A DNA stretch of 45,253 bases from the IMG/VR virus record IMGVR_UViG_3300042904_000265, positions 1 to 45,253 of that record; one strand, 5' to 3'. The position numbers and the translations under genes are program-made. The DNA comes from a virus. Position 1 is the first letter of the stretch, and each line of letters starts with the position of its first letter. This document shows positions 1 to 45,253 of the stretch, one piece after another. The notes beneath the pieces are model-generated. The model worked only from the letters and a program-made list of their open reading frames with translations, had not been told where the DNA came from and made no database searches.

Positions 1-167
1 TCCAATATACATGTACAGGCGGCTCATTAATGGCTCTCTGTCGATTTCACGCAGCAGGGCTGGGCGTTCCTGTTCAATCACGTAACGGGTACGGCGGTGC
101 GCCCGTTTGCGCTTGACGCGCTGCGCCGTGTTGGGGCCACGGTACAGCTCCCACTCGATTGCGAGAT
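1..167. repeat. Terminal direct repeat, left copy
   Basis: Bases 1-167 match 45087-45253 with four substitutions, at 127, 130, 136 and 142. The repeat lies wholly inside the integrase gene. All four differences fall at third codon positions of the minus-strand integrase frame and keep Thr, Asn, Gly and Tyr. This fits contig ends from two co-occurring strains of a circular or circularly permuted genome better than random sequencing error. Confidence 0.95.
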
Positions 168-402
168 TAATCATGGTTCGTAAAATCGATAGACAGCCAT
201 CGGCCTGGGCTGCGCTGTGCTGGCGGATGCCGTTGACCCATCCTTGGATGACTGGTACAGTCAACGACTCCAGCGGCAAGGGCAGCAGCGGGCCGAAATA
301 CTTACGCACCTTGCAGACCGTAGGGCGCGAATCTTTCAATGTGGGAATGTGATTCACCATATATGCCGTCACCAAATCCTGAACCGTCGAAAAAGTTGTC
401 AT
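1..402 (-). CDS. int: Tyrosine recombinase (integrase), N-terminal part; continues at 45086 across the circle junction
   Basis: This is the N-terminal 134 residues of a site-specific tyrosine recombinase that would integrate or excise the phage genome. It starts at the ATG at 402, which has a GGAG 6 bases upstream; an in-frame ATG at 414 has no Shine-Dalgarno. It begins MTTFSTVQDLVTAY and forms a SAM-like core-binding domain with a basic stretch (QRVKRKRAHRRTR). The frame is open to base 1 and continues exactly at 45086 because bases 1-167 repeat at 45087-45253. The joined protein is 330 residues, usual for phage integrases. Catalytic residues are in the right-hand piece. It is transcribed away from the main operon. 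Confidence 0.9.
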   Translation of the reverse strand, partial: MTTFSTVQDLVTAYMVNHIPTLKDSRPTVCKVRKYFGPLLPLPLESLTVPVIQGWVNGIRQHSAAQADGCLSILRTMINLAIEWELYRGPNTAQRVKRKRAHRRTRYVIEQERPALLREIDREPLMSRLYMYIG

Positions 403-593
403 TGCGCCCTCCATGTAGGAGTCTCTTCTACGGGCTGTAAAGGATCGTTGACAAGAGATTTTATGACCCTAGTCATGTTTCTAGAGGGAAAACCATTCAC
501 TGTACGAAAAGGAGCTAACTGTATGGTTCCTGTCACGTCATGTATGCATTTACCTACACACATCATGCAATGCCCACCAGCTAAGTAGTCACC
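403..593. other. Gene-free spacer upstream of the integrase
   Basis: No convincing gene is seen. The stretch holds a short inverted repeat ATGAC-CCTA-GTCAT at 463-476 and the motif ATCATGCAATGCC at 562-574, which recurs with one change at 11704-11716. It should contain the integrase promoter on the minus strand and is a plausible place for attP. No tRNA-like 3' end or core site could be recognised. Confidence 0.4.
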
Positions 594-803
594 CTATGCC
601 GACAATTCTGGTTGCCGGTATCCGCGTGCCTGGTCTGTGGGATCAGGCAGCGTAGGTTTCTTCCACATCCCGCGTAGATACATCAGTTCAAAGCGCACCT
701 GATCAGGTACGCCCCACCCTGAATTCTCTGCCGCCTCTTTAATTTTCTCCATCAACTCTCCCGGAATTCTGATCGTCAATCGCTCATCATTTGTCTGCTT
801 CAC
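594..803 (-). CDS. Ribbon-helix-helix DNA-binding protein (Arc/MetJ-like)
   Basis: A 69-residue protein if started at the GTG at 803. A beta strand (ERLTIRIP) is followed by two helices (ELMEKIKEAAENSG and VPDQVRFELMYLRGMW), the RHH fold of dimeric transcriptional regulators. The GTG is preceded by AAAGGGGGTG. A longer form from the ATG at 845 lacks a Shine-Dalgarno and would overlap the predicted -10. It is divergent from a second RHH gene at 1035, so it is probably a repressor acting on the shared control region. The RHH assignment is fairly secure; the role and exact start are inferred. Confidence 0.75.
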   Translation of the reverse strand: MKQTNDERLTIRIPGELMEKIKEAAENSGWGVPDQVRFELMYLRGMWKKPTLPDPTDQARGYRQPELSA

Positions 804-852
804 GGTGACTCTCACCCCCTTTCTGTTGAACACTTGTACGACCATGTCTGAC

Positions 853-881
853 AGAGTAAGGCCAAACGCCTCTACTGTCAA
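853..881 (-). promoter_or_regulatory. Candidate promoter for the leftward RHH gene
   Basis: On the minus strand there is a perfect TTGACA (881-876), a 17-base spacer and TACTCT (858-853). It points toward the RHH gene starting at 803 and would give a short leader. It is read by eye only. Confidence 0.45.
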
Positions 882-1034
882 GCACTAAATCATGCATTAG
901 TTTTTAATGGTTGTCGTCAGGCTACTAAAAAATATATTTGCAGCCAACTGGTAAATACCCCAGTTTTGTATTGACAATAGTTCCATAGTATGGCATCGTT
1001 AGTCTACAATTGTTAAACAGGAGGCGACATACAT
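882..1034. promoter_or_regulatory. Divergent control region between two RHH genes
   Basis: This AT-rich stretch separates the divergent RHH genes. It contains TTGACA at 971-976 on the plus strand without a good -10, and a perfect inverted repeat AACTGG-8 bases-CCAGTT (946-951 / 960-965) just upstream of it. It also contains AATCATGCATT at 888-898, a motif that recurs at 11703-11713. These are candidate operators of one of the flanking RHH proteins. Function is inferred from position only. Confidence 0.5.
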
Positions 1035-1196
1035 ATGCGTAAGACTCACAGAATAACCTTTAGAACCAGCGAGGAGGTGCGCGACAAGCTCGTAGAGCAA
1101 GCCTACGAAAACAACCGCGACAGCATGAGTCAGGAAGCCCGCGCCATCATCGAGAAGGCGCTGGGCATTAAGCGTGCCAAACGGGTAGCCAACTAG
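1035..1196 (+). CDS. Small ribbon-helix-helix protein
   Basis: A 53-residue protein (starts MRKTHRITFRTSEEV, ends KRAKRVAN) preceded by AGGAGG about 10 bases upstream of the ATG. A short strand (HRITFRTS) is followed by two helices (VRDKLVEQAYENN and SMSQEARAIIEKAL), as in Arc/CopG-type regulators. It is the first gene of the rightward operon and diverges from another RHH gene, an arrangement resembling a Cro/CI-type switch. Its use as the switch regulator is an inference. Confidence 0.8.
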   Translation: MRKTHRITFRTSEEVRDKLVEQAYENNRDSMSQEARAIIEKALGIKRAKRVAN

Positions 1197-1204
1197 GAGG
1201 GGCT

Positions 1205-1486
1205 ATGCACCATACCCTTGCCAACCGCCTCAGTACTCATGTGCTTTTGGATTTGGCCACAGCCTGCCCGAAATCCCTCCTGGCCTGTGAATCCTGGATA
1301 GAACACTGCACTTTTTGGCTGGCCGACCTGGCCAAGCACCCCGCCACCCCTGATCAGGTTATGTACATGATCGGGTTCCTGGGCAACTCCATGGCCCTGA
1401 ATCTTCAATGGCCCCTGGCCGATGCCTGCCGCGAACTCAAGGACCAGTTACAACTTCGCCAACTAAACAAGGAGCTTCAATCATGA
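1205..1486 (+). CDS. Hypothetical protein, 93 aa
   Basis: Not recognised. It starts MHHTLANRLSTHV after a strong AGGAGGGG 3-9 bases from the ATG. It is soluble, mostly helical in appearance, with three cysteines and two tryptophans in the first half. Its TGA overlaps the next ATG (ATGA), so it belongs to the early operon. No function is proposed. Confidence 0.75.
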   Translation: MHHTLANRLSTHVLLDLATACPKSLLACESWIEHCTFWLADLAKHPATPDQVMYMIGFLGNSMALNLQWPLADACRELKDQLQLRQLNKELQS

Positions 1487-1668
1487 GCATTGTCATTGCT
1501 CTGATGCTGGGTACTTTCTTTGGTGTTCTCATTCAATCCATGTGGCGCGTTGAAGAATTGGAAGCCCTGTCCAAGGCGAATATGAAGCTGATTGAGGAGC
1601 GCGACCAGGCCAGGCAACTGAACCAGGCCAAGGCCATGTTTCACCCTAAGCCACGCGTGGTGAGCTAA
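1483..1668 (+). CDS. Small single-pass membrane protein
   Basis: A 61-residue protein starting MSIVIALMLGTFFGVLIQS, a transmembrane helix at about residues 2-19. A charged, coiled-coil-like helix follows (VEELEALSKANMKLIEERDQAR). The ATG overlaps the stop of the upstream gene and has AAGGAG 9 bases before it. Its TAA overlaps the next ATG. Function unknown. Confidence 0.75.
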   Translation: MSIVIALMLGTFFGVLIQSMWRVEELEALSKANMKLIEERDQARQLNQAKAMFHPKPRVVS

Positions 1669-1847
1669 TGACCACCCATTGTTCCTGGTGCCAGCCGGCA
1701 CCGACCACCAACGACTATACGATTTCACACGGCATTTGTGATGGGTGCCGTGCCCGGTTTGAGCAGCAAATGTATCAACTCGTGACTACGCAAGGAGGGA
1801 GCCATGAAACCAGCTTGCCGGCCCAATACGTACCTCAACAGCGCTGA
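1668..1847 (+). CDS. Small zinc-finger-like protein
   Basis: A 59-residue ORF (MTTHCSWCQP...) with two CxxC pairs (C5/C8 and C24/C27), typical of a small zinc ribbon. It has no Shine-Dalgarno of its own; the ATG overlaps the preceding TAA, so it would depend on coupling. Its last 44 bases overlap the next gene in another frame. The role, perhaps DNA or RNA binding, is unknown. Confidence 0.6.
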   Translation: MTTHCSWCQPAPTTNDYTISHGICDGCRARFEQQMYQLVTTQGGSHETSLPAQYVPQQR

Positions 1848-2010
1848 GCTGCAATATCGCTTGACGGGCAGCACCTTGACGCCACCGCTCAAGCCCATGG
1901 CGCAGCCGATTGAACTGTATAGCGACATGACCACTCTGGACAAGGTCTGTTACGGGGTCTGGGCCGTCTTGCTGGGCATCTACTTTTACTGGCTGGCGTG
2001 CATCCTATGA
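1804..2010 (+). CDS. Small membrane protein, 68 aa
   Basis: It starts MKPACRPNTYLNS with a strong AAGGAGG 6 bases upstream. A C-terminal hydrophobic helix (VCYGVWAVLLGIYFYWLACIL without its first residues, about 48-68) suggests a tail-anchored inner-membrane protein. Its TGA overlaps the next ATG. Function unknown. Confidence 0.7.
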   Translation: MKPACRPNTYLNSAELQYRLTGSTLTPPLKPMAQPIELYSDMTTLDKVCYGVWAVLLGIYFYWLACIL

Positions 2011-2138
2011 GCCTGTGCGAGTACTGCCACGATGGCATCGGCTTTTGGGATGACGAGGCCGGGGATATCTGCCGCGAGTGTTTGCAGGAACGGGACGCGA
2101 AGAAGGAACAACAACGGAGGAAGTATGAAACTGAGTGA
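2007..2138 (+). CDS. Small zinc-finger protein, 43 aa
   Basis: MSLCEYCHDGIGF... carries CEYC (C4/C7) and CREC (C22/C25), then a highly charged basic/acidic tail. The ATG overlaps the stop of the membrane protein before it. It resembles the many tiny treble-clef or zinc-ribbon proteins of phage early operons. Function unknown. Confidence 0.6.
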   Translation: MSLCEYCHDGIGFWDDEAGDICRECLQERDAKKEQQRRKYETE

Positions 2139-2502
2139 AGCCATTAGATTGGGATCGATGATGAGGCCGCAAGGCAGGGGCCTGTCATCGATGGCATGGT
2201 GGAATAGCGAGAAAACGTGTGCCTTGGGAGCAGCCGCTGAATGCATCGGCCATCAATGCCAATACGATTATTTATTCTCTTCCCTCGCTGAAAAGTTCCC
2301 AGTCATGAGTCTGATCGTATTGGGTCCGGTTGTCGCTATTGCTGAGCCTGTCCAAGACATCATATGGAAGCTTAATGATACGCAAGGATGGACCCGCGAA
2401 GAGATTGCCGACTGGGTCGAAACAATCGAACCCCAAGAACAGGAACAGACCATCCCTGCACGATACGGCAACATTGGTGAATTTACCCCGGTCGAGGCCT
2501 AA
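2125..2502 (+). CDS. Conserved-type hypothetical protein, 125 aa
   Basis: It starts MKLSEAIRLGSMM after GGAGG. The N-terminal pattern (KLSEAIRLGSMMRPQ, then CALGAAAEC) resembles a family of short proteins common in phages and bacteria, but no function is established from sequence. A C-terminal helix (TREEIADWVETIEP) looks like a small helical domain. It overlaps the upstream gene by 14 bases and the following ATG by one base. Confidence 0.75.
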   Translation: MKLSEAIRLGSMMRPQGRGLSSMAWWNSEKTCALGAAAECIGHQCQYDYLFSSLAEKFPVMSLIVLGPVVAIAEPVQDIIWKLNDTQGWTREEIADWVETIEPQEQEQTIPARYGNIGEFTPVEA

Positions 2503-2598
2503 TGCCAGCCAATGATGCCATGACGCAGCGCAGCCGTAAGCGAGGGACCATGAAACGGGTGTCCTATAGCATGGCTACGCGATTTGTAAGGAGGCTTG

Positions 2599-3000
2599 AT
2601 GAGCGGGAAATGCGTCAACAACGGAGCGAAACCGAAGTGGACGGACGAGCAGATGTTAGATGGATTGAAACGGGTCCACGGATTAGTCGGCTACTGTGGG
2701 GTGCTGGAATACAAGACCCATCGGCTACCAGCGGACGCGACCGCCGAGGCCATCGTGGGACGATTCAGGACATGGAACCGCGCCAAGACCCTGGCCGGCC
2801 TGCCTATTCAAGTCAAGATGGTGCGTGACGGGACGCGGGTGGATCCTGACGAGGCCGACCTGAAGCCGCAGAAGCGCCAGATGTATCCGTGCTGGAAATG
2901 TGGCGTCAAGTTCAAGGGCCTGGGCCGGCGCAGGGGCAATTGGCACTGCGAATCGTGTACGGCCAGTATTAACTTTTTAGCCCAAGGGATGGGGTGGTGA
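2599..3000 (+). CDS. DNA-binding protein with HNH-associated repeat and C-terminal zinc ribbon
   Basis: A 133-residue protein starting MSGKCVNNGAKPKWT after GGAGG. Residues about 13-68 match the helical repeat often attached to HNH homing endonucleases (WTDEQMLDGLKRVHG ... YKTHRLPADAT ... FRTWNRAKTLAGL). This repeat is a DNA-recognition module. Residues about 97-125 form a zinc ribbon (CWKC ... CESC). There is no nuclease motif, so it is more likely a regulator than an endonuclease. The role is inferred. Confidence 0.75.
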   Translation: MSGKCVNNGAKPKWTDEQMLDGLKRVHGLVGYCGVLEYKTHRLPADATAEAIVGRFRTWNRAKTLAGLPIQVKMVRDGTRVDPDEADLKPQKRQMYPCWKCGVKFKGLGRRRGNWHCESCTASINFLAQGMGW

Positions 3001-3002
3001 TT

Positions 3003-3200
3003 ATGTGGGGACATGACAAGCTGAAGGAGTGGGTACGCGAAAACTTTGCCTATAAATCTAGCATGGACGATGCGAGGGCAGAGATCCGCGTTTTAAGGAA
3101 GAAGGTGGATGCTCTATCTGATCACTTAGGCGTGGAATTCGTGATTAGGTTTGCTCAGGACTCTGGGTTCGATGTCATCAAGAAAGGCAAGTCCAAGTAA
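3003..3200 (+). CDS. Small coiled-coil protein, 65 aa
   Basis: It starts MWGHDKLKEWVRENF at the ATG at 3003 (GTG at 2994 possible). A heptad-like helix (DDARAEIRVLRKKVDALSDHL) suggests a short coiled coil. It sits directly upstream of, and overlaps by one base, the RecB-like nuclease gene, so it could be an accessory to it. Function unknown. Confidence 0.65.
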   Translation: MWGHDKLKEWVRENFAYKSSMDDARAEIRVLRKKVDALSDHLGVEFVIRFAQDSGFDVIKKGKSK

Positions 3201-3856
3201 TGGGCCGTCCCTATAAAGGTTATGAGATTGACGGAGAGAAGGTCCCAGGCGTGACCACGATCCTGTCACGTTTCAAGGAAAGTGGGGCGCTCATGTGGTG
3301 GGCCTGGGACCAGGGACGGCAAGGCAAGGACTTTCGAGAGACCAAGCAAGCGGCGGCAGATGCCGGCACGCTCGCGCATGACATGGTGGAGGCGGATCTG
3401 TATGGGGCTACCTTTGACAGTTCAGGATGCGATGCCATGGTGGTTGCTAACGCCGAAGGAGCTTTCAAGGCGTACAAGGAATGGCGCAGCCAAACAAACC
3501 TTGAAGTTGTCGAAACCGAAACGCCGCTTGTCTCTAGGGTCTACCGCTACGGCGGCACCCCTGATGCCATGGCTATCAAAGGGGAACTCAGCCTTCTCGA
3601 TTGGAAAACTTCCAATGGGGTCTACGCTGACTATCTGCTCCAACTCGCTGCGTATCAAATCCTCTGGGAAGAGAACTACCCAGACCGTCCGATTAAGGGC
3701 GGCTTTCACCTCTTACGATTCAGTAAGCCGGAACATCCAAGTGATCCTACATCTTTCGACCACCGCTACTGGTCGCATCTTGACCTAGCCAAAGAGCAGT
3801 TCCTGTTGTTACTGGCCGCGTACAAACTCGACAAGCGTATTAAAGCGTTAGTTTAA
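3200..3856 (+). CDS. PD-(D/E)XK nuclease, RecB/Cas4-like
   Basis: A 218-residue nuclease-fold protein. Motifs visible in order: H60 in GTLAH, D122 in GGTPDA, D134-W-K136 in LLDWKTS (the (D/E)xK pair) and QLAAY (Q148-Y152). This is the arrangement of RecB-family and lambda-exonuclease-type nucleases. It probably processes DNA ends for recombination or replication. The start ATG overlaps the preceding TAA. The next gene may be its partner. Substrate polarity cannot be told from sequence. Confidence 0.85.
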   Translation: MGRPYKGYEIDGEKVPGVTTILSRFKESGALMWWAWDQGRQGKDFRETKQAAADAGTLAHDMVEADLYGATFDSSGCDAMVVANAEGAFKAYKEWRSQTNLEVVETETPLVSRVYRYGGTPDAMAIKGELSLLDWKTSNGVYADYLLQLAAYQILWEENYPDRPIKGGFHLLRFSKPEHPSDPTSFDHRYWSHLDLAKEQFLLLLAAYKLDKRIKALV

Positions 3857-3869
3857 CCAAGGAGAATCC

Positions 3870-4223
3870 ATGCCCAAAATCAGCATGCCCAGCACCTATT
3901 TCAAAGCCGAAACCCTCAAGAATGACGGTGAGCAAGTCCTGACCATTAAGTCATGCGACTTTGAAAATGTCGCGCCCGATGACAAGCCGGAAGAACACAA
4001 ATGGGTTCTGAAGTTTGAGGAGTCCATGTCCGGTGTGGTCCTGAACACGTCCAGGCTTGACCAGCTGGTGGAGCTGTTCGGCACCAACGAATCAGAGAAA
4101 TGGCACGGCCAGAAGGTGACATTGTACTGCGATAAAAACGTCATGTTCGGCGGCAAGAAGGTTGGAGGCGTAGCGTTCAAGGCTGCCCCTGGCCTGTTCA
4201 CGAAGCCGGTTAGCGAGCTGTAA
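3870..4223 (+). CDS. Conserved-type phage protein next to the nuclease, possibly nucleic-acid binding
   Basis: A 117-residue protein (MPKISMPSTYFKAETL...) with AAGGAG upstream. It is beta-rich, with alternating hydrophobic strands (QVLTIKSCDF, KVTLYCDKNV, VGGVAFKAA). Such proteins commonly follow RecB-like nucleases in phage genomes and could adopt an OB-like fold. That is inference from gene order and strand pattern; no diagnostic motif is seen. Confidence 0.75.
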   Translation: MPKISMPSTYFKAETLKNDGEQVLTIKSCDFENVAPDDKPEEHKWVLKFEESMSGVVLNTSRLDQLVELFGTNESEKWHGQKVTLYCDKNVMFGGKKVGGVAFKAAPGLFTKPVSEL

Positions 4224-4236
4224 GTAATTTCCCCTC

Positions 4237-4291
4237 CCAGGCTTGCGCAGGCCTGGCTGCATCGAACCAGAAACGGCCCTGTTCACAGGGC
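4237..4291. other. Two tandem stem-loops before the replication gene
   Basis: Two perfect 6-base stems sit in the 83-base gap. CCAGGC (4237-4242) pairs with GCCTGG (4251-4256) across an 8-base loop. GCCCTG (4276-4281) pairs with CAGGGC (4286-4291) across TTCA. Neither is followed by a T-run, so they are not classic terminators. The second ends just before the Shine-Dalgarno of the next gene and could control its translation. Confidence 0.5.
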
Positions 4292-4306
4292 ACAGGAGAG
4301 GTACGC

Positions 4307-4732
4307 ATGGAGCGAGTACTAGTAGAATTGCGACGAATTGCGGACGTGCTAGAGCGCTTGGCCGGCGGCACGTTGACCCCCCTTAACAATCCCCTTCTTA
4401 CTCTTAATTCTCTTAATCTTAATTCTTCTTCGGATTCGGAAATTAAGAGTCGGTCTGAAGAGGGGATGCAAGGGGGGAAACAAACAGTGAAGCGCCGGGG
4501 TGGAAACGCAGGGCGCACGCTCCTGCCCAAGGACTTTAAGTTCGATGACAACACGATGCGATTTGGCAGGGAAGTGTTGGGATTTACCGAGCAGCAAGTG
4601 TACCAGCATTTCAACGCCTTCCGTGACTACTGGGGCTCAGAGGGACGCATGAAAGCCAACTGGCAGTTGACGTTCAAGGTTTGGCTGAGGCGCGAAAAAC
4701 ACAAGGCTAACGCTGCATCGAGGGTGAGATGA
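4307..4732 (+). CDS. Replication protein, DnaT/replisome-organizer C-terminal-domain type
   Basis: A 141-residue protein starting MERVLVELRRIADVLERL after AGGAGAGG. The C-terminal half (about 75-135: LPKDFKFDDNTMRF ... HFNAFRDYWGSEG ... ANWQLTFKVWLRR) matches the pattern F-DYW...W..T...W.RR found at the C-terminus of phage replication initiators and DnaT-like proteins that load the host helicase. The middle is a low-complexity Ser/Asn/Leu linker encoded by an AT-rich iteron-like tract. It lacks the usual N-terminal winged-helix domain, so it is shorter than typical replisome organizers. Role moderately supported. Confidence 0.7.
   Translation: MERVLVELRRIADVLERLAGGTLTPLNNPLLTLNSLNLNSSSDSEIKSRSEEGMQGGKQTVKRRGGNAGRTLLPKDFKFDDNTMRFGREVLGFTEQQVYQHFNAFRDYWGSEGRMKANWQLTFKVWLRREKHKANAASRVR
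4381..4449. other. Iteron-like AT-rich tract, candidate replication origin
   Basis: Within the replication gene, CTTAAT repeats occur at 4403-4408, 4412-4417 and 4418-4423, with an inverted copy AATTAAGAG at 4441-4449 opposing CTCTTAATT at 4401-4409. The tract is markedly AT-rich compared with its surroundings. Lambdoid phages place their origin inside the initiator gene, so this is a reasonable origin candidate. Confidence 0.45.
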
Positions 4733-5037
4733 CAAAACCGCAATGCTGTAAGCGCGTGTACAGCGGGGAACGAAGCGACATGCTTGGGCATGGCTGCTCC
4801 AAGCCAGGCAAGGTTGAGGTGGATGGCAAATGGTACTGCGCCATACATGACCCAGAGGCCGTGAAGCGTAGGGACGTAGCTATGCGTGCAAAGTGGGAAC
4901 TTGAGCGCAAGGCCAGTGAGGAGAAATGGGAACGTATTCGCTACAACCAAAAGGCCGGGGACGCCTGCCGCACGCTAGGCATTATCGACCCAGCTGAATT
5001 GCTGACGCATTGGACGAGAAAGGAAGGGATGGACTAA
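4729..5037 (+). CDS. Cysteine/histidine-containing hypothetical protein, 102 aa
   Basis: MTKPQCCKRVYSGE... The N-terminal half has C6, C7, C23, C37 and H40 (YCAIHDP), spaced like a small zinc-binding site. The rest is a charged helix (RAKWELERKASEEKWERIRYNQ). It overlaps the replication gene by ATGA, so it is probably coexpressed with it. Function unknown. Confidence 0.7.
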   Translation: MTKPQCCKRVYSGERSDMLGHGCSKPGKVEVDGKWYCAIHDPEAVKRRDVAMRAKWELERKASEEKWERIRYNQKAGDACRTLGIIDPAELLTHWTRKEGMD

Positions 5038-5204
5038 TGGACACGTTCTTACTCTGGCTCTGGACCGGCCCAAACTTTGACCTGCTCCTGATTAGTACGG
5101 TCCTGCTCAGTGCCGGGGCCTGGGCCTTGTGGAAGGATCGGCAGGACCTGAAAAAGAAACAGTTTGCACCCAAGACACAGGCCAGATGGGCGAGGGGGAA
5201 ATGA
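5037..5204 (+). CDS. Small membrane protein, 55 aa
   Basis: MDTFLLWLWTGPNFDLLLISTV... with one or two hydrophobic segments (about 3-30), then a basic tail (KDRQDLKKKQF). The ATG shares a base with the preceding TAA. It resembles many tiny phage membrane proteins; function unknown. Confidence 0.65.
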   Translation: MDTFLLWLWTGPNFDLLLISTVLLSAGAWALWKDRQDLKKKQFAPKTQARWARGK

Positions 5205-5347
5205 TGGGTGACTGGTTTGTCTATGGCCTGATCACGCTGAACACCGGGGCCATGGTGTTCTATGCCTGGGACGGCTTGTACACGAAGGCCTTTTACTGGG
5301 CCTGCGTCATTGGCCTGAATCTGTGCGTGCTGAAGGGGATGAAATGA
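5204..5347 (+). CDS. Small two-helix membrane protein, 47 aa
   Basis: MGDWFVYGLITLNTGAMVF... has two hydrophobic helices (about 5-22 and 28-45). The start at 5204 is preferred over 5201 because GAGGGGG lies 5-6 bases upstream. It ends in overlap with the methyltransferase start. Function unknown. Confidence 0.65.
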   Translation: MGDWFVYGLITLNTGAMVFYAWDGLYTKAFYWACVIGLNLCVLKGMK

Positions 5348-6078
5348 GCCTGCCTAAACCCTACTACAGTGAGAACGGTATCACGATCTATCACGGGGAC
5401 TGCGTTGAGGTAGTTCGGCAACTCCAAGCAAACAGCGTTTCGAGCATTATCACGGACCCACCGTTTTCTAGTGGATCAAGGGTTGATGCGGGCAAGTCAG
5501 TTCGTGGCGGAATGCAACGCGGGGCTAAATGGGACGATAAATGGTTTAGTCACGACAATATGGCGACGCATGGGTTCCTGTATCTCATGCGTTTGCTTGG
5601 CGTGGAATTGTTGCGGGTCGTTGACCGTGGCGGATCTGGTCATTTCTTTATCGATTGGCGAATGTATCCAAACTTGTACGGCGCATTAGAGGCATCCGGC
5701 TGGCTCGTTAAGAATTTGGTTGTGTGGGATAAGGGCCACTTTGGAATGGGCGCGACGTATCGCAATCAGCATGAATTGATAATTTATGCAGAGAAGCAAG
5801 GCGAGACAACCTTTAACGATCGAGGCATCGGAAACGTCATCACCGCCAGTAGGGCGTCTGGCTCGTTACATCCAACAGAAAAGCCCGTCGAGCTCATCGG
5901 TACGTTGATTGGTGTGGTCACGAACGAGGGGGACACCATCCTCGACCCCTTCATGGGCAGCGGCACCACGCTGAGGGCAGCCAAGGACTTGGGCCGGAAG
6001 GCCATCGGAATTGAAATAGAAGAGAAGTACTGTGAAATAGCCGTGAAGCGCCTAGCCCAGGAAGTACTCCCCCTATGA
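5344..6078 (+). CDS. DNA N6-adenine/N4-cytosine methyltransferase
   Basis: A 244-residue SAM-dependent DNA methyltransferase of the N6_N4 family. Catalytic motif IV is TDPPF (37-41) and the SAM-binding motif I is DPFMGSGTT (201-209). It also has the typical SLHPTEKP block just before. Motif IV preceding motif I marks the beta-group order. DPPF favours adenine as target. No restriction endonuclease is adjacent, so it is probably an orphan enzyme protecting phage DNA or changing regulation. It overlaps both neighbours by ATGA. Confidence 0.92.
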   Translation: MSLPKPYYSENGITIYHGDCVEVVRQLQANSVSSIITDPPFSSGSRVDAGKSVRGGMQRGAKWDDKWFSHDNMATHGFLYLMRLLGVELLRVVDRGGSGHFFIDWRMYPNLYGALEASGWLVKNLVVWDKGHFGMGATYRNQHELIIYAEKQGETTFNDRGIGNVITASRASGSLHPTEKPVELIGTLIGVVTNEGDTILDPFMGSGTTLRAAKDLGRKAIGIEIEEKYCEIAVKRLAQEVLPL

Positions 6079-6425
6079 ACTGCCCAGACTGTGACGCGGA
6101 AGTGCATGGCCAGTCCTGCCGCTGTGGCTGGGTCATGCCAGGCACCAAGCGCATCGTCTTGTCAAGTCCCACTCCTGAGCCACACACGAACGGGGTCGGG
6201 CGTGATGACTTTGGGCAGATCCTGTACAAGGCCGTGCATGCGATAGGGGAAATCAAGCAACTGCGCATTCTCAGGGGCAGGGTCGCTATGGGTGAGCTAC
6301 CGGACGCTGGCTATAAGGAAAAAGAGCAAGGCATGATCCAGGAACTGGCCCAGCTACTGACGCAACTTGACATCAATGACGTAGTCAGTATTAATAAGAA
6401 ATACCCATGGGTAGCGGGGCTATGA
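6075..6425 (+). CDS. Hypothetical protein with N-terminal zinc ribbon, 116 aa
   Basis: MNCPDCDAEVHGQSCRCGW carries CPDC and CRCG, a compact zinc ribbon at residues 3-18. The rest is helical (YKAVHAIGEIKQLRILRGR ... IQELAQLLTQLD). It lies between the methyltransferase and a nuclease-fold gene with ATGA overlaps. Possible DNA-binding accessory; function unknown. Confidence 0.7.
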   Translation: MNCPDCDAEVHGQSCRCGWVMPGTKRIVLSSPTPEPHTNGVGRDDFGQILYKAVHAIGEIKQLRILRGRVAMGELPDAGYKEKEQGMIQELAQLLTQLDINDVVSINKKYPWVAGL

Positions 6426-6748
6426 GTCCGACACAACGAGCGCTCAAGCATCTCAGGAGCCTGGGTTATCAGGCGCAGGTCGTGGAGAAATGGAACGCCT
6501 TTGCCAAGATCCGCGTGGACCTATTCGGCTGCATAGATATCGTGGCCGTGCGTGCTGGCGTGCCGGTCCTGGGCGTGCAATGTACGAGTCATTCCAACCT
6601 CTCAGCCAGGGTGAGTAAATCGCTGGTCCTGGGGCAAGCCTGGCTGTCTACGGGGCATACGCAGTTAGAGTGCTGGGCGTTTCGCAAGCTGAAGGGACAC
6701 AAGGAACTGCAACTGGATAGGCGAGTGATTGAATTATTAGAGCCGTAA
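6422..6748 (+). CDS. VRR-NUC/Holliday-resolvase-like nuclease-fold protein
   Basis: A 108-residue protein starting MSPTQRALKHLRSLGY. It has the small PD-(D/E)XK core: VDLFGCIDIVAV, then a strand VPVLGVQCTS. In active enzymes the second strand carries ExK; here it reads QCTS, a variant seen in many phage members of this fold. It may recognise branched DNA or be catalytically altered. Ends just before an AGGAGG site for the next gene. Confidence 0.65.
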   Translation: MSPTQRALKHLRSLGYQAQVVEKWNAFAKIRVDLFGCIDIVAVRAGVPVLGVQCTSHSNLSARVSKSLVLGQAWLSTGHTQLECWAFRKLKGHKELQLDRRVIELLEP

Positions 6749-6757
6749 GGAGGAGTG

Positions 6758-6907
6758 ATGAGCCAGCTAACGATAACGCGTGTGGAAAACGGGTACATCC
6801 TTGAATATTGGATGGGGACAGAGCGGGTCAATGCGGTCTACATCGATGATGAGCTGCTGTTAGAGCGCTTAGCTCAGATCATACCAGCCATGACCGTGCG
6901 GGCATAA
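6758..6907 (+). CDS. Hypothetical protein, 49 aa
   Basis: MSQLTITRVENGYILEYW..., preceded by a perfect AGGAGG-type site. Two beta strands followed by a helix (DELLLERLAQIIPAM). Its TAA overlaps an ATG of the next gene. Not recognised; kept because of the strong ribosome site and tight packing. Confidence 0.6.
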   Translation: MSQLTITRVENGYILEYWMGTERVNAVYIDDELLLERLAQIIPAMTVRA

Positions 6908-6933
6908 TGCAGAACAAAAGGAGCATGAACCTG

Positions 6934-8349
6934 ATGAGAGTTTTACTGATATTGGCAGGGATCCTATTGGCAAGTGCCATGCCGGCACAGGCCCAGAGTG
7001 GGCCGTGTCCTGATGGCGCTCCGTTGGCGTTTGAGGGGGCGGAAGGGGCAGGCCGCTGTAGCCAAGGTGGGCGAGGCGGGCCGGTCATCGACGTGACCAA
7101 TCTGAACAATGCAGGACCAGGGAGCTTGCGCGAGTGTTTGGAAGTGAAGAGCGGGCCGCGTATCTGTCGGCCTGTCGTCGCTGGGTGGGTGAGTTTGGGG
7201 GGCGAAGACATCACGATCCGTCATCCCTATGTCACCCTGGACGGATCAGCGGCCCAGATAGGCGTTCGTGAAGCCGGGATTATGGTCAGGGCAGATCACA
7301 CCATCATCCGGCACATCCGTGTCAGGCCTGGACTCTATCAGCTCGAAACCAGACAGCCTGCACAGAACGCGAACGGTATTTTCTACATGAGTTCGGAAAC
7401 GGGCGGGGCTACGCATGACCATTACCTGGATCATGCCTCGATCAGTTGGGGCTCAGATGATTTGCTGGGGGTGATCTTCGGGGCCACGAACGTCACGATT
7501 GATCATTCGATCATTGCTGAGGGCCTAGAGTGTCCGCAGTGCGGCGGCAAGGGCCTAGGCATGGGCGGGAACGGCATGAAGGTGTCCGTCATTCGTTCAC
7601 TGTTCGCCAATACCTGGATCCGTTGGCCAGAGATCACGGCCGGTGATGCCGATTTCGTGAACACGGTGGCCTACAATGACAACGGCATTCCGGCCCAGAT
7701 CAATCCCATCTATGGCCCGTTGCACATCAACTTCGTAGGTACCACGTTTAAGTGGGGGCCGAATATCTACAACCAGAATTATCAGCCGATCCGGGCAGAG
7801 GGTGGCATTACCTACTCGAATCAGTCGGAGGTCTATGTTCAGGATAACGTGGGTCATTGGTGGGATGCTGACTTCCAGCCACAGGTGGGCCTGGCTGTCC
7901 CTGATCGGCGCATCCTCTGGCAGAACAATGGGGGCTTAATCGTGCGTACGTCACGCTACAGCGTGGGCTTGCCACAGGTGCCCACCATGCCATCGGCTCA
8001 GGCGTATGACTACGTGCTGGATCATGCCGGGGCCATGCCCAGGGATGCGACCGATACGCGCATCGTCAAGGAAGTACGCACGAATACAGGGAGCTGGAAG
8101 TATAGCGTGGCGGATGCGGGTGGCTGGCCTAGCTTAGGTGGAGGTAGTACCCCGCCACCCACTGCGCCGTCCCCGCCCACACCGATGCCCCCGCCCCCGG
8201 TGGAACCGGATCGGTTCAGCAAGATCACGAATAAGGGCAATGTGCTGACGTTTGAGTATGTCGTGGCTGAGTGTCCTGGTGGGGTCGGGAAAACAACAGG
8301 AAAGAAAATCAAAGGGAAGCGCACGATCACGCTCACGTGCAAGCCATGA
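6934..8349 (+). CDS. Secreted pectate-lyase-like (PL1-type) parallel beta-helix enzyme
   Basis: A 471-residue secreted protein. The start at 6934 has AAGGAG 10 bases upstream and puts a clean signal peptide (MRVLLILAGILLASAM, cleavage after AQA) at the N-terminus; ATGs at 6925 and 6907 are alternatives. The mature part has PL1 hallmarks: GGRGGPVIDVTNLNNAGPG at about 45-63, YLDHASISWGSDD (164-176) matching the family's IDH-S-SWG-DE block, and RWPEI (230-234) where the catalytic Arg of RxP is expected. A Pro-rich linker and a small C-terminal beta domain follow. It lies in the early region, not with tail genes, so it is probably exported by the host as an accessory (moron) enzyme acting on pectin or a similar polysaccharide. 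Substrate is unproven. Confidence 0.85.
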   Translation: MRVLLILAGILLASAMPAQAQSGPCPDGAPLAFEGAEGAGRCSQGGRGGPVIDVTNLNNAGPGSLRECLEVKSGPRICRPVVAGWVSLGGEDITIRHPYVTLDGSAAQIGVREAGIMVRADHTIIRHIRVRPGLYQLETRQPAQNANGIFYMSSETGGATHDHYLDHASISWGSDDLLGVIFGATNVTIDHSIIAEGLECPQCGGKGLGMGGNGMKVSVIRSLFANTWIRWPEITAGDADFVNTVAYNDNGIPAQINPIYGPLHINFVGTTFKWGPNIYNQNYQPIRAEGGITYSNQSEVYVQDNVGHWWDADFQPQVGLAVPDRRILWQNNGGLIVRTSRYSVGLPQVPTMPSAQAYDYVLDHAGAMPRDATDTRIVKEVRTNTGSWKYSVADAGGWPSLGGGSTPPPTAPSPPTPMPPPPVEPDRFSKITNKGNVLTFEYVVAECPGGVGKTTGKKIKGKRTITLTCKP

Positions 8350-8585
8350 GCACGCCAACGTGGGCGCTGCGGATCATCAGAAAGGCGTTCTTGGATAGAG
8401 ATCTGTCCTGGACGGCAGCGGGGGCCAAGTGCCTGCTAAATGAGCACCGCCGCACCCTGCGCGTGCTGGCGACGCTGGAGAAGAGAGCGCGTCTTGATAA
8501 GCACAGCATGGATGCCGACCAGTTCGATGCATACATACAGGCGATTGAGGATGCGCGGAAGGCGCTCACGAAAGGACGCCCCTGA
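8346..8585 (+). CDS. Hypothetical protein, 79 aa
   Basis: MSTPTWALRIIRKAFL... A basic, helical protein overlapping the lyase stop by ATGA. No recognisable motif. Confidence 0.65.
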   Translation: MSTPTWALRIIRKAFLDRDLSWTAAGAKCLLNEHRRTLRVLATLEKRARLDKHSMDADQFDAYIQAIEDARKALTKGRP

Positions 8586-8587
8586 CC

Positions 8588-9418
8588 ATGAACCGGTGGA
8601 TAACACGAGTAGTGGAAAGCGGATCAACAGGCACATCATACATGGTGCTTGATCCCGATCCTAATGGGAATTGGGTCGAGTATGCCGACGCCCAGCGCAC
8701 CATTGCCGAGCTGACGGCGCAGCTGGAGGCGGCACATACCACGATTGCAGACAAGGTGAAGGCCTGTACGGAGATGGCTGGCAAATTGGTGGCGGTAGAG
8801 ACGCAGCTGGAGGCGGCGCGGGGGGAGCGGGACAAGCTAGAGCATGAACTGGCGGACATGACCCAAAATGCTGCTGGCCATGCCATTGCCTATGACTCGA
8901 TCAAGGCCGAGCTGACCACGCTGCGGCAGGAGCGGGACGAGATCCACACGATCCTAGAGACAATGATGGTGTCGCTAGAGGAAGCGGGGTTTAAGCAACC
9001 AACGCATACCCTCCAGCTCAAAGCCGCATTGGCTGAGCTTCAATCGCTGCGGGCCGCGCTGGAAAGTATCGCAAAGAATACATGTTGCGGACCATGCCAA
9101 GAAGCGGCGCTGGTCGCTCAACATGCGCTCGCCACGCGGCAGGCCACGCCGGAGGAGGGGGCAATCATGAGCTGGATTCAACGACAATATAGCCCGCCTG
9201 AAGGATTTACCGCTGACGAGATCAAGCGGAACCTACACACTGTCTATATTGATTTGGAGTGTAGCGTGTGTGGTTACGTGATCTCTATGGCAAACAATAG
9301 CGGAACGAAACCGTGTCGCTGTGGTGGATATGATCGCGACCAACCGAGCGACCAAGAACTGATGCGGCTGCAGGAAGCGGGCTCGGAGCGGCTGGGGGGA
9401 GGGGAGGAGGACAAGTGA
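8588..9418 (+). CDS. Coiled-coil protein with C-terminal zinc ribbon, 276 aa
   Basis: It starts MNRWITRVVESGS. Residues about 30-170 are long heptad-repeat helices (e.g. RTIAELTAQLEAAHTT, AVETQLEAARGERDKLE). CCGPC follows at about 165. The C-terminal third has ECSVCGY and PCRCGGY, a zinc ribbon. Such proteins are common in phage early regions and may scaffold or bind nucleic acid. Function unknown. Confidence 0.75.
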   Translation: MNRWITRVVESGSTGTSYMVLDPDPNGNWVEYADAQRTIAELTAQLEAAHTTIADKVKACTEMAGKLVAVETQLEAARGERDKLEHELADMTQNAAGHAIAYDSIKAELTTLRQERDEIHTILETMMVSLEEAGFKQPTHTLQLKAALAELQSLRAALESIAKNTCCGPCQEAALVAQHALATRQATPEEGAIMSWIQRQYSPPEGFTADEIKRNLHTVYIDLECSVCGYVISMANNSGTKPCRCGGYDRDQPSDQELMRLQEAGSERLGGGEEDK

Positions 9419-9621
9419 CGCCACGAACGATACATCCTAGGAAAACACTGTTATTAAAACGTGACAATCTCGCACTCAAGAATAGCTTTATTTTGCTGAT
9501 GGACTATGGGCGCATTGTTATCGGCACGAAGAAGACAGGAGAGGACACCACACATAAAATTCTCCTCACTCGACGCGAGTTCAATAAAATGGTGGATTGG
9601 TACAACGGGATTCAGCCATGA
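9415..9621 (+). CDS. Hypothetical protein, 68 aa
   Basis: GTG start overlapping the preceding TGA (GTGA) with GGAGGA upstream. Basic, beta-rich (LLLKRDNLALKNSFILLMDYG). Its TGA overlaps the next ATG. Not recognised. Confidence 0.6.
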   Translation: MTPRTIHPRKTLLLKRDNLALKNSFILLMDYGRIVIGTKKTGEDTTHKILLTRREFNKMVDWYNGIQP

Positions 9622-9737
9622 CGCGCCATGACTGGGACATGGTACTGGAAGCGGCCTTGTGGGGCACGAGCTACGGGATGATTGTGAGCGCGGTCCTGCT
9701 CGTGGGATATGTGCTGTATGGCTGGATGAGGGGGTGA
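9618..9737 (+). CDS. Small single-pass membrane protein, 39 aa
   Basis: MTRHDWDMVLEAALWG... followed by a hydrophobic helix (MIVSAVLLVGYVLYGW) and ending RG. Overlaps the preceding stop by ATGA. Function unknown. Confidence 0.5.
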   Translation: MTRHDWDMVLEAALWGTSYGMIVSAVLLVGYVLYGWMRG

Positions 9738-9741
9738 GGGG

Positions 9742-9909
9742 ATGAGTCCAATAGATAAACTTACAATTCGTATTACAAAAACAGCGGATGGACAATACGA
9801 CTATGTCCAGATCATGAGCGGTGACGTTTTCTCTGTGAATGTTGTACTGATCGCCACTCACATAGACGTGCTGGATCAACGCCCGCCAAAGAAGAAGAGC
9901 AAGCCATGA
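9742..9909 (+). CDS. Hypothetical protein, 55 aa
   Basis: MSPIDKLTIRITKTADGQYDY... with GAGGGG just before the start. Beta-rich with a very basic C-terminus (PPKKKSKP). Overlaps the next ATG. Not recognised. Confidence 0.55.
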   Translation: MSPIDKLTIRITKTADGQYDYVQIMSGDVFSVNVVLIATHIDVLDQRPPKKKSKP

Positions 9910-10253
9910 CTGACCTAGAGCGCGTGCAGGCCGAGAATCAGCGGCTGCGGGAGGAGCGAGAGCAGGCCCTCGATGAATGCGTCCACATTGTAGATGCCTG
10001 CAAGGAAGTGCTGCGACGAGCCAACAAGTTCATGAACACCAGAGAGCAGCACCATCTCGAAGAATTGGAAGCAGCATGTGGCCAGATCAACAAGACACCG
10101 GCTGAACTTTCAACCTATGCCGGTAAAGTCCTGCAAGAACGTGATGTGATGCGGGAGGCATTAGAAAAGCTTGCACGGTTAGGCAATGAGCCTCATTACG
10201 GTAATAGTGACGGCAACATGATTGCGAGACGAGCCTTACAGGTGAACCCATGA
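9906..10253 (+). CDS. Coiled-coil protein, 115 aa
   Basis: MTDLERVQAENQRLREE... An acidic coiled-coil helix (to about residue 60) with CVHIVDACKEV inside, then a second helix. Overlaps both neighbours by ATGA. Function unknown. Confidence 0.65.
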   Translation: MTDLERVQAENQRLREEREQALDECVHIVDACKEVLRRANKFMNTREQHHLEELEAACGQINKTPAELSTYAGKVLQERDVMREALEKLARLGNEPHYGNSDGNMIARRALQVNP

Positions 10254-10501
10254 CCGACGAGACGGGGCGGCGAGCGGCGGCAGAGCGGCTCGTATCAGAT
10301 TTGGTGGTGGTGTATAGGAATAAGGACGATGTTGACATTGCGTTGCGTGCCCTCAATGCCGCCTACCGCGCAGGGCTGGCGCAAGGCAAAGCAGAGGGCA
10401 TTAGCGCAGCCCTCTTGCTTTCTAGTGGACGCGAGATTGGCGAGTGGCGACAAACGATGTACACCGAACTCGACCGGCTGGCCCGCGATGGGGGTGCATG
10501 A
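10250..10501 (+). CDS. Hypothetical helical protein, 83 aa
   Basis: MTDETGRRAAAERLVSD... predicted all-helical, no motif. Overlaps the preceding gene by ATGA and the following by one base. Confidence 0.6.
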   Translation: MTDETGRRAAAERLVSDLVVVYRNKDDVDIALRALNAAYRAGLAQGKAEGISAALLLSSGREIGEWRQTMYTELDRLARDGGA

Positions 10502-10839
10502 TGGACAATCAAAAGGCCGTGGGTGGCTTGACGGATGATGAATTATTGGATGAGCTTGTGTGCCCACATAATTTAGGCAATCGATCATGGGATGAGGCTG
10601 TATTGCGAGAGACGTTGCACCGCATCTTCATGATGTTGACGCCGCAGGAGGGCCGGCAAATGTGGAGGCGGAAGCAACCAAAAGAAACAGGATGGTACTG
10701 GCGACGGCGGGATCGTGCTGGACGACCTCATATCGTCTGGGTGGGGCATGATTTATCGGTGCATGGAGTCAATTGCGACTCAGATCATGTGGAGGAGTGC
10801 CCAGGCGAATGGCAAGGCCCCCTCACGCCGGAGGAATAG
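10501..10839 (+). CDS. Hypothetical protein, 112 aa
   Basis: MDNQKAVGGLTDDELLDELV... (an ATG 3 bases upstream is equally possible). The second half is aromatic-rich (TGWYWRRRDRAGRPHIVWVGH ... EECPGEWQGP), a pattern common in short phage proteins of unknown role. It precedes a small membrane protein. Confidence 0.6.
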   Translation: MDNQKAVGGLTDDELLDELVCPHNLGNRSWDEAVLRETLHRIFMMLTPQEGRQMWRRKQPKETGWYWRRRDRAGRPHIVWVGHDLSVHGVNCDSDHVEECPGEWQGPLTPEE

Positions 10840-10848
10840 GAGGATATC

Positions 10849-10998
10849 ATGGATATGAAGCCGTGTCTGGTCATGGGCCAAATTGCCCTCGCGCTATTAA
10901 TAGGCACCTTCGCATCTGCCGGCCTGTACATGGCCGCTGCCATTACCAGCCTAGGCATTTCCGTCCTTGGCGTGGCCGTCCTGATAGCCCCGAAATAG
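10849..10998 (+). CDS. Small two-helix membrane protein, 49 aa
   Basis: AGGAGG lies 5 bases before the ATG. MDMKPCLVMGQIALALLIG... has two hydrophobic helices (about 7-28 and 31-46). Last gene before the long non-coding stretch. Function unknown. Confidence 0.6.
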   Translation: MDMKPCLVMGQIALALLIGTFASAGLYMAAAITSLGISVLGVAVLIAPK

Positions 10999-11302
10999 CC
11001 CCGTTCACCCCACATTCACCCAAACCGTGTCAAGCGAAATCTTCATACCCTGTTCTGTATGTTATCAAGGCCTTACCTGCGTCTGACAAAATAATTTCAC
11101 TTTCCTGTGTTACATACTCTTACCTTACTGACCCTTGAAAAGGGGCAGACTCTGGGCAAGCGTAGCGCTATCCGGTTCTTAGTTCGGTTGCGTAGCAACA
11201 CCTAGAGAGGGAGGTAGCAAACGCTTGTCGTTTGCGGTAGCTTGCGATAGCAAGCGTTATCCGTGTCCTAGCCCAGGGCGAACCATTTAAGGAATAGTCC
11301 GT
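10999..11302. other. Long gene-free region containing a structured element
   Basis: No convincing gene on either strand. The left half (to about 11138) is AT-richer and unstructured. The right half holds the nested inverted repeats listed separately at 11150-11278. It separates the early small-gene operon from the packaging genes, so late-operon promoters are expected here; no clear -35/-10 pair could be picked. Confidence 0.6.
11150..11278 (+). ncRNA. Candidate structured RNA or multi-hairpin control element
   Basis: An outer stem (11150-11157 with 11271-11278, eight pairs including one G-U) encloses three hairpins. GTTGC(GTA)GCAAC is at 11187-11199, GCAAACG(CTTGT)CGTTTGC at 11217-11235, and GCTTGC(GATA)GCAAGC at 11240-11255. 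AACGCTTG (11220-11227) is also fully complementary to CAAGCGTT (11251-11258), giving a rival pairing that would break the last two hairpins. This looks like a multibranch RNA with two states, or a DNA element with palindromic sites. No known family is recognised. Confidence 0.45.
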
Positions 11303-11386
11303 ATGCCGGCAAGAAAGAAAACACGAATCCACCCTATGAACCTCTGCGTACATCTGAACAGGGGCTTTTCCCCGGCCACGTACTAA
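11303..11386 (+). CDS. Possible short leader peptide, 27 aa
   Basis: MPARKKTRIHPMNLC... with AAGGAA about 10 bases upstream. It ends 3 bases before the ATG of the next gene, which lacks its own Shine-Dalgarno, so translation of this peptide could feed the next gene. A GGGG-CTTTT-CCCC hairpin lies within its 3' half. Very short; may be only a leader. Confidence 0.3.
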   Translation: MPARKKTRIHPMNLCVHLNRGFSPATY

Positions 11387-11389
11387 TGC

Positions 11390-11671
11390 ATGACACATTA
11401 CTGGGGAGCCAAGGCGATCTGTGAACGCATTGGATATCGTAACGCAAGCCGACTCCCAGACCTTATCGTTAAGTATCACGTCCCGGCCTATAAACGTCAC
11501 CATCCCCTGAAACGTATGATCACCGTCTATTACAGTAACGAGGCCATGCTCAGTCGCTGGGACCTGACCAGGGCTGAACAAAATAGAGAGGCCCTAATCC
11601 AGAGACAAGAGGCGCGAGACATGGCCAAGGCAGAGAAGGCCAAGTATGGGCCCCGAGGTATTCTCAAGTGA
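11390..11671 (+). CDS. HTH-type DNA-binding protein upstream of packaging genes
   Basis: A 93-residue basic protein starting MTHYWGAKAICERIGY. A MerR/excisionase-like helix-turn-helix is suggested by AKAICERIGYRNASRLPDL, then VPAYKR and a small strand (ITVYYSNEAML). The C-terminus is a charged helix. It could be a late-gene regulator, an excisionase-type protein or a small-terminase-like DNA binder; position does not decide. No ribosome site is visible. Confidence 0.65.
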   Translation: MTHYWGAKAICERIGYRNASRLPDLIVKYHVPAYKRHHPLKRMITVYYSNEAMLSRWDLTRAEQNREALIQRQEARDMAKAEKAKYGPRGILK

Positions 11672-11686
11672 CCTTCTCGCGTGTCT

Positions 11687-11711
11687 TGCATGATTTAGCT
11701 TGAATCATGCA
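11687..11711. promoter_or_regulatory. Perfect 9-base inverted repeat containing the ATCATGCA motif
   Basis: TGCATGATT (11687-11695) and AATCATGCA (11703-11711) are perfect inverted copies around a 7-base spacer. There is no T-run, so it is more like an operator than a terminator. The right arm matches sites at 562-569 and 888-896 in the lysogeny region, suggesting a common DNA-binding protein. Confidence 0.5.
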
Positions 11712-11872
11712 TTGCCTAATCAATCATATCAATGGCTTACGCATAGCATGCTCATGATTCACCAGTCAGATGGCCTGGATCGGCCCCACCGGGGGTGGTT
11801 TGACCCTTGCTTTTGCGTGGCTGCAGTTGTAAGGCCCGAAAAATATCCGGCACATGCCCTCACGGCAATAAG

Positions 11873-11881
11873 TTATCCACA
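11873..11881 (+). other. Perfect DnaA-box consensus TTATCCACA
   Basis: A single exact match to the 9-base DnaA box lies just before the Shine-Dalgarno at 11881-11885. Only one was noticed, so it may be chance. Confidence 0.25.
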
Positions 11882-11890
11882 GGAGTGCCC

Positions 11891-12310
11891 ATGAACGACC
11901 GCGATTCTGCCCATGACGATGTCTTCAAGCGCATGGCCGACTTAACTGACCGTGCCGGTATCGACACGGACCAGGCCGGCAAGATCAATGAAGGGGCCTT
12001 GGACTGGCTCCAGTCCGTGGTGGACCAGGCCAAGGGCATGAAGCTGGACGCGAAAAAGAAGGTGGAGTGTCCAGAGTGCCGGAAGCAGTTTTTGATTGAG
12101 ATATTCAACCTGGAGCAGGCCACGAAAGCGGCGGCGAATATCGCCAAGCTCCTAGACCAGAATGCCCGCCTCACCCAGTTCATCCAGGGCAAGGAAGATT
12201 CCAGGCCAGGGGGCCGGGGTGGCGACAATACGATCCTGCAATGTCTGAAGCCGGACCAGCTCGCCATTTTGCAAACCTGGCTCGTGGAAAATCAGGGGGT
12301 AGGGCAGTGA
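11891..12310 (+). CDS. Putative small-terminase-region protein with zinc finger
   Basis: A 139-residue protein starting MNDRDSAHDDVFKRM, with AGGAG 6 bases before the ATG. CPECRKQF at about 59-66 is a half zinc knuckle. The C-terminus (CLKPDQLAILQTWL) is a helix reminiscent of oligomerisation ends. It precedes terL by five small genes and could be the small terminase, but similarity is weak. The frame is open upstream to 11807 and encodes a Cys-rich stretch (CSCKARKISGTCPHG), so a longer form is possible. Confidence 0.6.
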   Translation: MNDRDSAHDDVFKRMADLTDRAGIDTDQAGKINEGALDWLQSVVDQAKGMKLDAKKKVECPECRKQFLIEIFNLEQATKAAANIAKLLDQNARLTQFIQGKEDSRPGGRGGDNTILQCLKPDQLAILQTWLVENQGVGQ

Positions 12311-12462
12311 TCGTGCATCCGATCCTTGGCGATGACGGTAATCTGGGCATTGAACCAGGCTCAGCCTTTGTCCTGGACGATCAGGGCCATATCTTTGTCT
12401 ATCAACCGGGGCAATTACGCCCAGCAGAAGAGCCATACGACGAGAGAGAAAGCCAGCCTTGA
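12307..12462 (+). CDS. Hypothetical protein, 51 aa
   Basis: GTG start overlapping the preceding TGA (GTGA). Begins (M)IVHPILGDDGNLGIEPG and looks like a small beta-hairpin domain ending in an acidic tail. Not recognised. Confidence 0.55.
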   Translation: MIVHPILGDDGNLGIEPGSAFVLDDQGHIFVYQPGQLRPAEEPYDERESQP

Positions 12463-12506
12463 GAGAGGATGTGACCATGTTCAAACCTTAGCCAAGGAGT
12501 ATGAAC

Positions 12507-12788
12507 ATGGCTCATACACGCGCAGAGCGGCGGTGGTTTCGATACGTGAAGGGCATGAGGCGTCTACGTGAAGACCGGCAAGAGCATTCACCGTTTGGGC
12601 AGGAAACGCTAGAGGATGCCTGCCATTGCTTTAAGCCGCAGGGCACAAAAGAGTTTGGAAGAATCTTTGCTCGATTTGCTGATTATCCAAAGGTCTGTGG
12701 AGGCTTGTGCTGTGCCAATCCGAGACGAGTCATGGGCGAAATAACCTTACAAGAAAAGCGAGCAAATCTGAAATGGGAGGACGAATGA
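12507..12788 (+). CDS. Cys-rich basic hypothetical protein (NPRR...QE type), 93 aa
   Basis: It starts MAHTRAERRWFRYVKG with AAGGAG 7 bases upstream. The C-terminal block VCGGLCCANPRR...GEITLQEKR matches a widespread family of short basic proteins carrying a CxxC-NPR block followed by T-QE-R. Function of that family is unknown to me; metal binding is likely. Overlaps the lipoprotein start by ATGA. Confidence 0.65.
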   Translation: MAHTRAERRWFRYVKGMRRLREDRQEHSPFGQETLEDACHCFKPQGTKEFGRIFARFADYPKVCGGLCCANPRRVMGEITLQEKRANLKWEDE

Positions 12789-13162
12789 AACCTTTTATTC
12801 CTGGTGTGATTGGTGCCATGTGCTTGGTTGTCTCTGCCTGCGCTCCGTCCACGATCCTGATTCCTGACGGAAACGGGTTTATTGAGCTGACGCAAACGCG
12901 CCATATTTGGGAGTCCAATGCCGTGTCCGTGGGGCACTGTGAAAGCCCTGAGTTCAGCAAATGTCCCAAGGGTACACCTAAGCAAGTGTACGTCATGACC
13001 GGCCCCGGTCCTGGCATGGCCGGCGCGGGCATCCAAGCGGCTGGCATGTTAGGGGGAGCAGCCATTGTGCGTGATGGCCTGATCAAGGGCAAGCCCAAGG
13101 TGAATAACAGCAATAGCAACACCACGAACGAGCATTTTTCAACCAAGTACGTGGGCAAATGA
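12785..13162 (+). CDS. Putative lipoprotein with glycine-zipper segment, 125 aa
   Basis: A type II signal sequence (MKPFIPGVIGAMCLVVSAC) with lipobox VSAC and acylated Cys at 19. A Gly/Ala-rich segment (GPGPGMAGAGIQAAGMLGG, about 77-95) could insert in membrane. The C-terminus is Asn/Ser-rich. It is unusual among packaging genes. Possible roles are superinfection exclusion or envelope modification by a prophage; none is proven. Confidence 0.65.
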   Translation: MKPFIPGVIGAMCLVVSACAPSTILIPDGNGFIELTQTRHIWESNAVSVGHCESPEFSKCPKGTPKQVYVMTGPGPGMAGAGIQAAGMLGGAAIVRDGLIKGKPKVNNSNSNTTNEHFSTKYVGK

Positions 13163-13335
13163 ACACGCTACGCGCCTGGCAGCAACGGCAGGATGTTCAG
13201 GGCCAGTTTTTGCCGGTCTATCATCTGTTGCAGTGCCGGGAATGCGGGTATTGTCAGAAGGCCTGTTCCGAGAGTCGATTGCGACCGATTACACCCAGAC
13301 CCCTGGAGGGCAAACCTAACTTGACACTTGGCTAA
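13159..13335 (+). CDS. Small zinc-finger-like protein, 58 aa
   Basis: MNTLRAWQQRQDVQGQ... with CRECGYCQKAC (C26, C29, C32, C36). It overlaps the lipoprotein stop by ATGA and the terminase start by 8 bases. Function unknown. Confidence 0.5.
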   Translation: MNTLRAWQQRQDVQGQFLPVYHLLQCRECGYCQKACSESRLRPITPRPLEGKPNLTLG

Positions 13336-14056
13336 AAAGTTCAAAACCGCCATAGACCAGCTCGACTTCGAGCGGTGTCGTCGTGACCCGCAATACTTCA
13401 TTTTTGAGCAAGTGAGGACGAAGGATGAGCACGATGCGGCGGATCCCGTCAAGCGCTTCCCCGATCACCTGTACTTGCGTTCCCTCCTCGATTGTCTCCT
13501 GGTGGCAGGACGACTACTCCCTCCCAGAGATGCCCGATACGCCCTTGAGGCAGGGCATTCGGAAACCTGGCTTACTGCGCTCCACACGTCCGGCATCCTC
13601 ATGACCGAAAAGAGCCGGCAAGTCATGGCGACATGGCTGTGCTGTGCCTACCTCCTCTGGCGGGCCAAATTCCGTGAACACCAGCTAATCCTCGTCCAAT
13701 CAAAAAAAGAAGAAGACGCAGCGAACCTGGTGTTCAACGGGGAGGCCTGGGTCGCCCGAATGAGCTTCATGGAAGTGAATCTGCCCCAACATTTGCGCAG
13801 CATCGCACCGAAAGCAGGGATGAGCTATGCCCAACTCAGAACCGACTCAGGATCCAGAATCTGGGGATGCCCAGAGGGTGGTGACATTATTCGATCCAAC
13901 ACAGCTTCTGTCATTTTTAGCGACGAGGCCTGTTTCCAGCCAGAATTTGGAAACGCCTTTACCGCAGCCCTGCCCAGCATCAAGGGCGGAGGATCCCTTG
14001 TCGCCATCAGCTCTGCAGAGCCAGGGGCTTTTGCTGAGATAGTGGAGGCGGCATGA
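13328..14056 (+). CDS. terL: Terminase large subunit, N-terminal (ATPase) half of a split gene
   Basis: 242 residues from a TTG at 13328 (MAKKFKTAIDQLDFE). This is the DNA-packaging ATPase domain. It has a deviant Walker A region TEKSRQVMATW (93-103) with the KSRQ seen in several terminases but no GKS/T, and Walker B VIFSDEA (195-201; D199, E200). The coupling motif LVAISSAEPG (224-233) follows. The frame stops at 14056, where terminases normally continue into the nuclease domain. An HNH gene starts at the stop (ATGA). The nuclease half resumes at 14525 in the same reading frame. The Shine-Dalgarno for the TTG is weak (GGAGGG 17 bases upstream). Confidence 0.85.
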   Translation: MAKKFKTAIDQLDFERCRRDPQYFIFEQVRTKDEHDAADPVKRFPDHLYLRSLLDCLLVAGRLLPPRDARYALEAGHSETWLTALHTSGILMTEKSRQVMATWLCCAYLLWRAKFREHQLILVQSKKEEDAANLVFNGEAWVARMSFMEVNLPQHLRSIAPKAGMSYAQLRTDSGSRIWGCPEGGDIIRSNTASVIFSDEACFQPEFGNAFTAALPSIKGGGSLVAISSAEPGAFAEIVEAA

Positions 14057-14538
14057 ATTTGCAGATCGATGAAGCGAGAAAGCGAGTTTCTGACCGAGTC
14101 ATCGTCCTTGATAACGGATGCTGGCAGTGGGTCGGGTGCGGCAAGGACAACGGTTATGGTGTGCACTATGGGGTGATTGGCTTCCGCGATGGTGGCAAGA
14201 GGCGGCAGTACTACGCCCATAGGTTTAGTTACATCGCGCACAAGGGGAATATTCCCGATGGATACGAAATTGATCATTTGTGCCGTAGGCCCATGTGCGT
14301 GAATCCAGAGCACCTAGAAGCAGTAACGCGCAGAGAAAATCTAATGCGTGGGAACACGGTCTGCGCCATCAACGCGGCGAAAACTCAGTGTCCTGCCGGA
14401 CATGAATACTCACCGGATAATACGCGCACGAAGGATAACGTCAGGAAGTGCAGGGCCTGCGACCGCGTGCGAAGGCGGCGATACGTGGCGGCCAATTACG
14501 AGGCCGTCAAGGAGAAGAAGAGACTTGCAAGGCGTTAA
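14053..14538 (+). CDS. HNH homing endonuclease inserted in the terminase gene
   Basis: 161 residues. It has an HNH core with EIDHLC (72-77), N84 and H87 in CVNPEHLEAVTRREN, preceded by the typical GCWQW...GYG and YYAHRFSYIAHKG blocks. A C-terminal Cys/His module (CPAGHEYS...CRAC) and a basic tail follow. It begins at the stop of the ATPase half (ATGA) and its 3' end overlaps the start of the nuclease half, carrying that half's ribosome site. It is a free-standing homing nuclease: no intron-like flanks and no intein motifs. It is paralogous to the HNH gene at 23657. Confidence 0.9.
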   Translation: MNLQIDEARKRVSDRVIVLDNGCWQWVGCGKDNGYGVHYGVIGFRDGGKRRQYYAHRFSYIAHKGNIPDGYEIDHLCRRPMCVNPEHLEAVTRRENLMRGNTVCAINAAKTQCPAGHEYSPDNTRTKDNVRKCRACDRVRRRRYVAANYEAVKEKKRLARR

Positions 14539-15514
14539 CGAGCGCATAACGAAATCTGGCATTCCAGTGCTCAGGCTGCATTACTCAGCTTGCCCAGATA
14601 AACGCCCAGGAACCCCAGAGGGCGACCAGTGGCTAGAGCAGGCCACACAGGGCTATCCCGGTGGCGTGAAGTCCCCGCGCTGGATGAAGGAAATGGAAAT
14701 AGACTTTGGCGCACTGGGCGGAACCAAGCTCATCCCAGGCTGGCCAGAGCTAAAGGAAAATGGCCGTATCGTCATTCCCCCGATCAACCCCATAGGATTC
14801 AAATTGTATGGAAGCTATGACCATGGCTGGCGTCATCGTGCTGCTTATCATGTGCACGGCATTAATAGTGATGGTAGGAAATTTACGCTCTGGGAATTCT
14901 GGGCGGCCCATGTCCCCTATCAATACATCGCAGAAATTATCAAGGGAAACACAACCCGCGTACCAGCACAAGGTTGTGCGTGTCACCCGGAAGTACGCAC
15001 CTTCCCTGGCAACCCCTATGCAGGCCAAGAAACCTACAAAATAGCCGACCGTGCCTTGTGGGCGGATGACCAGGCAGCCGGCGATGGCACGATGAAAAGC
15101 ATGGCCAAGCTCTTTGCGCGAGAGGGCGTGCATTTTATTGCGGCAGAAGCAGGCGGTGACACGACCTTTGCCGAATGGCTCATGGGCTATTACTGGCGGG
15201 ATCCGCTGAACCCCCTGTATTGCATCACCACGTCATGCCCTGGGCTGATTTGGGAAATTGGCCAGCAACGGCACAAGGATGTTTCCGACAAGGTCGCCCT
15301 GAACAAGCACAAGCCAGAGGAGTTGGTGGATAAGGACAATGACGCCTGGGACTCGTGCAAGTACTGGCATCTCCGCTTTCCGCCACGCCCTATGGCCGCA
15401 GAGATTGCGCAGAAACCGAACAGCTTCCACTGGTGGCGGGAACAATCCAAACGGGCCGCGAATGGCGAGGCCACGCAAACATTTAGCATGCAGCGGGAGA
15501 TGATGGGTGGCTAA
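14525..15514 (+). CDS. terL: Terminase large subunit, C-terminal (nuclease) half of a split gene
   Basis: 329 residues from a TTG at 14525 with AAGGAG 10 bases upstream, embedded in the HNH gene end. It begins QGVNERITKSGIPVLRLHYSA, the usual continuation after the ATPase motif III. RNase-H-like nuclease residues are visible: D99 in YGSYDHG, E208 in FIAAEAGGD, and D273/D276 in NDAWDSCKYWH. It provides the headful or site-specific cut during packaging. The ATPase half ends at 14056, so the two polypeptides must associate. Its end overlaps the portal start by 8 bases. Confidence 0.85.
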   Translation: MQGVNERITKSGIPVLRLHYSACPDKRPGTPEGDQWLEQATQGYPGGVKSPRWMKEMEIDFGALGGTKLIPGWPELKENGRIVIPPINPIGFKLYGSYDHGWRHRAAYHVHGINSDGRKFTLWEFWAAHVPYQYIAEIIKGNTTRVPAQGCACHPEVRTFPGNPYAGQETYKIADRALWADDQAAGDGTMKSMAKLFAREGVHFIAAEAGGDTTFAEWLMGYYWRDPLNPLYCITTSCPGLIWEIGQQRHKDVSDKVALNKHKPEELVDKDNDAWDSCKYWHLRFPPRPMAAEIAQKPNSFHWWREQSKRAANGEATQTFSMQREMMGG

Positions 15515-17486
15515 AAAGAAAAAGAGTGCCCTGGAAGAGTCCGGCGAACGCACGGACGCGCAGAAGGACCTTGAGCGTTGGCAGCATCGCGCCACGATTG
15601 CCAAGAAGATACGCGAAGATTGGGAGCGCGACCAGAATGTGCTGGAGGCTGAGAAGTATTTCTACGGTGAGCAGGGCACGTACCTGAGCAAGGGCAACAA
15701 TCGAAGCTTTAACCACTTCCGCGCCACTGTCCGCACCCAAAAGCCGAACCTGTTTTATAACAATCCGAAGTTCTTTGTGCGTCCGATTCAGGGCATGGAG
15801 GCCAGCGCGGTGGCGCAAAAGGCCGCACAAGGCGAAGCCATCCTGGAGCGCATAGGGTCGCAAGACGACAATTTTAAGAACGCAGCGTCACTGGCCCTGC
15901 TCCAGGCCTTTTTCCGCGTGGGTGTCATCAAGACCTGTTACGACCCCACGCTAGAGCCAAACCCGCGCAAGGGTGAGCCGGTCTTTATCATGCAGGACGG
16001 GATGCTGACCAAGGATGAGCTGGGCAATCCCATCCCCATGAAAAACCCGCTTACCGGCCAGCCCACCGTCGAACCTGACTTTGTCATGCAGGACGAGGCC
16101 TACCGCTACGAATACGTAGACGCCAGGACCATGCTCTTTCCAGATGCCGGCCCAGACATGGCGAAATGGCCATGGATCGGGGAAGAAGTGACGGTATCCC
16201 TGGAAGATGCCAAAGCAGACGAGCGTTTTCCTCAGTCTAGGCGTGACATGTTCAGATCCAACTCCACGGCCAGGACCACGGACAGCGGGCGCAAGCGACG
16301 ATCAGAGCCGGAAGGCGATGAACTGTTTAAGTATATCGAAATCTACGACCTTCGCAAAAAAGAACACATCATTTATGCGGACGGCCAGGACTTTGACGAT
16401 TTCCTGATTAAGGAACCGCTGCCACGAGGCATTGAAGATCATCCGTACTCGATTCTGAACCTGGGCGACCCCATTCTCTCGCCTGATCCCTCACCATGGC
16501 CCTGCCCGAAAACGAAAAGCTGGGTGCCGCTCCAGGATTCGTACAACCTCCTGCGCAAGATGATTGACGAAGGGGCGAAACGCTCGGCCCGCAAGATCAT
16601 GTACACGGACGGCACCTTTGCCGGTTCAGAGGAAATGGCAAAGTTTGGCAGCTCCGATGACATGACCGGCGTCAAGATCAACGATACCAAGCAACCGCCT
16701 GTGCCGTGGATGGATCCGCCCCTTGCCCCTGACCTGTACAAGGCCGCGCAGCTGATCATGATGGATTGGCGTATCGTCACTGGCACCTCTGGCGCTCGTG
16801 CCGGATCAGAAGAGGGGGCGAGTGCAACGGAAAGCAGCTTTGTGGAGCGTGCGGCCAATTTACGCGACAAGGACGAGCAAGGCTCTGTCAACGACTGGCT
16901 CTCAACCGCTGGCCAGAAGATGTTTCAGCTGGTGAAGGACACGCTGACGCTCGAAATGTGGATCAAGCTCAGGGATTTCAAAGCGCCTGAGATTATTCCA
17001 GTGCTGGCGCAGCTCTTGGGCGTGGATCCGGCGCAACTCGGCGTCATGGTCGAAATGATGCCTGAAATCAAGAAGCAACTGGAGGAACAGTACGGCGCGG
17101 AGCGCTGGGACCGTGTGACGCGAGAGGATTTGACCTTTGAGGCGGATGTGACCTGCGTCCCTGGGTCATCCAGGCCGGTGAACTTAGAGGTCGAGAAGGC
17201 CTCTGCCTTGGAATTCATGACCACGTTGGGGGCGGCCCCGCAACTGGCGCTATCACCGGACCTCTTGAACTGGCTTGGTGAAAAGTTCGATCCACCCATC
17301 CCCAAGAACGTGATCATGAGCCTGGTGCAGCTCTCGCAGGCCATGATGCAAGCGACACAGACCCAGGCCGGCCACGGCCCAGGCAGCGACAAGGGCGGGG
17401 ACAATCCAGGGGCGGGCACTGGCAAGACGGCAGGCAATCCAAAACCGGGGCCGCAACTGCGCGGCGTCACGGCATCGTTAGGATAA
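15507..17486 (+). CDS. Portal protein
   Basis: A 659-residue protein from a GTG (MAKKKKSALEESGERT). It follows the terminase, as portals do, and has a portal-like layout: N-terminal helices with FNHFRATVRTQKPNLFY, a beta-rich wing with DARTMLFPDAG, a stem/helix region (DSYNLLRKMIDEGAKRS) and ATESSFVERAANLRDKDEQ near 440-465. A flexible Gly-rich C-terminus follows. Length and composition fit podovirus-type portals. It forms the dodecameric vertex through which DNA is packaged and ejected. Confidence 0.85.
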   Translation: MAKKKKSALEESGERTDAQKDLERWQHRATIAKKIREDWERDQNVLEAEKYFYGEQGTYLSKGNNRSFNHFRATVRTQKPNLFYNNPKFFVRPIQGMEASAVAQKAAQGEAILERIGSQDDNFKNAASLALLQAFFRVGVIKTCYDPTLEPNPRKGEPVFIMQDGMLTKDELGNPIPMKNPLTGQPTVEPDFVMQDEAYRYEYVDARTMLFPDAGPDMAKWPWIGEEVTVSLEDAKADERFPQSRRDMFRSNSTARTTDSGRKRRSEPEGDELFKYIEIYDLRKKEHIIYADGQDFDDFLIKEPLPRGIEDHPYSILNLGDPILSPDPSPWPCPKTKSWVPLQDSYNLLRKMIDEGAKRSARKIMYTDGTFAGSEEMAKFGSSDDMTGVKINDTKQPPVPWMDPPLAPDLYKAAQLIMMDWRIVTGTSGARAGSEEGASATESSFVERAANLRDKDEQGSVNDWLSTAGQKMFQLVKDTLTLEMWIKLRDFKAPEIIPVLAQLLGVDPAQLGVMVEMMPEIKKQLEEQYGAERWDRVTREDLTFEADVTCVPGSSRPVNLEVEKASALEFMTTLGAAPQLALSPDLLNWLGEKFDPPIPKNVIMSLVQLSQAMMQATQTQAGHGPGSDKGGDNPGAGTGKTAGNPKPGPQLRGVTASLG

Positions 17487-17495
17487 GGAGTAGAC

Positions 17496-17954
17496 ATGAG
17501 CGATTTAGCGGCAAGAGTCGAATCGTCCAGCCCGTCACTCGTGAACGGGCAAAATCGGCAGCTGTCCATGGACACGGCAGGCAATACGCGCATCACGCCA
17601 GGGACGCTGATGGCTGGTGAGCGCCGGCAGGACAGCGCCACGGAAAGCTACCTCTCTGTGCGGAACGAATGCAAGGCCACGATCATTAGCACGACTTCGG
17701 CCGTGACCATTGGCGGGGGCGTGGCGAACGATACCCATTTAATCGGGCTGGTCATTCACACGGCCCTCACCGGCACCTGCGCCATTACCGGCTTTGCCAG
17801 CGAGGCTGGCGCGGCCACGACCTTTACGCTTCCTGCCGCGTCCGTGGGTGACAAGGACTTTCGAGGCGCATTGAATAGCGCAGGGGCCTTGACAATCACC
17901 TGCTCCAATGCCGCTGACGATAACCTAGTGATGGTCCTATGGAGGCCAGCGTGA
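17496..17954 (+). CDS. Putative virion surface/decoration protein, 152 aa
   Basis: It starts MSDLAARVESSSPS after AAGGAG. The C-terminal 80 residues are Thr/Ala/Gly-rich beta strands (LIGLVIHTALTGTCAITGF, AGALTITCSNAADD), like small capsid-decoration or fibre-tip beta-sandwich domains. Position between portal and an esterase suggests a structural role. Exact role unknown. Confidence 0.6.
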   Translation: MSDLAARVESSSPSLVNGQNRQLSMDTAGNTRITPGTLMAGERRQDSATESYLSVRNECKATIISTTSAVTIGGGVANDTHLIGLVIHTALTGTCAITGFASEAGAATTFTLPAASVGDKDFRGALNSAGALTITCSNAADDNLVMVLWRPA

Positions 17955-19204
17955 CGAGGCCAGCAGCAACCTCGAACAGTCTCTTTTATAACGCCCTGCC
18001 GCGTCCTGCGCTCTCGTCGCGCACGGCTCCGCGCCTGGTCGAAAACAAGCTATCGGTGGGCTACAAAATTTACAAGAAGGGCGGCGGCTCGTCCTGGGGG
18101 GATTTCCCCACTGATACTTCATCGTTGACGTGGGGTGGAAATGAAGACGGCGGGCAGTGGGTGGAGGCCACTACGACATCTGGCGGGGTGGAACGTGTCT
18201 GGGCCTCCTTTACCTTTGCAGCCAAGGCCGGCCAGAAGCATATTGTCTCATTCAACATTGACTCCGTGACTGGGGCGCAAGGTGGCAACAACGTCCTGGC
18301 TAGCGGGACGGCCCTGACCGGCACGGCCACGCTGGCCGTTGGGACAGTCGGGCGGCATGCTATCGTCTTTACGTCGCCAACCGATCAAAATGTCACGGTG
18401 CGCTTTGGCATTGGGACCGCCAGCAATAGCGGGTCCAATTCCACGATCCGCTATTCTAATATCCTATGGGAGCTGCCCAGCGACCAGACCCGCGATGTAC
18501 CGTATGAATACGTGACGCCTGGGGACCAGCGCGTGTTTCCCTATACGTATTCCGCGACTCGCTCCACCACGGCCATTAGCGTCCCGGTCAAGGGTGATTC
18601 CTACCCGATTCCGACCCGTTCTAGCGTGCTTGTGATTGGCGACTCATTCACGAACGATGTACCCAATCCACCTACCAGTTATGGCGATTTCCCCTATCAT
18701 ATTAGACGGTTTCTTGAGGGCAAGCCGATTGCCGTTAACCAGCGTGGCGTGTCCGGTGCCAATGTCTTGGCCATCACGGATCAAATCACGAACGCCTTGG
18801 CGGAAACGGACTATACCCTAGGGGCGGCTCCGTATTCGATCTGTCTAATTGAGGGCGGCGTGAACGACCTGGGCAGCACCACGCTAGCCCAGATGAAGGT
18901 GAACCGGCTGGCGCAGATAGCCGCAGCCATCAGTGCAGGCATGTATCCAGTCATCATGACCATTGCCCCCTATGACGCGGCCAGCGCAGCCCAACAGACC
19001 CAGATGGATGCCTTCAACGCCTGGACAAAGACGTTGGGCTATCCCGTCTATGACCTGTTTTCGGATGCGACAGACGGAAGCAGCGATTTCAAGACATCCT
19101 GGGGCTCTGGCGATGGGGTCCACCCTGGACAGAGCTGGACGGACGGCTCGGCCATTATGGGCCAGCGGCTGGCGGATTTACTCATGTTGATTGGAGACAA
19201 ATGA
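17939..19204 (+). CDS. SGNH/GDSL esterase with N-terminal beta domain
   Basis: 421 residues. Residues 40-210 are beta-rich with a jelly-roll, carbohydrate-binding look (ERVWASFTFAAKAGQKHIV). Residues 225-415 are an SGNH hydrolase: block I VIGDSFTND (Ser236), block II GVSGANV (Gly273), block III GGVNDLG (Asn309), block V DGVHPG (Asp392, His395). Such enzymes remove acetyl or acyl groups from polysaccharides. It sits with a glycosidase-like gene inside the head module, so it is probably a virion-borne surface-polysaccharide deacetylase. Confidence 0.85.
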   Translation: MEASVTRPAATSNSLFYNALPRPALSSRTAPRLVENKLSVGYKIYKKGGGSSWGDFPTDTSSLTWGGNEDGGQWVEATTTSGGVERVWASFTFAAKAGQKHIVSFNIDSVTGAQGGNNVLASGTALTGTATLAVGTVGRHAIVFTSPTDQNVTVRFGIGTASNSGSNSTIRYSNILWELPSDQTRDVPYEYVTPGDQRVFPYTYSATRSTTAISVPVKGDSYPIPTRSSVLVIGDSFTNDVPNPPTSYGDFPYHIRRFLEGKPIAVNQRGVSGANVLAITDQITNALAETDYTLGAAPYSICLIEGGVNDLGSTTLAQMKVNRLAQIAAAISAGMYPVIMTIAPYDAASAAQQTQMDAFNAWTKTLGYPVYDLFSDATDGSSDFKTSWGSGDGVHPGQSWTDGSAIMGQRLADLLMLIGDK

Positions 19205-19968
19205 TACACAAACCCATTTACAGCGGGCTCCTTCATACCGGATTGCCGGATTTGCAGGCCCTGTACAAGATGCCGAAAATCCGCTTAGTGAACCGCACAT
19301 CGTATGCGGGCTGGACGGATCCGCAAGGACTGCCGACTGCGCAATGGTACGACCTGGTAGCGGCGAATGAGGCCGCGCAAGTCAAAATCATTATTGACCA
19401 TGAGGCCTGGCCATACTCGACACAGGTTGAGCGTCACGCTGTGGGCAATAAGTACGTGCAAATCTATGCGGAAGTGAAGTCCAGACGCCCAGACATTCGC
19501 ATTGGCTGGTATATGGACCCGACCAGGCGCGATTTCTGGCGGGCGCGAACGCCACTCGGTTCCACGCAGTACCTTGCCTGGCAGGCCGAAAACAACGACC
19601 TTGGGTCGATCATGGCCATGTCCACGGACATGTACTTTCCAAGCCTCTATTTTTTCTATAACCGCGACACGCACCCTGTCAACACCGATGAAGTGGGCCT
19701 GTACGTGGAACGCAACATTGACGAGACCAAGCGCATTCGGCGGCTGTACGGGCACGCGGACTCCCCCATTTATCCTTATGTGTGGTGGATGCGACATGAT
19801 AATAGCCGCACGCTTGATCAGGACGTATGGGAAACCATTGTGCGGACGGTGATGGATGACGCTGACGGCATGGTGATCTGGGGCGGGTGGCAGGTGCAGT
19901 GGGATGAAGCCGCGCCCTGGTGGATTCCTATTAAGGCGCGACTGATGGATGCGCGGAGGACAGGCTAA
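19201..19968 (+). CDS. Glycoside-hydrolase-like TIM-barrel protein
   Basis: 255 residues, starting MIHKPIYSGLLHTGLPD and overlapping the esterase stop by ATGA. Strand-helix alternation with KIIIDHEAWPYS (about 62-73), IRIGWYMDP, DMYFPSLYFFY, YPYVWWMRHD and DGMVIWGGWQ resembles a (beta/alpha)8 glycosidase. Acidic residues D66/E68 are candidate catalysts. No specific GH family was recognised. Coupling to the esterase suggests joint attack on a decorated polysaccharide. Confidence 0.65.
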   Translation: MIHKPIYSGLLHTGLPDLQALYKMPKIRLVNRTSYAGWTDPQGLPTAQWYDLVAANEAAQVKIIIDHEAWPYSTQVERHAVGNKYVQIYAEVKSRRPDIRIGWYMDPTRRDFWRARTPLGSTQYLAWQAENNDLGSIMAMSTDMYFPSLYFFYNRDTHPVNTDEVGLYVERNIDETKRIRRLYGHADSPIYPYVWWMRHDNSRTLDQDVWETIVRTVMDDADGMVIWGGWQVQWDEAAPWWIPIKARLMDARRTG

Positions 19969-20264
19969 TGCCGTTGTTTCAAGTGCAATGCTTTAACGGC
20001 CACACGGACGAGCAATTCGTACATCATGCCGACGATAAGGGCTGTCGGACTGCCATCTGTAAAGAGTGTGGCGAGACCATGGGGTACGTACTTGCTTTTG
20101 GTAGCGGGTTGTGCTTTTACGAAGAAGGGCGCGGCCAATGGATCGAAAACCTGGCCGATAAGCCGGTGTATGTGACCTCCCATGAACAGCACAAACGACT
20201 GATGAAACAGCACGGCGTGGAATGGGCCACCAAGGGCCGTGGCATGCCAGGGCAATGGAGCTAA
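19968..20264 (+). CDS. FmdB-like zinc-ribbon protein, 98 aa
   Basis: MPLFQVQCFNGHTDEQF... with CKECGETM at about 31-38, the pattern of FmdB-type putative regulatory zinc ribbons. A C-terminal block (KPVYVTSHEQHKRLMKQHG) is typical of phage members. Possible nucleic-acid binding; function unknown. Confidence 0.7.
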   Translation: MPLFQVQCFNGHTDEQFVHHADDKGCRTAICKECGETMGYVLAFGSGLCFYEEGRGQWIENLADKPVYVTSHEQHKRLMKQHGVEWATKGRGMPGQWS

Positions 20265-20269
20265 GGCCA

Positions 20270-20536
20270 ATGAAGACGACTGAAATACTCAGCTGTATCA
20301 GCTGCCCCAGTACGCGATTCTACACACTGCACAACCTGAAGGCGCATCCCAATGGAGGGACCGGACTGACCCCAGCCGGCTATCGTTGTGCCGATTGCGG
20401 GGCAGACGTGGACGTAGAGCGCATGATGAAGAAGCTGGAGCGCGAGAAGAAACGCAAAGAATATGAGGCCATGCGGGACGAATTAGAGCCTGCGACCCCA
20501 CCGGAGCCAGCTAAAGTTGCTAAAACCTCTAAGTGA
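20270..20536 (+). CDS. Zinc-ribbon protein, 88 aa
   Basis: MKTTEILSCISCPSTRF... with CISC and CADC (about 9-45), then a charged helical tail. Start follows GGAGCTAAGG. Function unknown. Its 3' end overlaps the Com-like gene. Confidence 0.65.
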   Translation: MKTTEILSCISCPSTRFYTLHNLKAHPNGGTGLTPAGYRCADCGADVDVERMMKKLEREKKRKEYEAMRDELEPATPPEPAKVAKTSK

Positions 20537-20684
20537 ATCACAAAGTGCTTGCATAACGCAAGTAAAAAGTGTAGAGTATCGGCAAGATTTTCGCTGCCCC
20601 TGTTGCAGGGCCTTGTTATTCAAGGGGCGGCTGATCGGTGAGATTAAGTGCCGCAAGTGCGGCAAGTTGATTGAAACACAGTAA
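20517..20684 (+). CDS. Mu Com-like zinc-finger protein with TTG start
   Basis: A 55-residue protein with no ATG or GTG start. A TTG at 20517 has GGAG 10 bases upstream and gives MLKPLSESQSACITQVK, then FRCPCCRALLFKG and IKCRKCGKLIETQ. The paired CxxC motifs around LLFKG match the Com family; Mu Com is an RNA-binding translational activator of the mom DNA-modification gene. Here the target is unknown. Being short and overlapping the preceding gene by 20 bases, it is easily missed. Confidence 0.65.
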   Translation: MLKPLSESQSACITQVKSVEYRQDFRCPCCRALLFKGRLIGEIKCRKCGKLIETQ

Positions 20685-20827
20685 AAAGGCTGGGGATGTC
20701 GGCTATCGTATTCCGACCGGAGATTGCGCATTACGTAGCACAAGGCTAGTGCACCAGCCATCATAAGCCCACCTAGAGGCAGTCTATCCCCACAAGGAGC
20801 CCTTGAGGCCATTCGCAAGGATGGCTC

Positions 20828-21745
20828 ATGGACGAATTAGATTCGGGAACGGCGACTGAAGCCGCCTCGCAAGGTCTGGACTCCCCAGAACCTACAGGCG
20901 AAGCCACAGCCAGCGCGACCCCGGCTGCAGAGACTCCAGCCGTTACAGAACCAGAGAGTTTCATTGACCCCTCCCAGCTTCCCGAAGAGTTGAAGCCGCA
21001 CTGGAAACGGATGCATGGGGCCTACACGAAGACCCGCGAAGAATTAAAGAGCGGTCGTGAGGCACGATCCGAAATCCAGAAGTTCTACAGCGACCTGGCC
21101 TATCAAGAACAAATTCTGCAGCGCGTGGCTACGCAGCGTGGCTATCAACTGGTGCGCCCGAATGAGCAGGCCGCTGCTCCATCGGCCTCGCCAACTGAAC
21201 AGCCCGCTGGGCAAGCACCCGCAGATTTCGTTGAAAAGATCAAGTCACGGCTCGCCCCTGAGCTGCAGTGGATGGCTCCGAGTTTGGCCGCTACGCAATG
21301 GGAAGGCATTCAAGCCGCAATGCAACCCCTCATGCGCGAGCGCCAGGCAGAGACGCAATCCAAGCAGGCACAGGAATACGAAGAGGCGGCAACGGCGCTT
21401 GGCACCAAGTTTCCTGGCTGGGAAGCGGAAGAAGAGAACATGAGTGAATTGCTGGGCTTCCTGCAGAGCAAGACCATGCATCACCCGAAATTCGGGAACC
21501 GCCTGGAAGTGCTCTACAAGGCCTCGCAGCTGTTAGCCGGCCATCAAGGGCATGTCGTGCAGGACTATGCCAAGCGCACGGCAGATGCGGCCAGAAGCCG
21601 CACGGTGAGCAGCAACGCGGCCAGGCCCAGCCTCGAAAACTATCAAGAACAAATCCGTAAAGCTCCCAATACGCGGGCCGCCTTCGCCATTGCCGCACAA
21701 GTGGGCATGGAAGAGGCCAAGCGCTTGGGCGCGACGAACCTGTGA
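20828..21745 (+). CDS. Head scaffolding protein
   Basis: 305 residues. An acidic, Pro/Ala/Thr-rich N-terminus (to about 45) is followed by helices (QLPEELKPHWKRMHG, KTREELKSGREARSEI), a second low-complexity segment (PSASPTEQPAGQAPA) and a helical C-terminus. Composition and its place right before the major capsid gene are classical for an internal scaffold released before packaging. AAGGA precedes the ATG. Confidence 0.8.
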   Translation: MDELDSGTATEAASQGLDSPEPTGEATASATPAAETPAVTEPESFIDPSQLPEELKPHWKRMHGAYTKTREELKSGREARSEIQKFYSDLAYQEQILQRVATQRGYQLVRPNEQAAAPSASPTEQPAGQAPADFVEKIKSRLAPELQWMAPSLAATQWEGIQAAMQPLMRERQAETQSKQAQEYEEAATALGTKFPGWEAEEENMSELLGFLQSKTMHHPKFGNRLEVLYKASQLLAGHQGHVVQDYAKRTADAARSRTVSSNAARPSLENYQEQIRKAPNTRAAFAIAAQVGMEEAKRLGATNL

Positions 21746-21756
21746 AAGGGTAACTC

Positions 21757-22848
21757 ATGGCACAACCGTCCAGTCTCAATGACGAATACGGATTGCTACT
21801 TAGCTCGACACTGAGAGCGTACCAGTCCCGTATTCGTGACAACATCGGCAAGGGCAACAAGTTTATCGGCTGGCTCGACAGCAAGGGCATGTGGAAGAAG
21901 CAGGACGGCGGCGAGCGCATGTCCCTGCCCCTCATGTACGAGTTGAACAGCACGGCAGATATCTATTCTGGCTATGGCCAGCTGGATACGCAGCCGCAAG
22001 ATGGCCACACGACCGCATTCTATGAGTGGTCGCAGATGTCCGTGTCCATTTCCATTTCCCGCAAAGAGGAACGGCAAAACAGCGGCAAGAGCAAAATCCT
22101 GAGCATGTTGGAGGCCAAGACGAAACAGGCCGAAGGCTCGCTCAAGGAATTGCTCAATAACTGCATCGTGGCCGGACGCATCACCGCGTCTGCCAACCTC
22201 GGACAGTTCACCGCTCGACGTGGCAGCTTGGACAGCGGAGCCGTTGGCCCCTTGCCTCTTGGCGCCTTGGTCGATGCGAACCCCACCCGTTCTGCCGCGA
22301 TTGGGAACATCAACCCGAACACGTACTCCTTCTGGGCGAACCAGGCCGATTCCTCGTCTGCCTCCAGCTTCGCTGGGCTCAAGGGCGAACTGAATAACCT
22401 GTACAACGACTGCTCGAAGGGGCAGGGCGGGGTGCCTGATCTCATGTTGAGCGACCAGATTGCTTGGGAGACCTACTGGCTCGCGCTGCAGAACCAAGAG
22501 CGCTACGTCATCACCGACAGCCGTACCGTCGATATCTTGGGCGGAACGGATGCGTTGAAATTCCGCAAGGCAGCCTGGATCTGGGACGAAGTCGTGCCGG
22601 ACGTGGAAACGAACGCCAACCCCATTGACGGGATCGGTTCAGTTTCTAAGTCCAACGTCTGGATGCTGAACACGGACTTTATTGAGTTCATCAGCGATTC
22701 CAGCACCGATTTCATCACGACCCCGTTTGTGCGCCCTGAGAACCAGGACGCCCGCGTGGCGCAAATCCTCTGGATGGGCGCGTTGGGCGTGAGCAATCGG
22801 CGGAAGCACGGTGTCTTGTACGGTATCGCGCAGAACATCGCATCCTAA
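21757..22848 (+). CDS. Major capsid protein
   Basis: 363 residues, starting MAQPSSLNDEYGLLLSS. Features fit an HK97-fold coat protein: N-terminal helix, long E-loop-like strands (SQMSVSISISRKEERQNS), a central helix (MLEAKTKQAEGSLKELLNN), a P-domain segment (DLMLSDQIAWETYW) and a C-terminal A-domain ending GVLYGIAQNIAS. It follows the scaffold and is preceded by a normal ribosome site. The assignment rests on position, size and pattern. Confidence 0.85.
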   Translation: MAQPSSLNDEYGLLLSSTLRAYQSRIRDNIGKGNKFIGWLDSKGMWKKQDGGERMSLPLMYELNSTADIYSGYGQLDTQPQDGHTTAFYEWSQMSVSISISRKEERQNSGKSKILSMLEAKTKQAEGSLKELLNNCIVAGRITASANLGQFTARRGSLDSGAVGPLPLGALVDANPTRSAAIGNINPNTYSFWANQADSSSASSFAGLKGELNNLYNDCSKGQGGVPDLMLSDQIAWETYWLALQNQERYVITDSRTVDILGGTDALKFRKAAWIWDEVVPDVETNANPIDGIGSVSKSNVWMLNTDFIEFISDSSTDFITTPFVRPENQDARVAQILWMGALGVSNRRKHGVLYGIAQNIAS

Positions 22849-22873
22849 TCTGACTGACCAAGGAGAATGACCC

Positions 22874-23323
22874 ATGGCAATGTTTCAACGAGTCAACCGA
22901 AGTGACCCCGAACGGGCCTTCATTGCAGTCCTGTCCAACGAAACCTGCGCCATTGACGATGCCGTGATCTGGGAAACCGCGTCCGCGTCAATTGACGGCG
23001 TGAAAGTGCGCCTCCCGGACACCGGCCTCTTGCATGGCTTTGTCGGCATCGCTGACGGGGCCATCACCTCTGGCCAGTATGGCCTGGTGCAGGTCTATGG
23101 CTATCGCAGCACCAGCCGCGTGTTCCAGACCAACACCTCGCAGGATACGGGCGCGGCCTTGGTGCCGACCGCTGGAGCCGTCTACATGGCGTCCGTGGCC
23201 ACCACCACCGCCTCTAACTCTGCCGTCACCCAGCAACCCGTCTTCGCCATTCTGGCAGAGACGATTGCTTCCAGCTCAGCCAGTGCCACGATCAGTGCAA
23301 AGCTGTTCGTTCGAGCGCTGTAA
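22874..23323 (+). CDS. Putative capsid-associated (decoration/head) protein, 149 aa
   Basis: MAMFQRVNRSDPERAFI... after AAGGAG. Beta-rich, Ala/Ser/Thr-rich (VSNETCAIDD-like turn, GLVQVYGYRSTSRVF, ATISAKLFVRAL). Small beta proteins directly after the coat gene commonly decorate the capsid. Role inferred. Confidence 0.65.
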   Translation: MAMFQRVNRSDPERAFIAVLSNETCAIDDAVIWETASASIDGVKVRLPDTGLLHGFVGIADGAITSGQYGLVQVYGYRSTSRVFQTNTSQDTGAALVPTAGAVYMASVATTTASNSAVTQQPVFAILAETIASSSASATISAKLFVRAL

Positions 23324-23341
23324 GTAGTACCACCTGGGAGT

Positions 23342-23391
23342 CCCTTGTCGCCATATCTTCGCAAATCTATTTTGTGGGGAGGCGGCAAGGG
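23342..23391 (+). other. Long inverted repeat after the capsid genes
   Basis: CCCTTGTCGCC (23342-23352) pairs with GGCGGCAAGGG (23381-23391), 11 pairs including one G-U, with a 28-base AT-rich loop. It lies right after the head genes and could attenuate transcription or protect the mRNA end. No T-run follows, so a simple intrinsic terminator is unlikely. Confidence 0.45.
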
Positions 23392-23417
23392 CACCAGCTT
23401 TCACGACTAGGAGGATC

Positions 23418-23669
23418 ATGGACTACGCTCCGATATGTCCGGCAGAGAATCCCATTGAACGCCTGGCCCATAAATGGATGGCACATTGGCATGGCGAAGG
23501 CGAGCCACACCAGTACCGATACCATCGCTGCAAGGGCTGTCGTGGCTTAGTGACATGGAACGCTATCAGGCAAGGTGGCTGTTCATGTGACTTAGCAAAA
23601 GAATTGGTCCCGGCCAATCTCACGCTGATTGAGAAAGCAAGGATCTTGGTGGCCCCTTGGACGCTGTAG
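23418..23669 (+). CDS. Hypothetical zinc-binding protein, 83 aa
   Basis: MDYAPICPAENPIER... after AGGAGG. It has CKGC and CSC (about 38-57) and several His. It overlaps the HNH gene by 13 bases. Not recognised. Confidence 0.6.
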   Translation: MDYAPICPAENPIERLAHKWMAHWHGEGEPHQYRYHRCKGCRGLVTWNAIRQGGCSCDLAKELVPANLTLIEKARILVAPWTL

Positions 23670-24055
23670 AACTTCAATGCATCCCTTGGCGAGGAACCAT
23701 AAGCGGTTCAGGATACGGCATCTGTCGGCAGGATGGAGCCCGTATGTACGCGCACAGGGCAGCCTACATTGCCATTAAGGGAGCAATACCTGACGGGTGC
23801 GAAATCGACCATCTATGCATGAATCGCTGCTGTGTCAATCCAGATCACTTAGAGGCTGTGCCGCATGCCCTGAATATTCGTAGAGGCAAGAGGCGCGGAC
23901 TTTTCGGCGCAAAAGATCATGAGTGCAAGCATGGTCACTCGCTCATAAATCCAGATAGCTACTACACCAGAAACCGCAAATCGTACTGCAAAGCATGTCA
24001 ACGCCAGAGAGTGCGCGAGTATCGCGCCAGAAAAGAGGCCAATGGCAGAGCCTAG
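23657..24055 (+). CDS. HNH homing endonuclease, second copy
   Basis: 132 residues from a TTG. HNH core: EIDHLC (49-54; D51, H52), N61 and H64 in CVNPDHLEAV, preceded by GSGYG and MYAHRAAYIAIKG. A C-terminal Cys/His module (CKHGHS...CKAC) matches the terminase-embedded copy. It lies between the head genes and the glycosyltransferase island, so it may mark a past insertion there. No neighbouring gene is visibly broken. Confidence 0.85.
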   Translation: MDAVELQCIPWRGTISGSGYGICRQDGARMYAHRAAYIAIKGAIPDGCEIDHLCMNRCCVNPDHLEAVPHALNIRRGKRRGLFGAKDHECKHGHSLINPDSYYTRNRKSYCKACQRQRVREYRARKEANGRA

Positions 24056-24824
24056 GGAGACCAGGGTTTATTTCGCAGCAACCAACTATGGCCCGATGTG
24101 GAAGCCTGTCGTTGAAAGCTGGTTGGCCTGCGTGGGATTTGCACAGCGACAGTTTCACGTAGAGATACCCGGCACAAGAGAAATTGCTGGCGCAACCATA
24201 AGCGACAGGATGTACACGCACAGCGCTGAAAATGCCCTGGCTGATGCATTTCTGAACGCTTCGCCCCGACTCACCCATATCCTCCTTACGGAGTGCGACA
24301 TGATCCTGCCGCACGACACGATTCCAAAGTTGCTGGAAGTCGATCAGCCAATCGTGAGCGGAGTGTATTTCCTGAGAGGCGGAAGGGGACAGCCGTGCCT
24401 CTATGTCAAGGCGTGCGTGACAAAGGAAAATCCTTACGTACATTCACCAGTTGGTCTATTTCCGACAGACCGGCCATTCGCTCTCGACCCAAATGGGCAC
24501 GGTGGATGTCCTGGCCTTGGATGCGTCCTGATAAAGCGTGAAGTGTTCGAGGCGATTCCAAGACCATGGTTTGACCTCAAGGAAAATTACTATGGGTCAG
24601 ACATGCTGTTTTATACCAAGGTGCGTGATGCTGGTTTTGACGTGTGGGTGAATCCATCAGTGTTGTGCGGGCAGATCGACTACAAGGTTGAGACTATCGA
24701 GGATTACTGGAAGCGCATACAGGAGGATCCTAACTTTGCCAAGAGCGGCTACATCGTCGGCACGAACGGTTGGAGCAGTGCCCACCGCAGGCTTCAACCT
24801 GAATCTGGGCGCGGGCAAGAGTAG
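24042..24824 (+). CDS. GT-A-type glycosyltransferase
   Basis: 260 residues, MAEPRETRVYFAATNYGP... A nucleotide-sugar-binding Rossmann-like start is followed by THILLTECDMILPHDTI (about 78-94), where ECDM stands for the metal-binding DxD. IVSGVYFLRGG and GCPGLGCVLIKREVFE then resemble GT2-like enzymes. It probably transfers a sugar to a virion protein or a host surface glycan. Neighbours are two methyltransferases. Overlaps the HNH gene by 14 bases. Confidence 0.75.
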   Translation: MAEPRETRVYFAATNYGPMWKPVVESWLACVGFAQRQFHVEIPGTREIAGATISDRMYTHSAENALADAFLNASPRLTHILLTECDMILPHDTIPKLLEVDQPIVSGVYFLRGGRGQPCLYVKACVTKENPYVHSPVGLFPTDRPFALDPNGHGGCPGLGCVLIKREVFEAIPRPWFDLKENYYGSDMLFYTKVRDAGFDVWVNPSVLCGQIDYKVETIEDYWKRIQEDPNFAKSGYIVGTNGWSSAHRRLQPESGRGQE

Positions 24825-25500
24825 CAAGCAACCGGGGCTACTCAATTGCGACCTGTACCCAGGGCCGAACATTGACCACGCCTTTGACCTGACGAAGAAG
24901 TGGCCGTTTCCAGCCAACTCCGTCAACACCATCTATCTGTGCCATGTGCTGGAGCATCTGCACGACCCGAAAGCGTTCTTTAAGGAAGCGCATCGGTGCC
25001 TGCGTCCGAACGGCACCATTCTGATACGGGTTCCCTACGGTGGCCATCGTGCGGCATGGTGGGACCTTGAACACGTCCGGCCTTGGTTCGCGGAGAGTTT
25101 CGCCATGTTCCAACCTGGCTACAGTGTCGCAGTCGGCAACCCTCAGCATGATGCCTGGTGCTATCCCTACGGCATCCAGGTTGTGCAACTCCGTATTTCG
25201 TACCGCCTCGCCCGCTGGCTCAGGCGCTGGTGGTGGAAGTGGTTGTTCGCCAAGTTCCCTAGCCTGTTCGATTCAGAGGTGGAGGAACTATGGGCGCATC
25301 TGTACGCCCTGAAAACACCAGAGGCCATCAAGCGCTACAAGGATGATCATAATTCAGTGGTGGTTGGAACTACGTACAGCGCCTGGGAACATCACCTGAC
25401 GGACAAGAATCCAGGTGAGTCTATCAAACTCTGTGACCTGATAGGCGGCATCACCATGAGTTCATATATCGGGCGTGTGTTTGGATTGGAAAAACCCTAG
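24778..25500 (+). CDS. SAM-dependent methyltransferase (class I)
   Basis: About 240 residues from a GTG at 24778; a TTG at 24736 with a perfect AGGAGG 9 bases upstream is a strong alternative. Motif I is LNLGAGKSS near the N-terminus, followed by CDLYPGPNIDHAFDL, then YLCHVLEHLHDPKAFF and LRPNGTILIRVPY. This is the Methyltransf_11-like pattern of small-molecule or sugar methylases. It overlaps the glycosyltransferase by 47 bases, so the two probably act on the same glycan. Confidence 0.75.
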   Translation: MPTAGFNLNLGAGKSSKQPGLLNCDLYPGPNIDHAFDLTKKWPFPANSVNTIYLCHVLEHLHDPKAFFKEAHRCLRPNGTILIRVPYGGHRAAWWDLEHVRPWFAESFAMFQPGYSVAVGNPQHDAWCYPYGIQVVQLRISYRLARWLRRWWWKWLFAKFPSLFDSEVEELWAHLYALKTPEAIKRYKDDHNSVVVGTTYSAWEHHLTDKNPGESIKLCDLIGGITMSSYIGRVFGLEKP

Positions 25501-26006
25501 TGGATAACGTGGTCATGCAATGGCTCATGGACTTTAACGAGGCGAAAGGCCCGTTCAAGCGTGTCCTGGAGCTGGGCAGCCTGAACGTGAACGGCACGGC
25601 CAGGACTGCGTTCTGGAATGCGAAAGAGTACGTAGGGATAGATGAGCGAGAAGGGCCCTGTGTGGATGTGGTCATGAGGGCGAATAATATCTCTAATTTT
25701 GGGTTCCATGCGTTCGATTGCGTGGTGGCCACTAGTTTTTTTGAGCATGACAAATGGTTCTGGGAGACGGTTCTAGACATACCACCACTTATTAAGCCTG
25801 GCGGCTATTTCGTCCTGACCGTCCCCACTCCTGACTTCCCCTACCACGGTGAGCCGAAAGACTATTGGCGCTTCCAGGAAGACGCCTTGCGCGAAGTGTT
25901 CTTTGACGGGTTCCATGACGTGCATATTGATAATCCACTGTGGACGCCACCGCCTGGCCATGAGCATTTGCGCTGCCAGCACATTGGCGGATGGGGGAAG
26001 TTGTAA
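25500..26006 (+). CDS. Second SAM-dependent methyltransferase-like protein, 168 aa
   Basis: GTG start sharing a base with the preceding TAG. FKRVLELGSLNVNGT (motif I, ELGS), VGIDEREGPCVDV (motif II), FDCVVATSFFEHD and IKPGGYFVLTVPTP give the class I fold. Shorter than usual. Probably works with the adjacent methyltransferase and glycosyltransferase. Confidence 0.7.
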   Translation: MDNVVMQWLMDFNEAKGPFKRVLELGSLNVNGTARTAFWNAKEYVGIDEREGPCVDVVMRANNISNFGFHAFDCVVATSFFEHDKWFWETVLDIPPLIKPGGYFVLTVPTPDFPYHGEPKDYWRFQEDALREVFFDGFHDVHIDNPLWTPPPGHEHLRCQHIGGWGKL

Positions 26007-28393
26007 TGTCGGCACAGTGGCCAAACGAGCCAAACCCCTTCACGCTTATCAATGACTGGGGCCATAATTCCATTGTCGGCAATGGCTGGACGGACGTGTA
26101 CAACACGACCGGATTCCAGACCACCATCGTTTCTGATGCAACCGCCCCATTGTCTCCCAATAACGTCCTGCAGCAACGGTTCCCGGCTGGCCTGATTGGC
26201 GGGAACGGCGGCGGCGGCGGCAATACGCTCTATTTCGGTACGACCTACCCCAATGTCTATTGGGGCTTTTGGATGAAGGTGCCCGTTGGCTTTCAGAATC
26301 ATCACGTCGCAACAAAGATTGGGTGGCTCCACACCAGGAAGGGAAACACGCCCAGCACAAACGAGCTGTTTTTCGGGCTCGTTGGGAGCGGGTCCTATTA
26401 CATAGACGCCAACTATCAGAATACAGACACAGACAACTCGCACATGGGCGGTGGCGTGTCTGGCACGATCAAGATCAATCCTAGTGGCGGCGGTGGAGGC
26501 ATAACAGCTGGACAGTGGTTTCGCTTTGAGACGTATTTCCAACCGTCTACCAGTCCAACGTCCAGGAACGGCGTGTGGAAGGTGTGGGTGGATGGGGTGA
26601 ATACCATCAACGTCACGAACATGAATACACAAAGAATCTTGCCGGATGCCGTTTCCCATATCACCATCTGGGGCGGGACTGGCGGGACCATGACGAATAA
26701 TAATTTCCTGTATTGGGATCATTCCCGCGTGTCCTACTCGCCTGGAGGCGCACCGCTCCCTCCGCCTCAAGTGGTCCTTGAGAGTTTGACGCCAGCGACG
26801 GCGAGCACGACCGTAGGCGGGACTCGACAATTTACCATCAGCATGAGCGGGGCCATGTCCACCGCCACGTCCCTGTTTACCAACTCCAGCAATCCATCTG
26901 CGGCCACCGTGCCTGCGTCCGTCACGATTGCACAAGGGGCCTCAACTGCAGTGTTTGACGCCACAGGCGTTGCGATTGGATCGACCACGATCAGTACAAA
27001 CTATAACAGCGTGACCAAGGGCGCAACCTTGCAAGTGACGGCAACGCCAACAACTGGCGGGTCCACAACGACCTATACCTACGCTACAGATTTTTCGAGT
27101 ACGCAAGGGCCGAACTGGTACTACCTGGAAGATAACGGCACCCAAATGACCTATGTCCCGGCCAGCAGTTTCTGGCGTGGGTCCGATACGGTGGGAGGGA
27201 GCGTACAGCTGATTTGGGGGACAGGATTTCATCCTGGCGGCTCACGTCCGACCATGCTGCGGTTCATTGTCCCGCTCGCTGGTAGCGCACAAATCACCGG
27301 GGCCTTTTACGATGTCGATACGGGCGGCGGGGTCGGCTGCGTCACTCGCGTCAACCATAATGGCGGGACGCTTTTTACCCGCACGATTGCCAATGGGGAT
27401 TCAACGGGCGGGGCCTATGATGTCACGGCGACGGTCGTGGTAGGGGATCGAATAGATTTCGTTGTCAGTAATATCACGAGTGACTACAGCAACAATTCCA
27501 CCAATCTGAACCCGGTCATTGTCATTACGCCTGCCACCTCGAACCCAGACCCTACCACGGAGCCAGAGCCGCCAATTTCCGTCGTGGATCTGTTTACGGC
27601 CACGACCATCTTCATTGTTGGAGTCCCGTTTACCGCCGCAGTCAGGCTCTCAAAAACCGTCACGGTTGATACCGCTGTACAGATCCTGGTTGGCAGCACC
27701 AGCATCCTGACCGCCCCTACGTCGGTGACGGTACCAGCGAGCAGCAATGAACAGACCTTTACGATTACGCCCATCGGGACTGGACAAGTTACGGTCGATG
27801 CAATTCTGACCGCAACCAAGCGTATGACCATTTCCGTGCAGCCCGTTCATGTCGATCCAGACCCAGGGCAGGACCCAGACCCTGACGGCGGCGAGCCACT
27901 GCCAGGCCAAGAGAATCCCGTGACCGTAACCAGCCTTACCGTGACGCCAGAAGGGGCTACGGTCGTCCTGAGCCGGCAGGCCAAGGCATTAGCCTTTGCC
28001 TATACGGCCAAGCCAGACTGGACGCTTGTGTCGGCCTTCTCTGCCGCCACGACATTTACCCACTCGTTTACATGGCCATCGGGAACTGTGTCACTCAGCT
28101 ACCGTGCGCAGGCTAATGATGGGACATGGGGACCGCATAAGGAGGCGACATTTCAGGCACCGAAACCGCCGCCAGTCAGGCCGATTGTCAACAAGGCCAT
28201 TATCGACGGAAGTGACGTAAAGTGGCAGCTGACCGGCAAGACCTCGCCCTATACGCTCAAGCGGAACGGCTCGAAAATGGATAATACCTATGGCGTGACG
28301 CTGCGCAAGTCTGGGGATGGATACATGGAGATCCTGCAGACGAACGGGGTCTGGTTGAGGCGCAACGGCGATGCCTGGGAGTTCGTGGAATGA
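26006..28393 (+). CDS. Large multidomain adhesin/receptor-binding protein
   Basis: 795 residues. The N-terminal about 250 residues form a concanavalin/polysaccharide-lyase-like jelly roll (NVYWGFWMKVPVGF, TAGQWFRFETYFQ, NFLYWDHSRVSY). Next is a bacterial-Ig-like domain (TPATASTTVGGTRQFTI), then a second beta-sandwich (SRPTMLRFIVPLAGSAQ). Another Ig-like domain, an Asp/Pro-rich linker (DPDPGQDPDPDGGE) and fibronectin-III-like repeats follow. It looks like a carbohydrate-binding virion appendage. It sits among glycan-modifying genes. Catalysis is not evident. Confidence 0.75.
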   Translation: MSAQWPNEPNPFTLINDWGHNSIVGNGWTDVYNTTGFQTTIVSDATAPLSPNNVLQQRFPAGLIGGNGGGGGNTLYFGTTYPNVYWGFWMKVPVGFQNHHVATKIGWLHTRKGNTPSTNELFFGLVGSGSYYIDANYQNTDTDNSHMGGGVSGTIKINPSGGGGGITAGQWFRFETYFQPSTSPTSRNGVWKVWVDGVNTINVTNMNTQRILPDAVSHITIWGGTGGTMTNNNFLYWDHSRVSYSPGGAPLPPPQVVLESLTPATASTTVGGTRQFTISMSGAMSTATSLFTNSSNPSAATVPASVTIAQGASTAVFDATGVAIGSTTISTNYNSVTKGATLQVTATPTTGGSTTTYTYATDFSSTQGPNWYYLEDNGTQMTYVPASSFWRGSDTVGGSVQLIWGTGFHPGGSRPTMLRFIVPLAGSAQITGAFYDVDTGGGVGCVTRVNHNGGTLFTRTIANGDSTGGAYDVTATVVVGDRIDFVVSNITSDYSNNSTNLNPVIVITPATSNPDPTTEPEPPISVVDLFTATTIFIVGVPFTAAVRLSKTVTVDTAVQILVGSTSILTAPTSVTVPASSNEQTFTITPIGTGQVTVDAILTATKRMTISVQPVHVDPDPGQDPDPDGGEPLPGQENPVTVTSLTVTPEGATVVLSRQAKALAFAYTAKPDWTLVSAFSAATTFTHSFTWPSGTVSLSYRAQANDGTWGPHKEATFQAPKPPPVRPIVNKAIIDGSDVKWQLTGKTSPYTLKRNGSKMDNTYGVTLRKSGDGYMEILQTNGVWLRRNGDAWEFVE

Positions 28394-29283
28394 TCTTCGT
28401 CCATCACGCAGGGAAAATGGGGGATGTCCTCTATGCACTGCCAGTACTGCGGGCGTTGGCAAGAACCCATCAGACGAAAGTCCACCTCACCACATCAGGA
28501 CTGTGCTGGCAGCTCGTGCCGCTCTTGTGGGAACAGCCTTATATCGGGGACGTGGCCCTGGATGACACCAGGGCCTATGAAATTCCGCACGGTGCTGGCG
28601 TTACCAATCACTGGGACCACTACAAACCAGGCGAAGGGATCAACCTTAGTCTCCAGCCCAAGCACTACGACCACAATTGCCCCATCAACTGGACCCAGGC
28701 GTATGCTTGGCTCGCTGGGGTTACGGTACAGCCGGAAGACTACGTAGCGCTGCCATCGCTGATCAATCACCGGCGCTGGTTTCAGAGCGTGGATTGTCGC
28801 CTGGACGGTAAGAAACAGGAAGTCACGAAAACCATTGTGGTGGCTCCTGAAGTAGAAACGCTCGAACCGGCACCGGCAGAGACCTGGACGAAGATCATGG
28901 ACGCACTGATGGAGAATTATCGCGTCATCTTAGTGGGGCAAAAACATGAACCGAACTATCACCATAAAATTATGGCGTGGGCTGGAAGTAAAAATAACCA
29001 TAAGCTCAGCGACATGCGAGGATGCACAACTGTACCAACACTGGCTCGCATCATTGCCGAAGCGTCCGGTTTCATCGGCGCCCATTCCATGCCCTGGCAT
29101 CTTGCGAGAATGGCAGGTGTCCCCGCCTTTTGCTTCCAAAAGTGGCGTGAAGGTTTACGGCGCTGCATCCCGATTGATACCGACCCAAACCTTTGTCCAT
29201 GGCCAGAGGAAATAGAGGACTGGACAGCCGCAGTGGAATGGATTGAGACACACACAGGAGGGACCGCCCATGCCGTTTCGTAA
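28390..29283 (+). CDS. GT9-like glycosyltransferase (heptosyltransferase family)
   Basis: 297 residues. It begins MIFVHHAGKMGDVLYALPVLRAL, the N-terminal signature of family 9 glycosyltransferases (G-lGDvl...P.l..l). The C-terminal half has RVILVGQKHEP and ASGFIGAHSMPWHLARMAGVP, matching the donor-binding D/S-GxxHlA-A block. GT9 enzymes build LPS cores; here it may alter host or virion glycans. Overlaps the adhesin by ATGA. Confidence 0.8.
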   Translation: MIFVHHAGKMGDVLYALPVLRALARTHQTKVHLTTSGLCWQLVPLLWEQPYIGDVALDDTRAYEIPHGAGVTNHWDHYKPGEGINLSLQPKHYDHNCPINWTQAYAWLAGVTVQPEDYVALPSLINHRRWFQSVDCRLDGKKQEVTKTIVVAPEVETLEPAPAETWTKIMDALMENYRVILVGQKHEPNYHHKIMAWAGSKNNHKLSDMRGCTTVPTLARIIAEASGFIGAHSMPWHLARMAGVPAFCFQKWREGLRRCIPIDTDPNLCPWPEEIEDWTAAVEWIETHTGGTAHAVS

Positions 29284-29563
29284 CGATGAATTTTTGCGCA
29301 AGGCTCGCGTCACGCTCTACTACGATGAAGACGCGCAGAAGCTCTTGCCCTACTGCAAGGTGGAGCCGTTTGATTCCGCCTCAGACTATGACACGAACAC
29401 AGAATTTATTGTGCCGTTCCGGCTCAGCGCTGGGATCTTCGATAAAAACGAAATGCCGTTTCGTGTGCTGATTGAAAAGAAAAAGGACGGGGCCTTTCCA
29501 TCTAATGCCACCAAAGGGCAGGCGATAGGGACAGTTGAAATCCATCAGTTTGGGGGCGTGTGA
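29270..29563 (+). CDS. Hypothetical structural-region protein, 97 aa
   Basis: MPFRNDEFLRKARVT... after AGGAGGG. Beta-rich with an acidic centre. Located just before head-tail adaptors, so probably virion-associated. Not recognised. Confidence 0.6.
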   Translation: MPFRNDEFLRKARVTLYYDEDAQKLLPYCKVEPFDSASDYDTNTEFIVPFRLSAGIFDKNEMPFRVLIEKKKDGAFPSNATKGQAIGTVEIHQFGGV

Positions 29564-30240
29564 ACAGAGGCCAAATCATAGACCGTATCTTGACTTCTCT
29601 GAATGACAGTCCAATTGCGCCTGTGTTCTGGAGCAGGGCCGAACTGGCCGATATCGTCCAGGATGGGATGGAGGTAATGGCTGAAGAAGTCATGGCGCTC
29701 AAGCGCTCAGCCTATGTCGGCCTTGGACCTGGAAAGCTCTACTATCGAACGAGAGGGATCGCCAAAGACTTTCGTGTGCCGTACCGGCTCTGGCTGTCCA
29801 GCAATAACCGTAAGCTGATCCCGGTGACGGTGGAGCAGTTAGATGGCTTTCATCAGCAATGGTCTACCGTGACAGGGGATCCTGAGTACTGGGCGCCTAT
29901 GGGCTATGACTGGTTCACGCTCTTTCCCCATCCTGCGCAAGGCGGGGGCGTGCTACGGATCGACTACTTGGCCTGGCCGCGTGTGCTTGGCGGGGACGAT
30001 GACAAGCCAGAGTTCCCAGAGTCAGACCATGACGGCATGGTGCTGTACGGCATTTATGATGGCCTGCTCAAGCGCTGGGCCGCGCCAGAAGCCATGGCCA
30101 TCTTCGCGCAGTTCATGGAAAAGCTGGGCATGGCCGTCCCGAAAAGTGGCGTGAATCAGCTGAATGGCCGGACGTGGCAAAAGGAAAGTGCGACGGCGGC
30201 AGGGTTCACGAACGGGCTGGGGTGGAGGGATTCACGATGA
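29560..30240 (+). CDS. Head-tail adaptor (connector) protein, short paralogue
   Basis: 226 residues from a GTG overlapping the preceding TGA. N-terminal helices (GQIIDRILTSLND ... FWSRAELADIVQDGMEVMAEE) are followed by a beta domain (RLWLSSNNRKLIPVTVEQLDG) and a C-terminal helix. It resembles phage adaptor proteins that dock under the portal. The next large gene (30315) starts with a similar helix pair, so the two are likely paralogues. Confidence 0.65.
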   Translation: MNRGQIIDRILTSLNDSPIAPVFWSRAELADIVQDGMEVMAEEVMALKRSAYVGLGPGKLYYRTRGIAKDFRVPYRLWLSSNNRKLIPVTVEQLDGFHQQWSTVTGDPEYWAPMGYDWFTLFPHPAQGGGVLRIDYLAWPRVLGGDDDKPEFPESDHDGMVLYGIYDGLLKRWAAPEAMAIFAQFMEKLGMAVPKSGVNQLNGRTWQKESATAAGFTNGLGWRDSR

Positions 30241-30311
30241 ACTCCCGGCCCTCCGCTATTGAGCGACAACAGCAGAGGCGGGAGCGACCCGCTAAGCCGA
30301 GAGAGCAATAA
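30237..30311 (+). CDS. Possible tiny basic peptide, 24 aa
   Basis: MNSRPSAIERQQQRRERPAK-type sequence overlapping the adaptor stop by ATGA and ending 3 bases before the next ATG. Arg/Gln-rich. Too short to be sure. Confidence 0.3.
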   Translation: MNSRPSAIERQQQRRERPAKPREQ

Positions 30312-30314
30312 TAT

Positions 30315-31649
30315 ATGCCGACAGTAACTGAAAGTCTAGCCAAGGTCCGTGACAAGCTCCACGATGCCGTGGGCATTATCTGGACGGATGACGAATTATT
30401 AGACTGGTTTAATGACGGCTATACCGAGTTCCTAGAAAAAACCAGGTGCGTGACGGAGCTGTACCAAATGGACCTGCCGCCGCGCTATGCCTACACCTAC
30501 TGTTACGAGTGGGAAGATGCGTTTACGAGCGATGGGCCTAGCCGGATGATGCTGTTACCGGCCTTGAATGGAGTCTATCGCTGCACCTCTGCCTGGGAAG
30601 TGGAGTTTTTAGAAGGCGTGGCCACGACCATCAGCGAAAGCGGTGTCACGCAAATGTGGGAACGGTCGCTGATGTCTACAGACCGGCACTATCAAGTGAC
30701 GCTGCCACAAAATCATGAAATCATCCAGCGCGTGGCCTTTGACAATAAGGTGCTGTACCCCTCCACCGTGCGTGAACTTGACGAGCTACGGTCTAAGTGG
30801 TACATGCAAGGGACACAACCCCACTGGTGGACCAATGGCACAGGGCGCGTCAACACGGTCGAAATCTATGAGATCCAGACGGAGTACCAGCAAAGCTATG
30901 CCCCGCTCGACTACGAAGACTCTGGATTTGCACGAACATTTGCCGGTTCTAGAACGTACAGTGTTGATTCGTCTGCAGCAAATGCCTATGGCTACACCAC
31001 ATCAGGTGATGGGCAAGTTCTCGATCTTGCTGCAAATGCTCTACTGTCTGGATTGGGCTGGCGTTTTACCAGAGACACAACTAGCTCAGGGTCTAAATTC
31101 GCTACCCACATCTGGGAAAAAGAACTCCTAGAAGGCTCCACCACATTCTCTTCTTCTCCCGGCTACGTCTGTACGTATAGCTGGGAATACCTCATGGTCA
31201 ACCAGACGCCTCCTAGCTTTGGCGTGGGGACCATCCGCAGCATCGAATCTGAAGACCGCCAGTATTGGGCGCAGAACGCAAGCAACAGCGCGGCCTTTTA
31301 CGGCGGCATTCGTCAATTTCAAAGCTCAGACGATGCGCTCGAAATCTGGCATACCGTGGTGCCGCGCGTGGACTTGACCGAGAACGACACGCCCGATCTG
31401 CTTCCATCCCAGGCCCATAAGTATTTACGCTTCTTCGCGCTGGCCAAGGCCTTTGGCCGGCAAGGGCCAGGCATGAACTTGCAACTGGCCGGCCTCTACA
31501 TGGCCCAGTTTGATAGGGGCGTGGCCGCCTGGAAGAAGCTCACGAACTTAGCCAAAGAAGACCAGATTCTGGGCCGTGAAATGGCCTCTGGTGAGCGCTC
31601 AGCGCGATTGCCGCTAGTCAGACTGCCAGCGAATTTTGAGGCATGGTAG
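30315..31649 (+). CDS. Head-tail adaptor-like structural protein, long paralogue
   Basis: 444 residues, MPTVTESLAKVRDKLHD... The helix pair (IIWTDDELLDWFNDGYTEFLEKT) parallels the preceding adaptor, and the C-terminus (YLRFFALAKAFGRQGPG ... QFDRGVAAWKKL) resembles adaptor C-terminal helices. The middle is a beta insertion with YEWE/YSWEYL segments (near 58 and 285). It is probably part of the connector or tail collar. Confidence 0.65.
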   Translation: MPTVTESLAKVRDKLHDAVGIIWTDDELLDWFNDGYTEFLEKTRCVTELYQMDLPPRYAYTYCYEWEDAFTSDGPSRMMLLPALNGVYRCTSAWEVEFLEGVATTISESGVTQMWERSLMSTDRHYQVTLPQNHEIIQRVAFDNKVLYPSTVRELDELRSKWYMQGTQPHWWTNGTGRVNTVEIYEIQTEYQQSYAPLDYEDSGFARTFAGSRTYSVDSSAANAYGYTTSGDGQVLDLAANALLSGLGWRFTRDTTSSGSKFATHIWEKELLEGSTTFSSSPGYVCTYSWEYLMVNQTPPSFGVGTIRSIESEDRQYWAQNASNSAAFYGGIRQFQSSDDALEIWHTVVPRVDLTENDTPDLLPSQAHKYLRFFALAKAFGRQGPGMNLQLAGLYMAQFDRGVAAWKKLTNLAKEDQILGREMASGERSARLPLVRLPANFEAW

Positions 31650-31657
31650 GAGGAACT

Positions 31658-31792
31658 ATGGGACCTGGAATGTTTGACGGCATCCTTGAAACGCTGATTG
31701 CTATTGGGATTGTCATAGGGCTGAGCATAGCGGTTATTACATGGGCGCTCACCGTCTACGTGTTTCCGCACATTCATTTTTCTTGGAGCTAA
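31658..31792 (+). CDS. Small membrane protein, 44 aa
   Basis: AGGAGG lies 5 bases before the ATG. MGPGMFDGILETLIAIG... has one strong transmembrane helix (about 9-36). Its stop abuts the nozzle start. A membrane protein inside a virion operon could be an ejection aid or unrelated; unknown. Confidence 0.55.
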   Translation: MGPGMFDGILETLIAIGIVIGLSIAVITWALTVYVFPHIHFSWS

Positions 31793-33532
31793 ATGATCCC
31801 AGCCAACTTAAAAGGCCACGACACAGGCGGGTTTCTGGGCGTGAACCTGCGCCAGGACCGGCTCAGGCTCTCAGATGGGGACGTGGCTAGGGCGATCAAT
31901 GCCGATCTGCATACCCAGCCTGGCACTATCATGCTCAGGCTGGGCCGCAGCCGCCAATACGCCACGGCCTTTGCTGATCGCAGCATCAGGCGCTTAGCCA
32001 GATACTATGGTGGCGCTCGGTATCGTGTGGCTGGAAACGCCCTCTACCGGAACGAAACCGCCATCTATAGCGGGTTGGCATCTGAACTCGTCACGACCAT
32101 GGCCCCATCACGACCCTTGAACGATACGACCGTGTACATGTTCATTGCCGACACGGCACGCATGCTCAAGGATAGCGGCACGGCCTTGTCTGACTGGGGC
32201 GTGGATGCGCCAAGCGCCGCGCCGACAGTAGCGGTAGGGGCGGCAGGAGGACTGAGCGGGGCCTACAGTTTTCGCTATACCTACATCCGTAAAGTGGATG
32301 GGGTGACGGTCTATGAATCGAATCCATCGCCAGTGAGCAGCACCGTGAACCCTGTCACTCAGGTCCTGGATATCTCAGGCCTGATTGACTCGACCGATTC
32401 CACGATCACGCATAAGCGTATGTACCGGACCACTGGCGATGCCACGACCTACCTACTTGACCAGGACATTGCCACCGGCACCACGACCGGGACGAGCAGC
32501 CAGGCCGATACTGCATTAGGTGGGGAAGTCGAAGTAGACAACGATCCGCCACCCTTGGCCTCCTGGTGCTTTGGCTACCTGGAACATATGTTTATCCTGC
32601 GCGATGCCTCTAACCCGCATTATTTGTGGTGGAGCAAACGCTACCGGCCTGAGCAGGTGCCAGCTGAGAACTTTATTGAAATTGGCCATCCTCAAGACCC
32701 GCTCCAGTGCGGGGTCGCCTATGGCGGTTTAGCTGGCGTGTTTAGCCGCCTCACGAAATATCGCATTCTCGGTAATACTACGTCCGGCTTCGTGCATCAG
32801 GAGGCCATGACCAAGCGCGGCACCCCGGCCTTTAATGCCGTAGTCGCCAGCGAGCATGGGATTATCTTTCCAGGGCATGACGGGATCTTTGTGACGCAGC
32901 TGGTGAGCCCTGACATCGAAGTGTCCAACCAAATCGAGCCCCTGTTTTTTGGCGAAGTCGTCAACGACTTTTACCCCATCAACTGGAGTGTGGCGAAACA
33001 GTTCACGGCGGAAGTGTTCAAGGGCCGGTACTACTTCAGCTATGCCGACACGCGCAGCAATACCCCGAACATGCTCCTGGTGTATAGCTTCGACACCAAG
33101 CGCTGGTATCACTACGAAATGCCCTTGCGATCCTTCTTTGTCGAAGAAGAAAACAACATGCTCACGGCAGGGACTCTGACAGGCTTCGTCGTGAACATGG
33201 AGAACGGTTCCACAGATGAAGGCGACGATATCGCCATGGAAGTGGAAACGCGGGACTTTGCCGGCGACGAAGGCAGCAACATCCTGAAGCTGTACCAGTT
33301 CATGCGCGTGGATGCCGACACGCTGGGCGAATACGTGAATATTGACTTTTACTTAGATGACACCAGACGCGCCACGCTGTACCTGTCCCATAGCGGCAGG
33401 ACGAGCAAGCTCTACAACTTGCCACCCAGCCTTCTGGGGTACAAGTGGCGGGCCAAGGTGCGCTACACCGGAGCGTCACGCATTCGAGTCTATAGCGCAG
33501 GAACCATGTATGTCCCACTGAGTGCCGCATGA
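31793..33532 (+). CDS. Tail nozzle / tubular protein B-like protein
   Basis: 579 residues, MIPANLKGHDTGGFLG... Beta-propeller-like composition with repeats such as ARYRVAGNALYRNE, FGYLEHMFILRDASNPHYLWWSK, HGIIFPGHDGIFVTQ and FDTKRWYHYEMP. Podovirus nozzle proteins (T7 gp12 / P22 gp10 type) have this size and look and follow the adaptors. It is a main argument for a short tail. Confidence 0.75.
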   Translation: MIPANLKGHDTGGFLGVNLRQDRLRLSDGDVARAINADLHTQPGTIMLRLGRSRQYATAFADRSIRRLARYYGGARYRVAGNALYRNETAIYSGLASELVTTMAPSRPLNDTTVYMFIADTARMLKDSGTALSDWGVDAPSAAPTVAVGAAGGLSGAYSFRYTYIRKVDGVTVYESNPSPVSSTVNPVTQVLDISGLIDSTDSTITHKRMYRTTGDATTYLLDQDIATGTTTGTSSQADTALGGEVEVDNDPPPLASWCFGYLEHMFILRDASNPHYLWWSKRYRPEQVPAENFIEIGHPQDPLQCGVAYGGLAGVFSRLTKYRILGNTTSGFVHQEAMTKRGTPAFNAVVASEHGIIFPGHDGIFVTQLVSPDIEVSNQIEPLFFGEVVNDFYPINWSVAKQFTAEVFKGRYYFSYADTRSNTPNMLLVYSFDTKRWYHYEMPLRSFFVEEENNMLTAGTLTGFVVNMENGSTDEGDDIAMEVETRDFAGDEGSNILKLYQFMRVDADTLGEYVNIDFYLDDTRRATLYLSHSGRTSKLYNLPPSLLGYKWRAKVRYTGASRIRVYSAGTMYVPLSAA

Positions 33533-34089
33533 GCAACCGAGAATCAGAAGGCCCCATTCAGGTATTCAGTAATGACGTGCGCGAGATCAATGACGCGCTG
33601 GCGCAGATCGGAAACCGCCTAGACCATCTCAAGGGCTTGCGCGGGCGCACCACGGTCTATGATCGCGTGCGGGCCAACGACCCATCAGAAGACCAGGACG
33701 TATTAACCAGGGGCAGCTTGCAGACGATTGCCCAGGTGACGTTCCTCTCTGCTCCGGTGGATATCTATATCCGCATGCCAGGCACCAGCTTTGTGGAGTG
33801 GAGCCCATCCCTGCGCAGGAAATACAACTTTACGGGCGGGCAGGCCGGCACAGCGCGGCTCTGCATGATTGGGTGGGGAACGGAAAGCGGAGTAAAAAGT
33901 ATCCGTGTCACGAACGGAACCACCGCACTCTGCACGCTGACATGGTCCGGCTCCACGGAAGAGCTGCGATTTAGTGACCCGGTGCCAATTTCAATTAACA
34001 CGGACGATTCACTCCAGCTCTTGGTGGCCATGAGCAGTTCAACGGAGTCGTTCGCAACCAGATGGGTGATGCTTGAACTTGGTGGATAG
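33529..34089 (+). CDS. Putative tail-associated beta-rich protein, 186 aa
   Basis: MSNRESEGPIQVFSN... An N-terminal helix (EINDALAQIGNRLDHL) is followed by a C-terminal beta-sandwich (ARLCMIGWGTESGV ... LQLLVAMSSSTESF). It resembles short fibre or head-fibre proteins. Overlaps the nozzle by ATGA and the acetyltransferase gene by 17 bases. Confidence 0.6.
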   Translation: MSNRESEGPIQVFSNDVREINDALAQIGNRLDHLKGLRGRTTVYDRVRANDPSEDQDVLTRGSLQTIAQVTFLSAPVDIYIRMPGTSFVEWSPSLRRKYNFTGGQAGTARLCMIGWGTESGVKSIRVTNGTTALCTLTWSGSTEELRFSDPVPISINTDDSLQLLVAMSSSTESFATRWVMLELGG

Positions 34090-34612
34090 CTCCTTACAAC
34101 TGTGGCCCTATGTGCGAGGCGAATACCCGCGCGACACCATGTATAAGATTTGGCACATGGTGGAAGAGGCCAAGGCCGCCTCGCATCTGTTCTGGGGCTC
34201 GCAAGAGCCTGCCGCGATCAAGGGCGACCTGACGGCGATAGCCAAGTTTTTCGATGACCCGAACCGTGTCCTGATCATGGTGGCGACAGAGGATAACCAA
34301 GACCTGATCGGGTTCCTGTGGTTCGATGATTTCGTCCCTGGCTTGCGCTGTTTCGGCTCTGTTTTTATCAAGCCACAGTATCGCGGGAAAGTCGGCAACG
34401 CGGGCATTGTCAAGGCCTGCCAGTACATCTTCGATGTTCTGAACGTCAAAACGATCTGGGGTATTACCCCTTGGCGAGAGGCAAAATCAGCCGTGATGGC
34501 CTGCGGGTTCCAATCCGTGACGGTCCTGAAATCGTTTGTGAAAGTGGGAGACGAGGTGCTTGACGCCCATGTAGTCAAGAAAGAGAGGCCAAGCGATGGG
34601 CAGCATCTTTAG
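34073..34612 (+). CDS. GNAT-like acetyltransferase
   Basis: About 179 residues; starts TTG 34073, TTG 34079 or GTG 34082 are possible. RVLIMVATEDNQDLIGFLWFDDF and FGSVFIKPQYRGK (the acetyl-CoA-binding strand and R-x-G turn), then AGIVKACQYIFDVLNVKTIWG and AVMACGF, follow the GNAT order. Such enzymes recur in podovirus tail modules; the substrate is unknown. Confidence 0.7.
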   Translation: MNLVDSSLQLWPYVRGEYPRDTMYKIWHMVEEAKAASHLFWGSQEPAAIKGDLTAIAKFFDDPNRVLIMVATEDNQDLIGFLWFDDFVPGLRCFGSVFIKPQYRGKVGNAGIVKACQYIFDVLNVKTIWGITPWREAKSAVMACGFQSVTVLKSFVKVGDEVLDAHVVKKERPSDGQHL

Positions 34613-35198
34613 AAAGGGCAGTGAAAACACCGGACAGAGCGCTGCGGCATCCAACGATCAAGCCTGGATGGCTCGCAAGCTGTACGAAGACACGGACATG
34701 CTCCGCGCTGCCAGTATTAACCGGATGCGCAATTTCCAGGAGACTGGCAATTTACCGCAACAGCTGCGGAGCACGGTGGGCCTGGGCGTTCCCATTGCCC
34801 AGCAAGAGGCCGAACTGGGAGCGGCCAGGCGTGGCATTATGGACAGCATGCCCAGGGGCGGCCTCCAGCAACGGGCGCTCATGGAACTGCCCCTGCAGCG
34901 GCTCTTACAGCGTGACATGTTCGCGGCCAATCGCGCCCAGATTGACGATAACACCAGAATGAACCTGTTTAGCACGGCCACCAATACCGGATTTGGCCAG
35001 GGCAGTACGGCCATGGGCGGGCTCGGCAATGCGGCTGGCAACCTGAACAGCCTGGGCCAGCAACGGATGGGCCAGAACGCGGCTGCTCAGCAAGGGATTG
35101 GAAAACTGATCGGCTCAGCGGCTGGCGCGGCTGGTGGCTATATGCTACCGGCCATGGGTGCCGGCTCATTAGGTGGTCAGAAAAAAGGAGCATCCTAA
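34596..35198 (+). CDS. Putative ejection (internal virion) protein, 200 aa
   Basis: MGSIFRKGSENTGQS... A helical N-terminus, then Gln/Gly/Ala-rich segments (GGLGNAAGNLNSLGQQ, GSAAGAAGGYMLP). The C-terminal hydrophobic Gly-rich part suits membrane insertion. Three such genes follow one another before the tail spikes, as in P22-like phages. Confidence 0.65.
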   Translation: MGSIFRKGSENTGQSAAASNDQAWMARKLYEDTDMLRAASINRMRNFQETGNLPQQLRSTVGLGVPIAQQEAELGAARRGIMDSMPRGGLQQRALMELPLQRLLQRDMFAANRAQIDDNTRMNLFSTATNTGFGQGSTAMGGLGNAAGNLNSLGQQRMGQNAAAQQGIGKLIGSAAGAAGGYMLPAMGAGSLGGQKKGAS

Positions 35199-35199
35199 C

Positions 35200-36915
35200 A
35201 TGGGTGGCTTTGCGGCAGGGCTCGGGCAGGGCCTCCAGAACCAGCAGGCCATGGCTAACGACATTGCCACGCGCCGGCAACAGGCCGAACTGTTCAAGCT
35301 CAAATCGAAACAGCTCAAGCTTGAAACGGACATGACGGAAAAGCAGCTGGCCGCGCAGACGGCCCTGCCACAGGCCCTGTTTAAGGGGCCGGACATGCAA
35401 CAGGTCCAGGCGCAAGGGCCTGGCGCTCCAGTACGCTTGCCGCAAGCCATGAGCGATAACGCCTCTGGCATGCGCGATCAAGATCCCATGTGGCAGAACG
35501 AAGTGGCCACGAAAGGACCGGGGGCCTTCATGGAAGGGCCGCAGCCGATGGGGCAGGCGGAAGTCCCTAACAGTGCCGGCCCGTGGTCGAATATGTCGCC
35601 AGAGTTTCAGAACATCGCCAGGAGCATCCTGACCAGCACAGGCGGGGACATGACTAAGACCATGGGCACGCTCCAGATGCTGGCCCCGAACATCTTCCCG
35701 AAACAGCCCTTTGTGCAGAAGCTGGGCGAGGGCGAGATCTTGCAACAAGTCGATCCCTCTACTGGACAGTCTAAAGTCCTAGCGGCTGGCTCGCCCAAGT
35801 ATCATGCCCCGATCAGCGTAGGGCCTGATCATACTGTCTTGGATCCGCAAACGAGACAGCCAATTTTCACCACGCCACCGAAGGCTGGCGAGCTTGGCAA
35901 GAACGTCAAGGTTGTGGACGGCAAGGCCTATCAGGTCGTGATGGAGAACGGCGAAGAGGTGCTACGGCCCATGAAGGGGCAAGAAGAGAAGATGGACGAT
36001 AGCCCGCGCAATCCAGTGGATCAGTACATCTTCGCCAACTCACCTTATAAGAACATGGCTGAAGCCAAGGCCGCTGGCGCTCATGACTTGGTGAAGCAGG
36101 CCGAACAAGTGGTGCGCGAACAGCGCCCGCTGGACAGAGCCAGGGAGCAGGCAAGCATTATTACTGAACAGCTTCCGAAGCGTGAACGCGAGGCGCAACA
36201 AATCAAGCTGGAGGCTCCGCTCCCGCAGGAAAAACGGGCCAATCTCTTTGACCGTAAAGCCTTCCTTGAGGGGAAAAATGTACGGCTCCCACCGGGAACA
36301 ACTGAGGGCGCAGCGGCTAGGGCTGATGTCATTGAGATTACCGACAAGCAAATGGAGGATATTAAGACGCTGGACAACGCCACAGCTGATATGCAGACGC
36401 TTTTCAGTATGGGTGATCGGCTCATTACCGCCAAGGACTGGAAGGAAGCCAACTTCAAGCAATTCCTTGCACTCAAGGGTGGCGCATTTACAGGGGTCAA
36501 TTCGGAAGCCGCCACCTACGAAAAGGATGTACAGGCATTCTCTACGAACCTCGCTCGTGCATTCGGCCACGAAAAAGGCGTGATGACGGATCAGGACATT
36601 GCCAGGTGGGTGGCCACCATTCCCACTTTCCGAGATACCGTGAAAACAAAGGAAGCGAAGAAAGCCATCTTCAACGAAATCAAGGGCAACGCCTTACGGG
36701 CGCAGCGGCGAGCGATTGCCGGCGATGACCTGAACGCAGTTCGATCAGAACTGCAACAAAGCGTCCAGCCATTACTGAAGAAGGCAGACGCCCTGGCCGG
36801 CAAGAGTGAGGCCCCGCCTGTGCCTGAGAAGTTCAAGCATCTGCCCAAGGAAGATCAGGACCGATGGCAACAGGCCTATATGGAACGGATGCAAGAAATG
36901 GGGGCCATGCAATGA
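35200..36915 (+). CDS. Putative ejection (internal virion) protein, 571 aa
   Basis: It starts MGGFAAGLGQGLQNQQ after AAAGGAG. An N-terminal Gly/Gln helix with RRQQAELFKLKSKQLKLE coiled coil is followed by a middle beta part (GEILQQVDPSTGQSKVL). The C-terminus is long and helical (DRAREQASIITEQLPKRER, LARAFGHEKGVMTDQDI). Size and order fit the large DNA-ejection proteins of short-tailed phages. Confidence 0.65.
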   Translation: MGGFAAGLGQGLQNQQAMANDIATRRQQAELFKLKSKQLKLETDMTEKQLAAQTALPQALFKGPDMQQVQAQGPGAPVRLPQAMSDNASGMRDQDPMWQNEVATKGPGAFMEGPQPMGQAEVPNSAGPWSNMSPEFQNIARSILTSTGGDMTKTMGTLQMLAPNIFPKQPFVQKLGEGEILQQVDPSTGQSKVLAAGSPKYHAPISVGPDHTVLDPQTRQPIFTTPPKAGELGKNVKVVDGKAYQVVMENGEEVLRPMKGQEEKMDDSPRNPVDQYIFANSPYKNMAEAKAAGAHDLVKQAEQVVREQRPLDRAREQASIITEQLPKREREAQQIKLEAPLPQEKRANLFDRKAFLEGKNVRLPPGTTEGAAARADVIEITDKQMEDIKTLDNATADMQTLFSMGDRLITAKDWKEANFKQFLALKGGAFTGVNSEAATYEKDVQAFSTNLARAFGHEKGVMTDQDIARWVATIPTFRDTVKTKEAKKAIFNEIKGNALRAQRRAIAGDDLNAVRSELQQSVQPLLKKADALAGKSEAPPVPEKFKHLPKEDQDRWQQAYMERMQEMGAMQ

Positions 36916-38459
36916 AGCCAGAAGAGATCCTGGCCGAAGCTCGCAAGCAGGCCACAGAAGACTTTCTGAAGCGCACACCGGACGGCCAGCGCCTAACCAA
37001 CGTGGCAGCCGGCGAGCCATGGAAGCCGACAGCCTTTGACATGGAAGCGCAGAAACACCAGACCACCTTGGCAGATGGGGCAGCGGAAGATGATGACGGC
37101 GGCATGACTCGTGACATTGCGAGCATGGCCAAGAAAGGCGTGTTACCGGCACTGGGCGCAGCGGGCGGCATGGCTGTTGGTGGCCTGCCAGGGGCTATGG
37201 CCGGATCCGCATTAGGTGAGGCCGCGAATCAAACATTTAGCATTGGAGAGGAAACGCCACAGCCATACGACCCGTTGGCTATTGGCGTGTCAGGGGCTGC
37301 TCCAGGCGCTGGCAAGCTCATGTCGTCCGGCTTTGGCGCTGCGAAGCGCAATGCTGCACGGCTGATTCCCGGCTCTGGAGCCGCTATCAACGAGATGGCG
37401 GCTGAAACGGCGGCACAGATTCCTGGCAAGATCGGGCCAGAGCGCACCATGGACGGCATTATGAAACTGGTCGCCTCACGCAACCCCAAGGCCGATACGA
37501 GCGTGGTCCAACAGGCGCTCATAGCCAAGCTGCCACAGCTGGCACAGGACCCAGAGGCCAAAGTCTCACAGGTCCTGTACGGGATTGCCGATGACCTGGC
37601 GAAGCAAGCGGGTGGGCCTATTCAGGTGGATTCTGGCAGCATCCGTGGGGCCGTCAGTAAGCTCCTGAATAAAGAAGCCAAGATGGGCACCGCCACAGCC
37701 TCACCAGAAATTCGAGCGCTGGCTGAAGAATTTGACGCGATCACCAAGGGTGGCACTGGCGTCCCGTTTGATACGCTCTACGCACGGCTCCAGCGGCTGA
37801 ACGGCCAGGTAGGTGGGGCGAAGGGCGAAGATCTGGGCGCGTATAAGCTCCTGATCGGTGCGATTGAGGACGATATCGAACACGCAGTGAAAACATCCGC
37901 CGACAATATTCCGGCTGCGCAAGCCTTCCGCTCTGCTCAGGGCGCATGGAAATTAGAAAAGGGTCAGGCGGCTATCCAGGATCTGGTGACACGAGCGACC
38001 ACGAACAGGGGCAGCGATGAACTCGTGAGCTTCAGCCGTGGCACGATCACGAAAGCGCTCAAGAATGACAAGCGCCTGCAAAAGCTCCTTGGTCCTAAAA
38101 CTGTGAGCTTCATCGAAAATGAACTGTCCGATATCGGGATTGTCACGGCCCTACCGCCTCCTCCTGGTGCCCATTTCGGATCAGGCCGGAACGTCATCGG
38201 CGCAGGGGCTGGATTTGTGGCTGGCATGCTCCACACGAGTAACCCTATGGCAGCGGCAGTGGTGAGCGCATCTGTCCCAGTCGCCATGGAAATCGTGTCC
38301 AAGGCGGCCATGACCGAAACAGGCCGGACCATGATCAAACACTTGGCAAAGGCCGGCAAGGGGAAGCTCACGCAAGCGGCCATGTCCATCCTTTCAGCCT
38401 ACGTAGAAGGCGGTACGCATGTCCTGGACGGGGCCGCAGAAATGGTGGTGGGCGAGTGA
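36912..38459 (+). CDS. Putative ejection (internal virion) protein with hydrophobic segments, 515 aa
   Basis: MKPEEILAEARKQAT..., overlapping the previous gene by ATGA. Hydrophobic Gly/Ala stretches (LPALGAAGGMAVGGLPGA, about 78-95; AGAGFVAGMLHTS and AAVVSASVPVAMEIVS, about 435-470) flank a helical middle. This suggests a membrane-channel component used during DNA ejection. Confidence 0.65.
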   Translation: MKPEEILAEARKQATEDFLKRTPDGQRLTNVAAGEPWKPTAFDMEAQKHQTTLADGAAEDDDGGMTRDIASMAKKGVLPALGAAGGMAVGGLPGAMAGSALGEAANQTFSIGEETPQPYDPLAIGVSGAAPGAGKLMSSGFGAAKRNAARLIPGSGAAINEMAAETAAQIPGKIGPERTMDGIMKLVASRNPKADTSVVQQALIAKLPQLAQDPEAKVSQVLYGIADDLAKQAGGPIQVDSGSIRGAVSKLLNKEAKMGTATASPEIRALAEEFDAITKGGTGVPFDTLYARLQRLNGQVGGAKGEDLGAYKLLIGAIEDDIEHAVKTSADNIPAAQAFRSAQGAWKLEKGQAAIQDLVTRATTNRGSDELVSFSRGTITKALKNDKRLQKLLGPKTVSFIENELSDIGIVTALPPPPGAHFGSGRNVIGAGAGFVAGMLHTSNPMAAAVVSASVPVAMEIVSKAAMTETGRTMIKHLAKAGKGKLTQAAMSILSAYVEGGTHVLDGAAEMVVGE

Positions 38460-39721
38460 CAGAGACCATTCGGTATAGCCGTATCTGCCTCCAGGATCTG
38501 GACTTAGGCACTGGCCAAACGCAAGTCACCTTGGCTGATGGCCGCGTGGTGGTCATGGATCAAGTGAGCCTGGCTGGCATCGCGCATGACGCTGGAGTGC
38601 TCAGCTTCGATCAAGTAGCTGTCCAATCCGTCAGGCATCCGTCGCTGGCCCATGCGATTGCCACGCTGGGAAGTACGGTCGCTACCGTCGTCATTGCGAA
38701 CCTTCAGACCATTGAAACCGATACGAACGTCCCACTAAACATCACGCTCCAGTTTGTGGATCAAGGGCAAGTGAGCGTCACCAGCGGCGTGACATTCCTG
38801 GTCAATGGCCCAGTCGTCGCCAGTAACAGACAAATCTTTGCAGGGCTCGGCACGACCACGCTGGACGCGACCGCGAACCCGTTTGAGCAGGGGTCCTGGA
38901 AAGGGGGAGGCGGCTTACCGTACCTGGCCGGCTTCAGGGGCGGGCAAAGTGCGACCACTACACCATTTACGCTCCAGGATGTGACCGGCACGACTGGGCG
39001 CAGGTTGTCCCTGGAAGGCTCCAGCGCCGGCGCGGCAGAGTTTCAGCTGAAGCCAGGAAGCAGCGCCACCCCGGCTAGCCAAGTCACCAACGACATGATC
39101 ATGCAGCACAAGACCGGCACAGACCTGGAGCAGTTCAGGATTCGTACCGCCTCCAACGTCTACACGCTGGATAGCACCTACAGCGCAGCCGGCACGGCCA
39201 GGCCCATCAAGTTCACGATGGGCGCACGGATTGAGCCCACTGCTGTGGATGGCGTCACAGCCCTCACCTTGTATGCGGACGCCTCAGTTGATATACATAG
39301 TAGTAGCTACACGGCCAACGGAAAAGTCTGGGGCGGCACCTATGCGCGATTCGTGGACACAGGCGATTCCGGCACGACCAAGGTCATTCTGGATACGCGC
39401 AGCACGACCCCTGCCGACAACAACGCAGACGCCTGTTTTCATGAGTACCGGAGAGGCGGGACCACGCAATGGAGCGTCGGCCTGAACGTGACGGCAGTGC
39501 AGGATGATTCTCTGGACTTCTACGCCTCCAGCGGGGCCTTTATCCGCTTCCTGGATCGCCTAGGACCAGTCCTTGAGTTTGGCGATGAAGTGGATTCCAC
39601 CCCAAATGCCCCAGCGTCCAACCGTGCCCGCCTGTTCTGTATTGATAACGGGTCTGGCAAAACATCGCTTCGTGTGCGCTTTGCGACCGGGGCCGTGCAG
39701 ACCATTGCGACGGAGCCCTAA
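38456..39721 (+). CDS. Tail fibre/spike protein 1 with shared N-terminal anchor
   Basis: 421 residues from a GTG (GTGA overlap). The N-terminal motif TETIRYSRICLQDLDLGTG followed by QVTLADGRVV and DQVSL is nearly repeated in the next spike (39848). It is therefore probably a common virion-attachment domain. The rest is beta-rich with Gly/Thr repeats, ending FCIDNGSGKTSLRVRFATG, typical of fibre tips. Receptor binding inferred. Confidence 0.75.
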   Translation: MTETIRYSRICLQDLDLGTGQTQVTLADGRVVVMDQVSLAGIAHDAGVLSFDQVAVQSVRHPSLAHAIATLGSTVATVVIANLQTIETDTNVPLNITLQFVDQGQVSVTSGVTFLVNGPVVASNRQIFAGLGTTTLDATANPFEQGSWKGGGGLPYLAGFRGGQSATTTPFTLQDVTGTTGRRLSLEGSSAGAAEFQLKPGSSATPASQVTNDMIMQHKTGTDLEQFRIRTASNVYTLDSTYSAAGTARPIKFTMGARIEPTAVDGVTALTLYADASVDIHSSSYTANGKVWGGTYARFVDTGDSGTTKVILDTRSTTPADNNADACFHEYRRGGTTQWSVGLNVTAVQDDSLDFYASSGAFIRFLDRLGPVLEFGDEVDSTPNAPASNRARLFCIDNGSGKTSLRVRFATGAVQTIATEP

Positions 39722-39870
39722 TGACTGAAAAAGATTTCGCCATTCTCCTGGGCTGCAAGGAAATGGACATTTACCGGCGAGATATGCACATTGCACAATT
39801 AACAAAGGACCTGGAGGCCGCACGAGCCCAACTGAAGGAGTTGGCTCGTGACGGAAACAGTCCGGTATAG
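39721..39870 (+). CDS. Small coiled-coil protein between the two spikes, 49 aa
   Basis: MTEKDFAILLGCKEMD... then AQLTKDLEAARAQLKELA. Its start shares a base with the first spike's stop and it overlaps the second spike by 23 bases. Coupled translation seems likely. Function unknown. Confidence 0.5.
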   Translation: MTEKDFAILLGCKEMDIYRRDMHIAQLTKDLEAARAQLKELARDGNSPV

Positions 39871-41647
39871 CCGCATTTATCATCAAGACTTGGACGTGGG
39901 CACCGGCACCGGCCAGGTCCAGTTGGCCGATGGGCGTGTGGTCAGCCTCGACCAAGTCAGTCTTGACCTCATTTCCAATGACCTCGCCACGCGCACCCCG
40001 CTCCTGCCATTCAAAGTTCTAGGCCCACGCTGGTACGGCATGGCGGGCTATGCCACGCTTGAAGCGGCCTTGCAATCAATCGGCTCAGGCACATGCACGG
40101 TGCTGGTCATGATGCCGGCCACGCTGTCCGCTAGCATCACAGTTCCGAACAATGTCACGCTCTGGCTGGATGGCGAAGGGGCCATTTCCGTGGCCGCTGG
40201 CGCAACCCTCACCATAGCGAGCCCTGAACACCTGCGAGCACATTCACGAGGGACCATCTTTCCGGGGGATGGCACGGTTGCCTTTACGACGAAGGGCACC
40301 GTCTACGCCCAGTGGTGGGGTACCAATTCTGCCGCACTCCAGGCAGCGCTCGCAACCGGCAGCAACGTCTGTATCCTGCCTGGGACTATATCCATGACTA
40401 CGACCGTGGTCATGACGCATGACGAACAGATGCTCTATGGGTTAGGTCGCAATTCGATTCTCTCGAACTCTTCTGCGGATGGCATCTTTTGCTGCATCGC
40501 CGTGCAAGAGCAGACTGTCAACGTGCAAATGCGAGACTTTACCCTGCTGGGCAATGCATCGTCGGAGCCTTCCGGCCCTTCTCCAGTTCGTGGAATTGTT
40601 GTCGGAACGAACAGCACCGGAACGGCCCATTCCACCACGCCATGGAATGCTTACGCCCTGATCGAGAACGTCTACATTTCTGGGGTGACGCCTGGCACAA
40701 CCGGATTTAACATCGGTATTCAGCTCAATCGCTGCAACAAAAGCCTGGTCAAGCACAGCTTTATCGACAGCATTTACGGCACGACCGCCAACTATGGTTA
40801 TGGCATCGTCTGTGACGCGAGCGATACGGATGTGATCAACCTGCGCTGCTATGCCACGATCCCCGGCCAGGGGCGTCACGCCATCTACTTCACGAATACC
40901 CCAAGCCGATCACGCGCTATCGACTGTTACGTGGACGGATTTGAGAACGAAGCATTTACTTCCAACATCACCCTAGCCAGTGACGGCGAGGGGATTGAGT
41001 ACATCAACTGCACGGCCCATGACTGCATGGCGACGGCCTCTGGGGCGACCGCAGCGGTCTTTGCGTTCCACGGCGGCAGCAAGTGCCGCATGGTGGGCTG
41101 CCGATCACTGGGCGCGACCAGGAGCAGCAATGAATTCGGCATTACCGTTCAGGACTGCCCTTACACGTTCATCTCTGATTGCTACATGGAAAACGTGGAC
41201 CGCCACGGCCTCTATATCGAGGATTCCAGCTATACGAGCGTGAACAATATCCTTATGAATCTGGTGGGCATTGAGGACACAGCCACCTATGGCGGGCTGA
41301 CGATTGTCACGAGCAACTATGTCACGGTGGATGGCCTGACCATCGTGGGGCCTGCTCGGTTCGTGGCCAGGCTCGACAGTACGGCCACGACCCCTAATAA
41401 CTGCCGCATTCGCAACCTGCTGTACTCTGGCAGCTTTACCAATGAAATTGAAAACTACGACATCAACCCTGGTAGCAATGTGGTTTCGACGTTCCAAATC
41501 CCAAGCGTGCCCAGGGCTAGCCTGCCGGCTGCGGGAGTGCCGAAGCATGGCACTCTTGTGATTGACGACAACGGCGCGGGAGACCGCAATCTTGTGCTCT
41601 ACGCCTACGGCGAACGCTTCAGGATCGATGGAGGGCTGAACGTATGA
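39848..41647 (+). CDS. Tailspike 2, right-handed beta-helix
   Basis: 599 residues from a GTG with GGAG 10 bases upstream. Anchor motif TETVRYSRIYHQDLDVGTG, QVQLADGRVVSLDQVSL. From about residue 160 it shows pectin-lyase-like beta-helix rungs (LYGLGRNSILSNSS, CRMVGCRSLGATRSS, YTFISDCYMENVDRHG, YTSVNNILMNLVG). The C-terminus GTLVIDDNGAGDRNLVLYAYG is a fibre-tip type seen in many tails. Likely depolymerises or binds a host surface polysaccharide. Confidence 0.8.
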   Translation: MTETVRYSRIYHQDLDVGTGTGQVQLADGRVVSLDQVSLDLISNDLATRTPLLPFKVLGPRWYGMAGYATLEAALQSIGSGTCTVLVMMPATLSASITVPNNVTLWLDGEGAISVAAGATLTIASPEHLRAHSRGTIFPGDGTVAFTTKGTVYAQWWGTNSAALQAALATGSNVCILPGTISMTTTVVMTHDEQMLYGLGRNSILSNSSADGIFCCIAVQEQTVNVQMRDFTLLGNASSEPSGPSPVRGIVVGTNSTGTAHSTTPWNAYALIENVYISGVTPGTTGFNIGIQLNRCNKSLVKHSFIDSIYGTTANYGYGIVCDASDTDVINLRCYATIPGQGRHAIYFTNTPSRSRAIDCYVDGFENEAFTSNITLASDGEGIEYINCTAHDCMATASGATAAVFAFHGGSKCRMVGCRSLGATRSSNEFGITVQDCPYTFISDCYMENVDRHGLYIEDSSYTSVNNILMNLVGIEDTATYGGLTIVTSNYVTVDGLTIVGPARFVARLDSTATTPNNCRIRNLLYSGSFTNEIENYDINPGSNVVSTFQIPSVPRASLPAAGVPKHGTLVIDDNGAGDRNLVLYAYGERFRIDGGLNV

Positions 41648-42048
41648 CCTTACGCGATCTGCTCATTAAACACGAAGGCATCAAGGGCAAGGTCTATGCC
41701 GACTCAGAAGGCATTCTTACCATTGGTGTGGGCCGGAACTTGGAAGATGTAGGGGTCACCTACGACGAATCTATGCTGATGCTGGATAACGATATCAAGC
41801 GTGTCCTGTACGCATGCTGGCATGAGTTTCCTTGGTTTGCCGATCTCAACGAAGACCGGCAAAACGTGGTCGCTAACATGGTCTTTAACTTAGGGCTCGA
41901 AGGGTTCAAGAAGTTCAAGAAGATGATTGCGGCCATCCAAAAGGAAGACTACGTAGAAGCCGCCTGCCAGATGGTGGATAGCAAATGGGCTACGCAGGTC
42001 AAGGGCCGGGCCGTGGAGTTGGCCGTCATGATGAAGGGGAACGAGTAA
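41644..42048 (+). CDS. Endolysin, T4-type lysozyme (GH24)
   Basis: 134 residues. The catalytic triad E11-D20-T26 is at exactly the T4 lysozyme spacing (KHEG at 9-12, ADSEG at 19-23, TIGVGRN at 26-32). Cuts the peptidoglycan glycan backbone. No signal peptide, so release would depend on the adjacent holin candidate. Overlaps tailspike and next gene. Confidence 0.9.
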   Translation: MTLRDLLIKHEGIKGKVYADSEGILTIGVGRNLEDVGVTYDESMLMLDNDIKRVLYACWHEFPWFADLNEDRQNVVANMVFNLGLEGFKKFKKMIAAIQKEDYVEAACQMVDSKWATQVKGRAVELAVMMKGNE

Positions 42049-42434
42049 TGTTTGATATACCTAGCGCAGTCGGCAAAGTCAGTGACTTTTTTGGGGGCGT
42101 GCTCGATAAGTTCATCCCTGACGCGATTGAGCGGGAAAAGGTCAGTATTGAACTGGCGCAGATGGCCTTCAAAGAAGCGGAAATGGCCTATGCAGATCGG
42201 GACAGCGCACGGAAGCGTGAAATGGAAGTCAAGGACAAGGTCCCCGCTCACCTCGCCTATATTGCCATCGGGGCCTTTATCATGCTGGCCATGTACGTCA
42301 CAGTCTGGGGCGTGGCAGACAATAGTCGGGACATTGTCTTTGCCATCTTGGGCTGGGTGACAGGCTTTGTGGGCAGCGCCTTTGGGTACTATTTCGGGGC
42401 GAGCAGTGACAAAAAGGGCGGGACCATCAAATGA
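42048..42434 (+). CDS. Holin-like membrane protein, 128 aa
   Basis: MFDIPSAVGKVSDFFGG... An amphipathic N-terminal region and charged helix (KEAEMAYADRDSARKRE) are followed by two transmembrane helices (LAYIAIGAFIMLAMYVTVWG; ILGWVTGFVGSAFGYYFGAS). It resembles the phage holin group with this layout. Directly follows the lysozyme, which supports a lysis role. Confidence 0.75.
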   Translation: MFDIPSAVGKVSDFFGGVLDKFIPDAIEREKVSIELAQMAFKEAEMAYADRDSARKREMEVKDKVPAHLAYIAIGAFIMLAMYVTVWGVADNSRDIVFAILGWVTGFVGSAFGYYFGASSDKKGGTIK

Positions 42435-42691
42435 CCCTGCCAAACATTCCAGATGTCACCAATATGACCCCAGAAAAGTTTGTCATGTGGTGCTGTGCCG
42501 CGCTGCTCGTGTTCATTCTCTGGGGCGTGAACAGCAAGCTGGAAGCCATGATGCAGGAGCATATGGGCCTGCTCAAGGTGGCGCAAATCCAGTGCTACAA
42601 CCACGCAGAGAATAACACGGACCAGGCCGTGCGCGTGAACCAGCAACGGCGCTGTTTGACATTCCAATTAAACGCACCTACACCGCCATAA
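42431..42691 (+). CDS. Single-pass membrane protein of the lysis cassette (i-spanin-like?)
   Basis: 86 residues, MTLPNIPDVTNMTPEKF..., one transmembrane helix (WCCAALLVFILWGV), then a periplasmic helix with two later Cys. Position between holin and a lipoprotein candidate suggests an inner-membrane spanin, but heptad periodicity is weak. Confidence 0.55.
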   Translation: MTLPNIPDVTNMTPEKFVMWCCAALLVFILWGVNSKLEAMMQEHMGLLKVAQIQCYNHAENNTDQAVRVNQQRRCLTFQLNAPTPP

Positions 42692-43014
42692 TGGACCTGA
42701 TCACGATCATGGCTGCGATGTTCCTGAACCTGGCCAGTGGCTGCGATGCCATGCCGGCTGAGGCGCAGCGCATCCATGGGCAAGACTTCATGGTGCAATC
42801 ATGGGCCTGCCGTGACAAGCACGGTGAGCTGCATGTGTGGCGCACCTGGCAACGGGAATGTGTCGCACAGAATCAGTCCAGGTTCTGGGGCAGGCCCTAT
42901 TTCCTGGAAGACCCGCTGAACCATATGAGCTTCTACGTGAACCGCTTTGGCGAGCTACAGGGCGGGCAAGGGGCCACGATAGAACAGGCCTACGTGCCCT
43001 TGTGCGGCTCCTGA
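42691..43014 (+). CDS. Putative lipoprotein/secreted protein of the lysis cassette
   Basis: 107 residues. N-terminal MDLITIMAAMFLNLASGC looks like a short type II signal with lipobox LASGC (Cys18). The mature part is Trp/Cys-containing (SWACRDKHGELHVWRTWQREC). Could be the outer-membrane spanin or an unrelated periplasmic protein. Shares a base with the preceding stop. Confidence 0.5.
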   Translation: MDLITIMAAMFLNLASGCDAMPAEAQRIHGQDFMVQSWACRDKHGELHVWRTWQRECVAQNQSRFWGRPYFLEDPLNHMSFYVNRFGELQGGQGATIEQAYVPLCGS

Positions 43015-43196
43015 CCCCTGCCTTGACTTTACCAAATCCAGTTAACAGAGTGCGTCTGGGGGGCGGCAGCGTACCAGTAAGGACGCACTGAAAAGCTACC
43101 AGGGCCAGCAGGTATAGAGGGCGTCGAGTCCCTTGAGCTGGTGCCAGTGCAAATCTGGCCCGCCCCATCAACCAGGAGACAAGCCGCACGGCCTAG
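43015..43196. other. Gene-free interval between lysis cassette and exonuclease
   Basis: No gene seen. It holds the nested complementary segments listed as a candidate structured RNA at 43049-43193. Late mRNA probably reads through or ends here; no classic terminator with T-run is present. Confidence 0.6.
43049..43193 (+). ncRNA. Candidate pseudoknotted structured RNA upstream of the exonuclease
   Basis: Helices readable by eye: AGTGCGTC (43049-43056)/GACGCACT (43082-43089); GGGGCGG (43060-43066), inside that loop, with CCGCCCC (43160-43166), which makes a pseudoknot; CCAGC (43105-43109)/GCTGG (43137-43141) around AGGG/CCCT (43118-43121/43130-43133); and GCCAG (43143-43147)/CTGGC (43155-43159) around loop TGCAAAT. 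GTGCAAATC in a hairpin, CCCC-CAAC nearby and ACCAGGAGAC-GCC (43170-43185) recall core pieces of cobalamin riboswitches, but spacing differs from the canonical fold. AGGAG at 43174-43178 is 18 bases from the GTG at 43197 with a small GCCG/CGGC hairpin between, so it could govern translation. Family assignment is not secure. Confidence 0.45.
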
Positions 43197-43940
43197 GTGA
43201 AGATCCTTTTCCTAGATATCGAAACGGCTCCAAATAAGGCCTATGTCTGGGGACTGTTCGATCAGAACATTGCGCATGATCAGGTTGAAGAATCTGGATA
43301 CATTCTGTGCTGGGCCGCAAAATGGCATGGCAAACCACGCATCTATTTTGATTCAGCTGAAAAGAAATCACGCCTAGAGGCGTTGAAACCCATCCATGCC
43401 CTGCTCGATCAAGCTGATATCGTCGTACACTTCAACGGTACTAAGTTTGATATCCCCATCCTTAACAGGGAGTTCGTCAAGCACGGCCTCATGCCCCCTT
43501 CCCCCTACCGGCAGATTGACTTGTTGCGTGTGGTACGTAGAGCCTTCCGATTTGAAAGCAACAAGCTGGCCTACGTGACAGAGACCCTTGGCCTCCAAGG
43601 CAAGATTCATCACGAAGGGTTCAAGCTCTGGGTAGGGTGCATGAATGGCGACAGAAAATCCTGGCGCACCATGGGCGAGTACAATCGCAGGGATGTCACG
43701 ATAATGGAGCCGCTGTATGAACGGCTCAGGCCCTGGATTGACCGGCACCCTAATATCCCCTCCAGCCATGGGATTGGCTGTCCCAAGTGTGGCAGTAACA
43801 ATGTGCAGCGCCGGGGCGTGCAAGTGGCTATTTCGCAGACCTACCTACGTTTGCAGTGTCAACAGTGCGGGGGGTGGTTCCGGTCAAATAAGACGCTGGT
43901 GAGAGATACGGGCGAGCGAGGCGTAAACATCGCAGTTTGA
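43197..43940 (+). CDS. DEDD 3'-5' exonuclease with C-terminal zinc ribbon
   Basis: 247 residues from a GTG; ExoI FLDIETAP (D7, E9) sits at the very N-terminus, which fixes the start. ExoII VHFNGTKFDIP (N80, D85) and ExoIII EYNRRDV (Y162, D166) complete an RNase-H-like/PolB-type exonuclease fold. A zinc ribbon follows: CPKC (195-198) and CQQC (221-224). No polymerase domain. It may proofread, process ends or degrade host nucleic acid. A structured leader precedes it. Confidence 0.85.
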   Translation: MKILFLDIETAPNKAYVWGLFDQNIAHDQVEESGYILCWAAKWHGKPRIYFDSAEKKSRLEALKPIHALLDQADIVVHFNGTKFDIPILNREFVKHGLMPPSPYRQIDLLRVVRRAFRFESNKLAYVTETLGLQGKIHHEGFKLWVGCMNGDRKSWRTMGEYNRRDVTIMEPLYERLRPWIDRHPNIPSSHGIGCPKCGSNNVQRRGVQVAISQTYLRLQCQQCGGWFRSNKTLVRDTGERGVNIAV

Positions 43941-43956
43941 TATAAGGAGTTTCCTA

Positions 43957-44388
43957 ATGTCATTTCCGATTGACGCTTATGATAAAGCAGTGTCGGCACT
44001 CAGAGCGGTAGTAGCGGATCGTGACTCGAAGGGCCGCAACGAAACGAACGACTTCTATAGCCAGTTTCCCCATGGTTCACAGGACTTAACCTTTGAACTG
44101 CATAGGCGGGTACAGCGCATCCTCGGAGCGGAACGGCTCGGCAACTCTCAGGTCGTCTACGAAGACACGCTGGACCTTGCCAACTACGCTATTTTCCTGA
44201 TGATGACGCTAGCGCAGGAAAAGAATCAGCATCAGGATCCTCAGTCGGTGCCTGCCCCAGCATCACAGCCAATATGGCAACCACTGCAAGGAACGATAGT
44301 GCCGGCCACAGCCACCTCATTTAGCAGGGGCTCCTTCGTCCCTGTAACCCCTGGCTCAGACCCTGCCCAAATCCTTGACCTAGATTAG
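43957..44388 (+). CDS. Hypothetical protein, 143 aa
   Basis: MSFPIDAYDKAVSALRA... after AAGGAG. Residues 1-90 are helical (DFYSQFPHGSQ, ELHRRVQRILGAERL, DTLDLANYAIFLMM). The C-terminus is Pro/Ser/Thr-rich and disordered. Its 3' 68 bases overlap the convergent secreted-protein gene. Function unknown. Confidence 0.65.
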   Translation: MSFPIDAYDKAVSALRAVVADRDSKGRNETNDFYSQFPHGSQDLTFELHRRVQRILGAERLGNSQVVYEDTLDLANYAIFLMMTLAQEKNQHQDPQSVPAPASQPIWQPLQGTIVPATATSFSRGSFVPVTPGSDPAQILDLD

Positions 44389-44590
44389 GCTGGCTATTGT
44401 CGTAGACGGTCCCGCTCTGGCCATTACTGCCAAACCATTGCCCTGGTGCACCAGGCGCAGCCGGAGGATAGTACAGGTACGAGCTGCCGTCACTATTAAA
44501 GCCCTGAACTTGCGCTGTCACTGGGCTCGCTATCTGCCCCACTGCATACCCCGACAGGAACAGGCTCAGGCATAGGATTGTTTTCAACAT
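44321..44590 (-). CDS. Small secreted protein, convergent to the late operon
   Basis: 89 residues from the ATG at 44590, which has a strong AAGGAGGAG 4-12 bases upstream. Signal peptide MLKTILCLSLFLSGYAVG with likely cleavage near residues 26-28 (TAQ). The mature part is Gly/Gln/Ser-rich (PPAAPGAPGQWFG, GQGFGQGLSQGLQG). It is transcribed with the integrase and could be expressed in lysogens, perhaps for envelope modification. It overlaps the integrase 3' end by 95 bases and the convergent gene by 68. Confidence 0.6.
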   Translation of the reverse strand: MLKTILCLSLFLSGYAVGQIASPVTAQVQGFNSDGSSYLYYPPAAPGAPGQWFGSNGQSGTVYDNSQPNLGQGFGQGLSQGLQGRRSPC

Positions 44591-45253
44591 GGGCTCCTCC
44601 TTGTGGTTGTAGGTGGGCACGGTTCACCAGCACATTCATATTCAGGGCGGCAATAATCTTTTTATTAATAGGCTGCACGTAAATCTGTGTCGTGTTCAGG
44701 TCCCGATGATTGAGCACGCCTTTGCTGATACTGACTAAGTCTAGGTGTTCCGTCAAGTCCGTCGCACAGGTCCGGCGCAAGTCCCGTTGCTGAACATCTA
44801 ACAGGCCGGCCCGCTTTCGTACCTCTGTCCACTGCAGATGCCACCATTCCTTGCTAGGCTTCCGGCCAAAGCGATTTGCAAATAAGTAGATTTGCCCAGG
44901 GGGCAGCGTAGCTAAGTACTCGGCCAGCAAATCACAGACAAATTGAGGAATAGGGACTTGCTGAGAATCCCCGTTCTTGGTCGTGGGCTTGATCCAGATC
45001 CCGACACGGCCATGTCCTGTTTCAAAAAGCTTAATGTCGGCAACCCTCGCGTTCCGTATCTCTCCTGGTCGTGGCCCTACGTAGTATCCAATATACATGT
45101 ACAGGCGGCTCATTAATGGCTCTCTGTCGATTTCACGCAGCAGGGCTGGGCGTTCCTGTTCAATCACGTAACGGGTACGGCGGTGCGCCCGTTTGCGCTT
45201 GACGCGCTGCGCGGTATTGGGACCACGATACAGCTCCCACTCGATTGCGAGAT
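44496..45253 (-). CDS. int: Tyrosine recombinase (integrase), C-terminal part
   Basis: Catalytic domain of the integrase whose N-terminus is at 1-402. In the joined 330-residue numbering the active-site residues are R140 (YYVGPRPGEIRN), K171 (PTTKNGDSQQ), R238 in QQRDLRRT, H261 (LNHRDL) and nucleophile Y270 (TTQIYVQP). The usual His of HxxR is Arg235. A 60-residue tail follows Tyr270, longer than usual and Pro/Ser/Gly-rich. The right terminal repeat lies inside this piece. Confidence 0.92.
   Translation of the reverse strand, partial: LAIEWELYRGPNTAQRVKRKRAHRRTRYVIEQERPALLREIDREPLMSRLYMYIGYYVGPRPGEIRNARVADIKLFETGHGRVGIWIKPTTKNGDSQQVPIPQFVCDLLAEYLATLPPGQIYLFANRFGRKPSKEWWHLQWTEVRKRAGLLDVQQRDLRRTCATDLTEHLDLVSISKGVLNHRDLNTTQIYVQPINKKIIAALNMNVLVNRAHLQPQGGAHVENNPMPEPVPVGVCSGADSEPSDSASSGL
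45087..45253. repeat. Terminal direct repeat, right copy
   Basis: Matches bases 1-167 with four substitutions (45213, 45216, 45222, 45228), all silent in the integrase frame. Joining the copies restores one uninterrupted integrase gene. Confidence 0.95.

Follow-up and report, generated by a model that had tools for sequence, protein, structure and literature searches.

The window analysed here is an entire virus record of the IMG/VR type, 45,253 bases long. Its ends carry 167-nt repeats (1-167 and 45087-45253) that are 98% identical, with four differences, so that the record appears to be a nearly full circle; the differences all fall inside 16 nt and might stem from two strains in the assembly or from imperfect closure. 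The combination of an integrase and an Arc-like repressor (Table 1) with terminase, portal and major head proteins identifies a temperate tailed phage, which also encodes a DNA methyltransferase. The repressor gene is divergent from the early genes across the second long gap of the window (882-1204, 323 nt), and the region 594-1205 is the probable lysogeny switch.

The relatives of this phage are few. The capsid protein matches distant phages at 22-29% identity and gives a single weak match in 147 Rhodanobacteraceae genomes, the C part of the large terminase has no match among phage records, and a terminase query of the GTDB genomes recovered no relative. The large terminase is encoded in two separate reading frames in the window and in the related contigs L004 and L012, with a small gene between the parts that differs each time: the window has an HNH endonuclease there, L012 an unknown gene and L004 a short reading frame that by eye is sigma region 4-like. 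As judged from these sequences, the terminase looks like a stably two-part protein with an exchangeable cargo slot.

The element that is the subject of this analysis lies in a gap after the last early gene, which ends at 10999, with the late genes beyond; an earlier note on this DNA placed it between early and packaging genes. The gap is free of genes from 11000 to 11302, or as far as 11389 should the 27-aa ORF that begins at 11303 not be a gene.

Table 1. Features of the element and of the phage genome (window positions unless another contig is named)
Feature	Position	Strand	Remarks
Whole element, closing stem plus hairpins	11150-11278	+	
Closing stem, left arm CTCTGGGC	11150-11157	+	pair probabilities 0.86-1.0
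Closing stem, right arm GCCCAGGG	11271-11278	+	belongs to the right end, which is similar to the repeat of Rhodanobacteraceae
Hairpin 1, GTTGC-GTA-GCAAC	11187-11199	+	5 bp, loop GTA
Hairpin 2	11217-11235	+	7 bp, loop CTTGT
Hairpin 3	11240-11255	+	6 bp, loop GATA
GTAG-tagged palindrome unit 1, GTA + GCAAACG-CTTGT-CGTTTGC	11214-11235	+	
GTAG-tagged palindrome unit 2, GTA + GCTTGC-GATA-GCAAGC + G	11237-11256	+	identical to a Rhodanobacteraceae repeat unit
Competing pairing, side one AACGCTTG	11220-11227	+	
Competing pairing, side two CAAGCGTT	11251-11258	+	
Right end CCTA-GCCCAGGGCGAAC	11267-11283	+	resembles CCTACGCTCAGGGCGAAC of the 103-nt Rhodanobacteraceae repeat
Downstream gene, 93 aa	11390-11671	+	related genes in L002/L005 and L003
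Integrase	44496-45164	minus	
Arc-like repressor	594-881	minus	
Split large terminase	13328-15514; L004 1960-3913; L012 9730-10040		

Composition of the element and its chance expectation

The element is a real sequence feature, and every letter-level feature claimed for it in the earlier note is present: the 8-pair closing stem (one pair being U-G), the three perfect hairpins and the exact 8-base complementarity that competes with two of them. The direct repeat was described somewhat loosely. GCAAGCGT occurs at 11156 and at 11250 and TATCCG comes after both copies, but the wording 'followed by' is inexact for the first, where 5 nt (AGCGC) separate the two words.

These features differ widely in how often they are expected by chance. 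The hairpin cluster is the densest and top-ranked in the 45-kb window; only 9 of 5000 dinucleotide shuffles score as high, and 31 of 5000 contain three or more hairpins. The 8-bp complement appeared in 385 of 5000 shuffles and is weak evidence. By a generous criterion, a 7-mer present twice, with a 6-mer shared near both copies, was found in 105 of 2257 overlapping windows and in 841 of 20000 shuffles, and because of the latter frequency the reading of GCAAGCG...TATCCG as a repeated module was dropped. The overall folding energy of the element is not remarkable (z-score of -1.57), with 17 of 200 shuffles reaching an equally good minimum free energy.

The best RNA fold is neither of the two states reported previously. 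At -50.0 kcal/mol, it goes through a third pairing, between AAGCGT (11158-11163) and ACGCTT (11221-11226), that was missing from the earlier note, compared with -48.9 kcal/mol for the reported alternative pairing and -47.5 kcal/mol when all three hairpins are forced. Mutually exclusive folds of similar energy are, then, present, although this is a weak criterion for a bistable regulatory RNA. The interpretation given in the earlier note is partly supported. Of its readings, a bistable RNA is no more than allowed by the energies, with three folds inside 2.5 kcal/mol, and the modest z-score speaks against it.

Comparison with other phages yielded no counterpart of the element. A blastn search against phage and plasmid records gave nothing above chance, no exact 19-mer of the element occurs in the viral contigs, and a 16-mer is found in three of these, two with identical surroundings, with no likeness beyond the motif itself. 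For the C part of the large terminase, identity in protein is 91% for L004, L005 and L006 and 62% for L007; among these four contigs, only L005 includes DNA upstream of the 93-aa gene, and these 151 nt bear no resemblance to the element. A more distant copy of this gene in L003/L012 is preceded by unrelated DNA. Relatives of the neighbouring genes reach few contigs, of which only L008, L009 and L012/L013/L003 continue far enough in the upstream direction to pass the place of the element, and none of these resembles it there; L008 carries an integrase at this place. Mosaic blocks with 95-97% identity between otherwise different phages are also observed, window 8905-10491 corresponding to L008 8270-9565, and the blocks shared with L008 stop at 10491, a short distance ahead of the element region. 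The possibility of an attP or integration site was also weighed and rejected: the phage encodes its integrase at 44496-45164, and neither a tRNA nor a motif like a T-loop could be seen.

GTAG palindromes and a repeat of Rhodanobacteraceae

Two of the hairpins share a feature that lies outside the stems. Both are perfect hairpins of at least 6 bp headed by GTAG at the 5' foot, and they are adjacent, with one common orientation, in tandem and 23 nt apart, whereas the rest of the window contains only one GTAG-headed hairpin of at least 5 bp, with a 5-bp stem. On the plus strand, GTAG occurs 71 times in the window and four times in the 129-nt element, the maximum for that length. According to Di Nocera 2013 (PMC3733652), the larger superfamily of REP (repetitive extragenic palindromic) elements is defined by short palindromes with GTAG at their foot, and REPs are described between co-directional genes. 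In the element, GTAG is located at the 5' foot of palindromes of the 20-40 bp class given in that paper (11214-11235 and 11237-11255), and the position is extragenic, the flanking genes ending at 10999 and starting at 11303 or 11390. Short perfect palindromes, small loops, placement between co-directional genes and the occurrence of more than one unit together are further points of likeness to the superfamily as PMC3733652 portrays it. The element differs from it in being carried by a phage, at one locus of its genome, and in the head-to-tail arrangement of its units. The palindromic DNA element suggested by the earlier note is thus upheld and sharpened, to GTAG-tagged, REP-like palindromes.

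The REPtrons offer a second comparison. According to PMC8266576, the recognised substrate of TnpAREP-REP systems is GTAG plus a folded single-stranded palindrome, and recognition of single-stranded hairpins by the TnpAREP/RAYT enzyme is described there and in PMC3116915. A GTAG tag next to a palindrome that is predicted to fold is found here too. Among those window proteins that were scanned, none was noticed to be a transposase.

Unit 2, GTAGCTTGCGATAGCAAGCG, is identical, letter for letter, to a genomic repeat unit of Rhodanobacteraceae, in which it sits inside a 103-nt repeat with the same general plan as the element, that is, a closing stem plus three hairpins. The 18-mer core of unit 2 matched 13 contigs among the GTDB genomes: nine belong to Rhodanobacter or Fulvimonas (both Rhodanobacteraceae), six of these coming from one MAG, the tenth comes from another proteobacterium and has the left flank seen in Rhodanobacteraceae, and the remaining three contexts are unrelated. 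About 7.5 matches are expected by chance from the size of the collection, so that a chance match on a hairpin-rich repeat family is possible. With 0-3 mismatches, the 22-mer has 8, 16, 2, 1 and 22 copies in five genomes picked because they matched, compared with 0 for a reversed-pattern control, and at up to two mismatches unit 2 is present in 11 of the 147 genomes of the family. Unit 2 is, accordingly, multicopy in some Rhodanobacteraceae and confined to one locus in the phage record. Of 33 copies of the unit, two (L015 and L025) lie outside the repeat. The unit varies in its loop and at paired positions of its stem, as is the case in REP families.

The 103-nt repeat (loci L014-L075, for example L019 7184-7286) itself folds as a near-perfect three-hairpin cloverleaf with variable loops; two-sided compensated changes are seen in 5 of 37 pairs, and no Rfam match was obtained for the two loci scanned.

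Apart from the identical 20-nt hairpin unit, the right end of the element, CAGGGCGAAC, has a resemblance to this repeat. Once the shared hairpin is masked, the flanks in the window align best through CCTA-GCCCAGGGCGAAC with CCTACGCTCAGGGCGAAC, where 17 letters are aligned to the right end of the repeat, CTACGCTCAGGGCGAACGG, with one mismatch and one gap. Same-strand alignments of this quality arose in 13 of 10000 shuffles, those on either strand in 55 of 10000, and 8 of 744 overlapping windows from the rest of the phage also reached it; in 299 genomes of the order, the right-end pattern occurs at 18 places, compared with 17 for the control. A covariance model was built from 22 copies of up to 110 nt out of the 30 composite copies extracted, the eight longer ones being left out. 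In an unfiltered search of the whole window, it ranked 11228-11285 first (13.8 bits), with an E-value of 0.71 that is not significant, the next-ranked place, with an E-value of 1.1, being unrelated; with default filters, no match was found in the window. In contrast to these partial likenesses, the order of the hairpins and the other two hairpins differ from those of the repeat, and the left end is not recognisable. Unit 1 is found in none of 398 Proteobacteria genomes at up to three mismatches, the matches of a blastn search with 171 nt do not exceed 27 nt in 398 genomes of the order or 398 of the phylum, and the GC content is 63-72% in the Rhodanobacteraceae stretches versus 56% in the phage. 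The element is best described as REP-like and probably host-derived, and not as a member of the Rhodanobacteraceae repeat.

Origin of the element and its meaning

Several explanations of these observations were compared. A structured RNA leader encoded by the phage and heading the late transcript, an attenuator, antiterminator or riboregulator that would switch between the hairpin state and the alternative pairings, would fit two observations: the densest hairpin cluster in the window lies ahead of the late genes, and the three folds, which have the closing stem and hairpin 1 in common, are close in energy. The put RNA of HK022 is an example of the late-leader antiterminator or attenuator RNAs of phages, and such RNAs resemble the element in having tandem stem-loops ahead of phage genes, but for the element there is no sequence, promoter or conservation evidence of this kind. 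The only promoter-like site in 10840-11900 is on the minus strand, at 11704-11732 (one found versus 1.2 expected), no intrinsic terminator was called at the element, and the Rfam covariance models gave no match to it at gathering scores or at E-values up to 10. Together with the ordinary folding energy, the lack of a homologue in the phage and plasmid records and viral contigs searched, and the dissimilar 151 nt upstream of the 93-aa gene in L005, in which the next gap (11671-11890) is nevertheless conserved, these results make a leader unlikely. A tRNA-like or other known RNA was likewise rejected, with no tRNA or Rfam match.

The same neighbourhood bears on the explanation that the palindromes are a DNA-level site for a phage protein, namely an operator or a replication or packaging (cos/pac) site, adjoining a gene that could encode a small terminase or a regulator. 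The inverted repeats are located 112 nt upstream of the 93-aa gene, the predicted product of which is probably a winged helix-turn-helix protein, and a gene of this type precedes the large terminase by ∼2 kb in the window, L005 and L003. Among the Foldseek matches of the 93-aa structure model, the DNA-binding domain of Mu transposase comes first and a DNA-binding protein of phage P2 ranks 10th, but all E-values exceed 0.5 and the model is poor (mean pLDDT of 59), so that the packaging idea is kept as a rival only. The three palindromes are unlike one another in sequence, length and spacing and, therefore, are not copies of one operator; an array of operators was rejected for this reason. Neither L005 nor L003 has similar DNA upstream of the gene, and a DNA site at the element is not a likely explanation. 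The better candidate for a conserved control or origin site of the phage is the non-coding gap 11671-11890, which is conserved in two sister contigs (L004 1-203 and L005 about 430-650), with a mean column identity of 81% in an alignment that is part coding. This gap contains an exact TTATCCACA at 11873-11881, which we take to be a DnaA-box word, together with a stem resembling a terminator (11790-11809) and, near 11690, an inverted repeat. If the element were no more than unconstrained spacer DNA in which short inverted repeats are plentiful by chance, this would account for the ordinary statistics of energy, direct repeat and 8-base complement and for the lack of conservation in the relatives compared; the rarity of the hairpin cluster among the shuffles and its top rank in the window would, however, have to be coincidental, as would the GTAG tags and the resemblance at the right end, and this explanation appears quite improbable.

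The preferred explanation, which is put forward tentatively, is a REP/BIME-like cluster of GTAG-tagged palindromes that came from a host and sits between the early and late genes. A REP origin is indicated by the tandem GTAG-headed hairpins, the identity of one unit to a multicopy repeat and the likeness of the right end. The palindromes would, most likely, have been captured from a bacterial chromosome into the non-coding seam after the gene ending at 10999. The units are predicted to fold while single-stranded, and a tyrosine transposase of the host (RAYT/TnpAREP) could have spread them by cutting next to them. In RNA made by read-through, the hairpins would form a structured, partly multistable but passive spacer that might slow decay or dampen early-to-late read-through, with no need for a specific switching function. 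On the whole, the cluster resembles the small repeated palindromes of bacterial chromosomes, probably acquired from a host, more than it does a proven RNA switch.

Should the element instead work as an RNA switch where early and late genes meet, it would be a new control element of phages, but the evidence does not favour this. A broader proposal, that temperate phages carry host-type REPs as cargo at the early/late boundary, in a role that combines phage-borne REP transfer with a multistable RNA spacer coupling early transcription to late expression, is a distinctly long shot. In the literature searched, no title reports REPs as phage cargo, an absence that is not thereby proven. To our knowledge, the arrival of REP families in new bacterial lineages is not a settled matter. 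If phages do carry such cargo, they could transfer REPs from one bacterium to another, and a phage with GTAG palindromes would represent a testable route for their arrival.

Follow-up and report, generated by a model that had tools for sequence, protein, structure and literature searches.

A large terminase encoded by separate ATPase and nuclease genes across a phage lineage, with a putative homing-type HNH gene at the boundary

The phage represented by IMG/VR record IMGVR_UViG_3300042904_000265, analysed here over its full 45,253 nucleotides (the window), encodes the ATPase and the nuclease of its large terminase (TerL) in two genes. This is very probably a stable two-chain large terminase, whose split is older than the homing-type HNH gene now at the boundary; the chains would assemble as a complex, their genes may be translationally coupled, and the HNH gene is presumably mobile. 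Few tailed-phage proteins are as conserved as TerL, which serves as a standard phylogenetic marker and is described as a single ATPase-nuclease chain. What appears to be new, from sequence comparison, is a two-gene TerL in this phage and at least 65 relatives, together with an HNH gene that would have entered a pre-existing gene boundary rather than caused the split. Our search, which covered mainly the open-access literature, found no description of a lineage-wide two-gene TerL.

All the genes concerned lie on the plus strand. The ATPase ORF (13328..14056; 242 aa, TTG start) is followed by the HNH_3 endonuclease gene (14053..14538; 161 aa), whose start shares an ATGA with the ATPase stop, and then by the nuclease gene (14525..15514; 329 aa, TTG start), whose stop is overlapped by the portal protein gene (15507..17486; PHROG portal matches at E 3e-5 and 1e-4). 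A ribosome-site-like GTGGAGG occupies 14042..14048 at the 3' end of the ATPase gene. Inside the HNH gene an AAGGAG (14509..14514) stands 10 bases 5' of the nuclease TTG, and the nuclease frame is open from 14345 onward, ahead of that TTG. The earlier note had given the ATPase, HNH and nuclease ORFs and the AAGGAG, with the ribosome site of the nuclease half inside the HNH gene, and all of this holds on re-examination; its remark that the two halves share a frame is true of the window but coincidental, the frames being mixed (6/13/6) among relatives with an insert.

The first chain has a recognizable ASCE/RecA-like core, with a Walker-A-like KSRQ, a Walker B SDEA and a coupling motif SSA. It matches the PHROG terminase large subunit (E 4e-9) and, by profile, the T4 gp17 ATPase (E 2e-10), and the residues K95 S96 R97 Q98, D199 E200 and S228 A230 are invariant in 18 relatives. 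Its AlphaFold2 model (pLDDT 91) matches T4 gp17 101-301 (Z 22.3) and also aligns to P74-26 4-193 and D6E 9-187. Motif columns, profile and fold agree on a TerL-type ASCE ATPase with Walker A, Walker B and coupling motifs.

The nuclease half alone returned no Pfam, PHROG or convincing PDB sequence match, and its identity is drawn from family context and fold. AlphaFold2, run on 18 relatives, predicts a TerL nuclease fold (pLDDT 79), which matches D6E 232-417 (Z 18.3), the P22 nuclease (Z 17.3), SPP1 (Z 15) and T4 gp17 361-557 (Z 12.9). D99 and D175 are invariant, and many rows, though not all, conserve a third acidic position, giving an RNase-H-like nuclease with acidic catalytic residues as in TerL. 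This domain spans residues 67-288, the fold alignment beginning at residue 64-67 of the chain, which corresponds to D6E 232 and T4 361. Residues 1-66, predicted with lower confidence (block pLDDT 63-90), likely represent the lid and hinge, a call made from their position between the mapped parts. In D6E the lid residues are Y213 and R224 and the linker is 230-241; since Y213, R224 and the linker start all fall in the gap matching these first ~66 residues, the second chain would comprise lid, hinge and nuclease.

On T4 gp17 the break falls at residue ~301, ahead of the lid and hinge. A join between ATPase motif III and the nuclease domain had been proposed in the earlier note; alignment by fold to intact TerLs (T4 gp17, P74-26, D6E) places the break ahead of the nuclease domain, so the proposal is roughly right, but the lid/hinge equivalent also lies downstream of the break. 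On these models the natural break appears to part the engine from the transmission. The lid tyrosine of D6E hydrogen-bonds with the P-loop arginine, and, by analogy, a contact of this type would here run between two chains. An ATPase and nuclease on one polypeptide are absent from the window and from 66 of 79 distinct family members. The separate genes count against an ordinary TerL and not against a pair that would work as TerL. The two-chain large terminase that the earlier note suggested is to this extent supported by two separate, TerL-like ORFs, which would then have to assemble.

Every fetched locus was scanned with the profiles of the two halves, which, by distinct match sequence, lie in separate ORFs in 75 loci and in a single ORF in 15. 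Removal of near-copies and short fragments left 79 distinct members, 66 of them split (22 with adjacent genes, 25 with an insert, defined as a gap of more than 60 bases, and 19 with the nuclease upstream) and 13 fused; because the queries were the split halves themselves, these counts are uninformative on prevalence. The recurrence of the same break in 66 non-redundant members indicates that it is not due to chance. The inserts vary, and include HNH, Sigma70_r4, GIY-YIG and glycosyltransferase 2 genes, 240-341-aa proteins without a Pfam match and many small ORFs. The locus L012, for instance, has a 430-aa tandem GT2 glycosyltransferase gene (6666-7958; E 4e-19) between its ATPase and nuclease genes. 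In a well-supported reversed clade (L036-L038 and L141-L177; 19 distinct loci) the order is nuclease, one or more ORFs, TerS and ATPase. The small terminase subunit TerS lies between the nuclease and ATPase genes in 19/19 of these loci; that of L149 matches Terminase_2 (E 2e-12), and a counterpart was detected in all the others.

The family, as far as it was found, consists of metagenomic contigs and metagenome-assembled genomes (MAGs), two members coming from bacterial or candidate-bacterial MAGs. A DNA-level search of phage records gave no match. At the protein level the phage collection yielded, for the ATPase, only distant TerLs (~20-33% identity among the matches listed) and no named phage of the lineage; for the nuclease it gave a single, distant match, to a Manatee Spring podovirus. 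The split terminase of L114 (JACQGO010000170.1, 5347-7240) is on a contig binned to a Betaproteobacteria groundwater MAG, and is either a provirus or a mis-binned phage.

The HNH ORF matches Pfam HNH_3 over positions 1-45 of 46 (E 9e-15), effectively full length, so that its HNH motif is complete; it also matches zf-His_Me (E 7e-7) and PHROG 826 (E 6e-45), and related HNH genes (<60% identity) occur in 1,211 phage records. At the same site among relatives there is an HNH gene in the window, none in L117/L118 and another gene in L002. This is most likely a homing-type gene, presumably mobile, that exploits an existing boundary. HNH proteins beside terminase genes can, however, act in packaging, and the two roles are compatible (discussed in PMC10448857); it might instead be a working partner of the terminase, comparable to HK97 gp74. 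We consider this improbable: the gene is missing from the sister contigs L002/L003 at the same site, inspection by eye of the insert ORFs listed for the rest of the family recognized no HNH, and the protein falls in the HNH_3 family and matches a His-Me zinc loop.

The earlier note held that the HNH gene had itself split terL, like the mobile HNH gene that splits nrdA in some T4-like phages; mobE in the nrdA of phage Aeh1 is such a case. The gene does lie between the halves, its ATGA overlap with the ATPase stop resembles that of T4, in which the stop codon of nrdA likewise contains the mobE start (PMC2988022), and fused relatives exist. Against this, the nearest relatives, L002/L003 (94% ATPase and 91% nuclease identity), have the same split point and no HNH; their insert is an ORF of 88 aa that matches sigma-70 region 4 (Sigma70_r4, E 9e-7). 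In the more distant L004 (62%) the site is taken up by a small ORF of membrane type together with a GIY-YIG-like protein whose match (E 4e-4) lies just under the Pfam cut-off, and L117, L118, L121, L123, L129 and L133 are split with nothing inserted. At the junctions of L117 and L118, ...GTGGAGGCCGTGTGA... and ...GTGGAGGCCGCGTGA... respectively, the nuclease GTG overlaps the ATPase TGA (GTGA); at the window junction, ...GTGGAGGCGGCATGA..., the ATG now starts the HNH gene. The GTGGAGG that precedes the HNH start in the window precedes the nuclease start in L117/L118. As the nuclease GTG of the latter is at the position of the HNH ATG, the HNH gene would occupy the former start codon and ribosome-site-like sequence of the nuclease. 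The HNH-less L002/L003 and L117/L118 do not have an intact gene, and an HNH-made split would need a clean loss of the HNH back to a GTGA overlap in the ancestry of L002, L117 and L118; one clade, moreover, is nuclease-first. That the HNH gene made the split is accordingly very unlikely.

Two known systems can be compared with the split that we favor, which predates the HNH gene. In Aeh1, too, a homing-type HNH gene separates the two chains of an essential enzyme, but there the mobE insertion made the split (PMC2988022), unlike the older, HNH-independent split of the window's terminase. The second is gene 43A/43B of Aeromonas phage 25, which may already have been split when a seg homing gene entered it and whose two products purify together and are active (PMC2988022). 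That enzyme is a DNA polymerase and not a packaging motor. To our knowledge, the gene 43 split has not been reported as a lineage-wide trait with changing cargo.

Splicing of the halves into one protein has ample precedent, as terL is often targeted by introns and inteins (PMC10448857, PMC12363816, PMC7156551, PMC3322345). Interrupted terL genes, often with a homing endonuclease nearby, are found in ICP1, the Jug phages, IBB_35 and Mic1, and have been inferred for phD2B and K1E; these are joined by splicing, or presumed so, whereas no such signal was found in the window and one related clade is reversed. A group I intron or intein in the window, as in ICP1, the Jug phages or Mic1, is extremely unlikely. 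An Rfam scan of 13000-15800, run without a positive control, found no intron ribozyme core at E<=1, and the insert is nearly all HNH coding sequence, with no space left for one. A stop codon closes the ATPase ORF, and the inserted sequence forms a gene of its own in a different frame. Pfam and PHROG gave no match to intein families in the insert. The relatives without inserts have overlapping genes in different frames.

Overlap of the genes in many relatives might also permit a frameshift, readthrough or bypass to yield some fused protein at a low level. Bypass has a precedent in T4 gene 60. Such a product is likewise exceedingly improbable, given that the ATPase stops across the family are TGA, TAA or TAG, the frames are mixed and the inserts reach 1.5 kb. 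The reversed clade weighs against both possibilities: with the nuclease upstream and TerS between, cis-splicing, frameshifting and readthrough cannot join the halves in these 19 loci.

Strong purifying selection acts on the two halves. Between the window and L002 the dN/dS (Nei-Gojobori) is 0.067 for the ATPase, 0.053 for the nuclease and 0.098 for the portal, values that are approximate because dS is high (0.85-1.5). In 14/14 virus records there is one ATPase match each and no other TerL; the 15th record, a bacterial MAG, has an additional terminase match. The TerL profile phrog_2 matches the two terminase genes of the L186 record with consecutive parts, 273-420 and 432-597. Profile comparison of the ATPase half with the nuclease half gave no match, as expected, and the distances of the two chains correlate (r 0.89) over the split members, as shared ancestry alone would lead one to expect. 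Least credible of all is a decayed, non-functional terminase of a defective phage, for which the two ORFs where one is usual and the lack of an isolate might speak, in the face of dN/dS of 0.05-0.07 on both halves, invariant catalytic residues and the same break throughout a deep tree.

A tree of the concatenated halves requires three split/fused changes, and about 10 changes between insert and no insert. A single group of all fused members is rejected (AU p 1e-37), so more than one split/fused change is needed. Once L124, L125 and L130, which are close relatives, are set aside, placing the other ten fused members on one side is not rejected (p 0.45), and, when eight distant TerLs are used to root the ATPase tree, its ten-fused counterpart scores slightly above the free tree. 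The data are consistent with a single old split followed by one re-fusion; several splits are also possible. The fused TerLs of L124 (1830-3566), L125 (4224-5993) and L130 (3832-5526) are close to the window and nested in the split clade, and are apparently re-fusions with a new linker. The existence of fused members implies that tethering is compatible with this terminase family.

Taken together, we posit that chain A, the ATPase core, and chain B, the lid/hinge with the RNase-H nuclease, have both been stably inherited, and that the ancestral layout near the window was of two overlapping genes (ATGA/GTGA), probably translationally coupled. Various genes would then have repeatedly entered the ATPase/nuclease boundary. 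Among these the HNH gene may have taken over the original start site of the nuclease (GGAGG and the ATG on the ATPase stop), the nuclease now having TTG 14525 as its start codon, served by a ribosome site within the HNH gene. The separate chains would assemble as the packaging motor. Across the family, ribosome-site-like sequence (at least 4 bases) is found at 51% of nuclease starts versus 24% of in-frame control codons, the best candidate start being taken per locus and controls picked likewise in 90-base bins; the window TTG is a weak start and the start codons of some relatives are uncertain.

It is likely, then, that in a whole tailed-phage lineage the engine and the lid-hinge-nuclease are permanently separate, and in one clade non-adjacent, with power crossing a non-covalent engine-lid contact and with the boundary serving as a landing site for mobile or cargo genes. 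T4 gp17 offers the obvious comparison: its 101-301 and 361-557 correspond to the ATPase and nuclease chains, but it is a single polypeptide and the window's break is ~60 residues before the T4 hinge cut. When T4 gp17 is cut at the hinge, its two activities persist but translocation is abolished (PMC3012670, PMC9958956), so the coupling of engine to transmission becomes testable in this lineage. The role of the lid differs between competing packaging models, and a natural engine/lid separation, along with apparently re-fused close relatives, provides material for asking which connection must be covalent. In practical terms, marker-gene pipelines that expect a full-length TerL could miscall or truncate such phages.

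The TerL domains of the Parabacteroides phage PDS1 have been annotated as two genes, and the authors suspected that a problem with the codon table or the assembly was the cause (PMC10773633). In this record (L194; MN929097, 23502-25054), unlike in the window family, the next frame is open across the gap, as with a single frame shift, due to either sequencing error or a programmed event, and the TerL sequence looks dissimilar. We set it aside as a precedent, as a frame shift in an apparently unrelated TerL. A second cargo boundary is seen in L002, with an extra 77-aa ORF (3910-4143), absent from the window, between the nuclease and portal genes. No TerS was recognized among the window ORFs scanned; a candidate is the 167-aa ORF 5' of the ATPase (11807-12310), without a Pfam or PHROG match, which has look-alikes in L002 (1022-1438) and L004 (1872-2390). 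Further upstream, the window encodes a 480-aa protein (6907-8349) that matches pectate lyase/hydrolase in PHROG (E 4e-29) and may be a virion-associated depolymerase.

Follow-up and report, generated by a model that had tools for sequence, protein, structure and literature searches.

What does the 182-nt gap at 43015-43196, directly ahead of an exonuclease gene, encode? The window, by which we mean the whole stretch of 45,253 nt that was analysed, is a linear virus record whose identified genes include those for phage terminase, portal, major head, lysozyme and integrase. Upstream of the gap lies a 107-aa ORF of unassigned function (42691-43014, plus strand), which is 84% identical in one related contig (L017), and downstream a GTG start opens the gene for a DnaQ/RNase H-fold 3'-5' exonuclease (43197-43940, plus strand; phrog_403, DNA polymerase exonuclease subunit). 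An earlier note on this DNA had described the gap as a pseudoknotted RNA with cobalamin-riboswitch-like fragments, either a cis-regulatory element or a new class of non-coding RNA, controlling the exonuclease. With moderate confidence, we propose that 43060-43167 (plus strand) instead encodes a divergent, oversized tRNA-like RNA, situated in the exonuclease leader, with an anticodon arm that would be unable to decode. What we retain of the earlier description is a structured RNA in the leader, in the shape of a tRNA-like cloverleaf, but not the pseudoknotted element of cobalamin type.

The gap and its helices

Codon usage of the gap is non-coding in all frames, and a small coding gene was rejected on that account. 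A 39-codon open frame runs from 43078 to 43200, its TGA overlapping the exonuclease GTG, and no similarity was found for it; an upstream ORF overlaps the exonuclease start likewise in L002, the nearest exonuclease relative. The element is preceded by a leader (43023-43059, plus strand) beginning at a possible promoter-like start, TTGACT (43023-43028), with a weak -10. A promoter scan did not include this start among its listed promoters, and in L017 a TTGACA also directly follows the stop codon. In the predicted folds, the last 8-11 nt of this leader have two alternative partners, 43082-43089 and the Shine-Dalgarno region. The probable Shine-Dalgarno sequence of the exonuclease is AGGAGA (43174-43179, plus strand), 17 nt 5' of the GTG and separated from it by a 3-bp GCC/GGC hairpin. 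By eye, the AGGAGA region is similar to the ribosome-binding region of L002 (ACCGGAGCCAAGCAGTGAAG), and ACCAGGAGACAAGC resembles ACCGGAGCCAAGC before the GTG of L002, whose exonuclease is 64% identical.

The helices named earlier are all present at their exact positions: AGTGCGTC (43049-43056) pairs with GACGCACT (43082-43089) over 8 bp, GGGGCGG (43060-43066) with CCGCCCC (43160-43166) over 7 bp, and GCCAGC (43104-43109) with GCTGGT (43137-43142) over 6 bp, while GCCAG-TGCAAAT-CTGGC (43143-43159) forms a 5-bp hairpin with a 7-nt loop. They are not, however, all Watson-Crick, as had been stated, since the 43104-43109/43137-43142 helix contains one G-U pair. The 7-bp pairing that had been called a pseudoknot exists, but whether it deserves the name depends on formation of the 43049-43089 hairpin; the minimum-energy fold uses it instead to close a cloverleaf, as the acceptor stem. 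The fold with the 43049-43089 hairpin and the cloverleaf are almost isoenergetic (-57.0 versus -57.8 kcal/mol, ensemble about 54:45). Taken together, the helices do not stand out: the 145-nt region is no more stably folded than its shuffles (z -0.68), and two crossing helices of at least 7 bp are found in 7.5% of gap shuffles, as they are in 38 of 496 windows across this phage. The part that does exceed chance is the resemblance to a tRNA, which had been pointed out for the 3' half only.

Cloverleaf geometry and cobalamin-like fragments

When 43060-43166 is folded alone, the minimum-energy structure and the centroid are one and the same cloverleaf (z -1.62; 12/200 shuffles), with linkers of 2/1/1/0 nt, so that the T-arm abuts the acceptor stem, and with an A73 following. 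All of its parts lie on the plus strand. The 5' strand of the acceptor stem, GGGGCGG (43060-43066), makes seven Watson-Crick pairs with 43160-43166 in both structures. After a 2-nt linker comes a D-arm-like hairpin (43069-43086) with a GCGT/ACGC stem and the 10-nt loop ACCAGTAAGG, recovered in the minimum-energy fold, the centroid and the descriptor scans described below. A long variable-arm-like hairpin occupies 43104-43142 (stem 43104-43109/43137-43142, minimum-energy fold and centroid) and is followed by the T-arm (43143-43159), a 5-bp stem with the T-loop UGCAAAU and a pair probability of 0.98. The 3' acceptor strand CCGCCCC and a discriminator-like A (43160-43167) complete the fold, with no CCA encoded directly after. 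The acceptor, D- and T-arms are thereby in canonical register, in the folds as in the descriptor scans. The anticodon-arm position (43088-43102) is stunted: where a tRNA has a 5-bp stem and a 7-nt loop with U33, the fold gives 3 bp (CUG/CAG) and the 9-nt loop AAAAGCUAC, in which no U33 stands before a GCU triplet. Moreover, T-loop position 55 is a G, and the D-loop has no clear G18-G19/A21 pattern.

The nearest standard relative in shape is a class II tRNA (RF00005), with which the element shares the 7-bp acceptor, the 2-nt linker, the 4-bp D-stem, the 1-nt linker, the long variable arm, the 5-bp T-stem with its 7-nt loop, the absence of any nucleotide between T-stem and acceptor, and A73. It differs in its size (107 nt plus A73), in lacking a functional anticodon arm and U33, in G55 and the atypical D-loop, and in scoring below all tRNA thresholds. 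Indeed, ARAGORN at default settings reported no genes in the window, whether ordinary tRNA, tRNA with an intron or tmRNA, and with lowered thresholds it returned only noise on both strands. The Rfam tRNA model RF00005 found nothing for the whole element or the window at its detection threshold of 29 bits; it matches 43126-43167 to the 3' end of a tRNA, but with a sub-threshold score of 11.4 bits. A tmRNA was rejected, there being no ARAGORN or Rfam match for a tRNA-like domain with an encoded tag, and the Rfam scans gave no match, yjdF included.

How often such geometry arises by chance was estimated with a descriptor consisting of a 5-bp T-stem with the loop TNCRANY, a directly following 7-nt strand whose perfect complement lies about 35-110 nt upstream, and a 4-bp D-stem 2 nt inside. 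The full descriptor matches once in the window. Among 2163 shuffles (98 Mb, one strand each), the T-arm and acceptor occurred together four times, and never with the D-arm in addition. By extrapolation from the rate of D-stems among looser matches (21/601), all three in register are expected about 1e-4 times per window on both strands, an estimate to be taken with a margin of one or two orders of magnitude, since the element was already known when the descriptor was applied. Natural sequence (3.85 Mb, both strands) yielded 118 matches, 56 of them ARAGORN tRNAs and 62 others, a count enriched by the many loci that had been fetched by tRNA-like patterns. The 62 others are recognisable oversized tRNA-likes, save for this element and its copy L001, and include no unrelated false positive.

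The 17-nt T-arm GCCAGTGCAAATCTGGC itself occurs in ten viral stretches, of which two are ARAGORN tRNA-Met genes (L007, L015) and a third is tRNA-like by eye; the exact sequence is also found, by eye, in Patescibacteria tRNA genes. Three Patescibacteria genes (L107, L114 and L119) that are tRNA-like by eye carry the same unusual TGCAAAT T-loop, with G at position 55, and ARAGORN made no call for them in the excerpts tested.

To the eye, the cobalamin-like fragments are real. A hairpin with UGCAAAU on a 5-bp stem, followed by CCGCCCCAUCAAC, looks like P4/L4 and the core strand after it (10/13 positions matched, a combination seen in 0/100 shuffles), and the C-rich strand after the T-loop hairpin and AGGAGAC extend the likeness to RF00174. 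The sequence UGCAAAU is a T-loop, a motif common to tRNA T-arms and cobalamin L4, and this accounts for the double resemblance. The Rfam search that the earlier note had proposed found no RF00174 match (E up to 10; gathering threshold 31.5 bits) in the whole window, in 351 nt, in 113 nt or in the 51-nt core piece, whereas the E. coli btuB control scored 87 bits as a whole riboswitch and 17.9 bits (E 0.002) as the corresponding 51-nt piece. The GGGAA strand, P5 and P6 of a cobalamin riboswitch are all missing, with only AUCAA (43167-43171) between CCGCCCC and CCAGGAGAC. The supposed B12 box, ACCAGGAGAC..GCC at 43171-43186, is more plausibly the exonuclease's ribosome-binding region, and a search of viral contigs turned up the truncated pattern GTGCAAATC..GCCCC..CAGGAGAC nowhere else. 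With no Rfam match, free sequence drift and no covariation, the very signs that the earlier note had named as refuting its reading, a truncated or variant cobalamin riboswitch has next to no probability.

Conservation and oversized tRNA-likes in other phages

No homologues of the gap were found in phage records, among six relatives of the exonuclease or neighbouring genes, or among ten major-capsid relatives, and bacterial genomes held no prophage relative of the 107-aa gene. Because no homologue was found, the element has no covariation of its own. L017, the closest phage relative, shares 82% DNA identity in the 107-aa gene but breaks off 94 nt into the gap, and over those 94 nt its similarity does not exceed that of shuffles. 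An RNA element inherited together with the exonuclease was rejected too: ahead of the gene, 80 viral loci and some further ones leave a gap of 39 nt at most, or one of 109 nt, which in the loci inspected reads as a 35-codon ORF. That ORF, present in L024 (MLEYLLCSFLCAIDHLKYVLLLLCVFIVYNSLSKH, by eye) and about 30 loci, resembles a short membrane protein. Since exonuclease relatives lack such a leader and the L017 stretch is dissimilar, exonuclease control, which had been put forward as the function, is not a conserved feature.

The geometry itself recurs. When the same acceptor was sought in combination with any T-stem, 19 viral stretches were returned, about ten with a perfect T-stem and most of these with a D-arm as well, at 92-118 nt; five of ten oversized tRNA-likes tested passed the Rfam tRNA cut-off. 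Another scan, built on a consensus D-arm, then an oversized gap and the T-loop, returned at least 120 stretches. Among the matches listed, 87 have at least 6/7 of the acceptor and at least 4/5 of the T-stem intact, and ARAGORN reports 13 of those 87. Oversized tRNA-likes of 92-123 nt are found in many phages, and a standard tRNA finder leaves most of them uncalled. In a set of 22 such sequences, from phage contigs of which many are large, 15 of 21 predicted pairs have changed on both sides, pairs of an inserted hairpin among them, with covariation in the acceptor, the T-stem and the insert hairpin. Vibrio phage KVP40 (L276, NC_005083) has three (179301-179416, 180967-181090 and 181101-181213), annotated as tRNA-OTHER pseudogenes, one of which recurs, 90-100% identical, in 30 Vibrio phage records. 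A literature search at the level of titles and abstracts found no paper on oversized phage tRNA-likes.

Like the phage pseudo-tRNAs exemplified by KVP40 tRNA-Pseudo-3, -4 and -5 (92-124 nt), the window element has complete acceptor, D- and T-arms around an enlarged region in place of the anticodon arm. Most of the phage RNAs differ from it in keeping a consensus D-loop and a TTCGAAT-type T-loop, and its central region fits no subfamily, the best local scores against the oversized families falling inside the 95% range of shuffles or just exceeding it. One subfamily of about 110-127 nt, from phage contigs of which many are large, has, in place of the anticodon arm, a hairpin and after it a conserved CAGCAA-type motif (L158, L169, L172, L183, L187, L190, L191, L195, L203, L213, L225, L226, L247, L255 and L259); its acceptor, T-stem and insert hairpin covary, and some phages carry several copies. 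Another, of about 98 nt, has a conserved central stretch of the CTCATGGTGAAGGACCTAATGCC type (L157, L175, L196, L249, L256 and L261).

Competing readings and possible roles

The strongest rival, which we consider unlikely, is a decaying tRNA gene that has lost its anticodon arm, acquired inserted sequence and has no present function. The stunted arm without U33, the G55 and the odd D-loop would all suit such decay, as would the pseudogene annotation of the KVP40 sequences. Decay should, however, erode the acceptor and T-stem too, and these are still perfectly paired (7/7 and 5/5); in the related oversized phage RNAs, moreover, pairs are kept by covariation. Distinctly unlikely, in our view, is an ordinary non-coding leader, made of a promoter remnant and a ribosome-binding site, in which helices arise by chance in G+C-rich sequence. 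The unexceptional fold of the 145-nt region, the frequency of crossing helices in shuffles and the lack of conservation, either with the exonuclease or in the nearest phage relative, are what such a leader would give, but the rarity of three arms in register and the absence of unrelated descriptor matches in 3.85 Mb argue against it.

A cis-regulatory switch is improbable, with a slight chance only. Here 43049-43059 would pair with 43082-43089 or with the Shine-Dalgarno sequence, and folding or cleavage would control translation of the exonuclease. Two nearly isoenergetic folds are at hand for it, and predicted Shine-Dalgarno accessibility rises from 0.24 to 0.93 on removal of the leader in some contexts. 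The effect varies, however, with the length of mRNA folded, and it is not unusual, 7% of shuffled leaders doing as well; exonuclease relatives without such a leader and the lack of any Rfam match weigh against it further. The precedent would be the yjdF riboswitch, reported as tRNA-shaped and translational (PMC9142559); the likeness is a tRNA-like shape in a 5' leader, and the difference is that the window element has no Rfam match. Slighter still is the chance of an attP core: the phage integrase would then use a copied host tRNA 3' end, and a host tRNA ending in TGCAAATCTGGCCCGCCCCA would be expected. Many integrases use tRNA 3' ends, and an integrase gene is present at 44496-45251, but it lies more than 1.3 kb from the element. 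A 3'-end copy, moreover, would not bring along the matching acceptor 5' strand and D-arm that are present, and in none of 28 bacterial and archaeal stretches carrying the T-arm 17-mer (one genome per species) does CCGCCCC come next. The gap contains no direct repeats of the kind expected of att or integrase arm sites.

Precursors of tRNAs are cut by RNase P at the 5' end of the acceptor and then trimmed at the 3' end. The proposed tRNA-like RNA is probably co-transcribed with the exonuclease, as part of its leader, and most likely treated like such a precursor, RNase P being predicted to cut before G43060 and 3' processing to follow A43167. Cleavage would free a stable tRNA-like RNA that cannot decode, and would leave the exonuclease mRNA with a short leader bearing the ribosome-binding site. 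We judge that the freed RNA most likely engages tRNA-binding enzymes, whether as their decoy or as their substrate; less probably, removal of the leader serves to regulate the exonuclease. Both kinds of role, one of the RNA's own and one in leader regulation, are possible given that B. cereus tRNA-Other is a functional bacterial pseudo-tRNA (PMC3399842) and that yjdF acts in a leader (PMC9142559).

More tentatively, and with some doubt, the element might be an outlying member of a large overlooked phage group that has kept the acceptor/D/T body and swapped the anticodon arm for structured domains, with a task other than decoding, for instance as bait for host enzymes that target tRNAs or as a regulator of the gene behind it. 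Were the proposed tRNA-like RNA real, it would be a phage RNA that resembles a tRNA to the processing machinery, does not decode and stands ahead of a replication-type exonuclease. Oversized tRNA-likes, now filed as pseudogenes, as in KVP40, or left without RNA annotation, could explain part of the phage-tRNA puzzle, including evasion of tRNA-cutting host defences, and the idea is directly testable. By eye, the tRNA-likes of L142, L146 and L154 sit just upstream of a possible gene start, as in the window.
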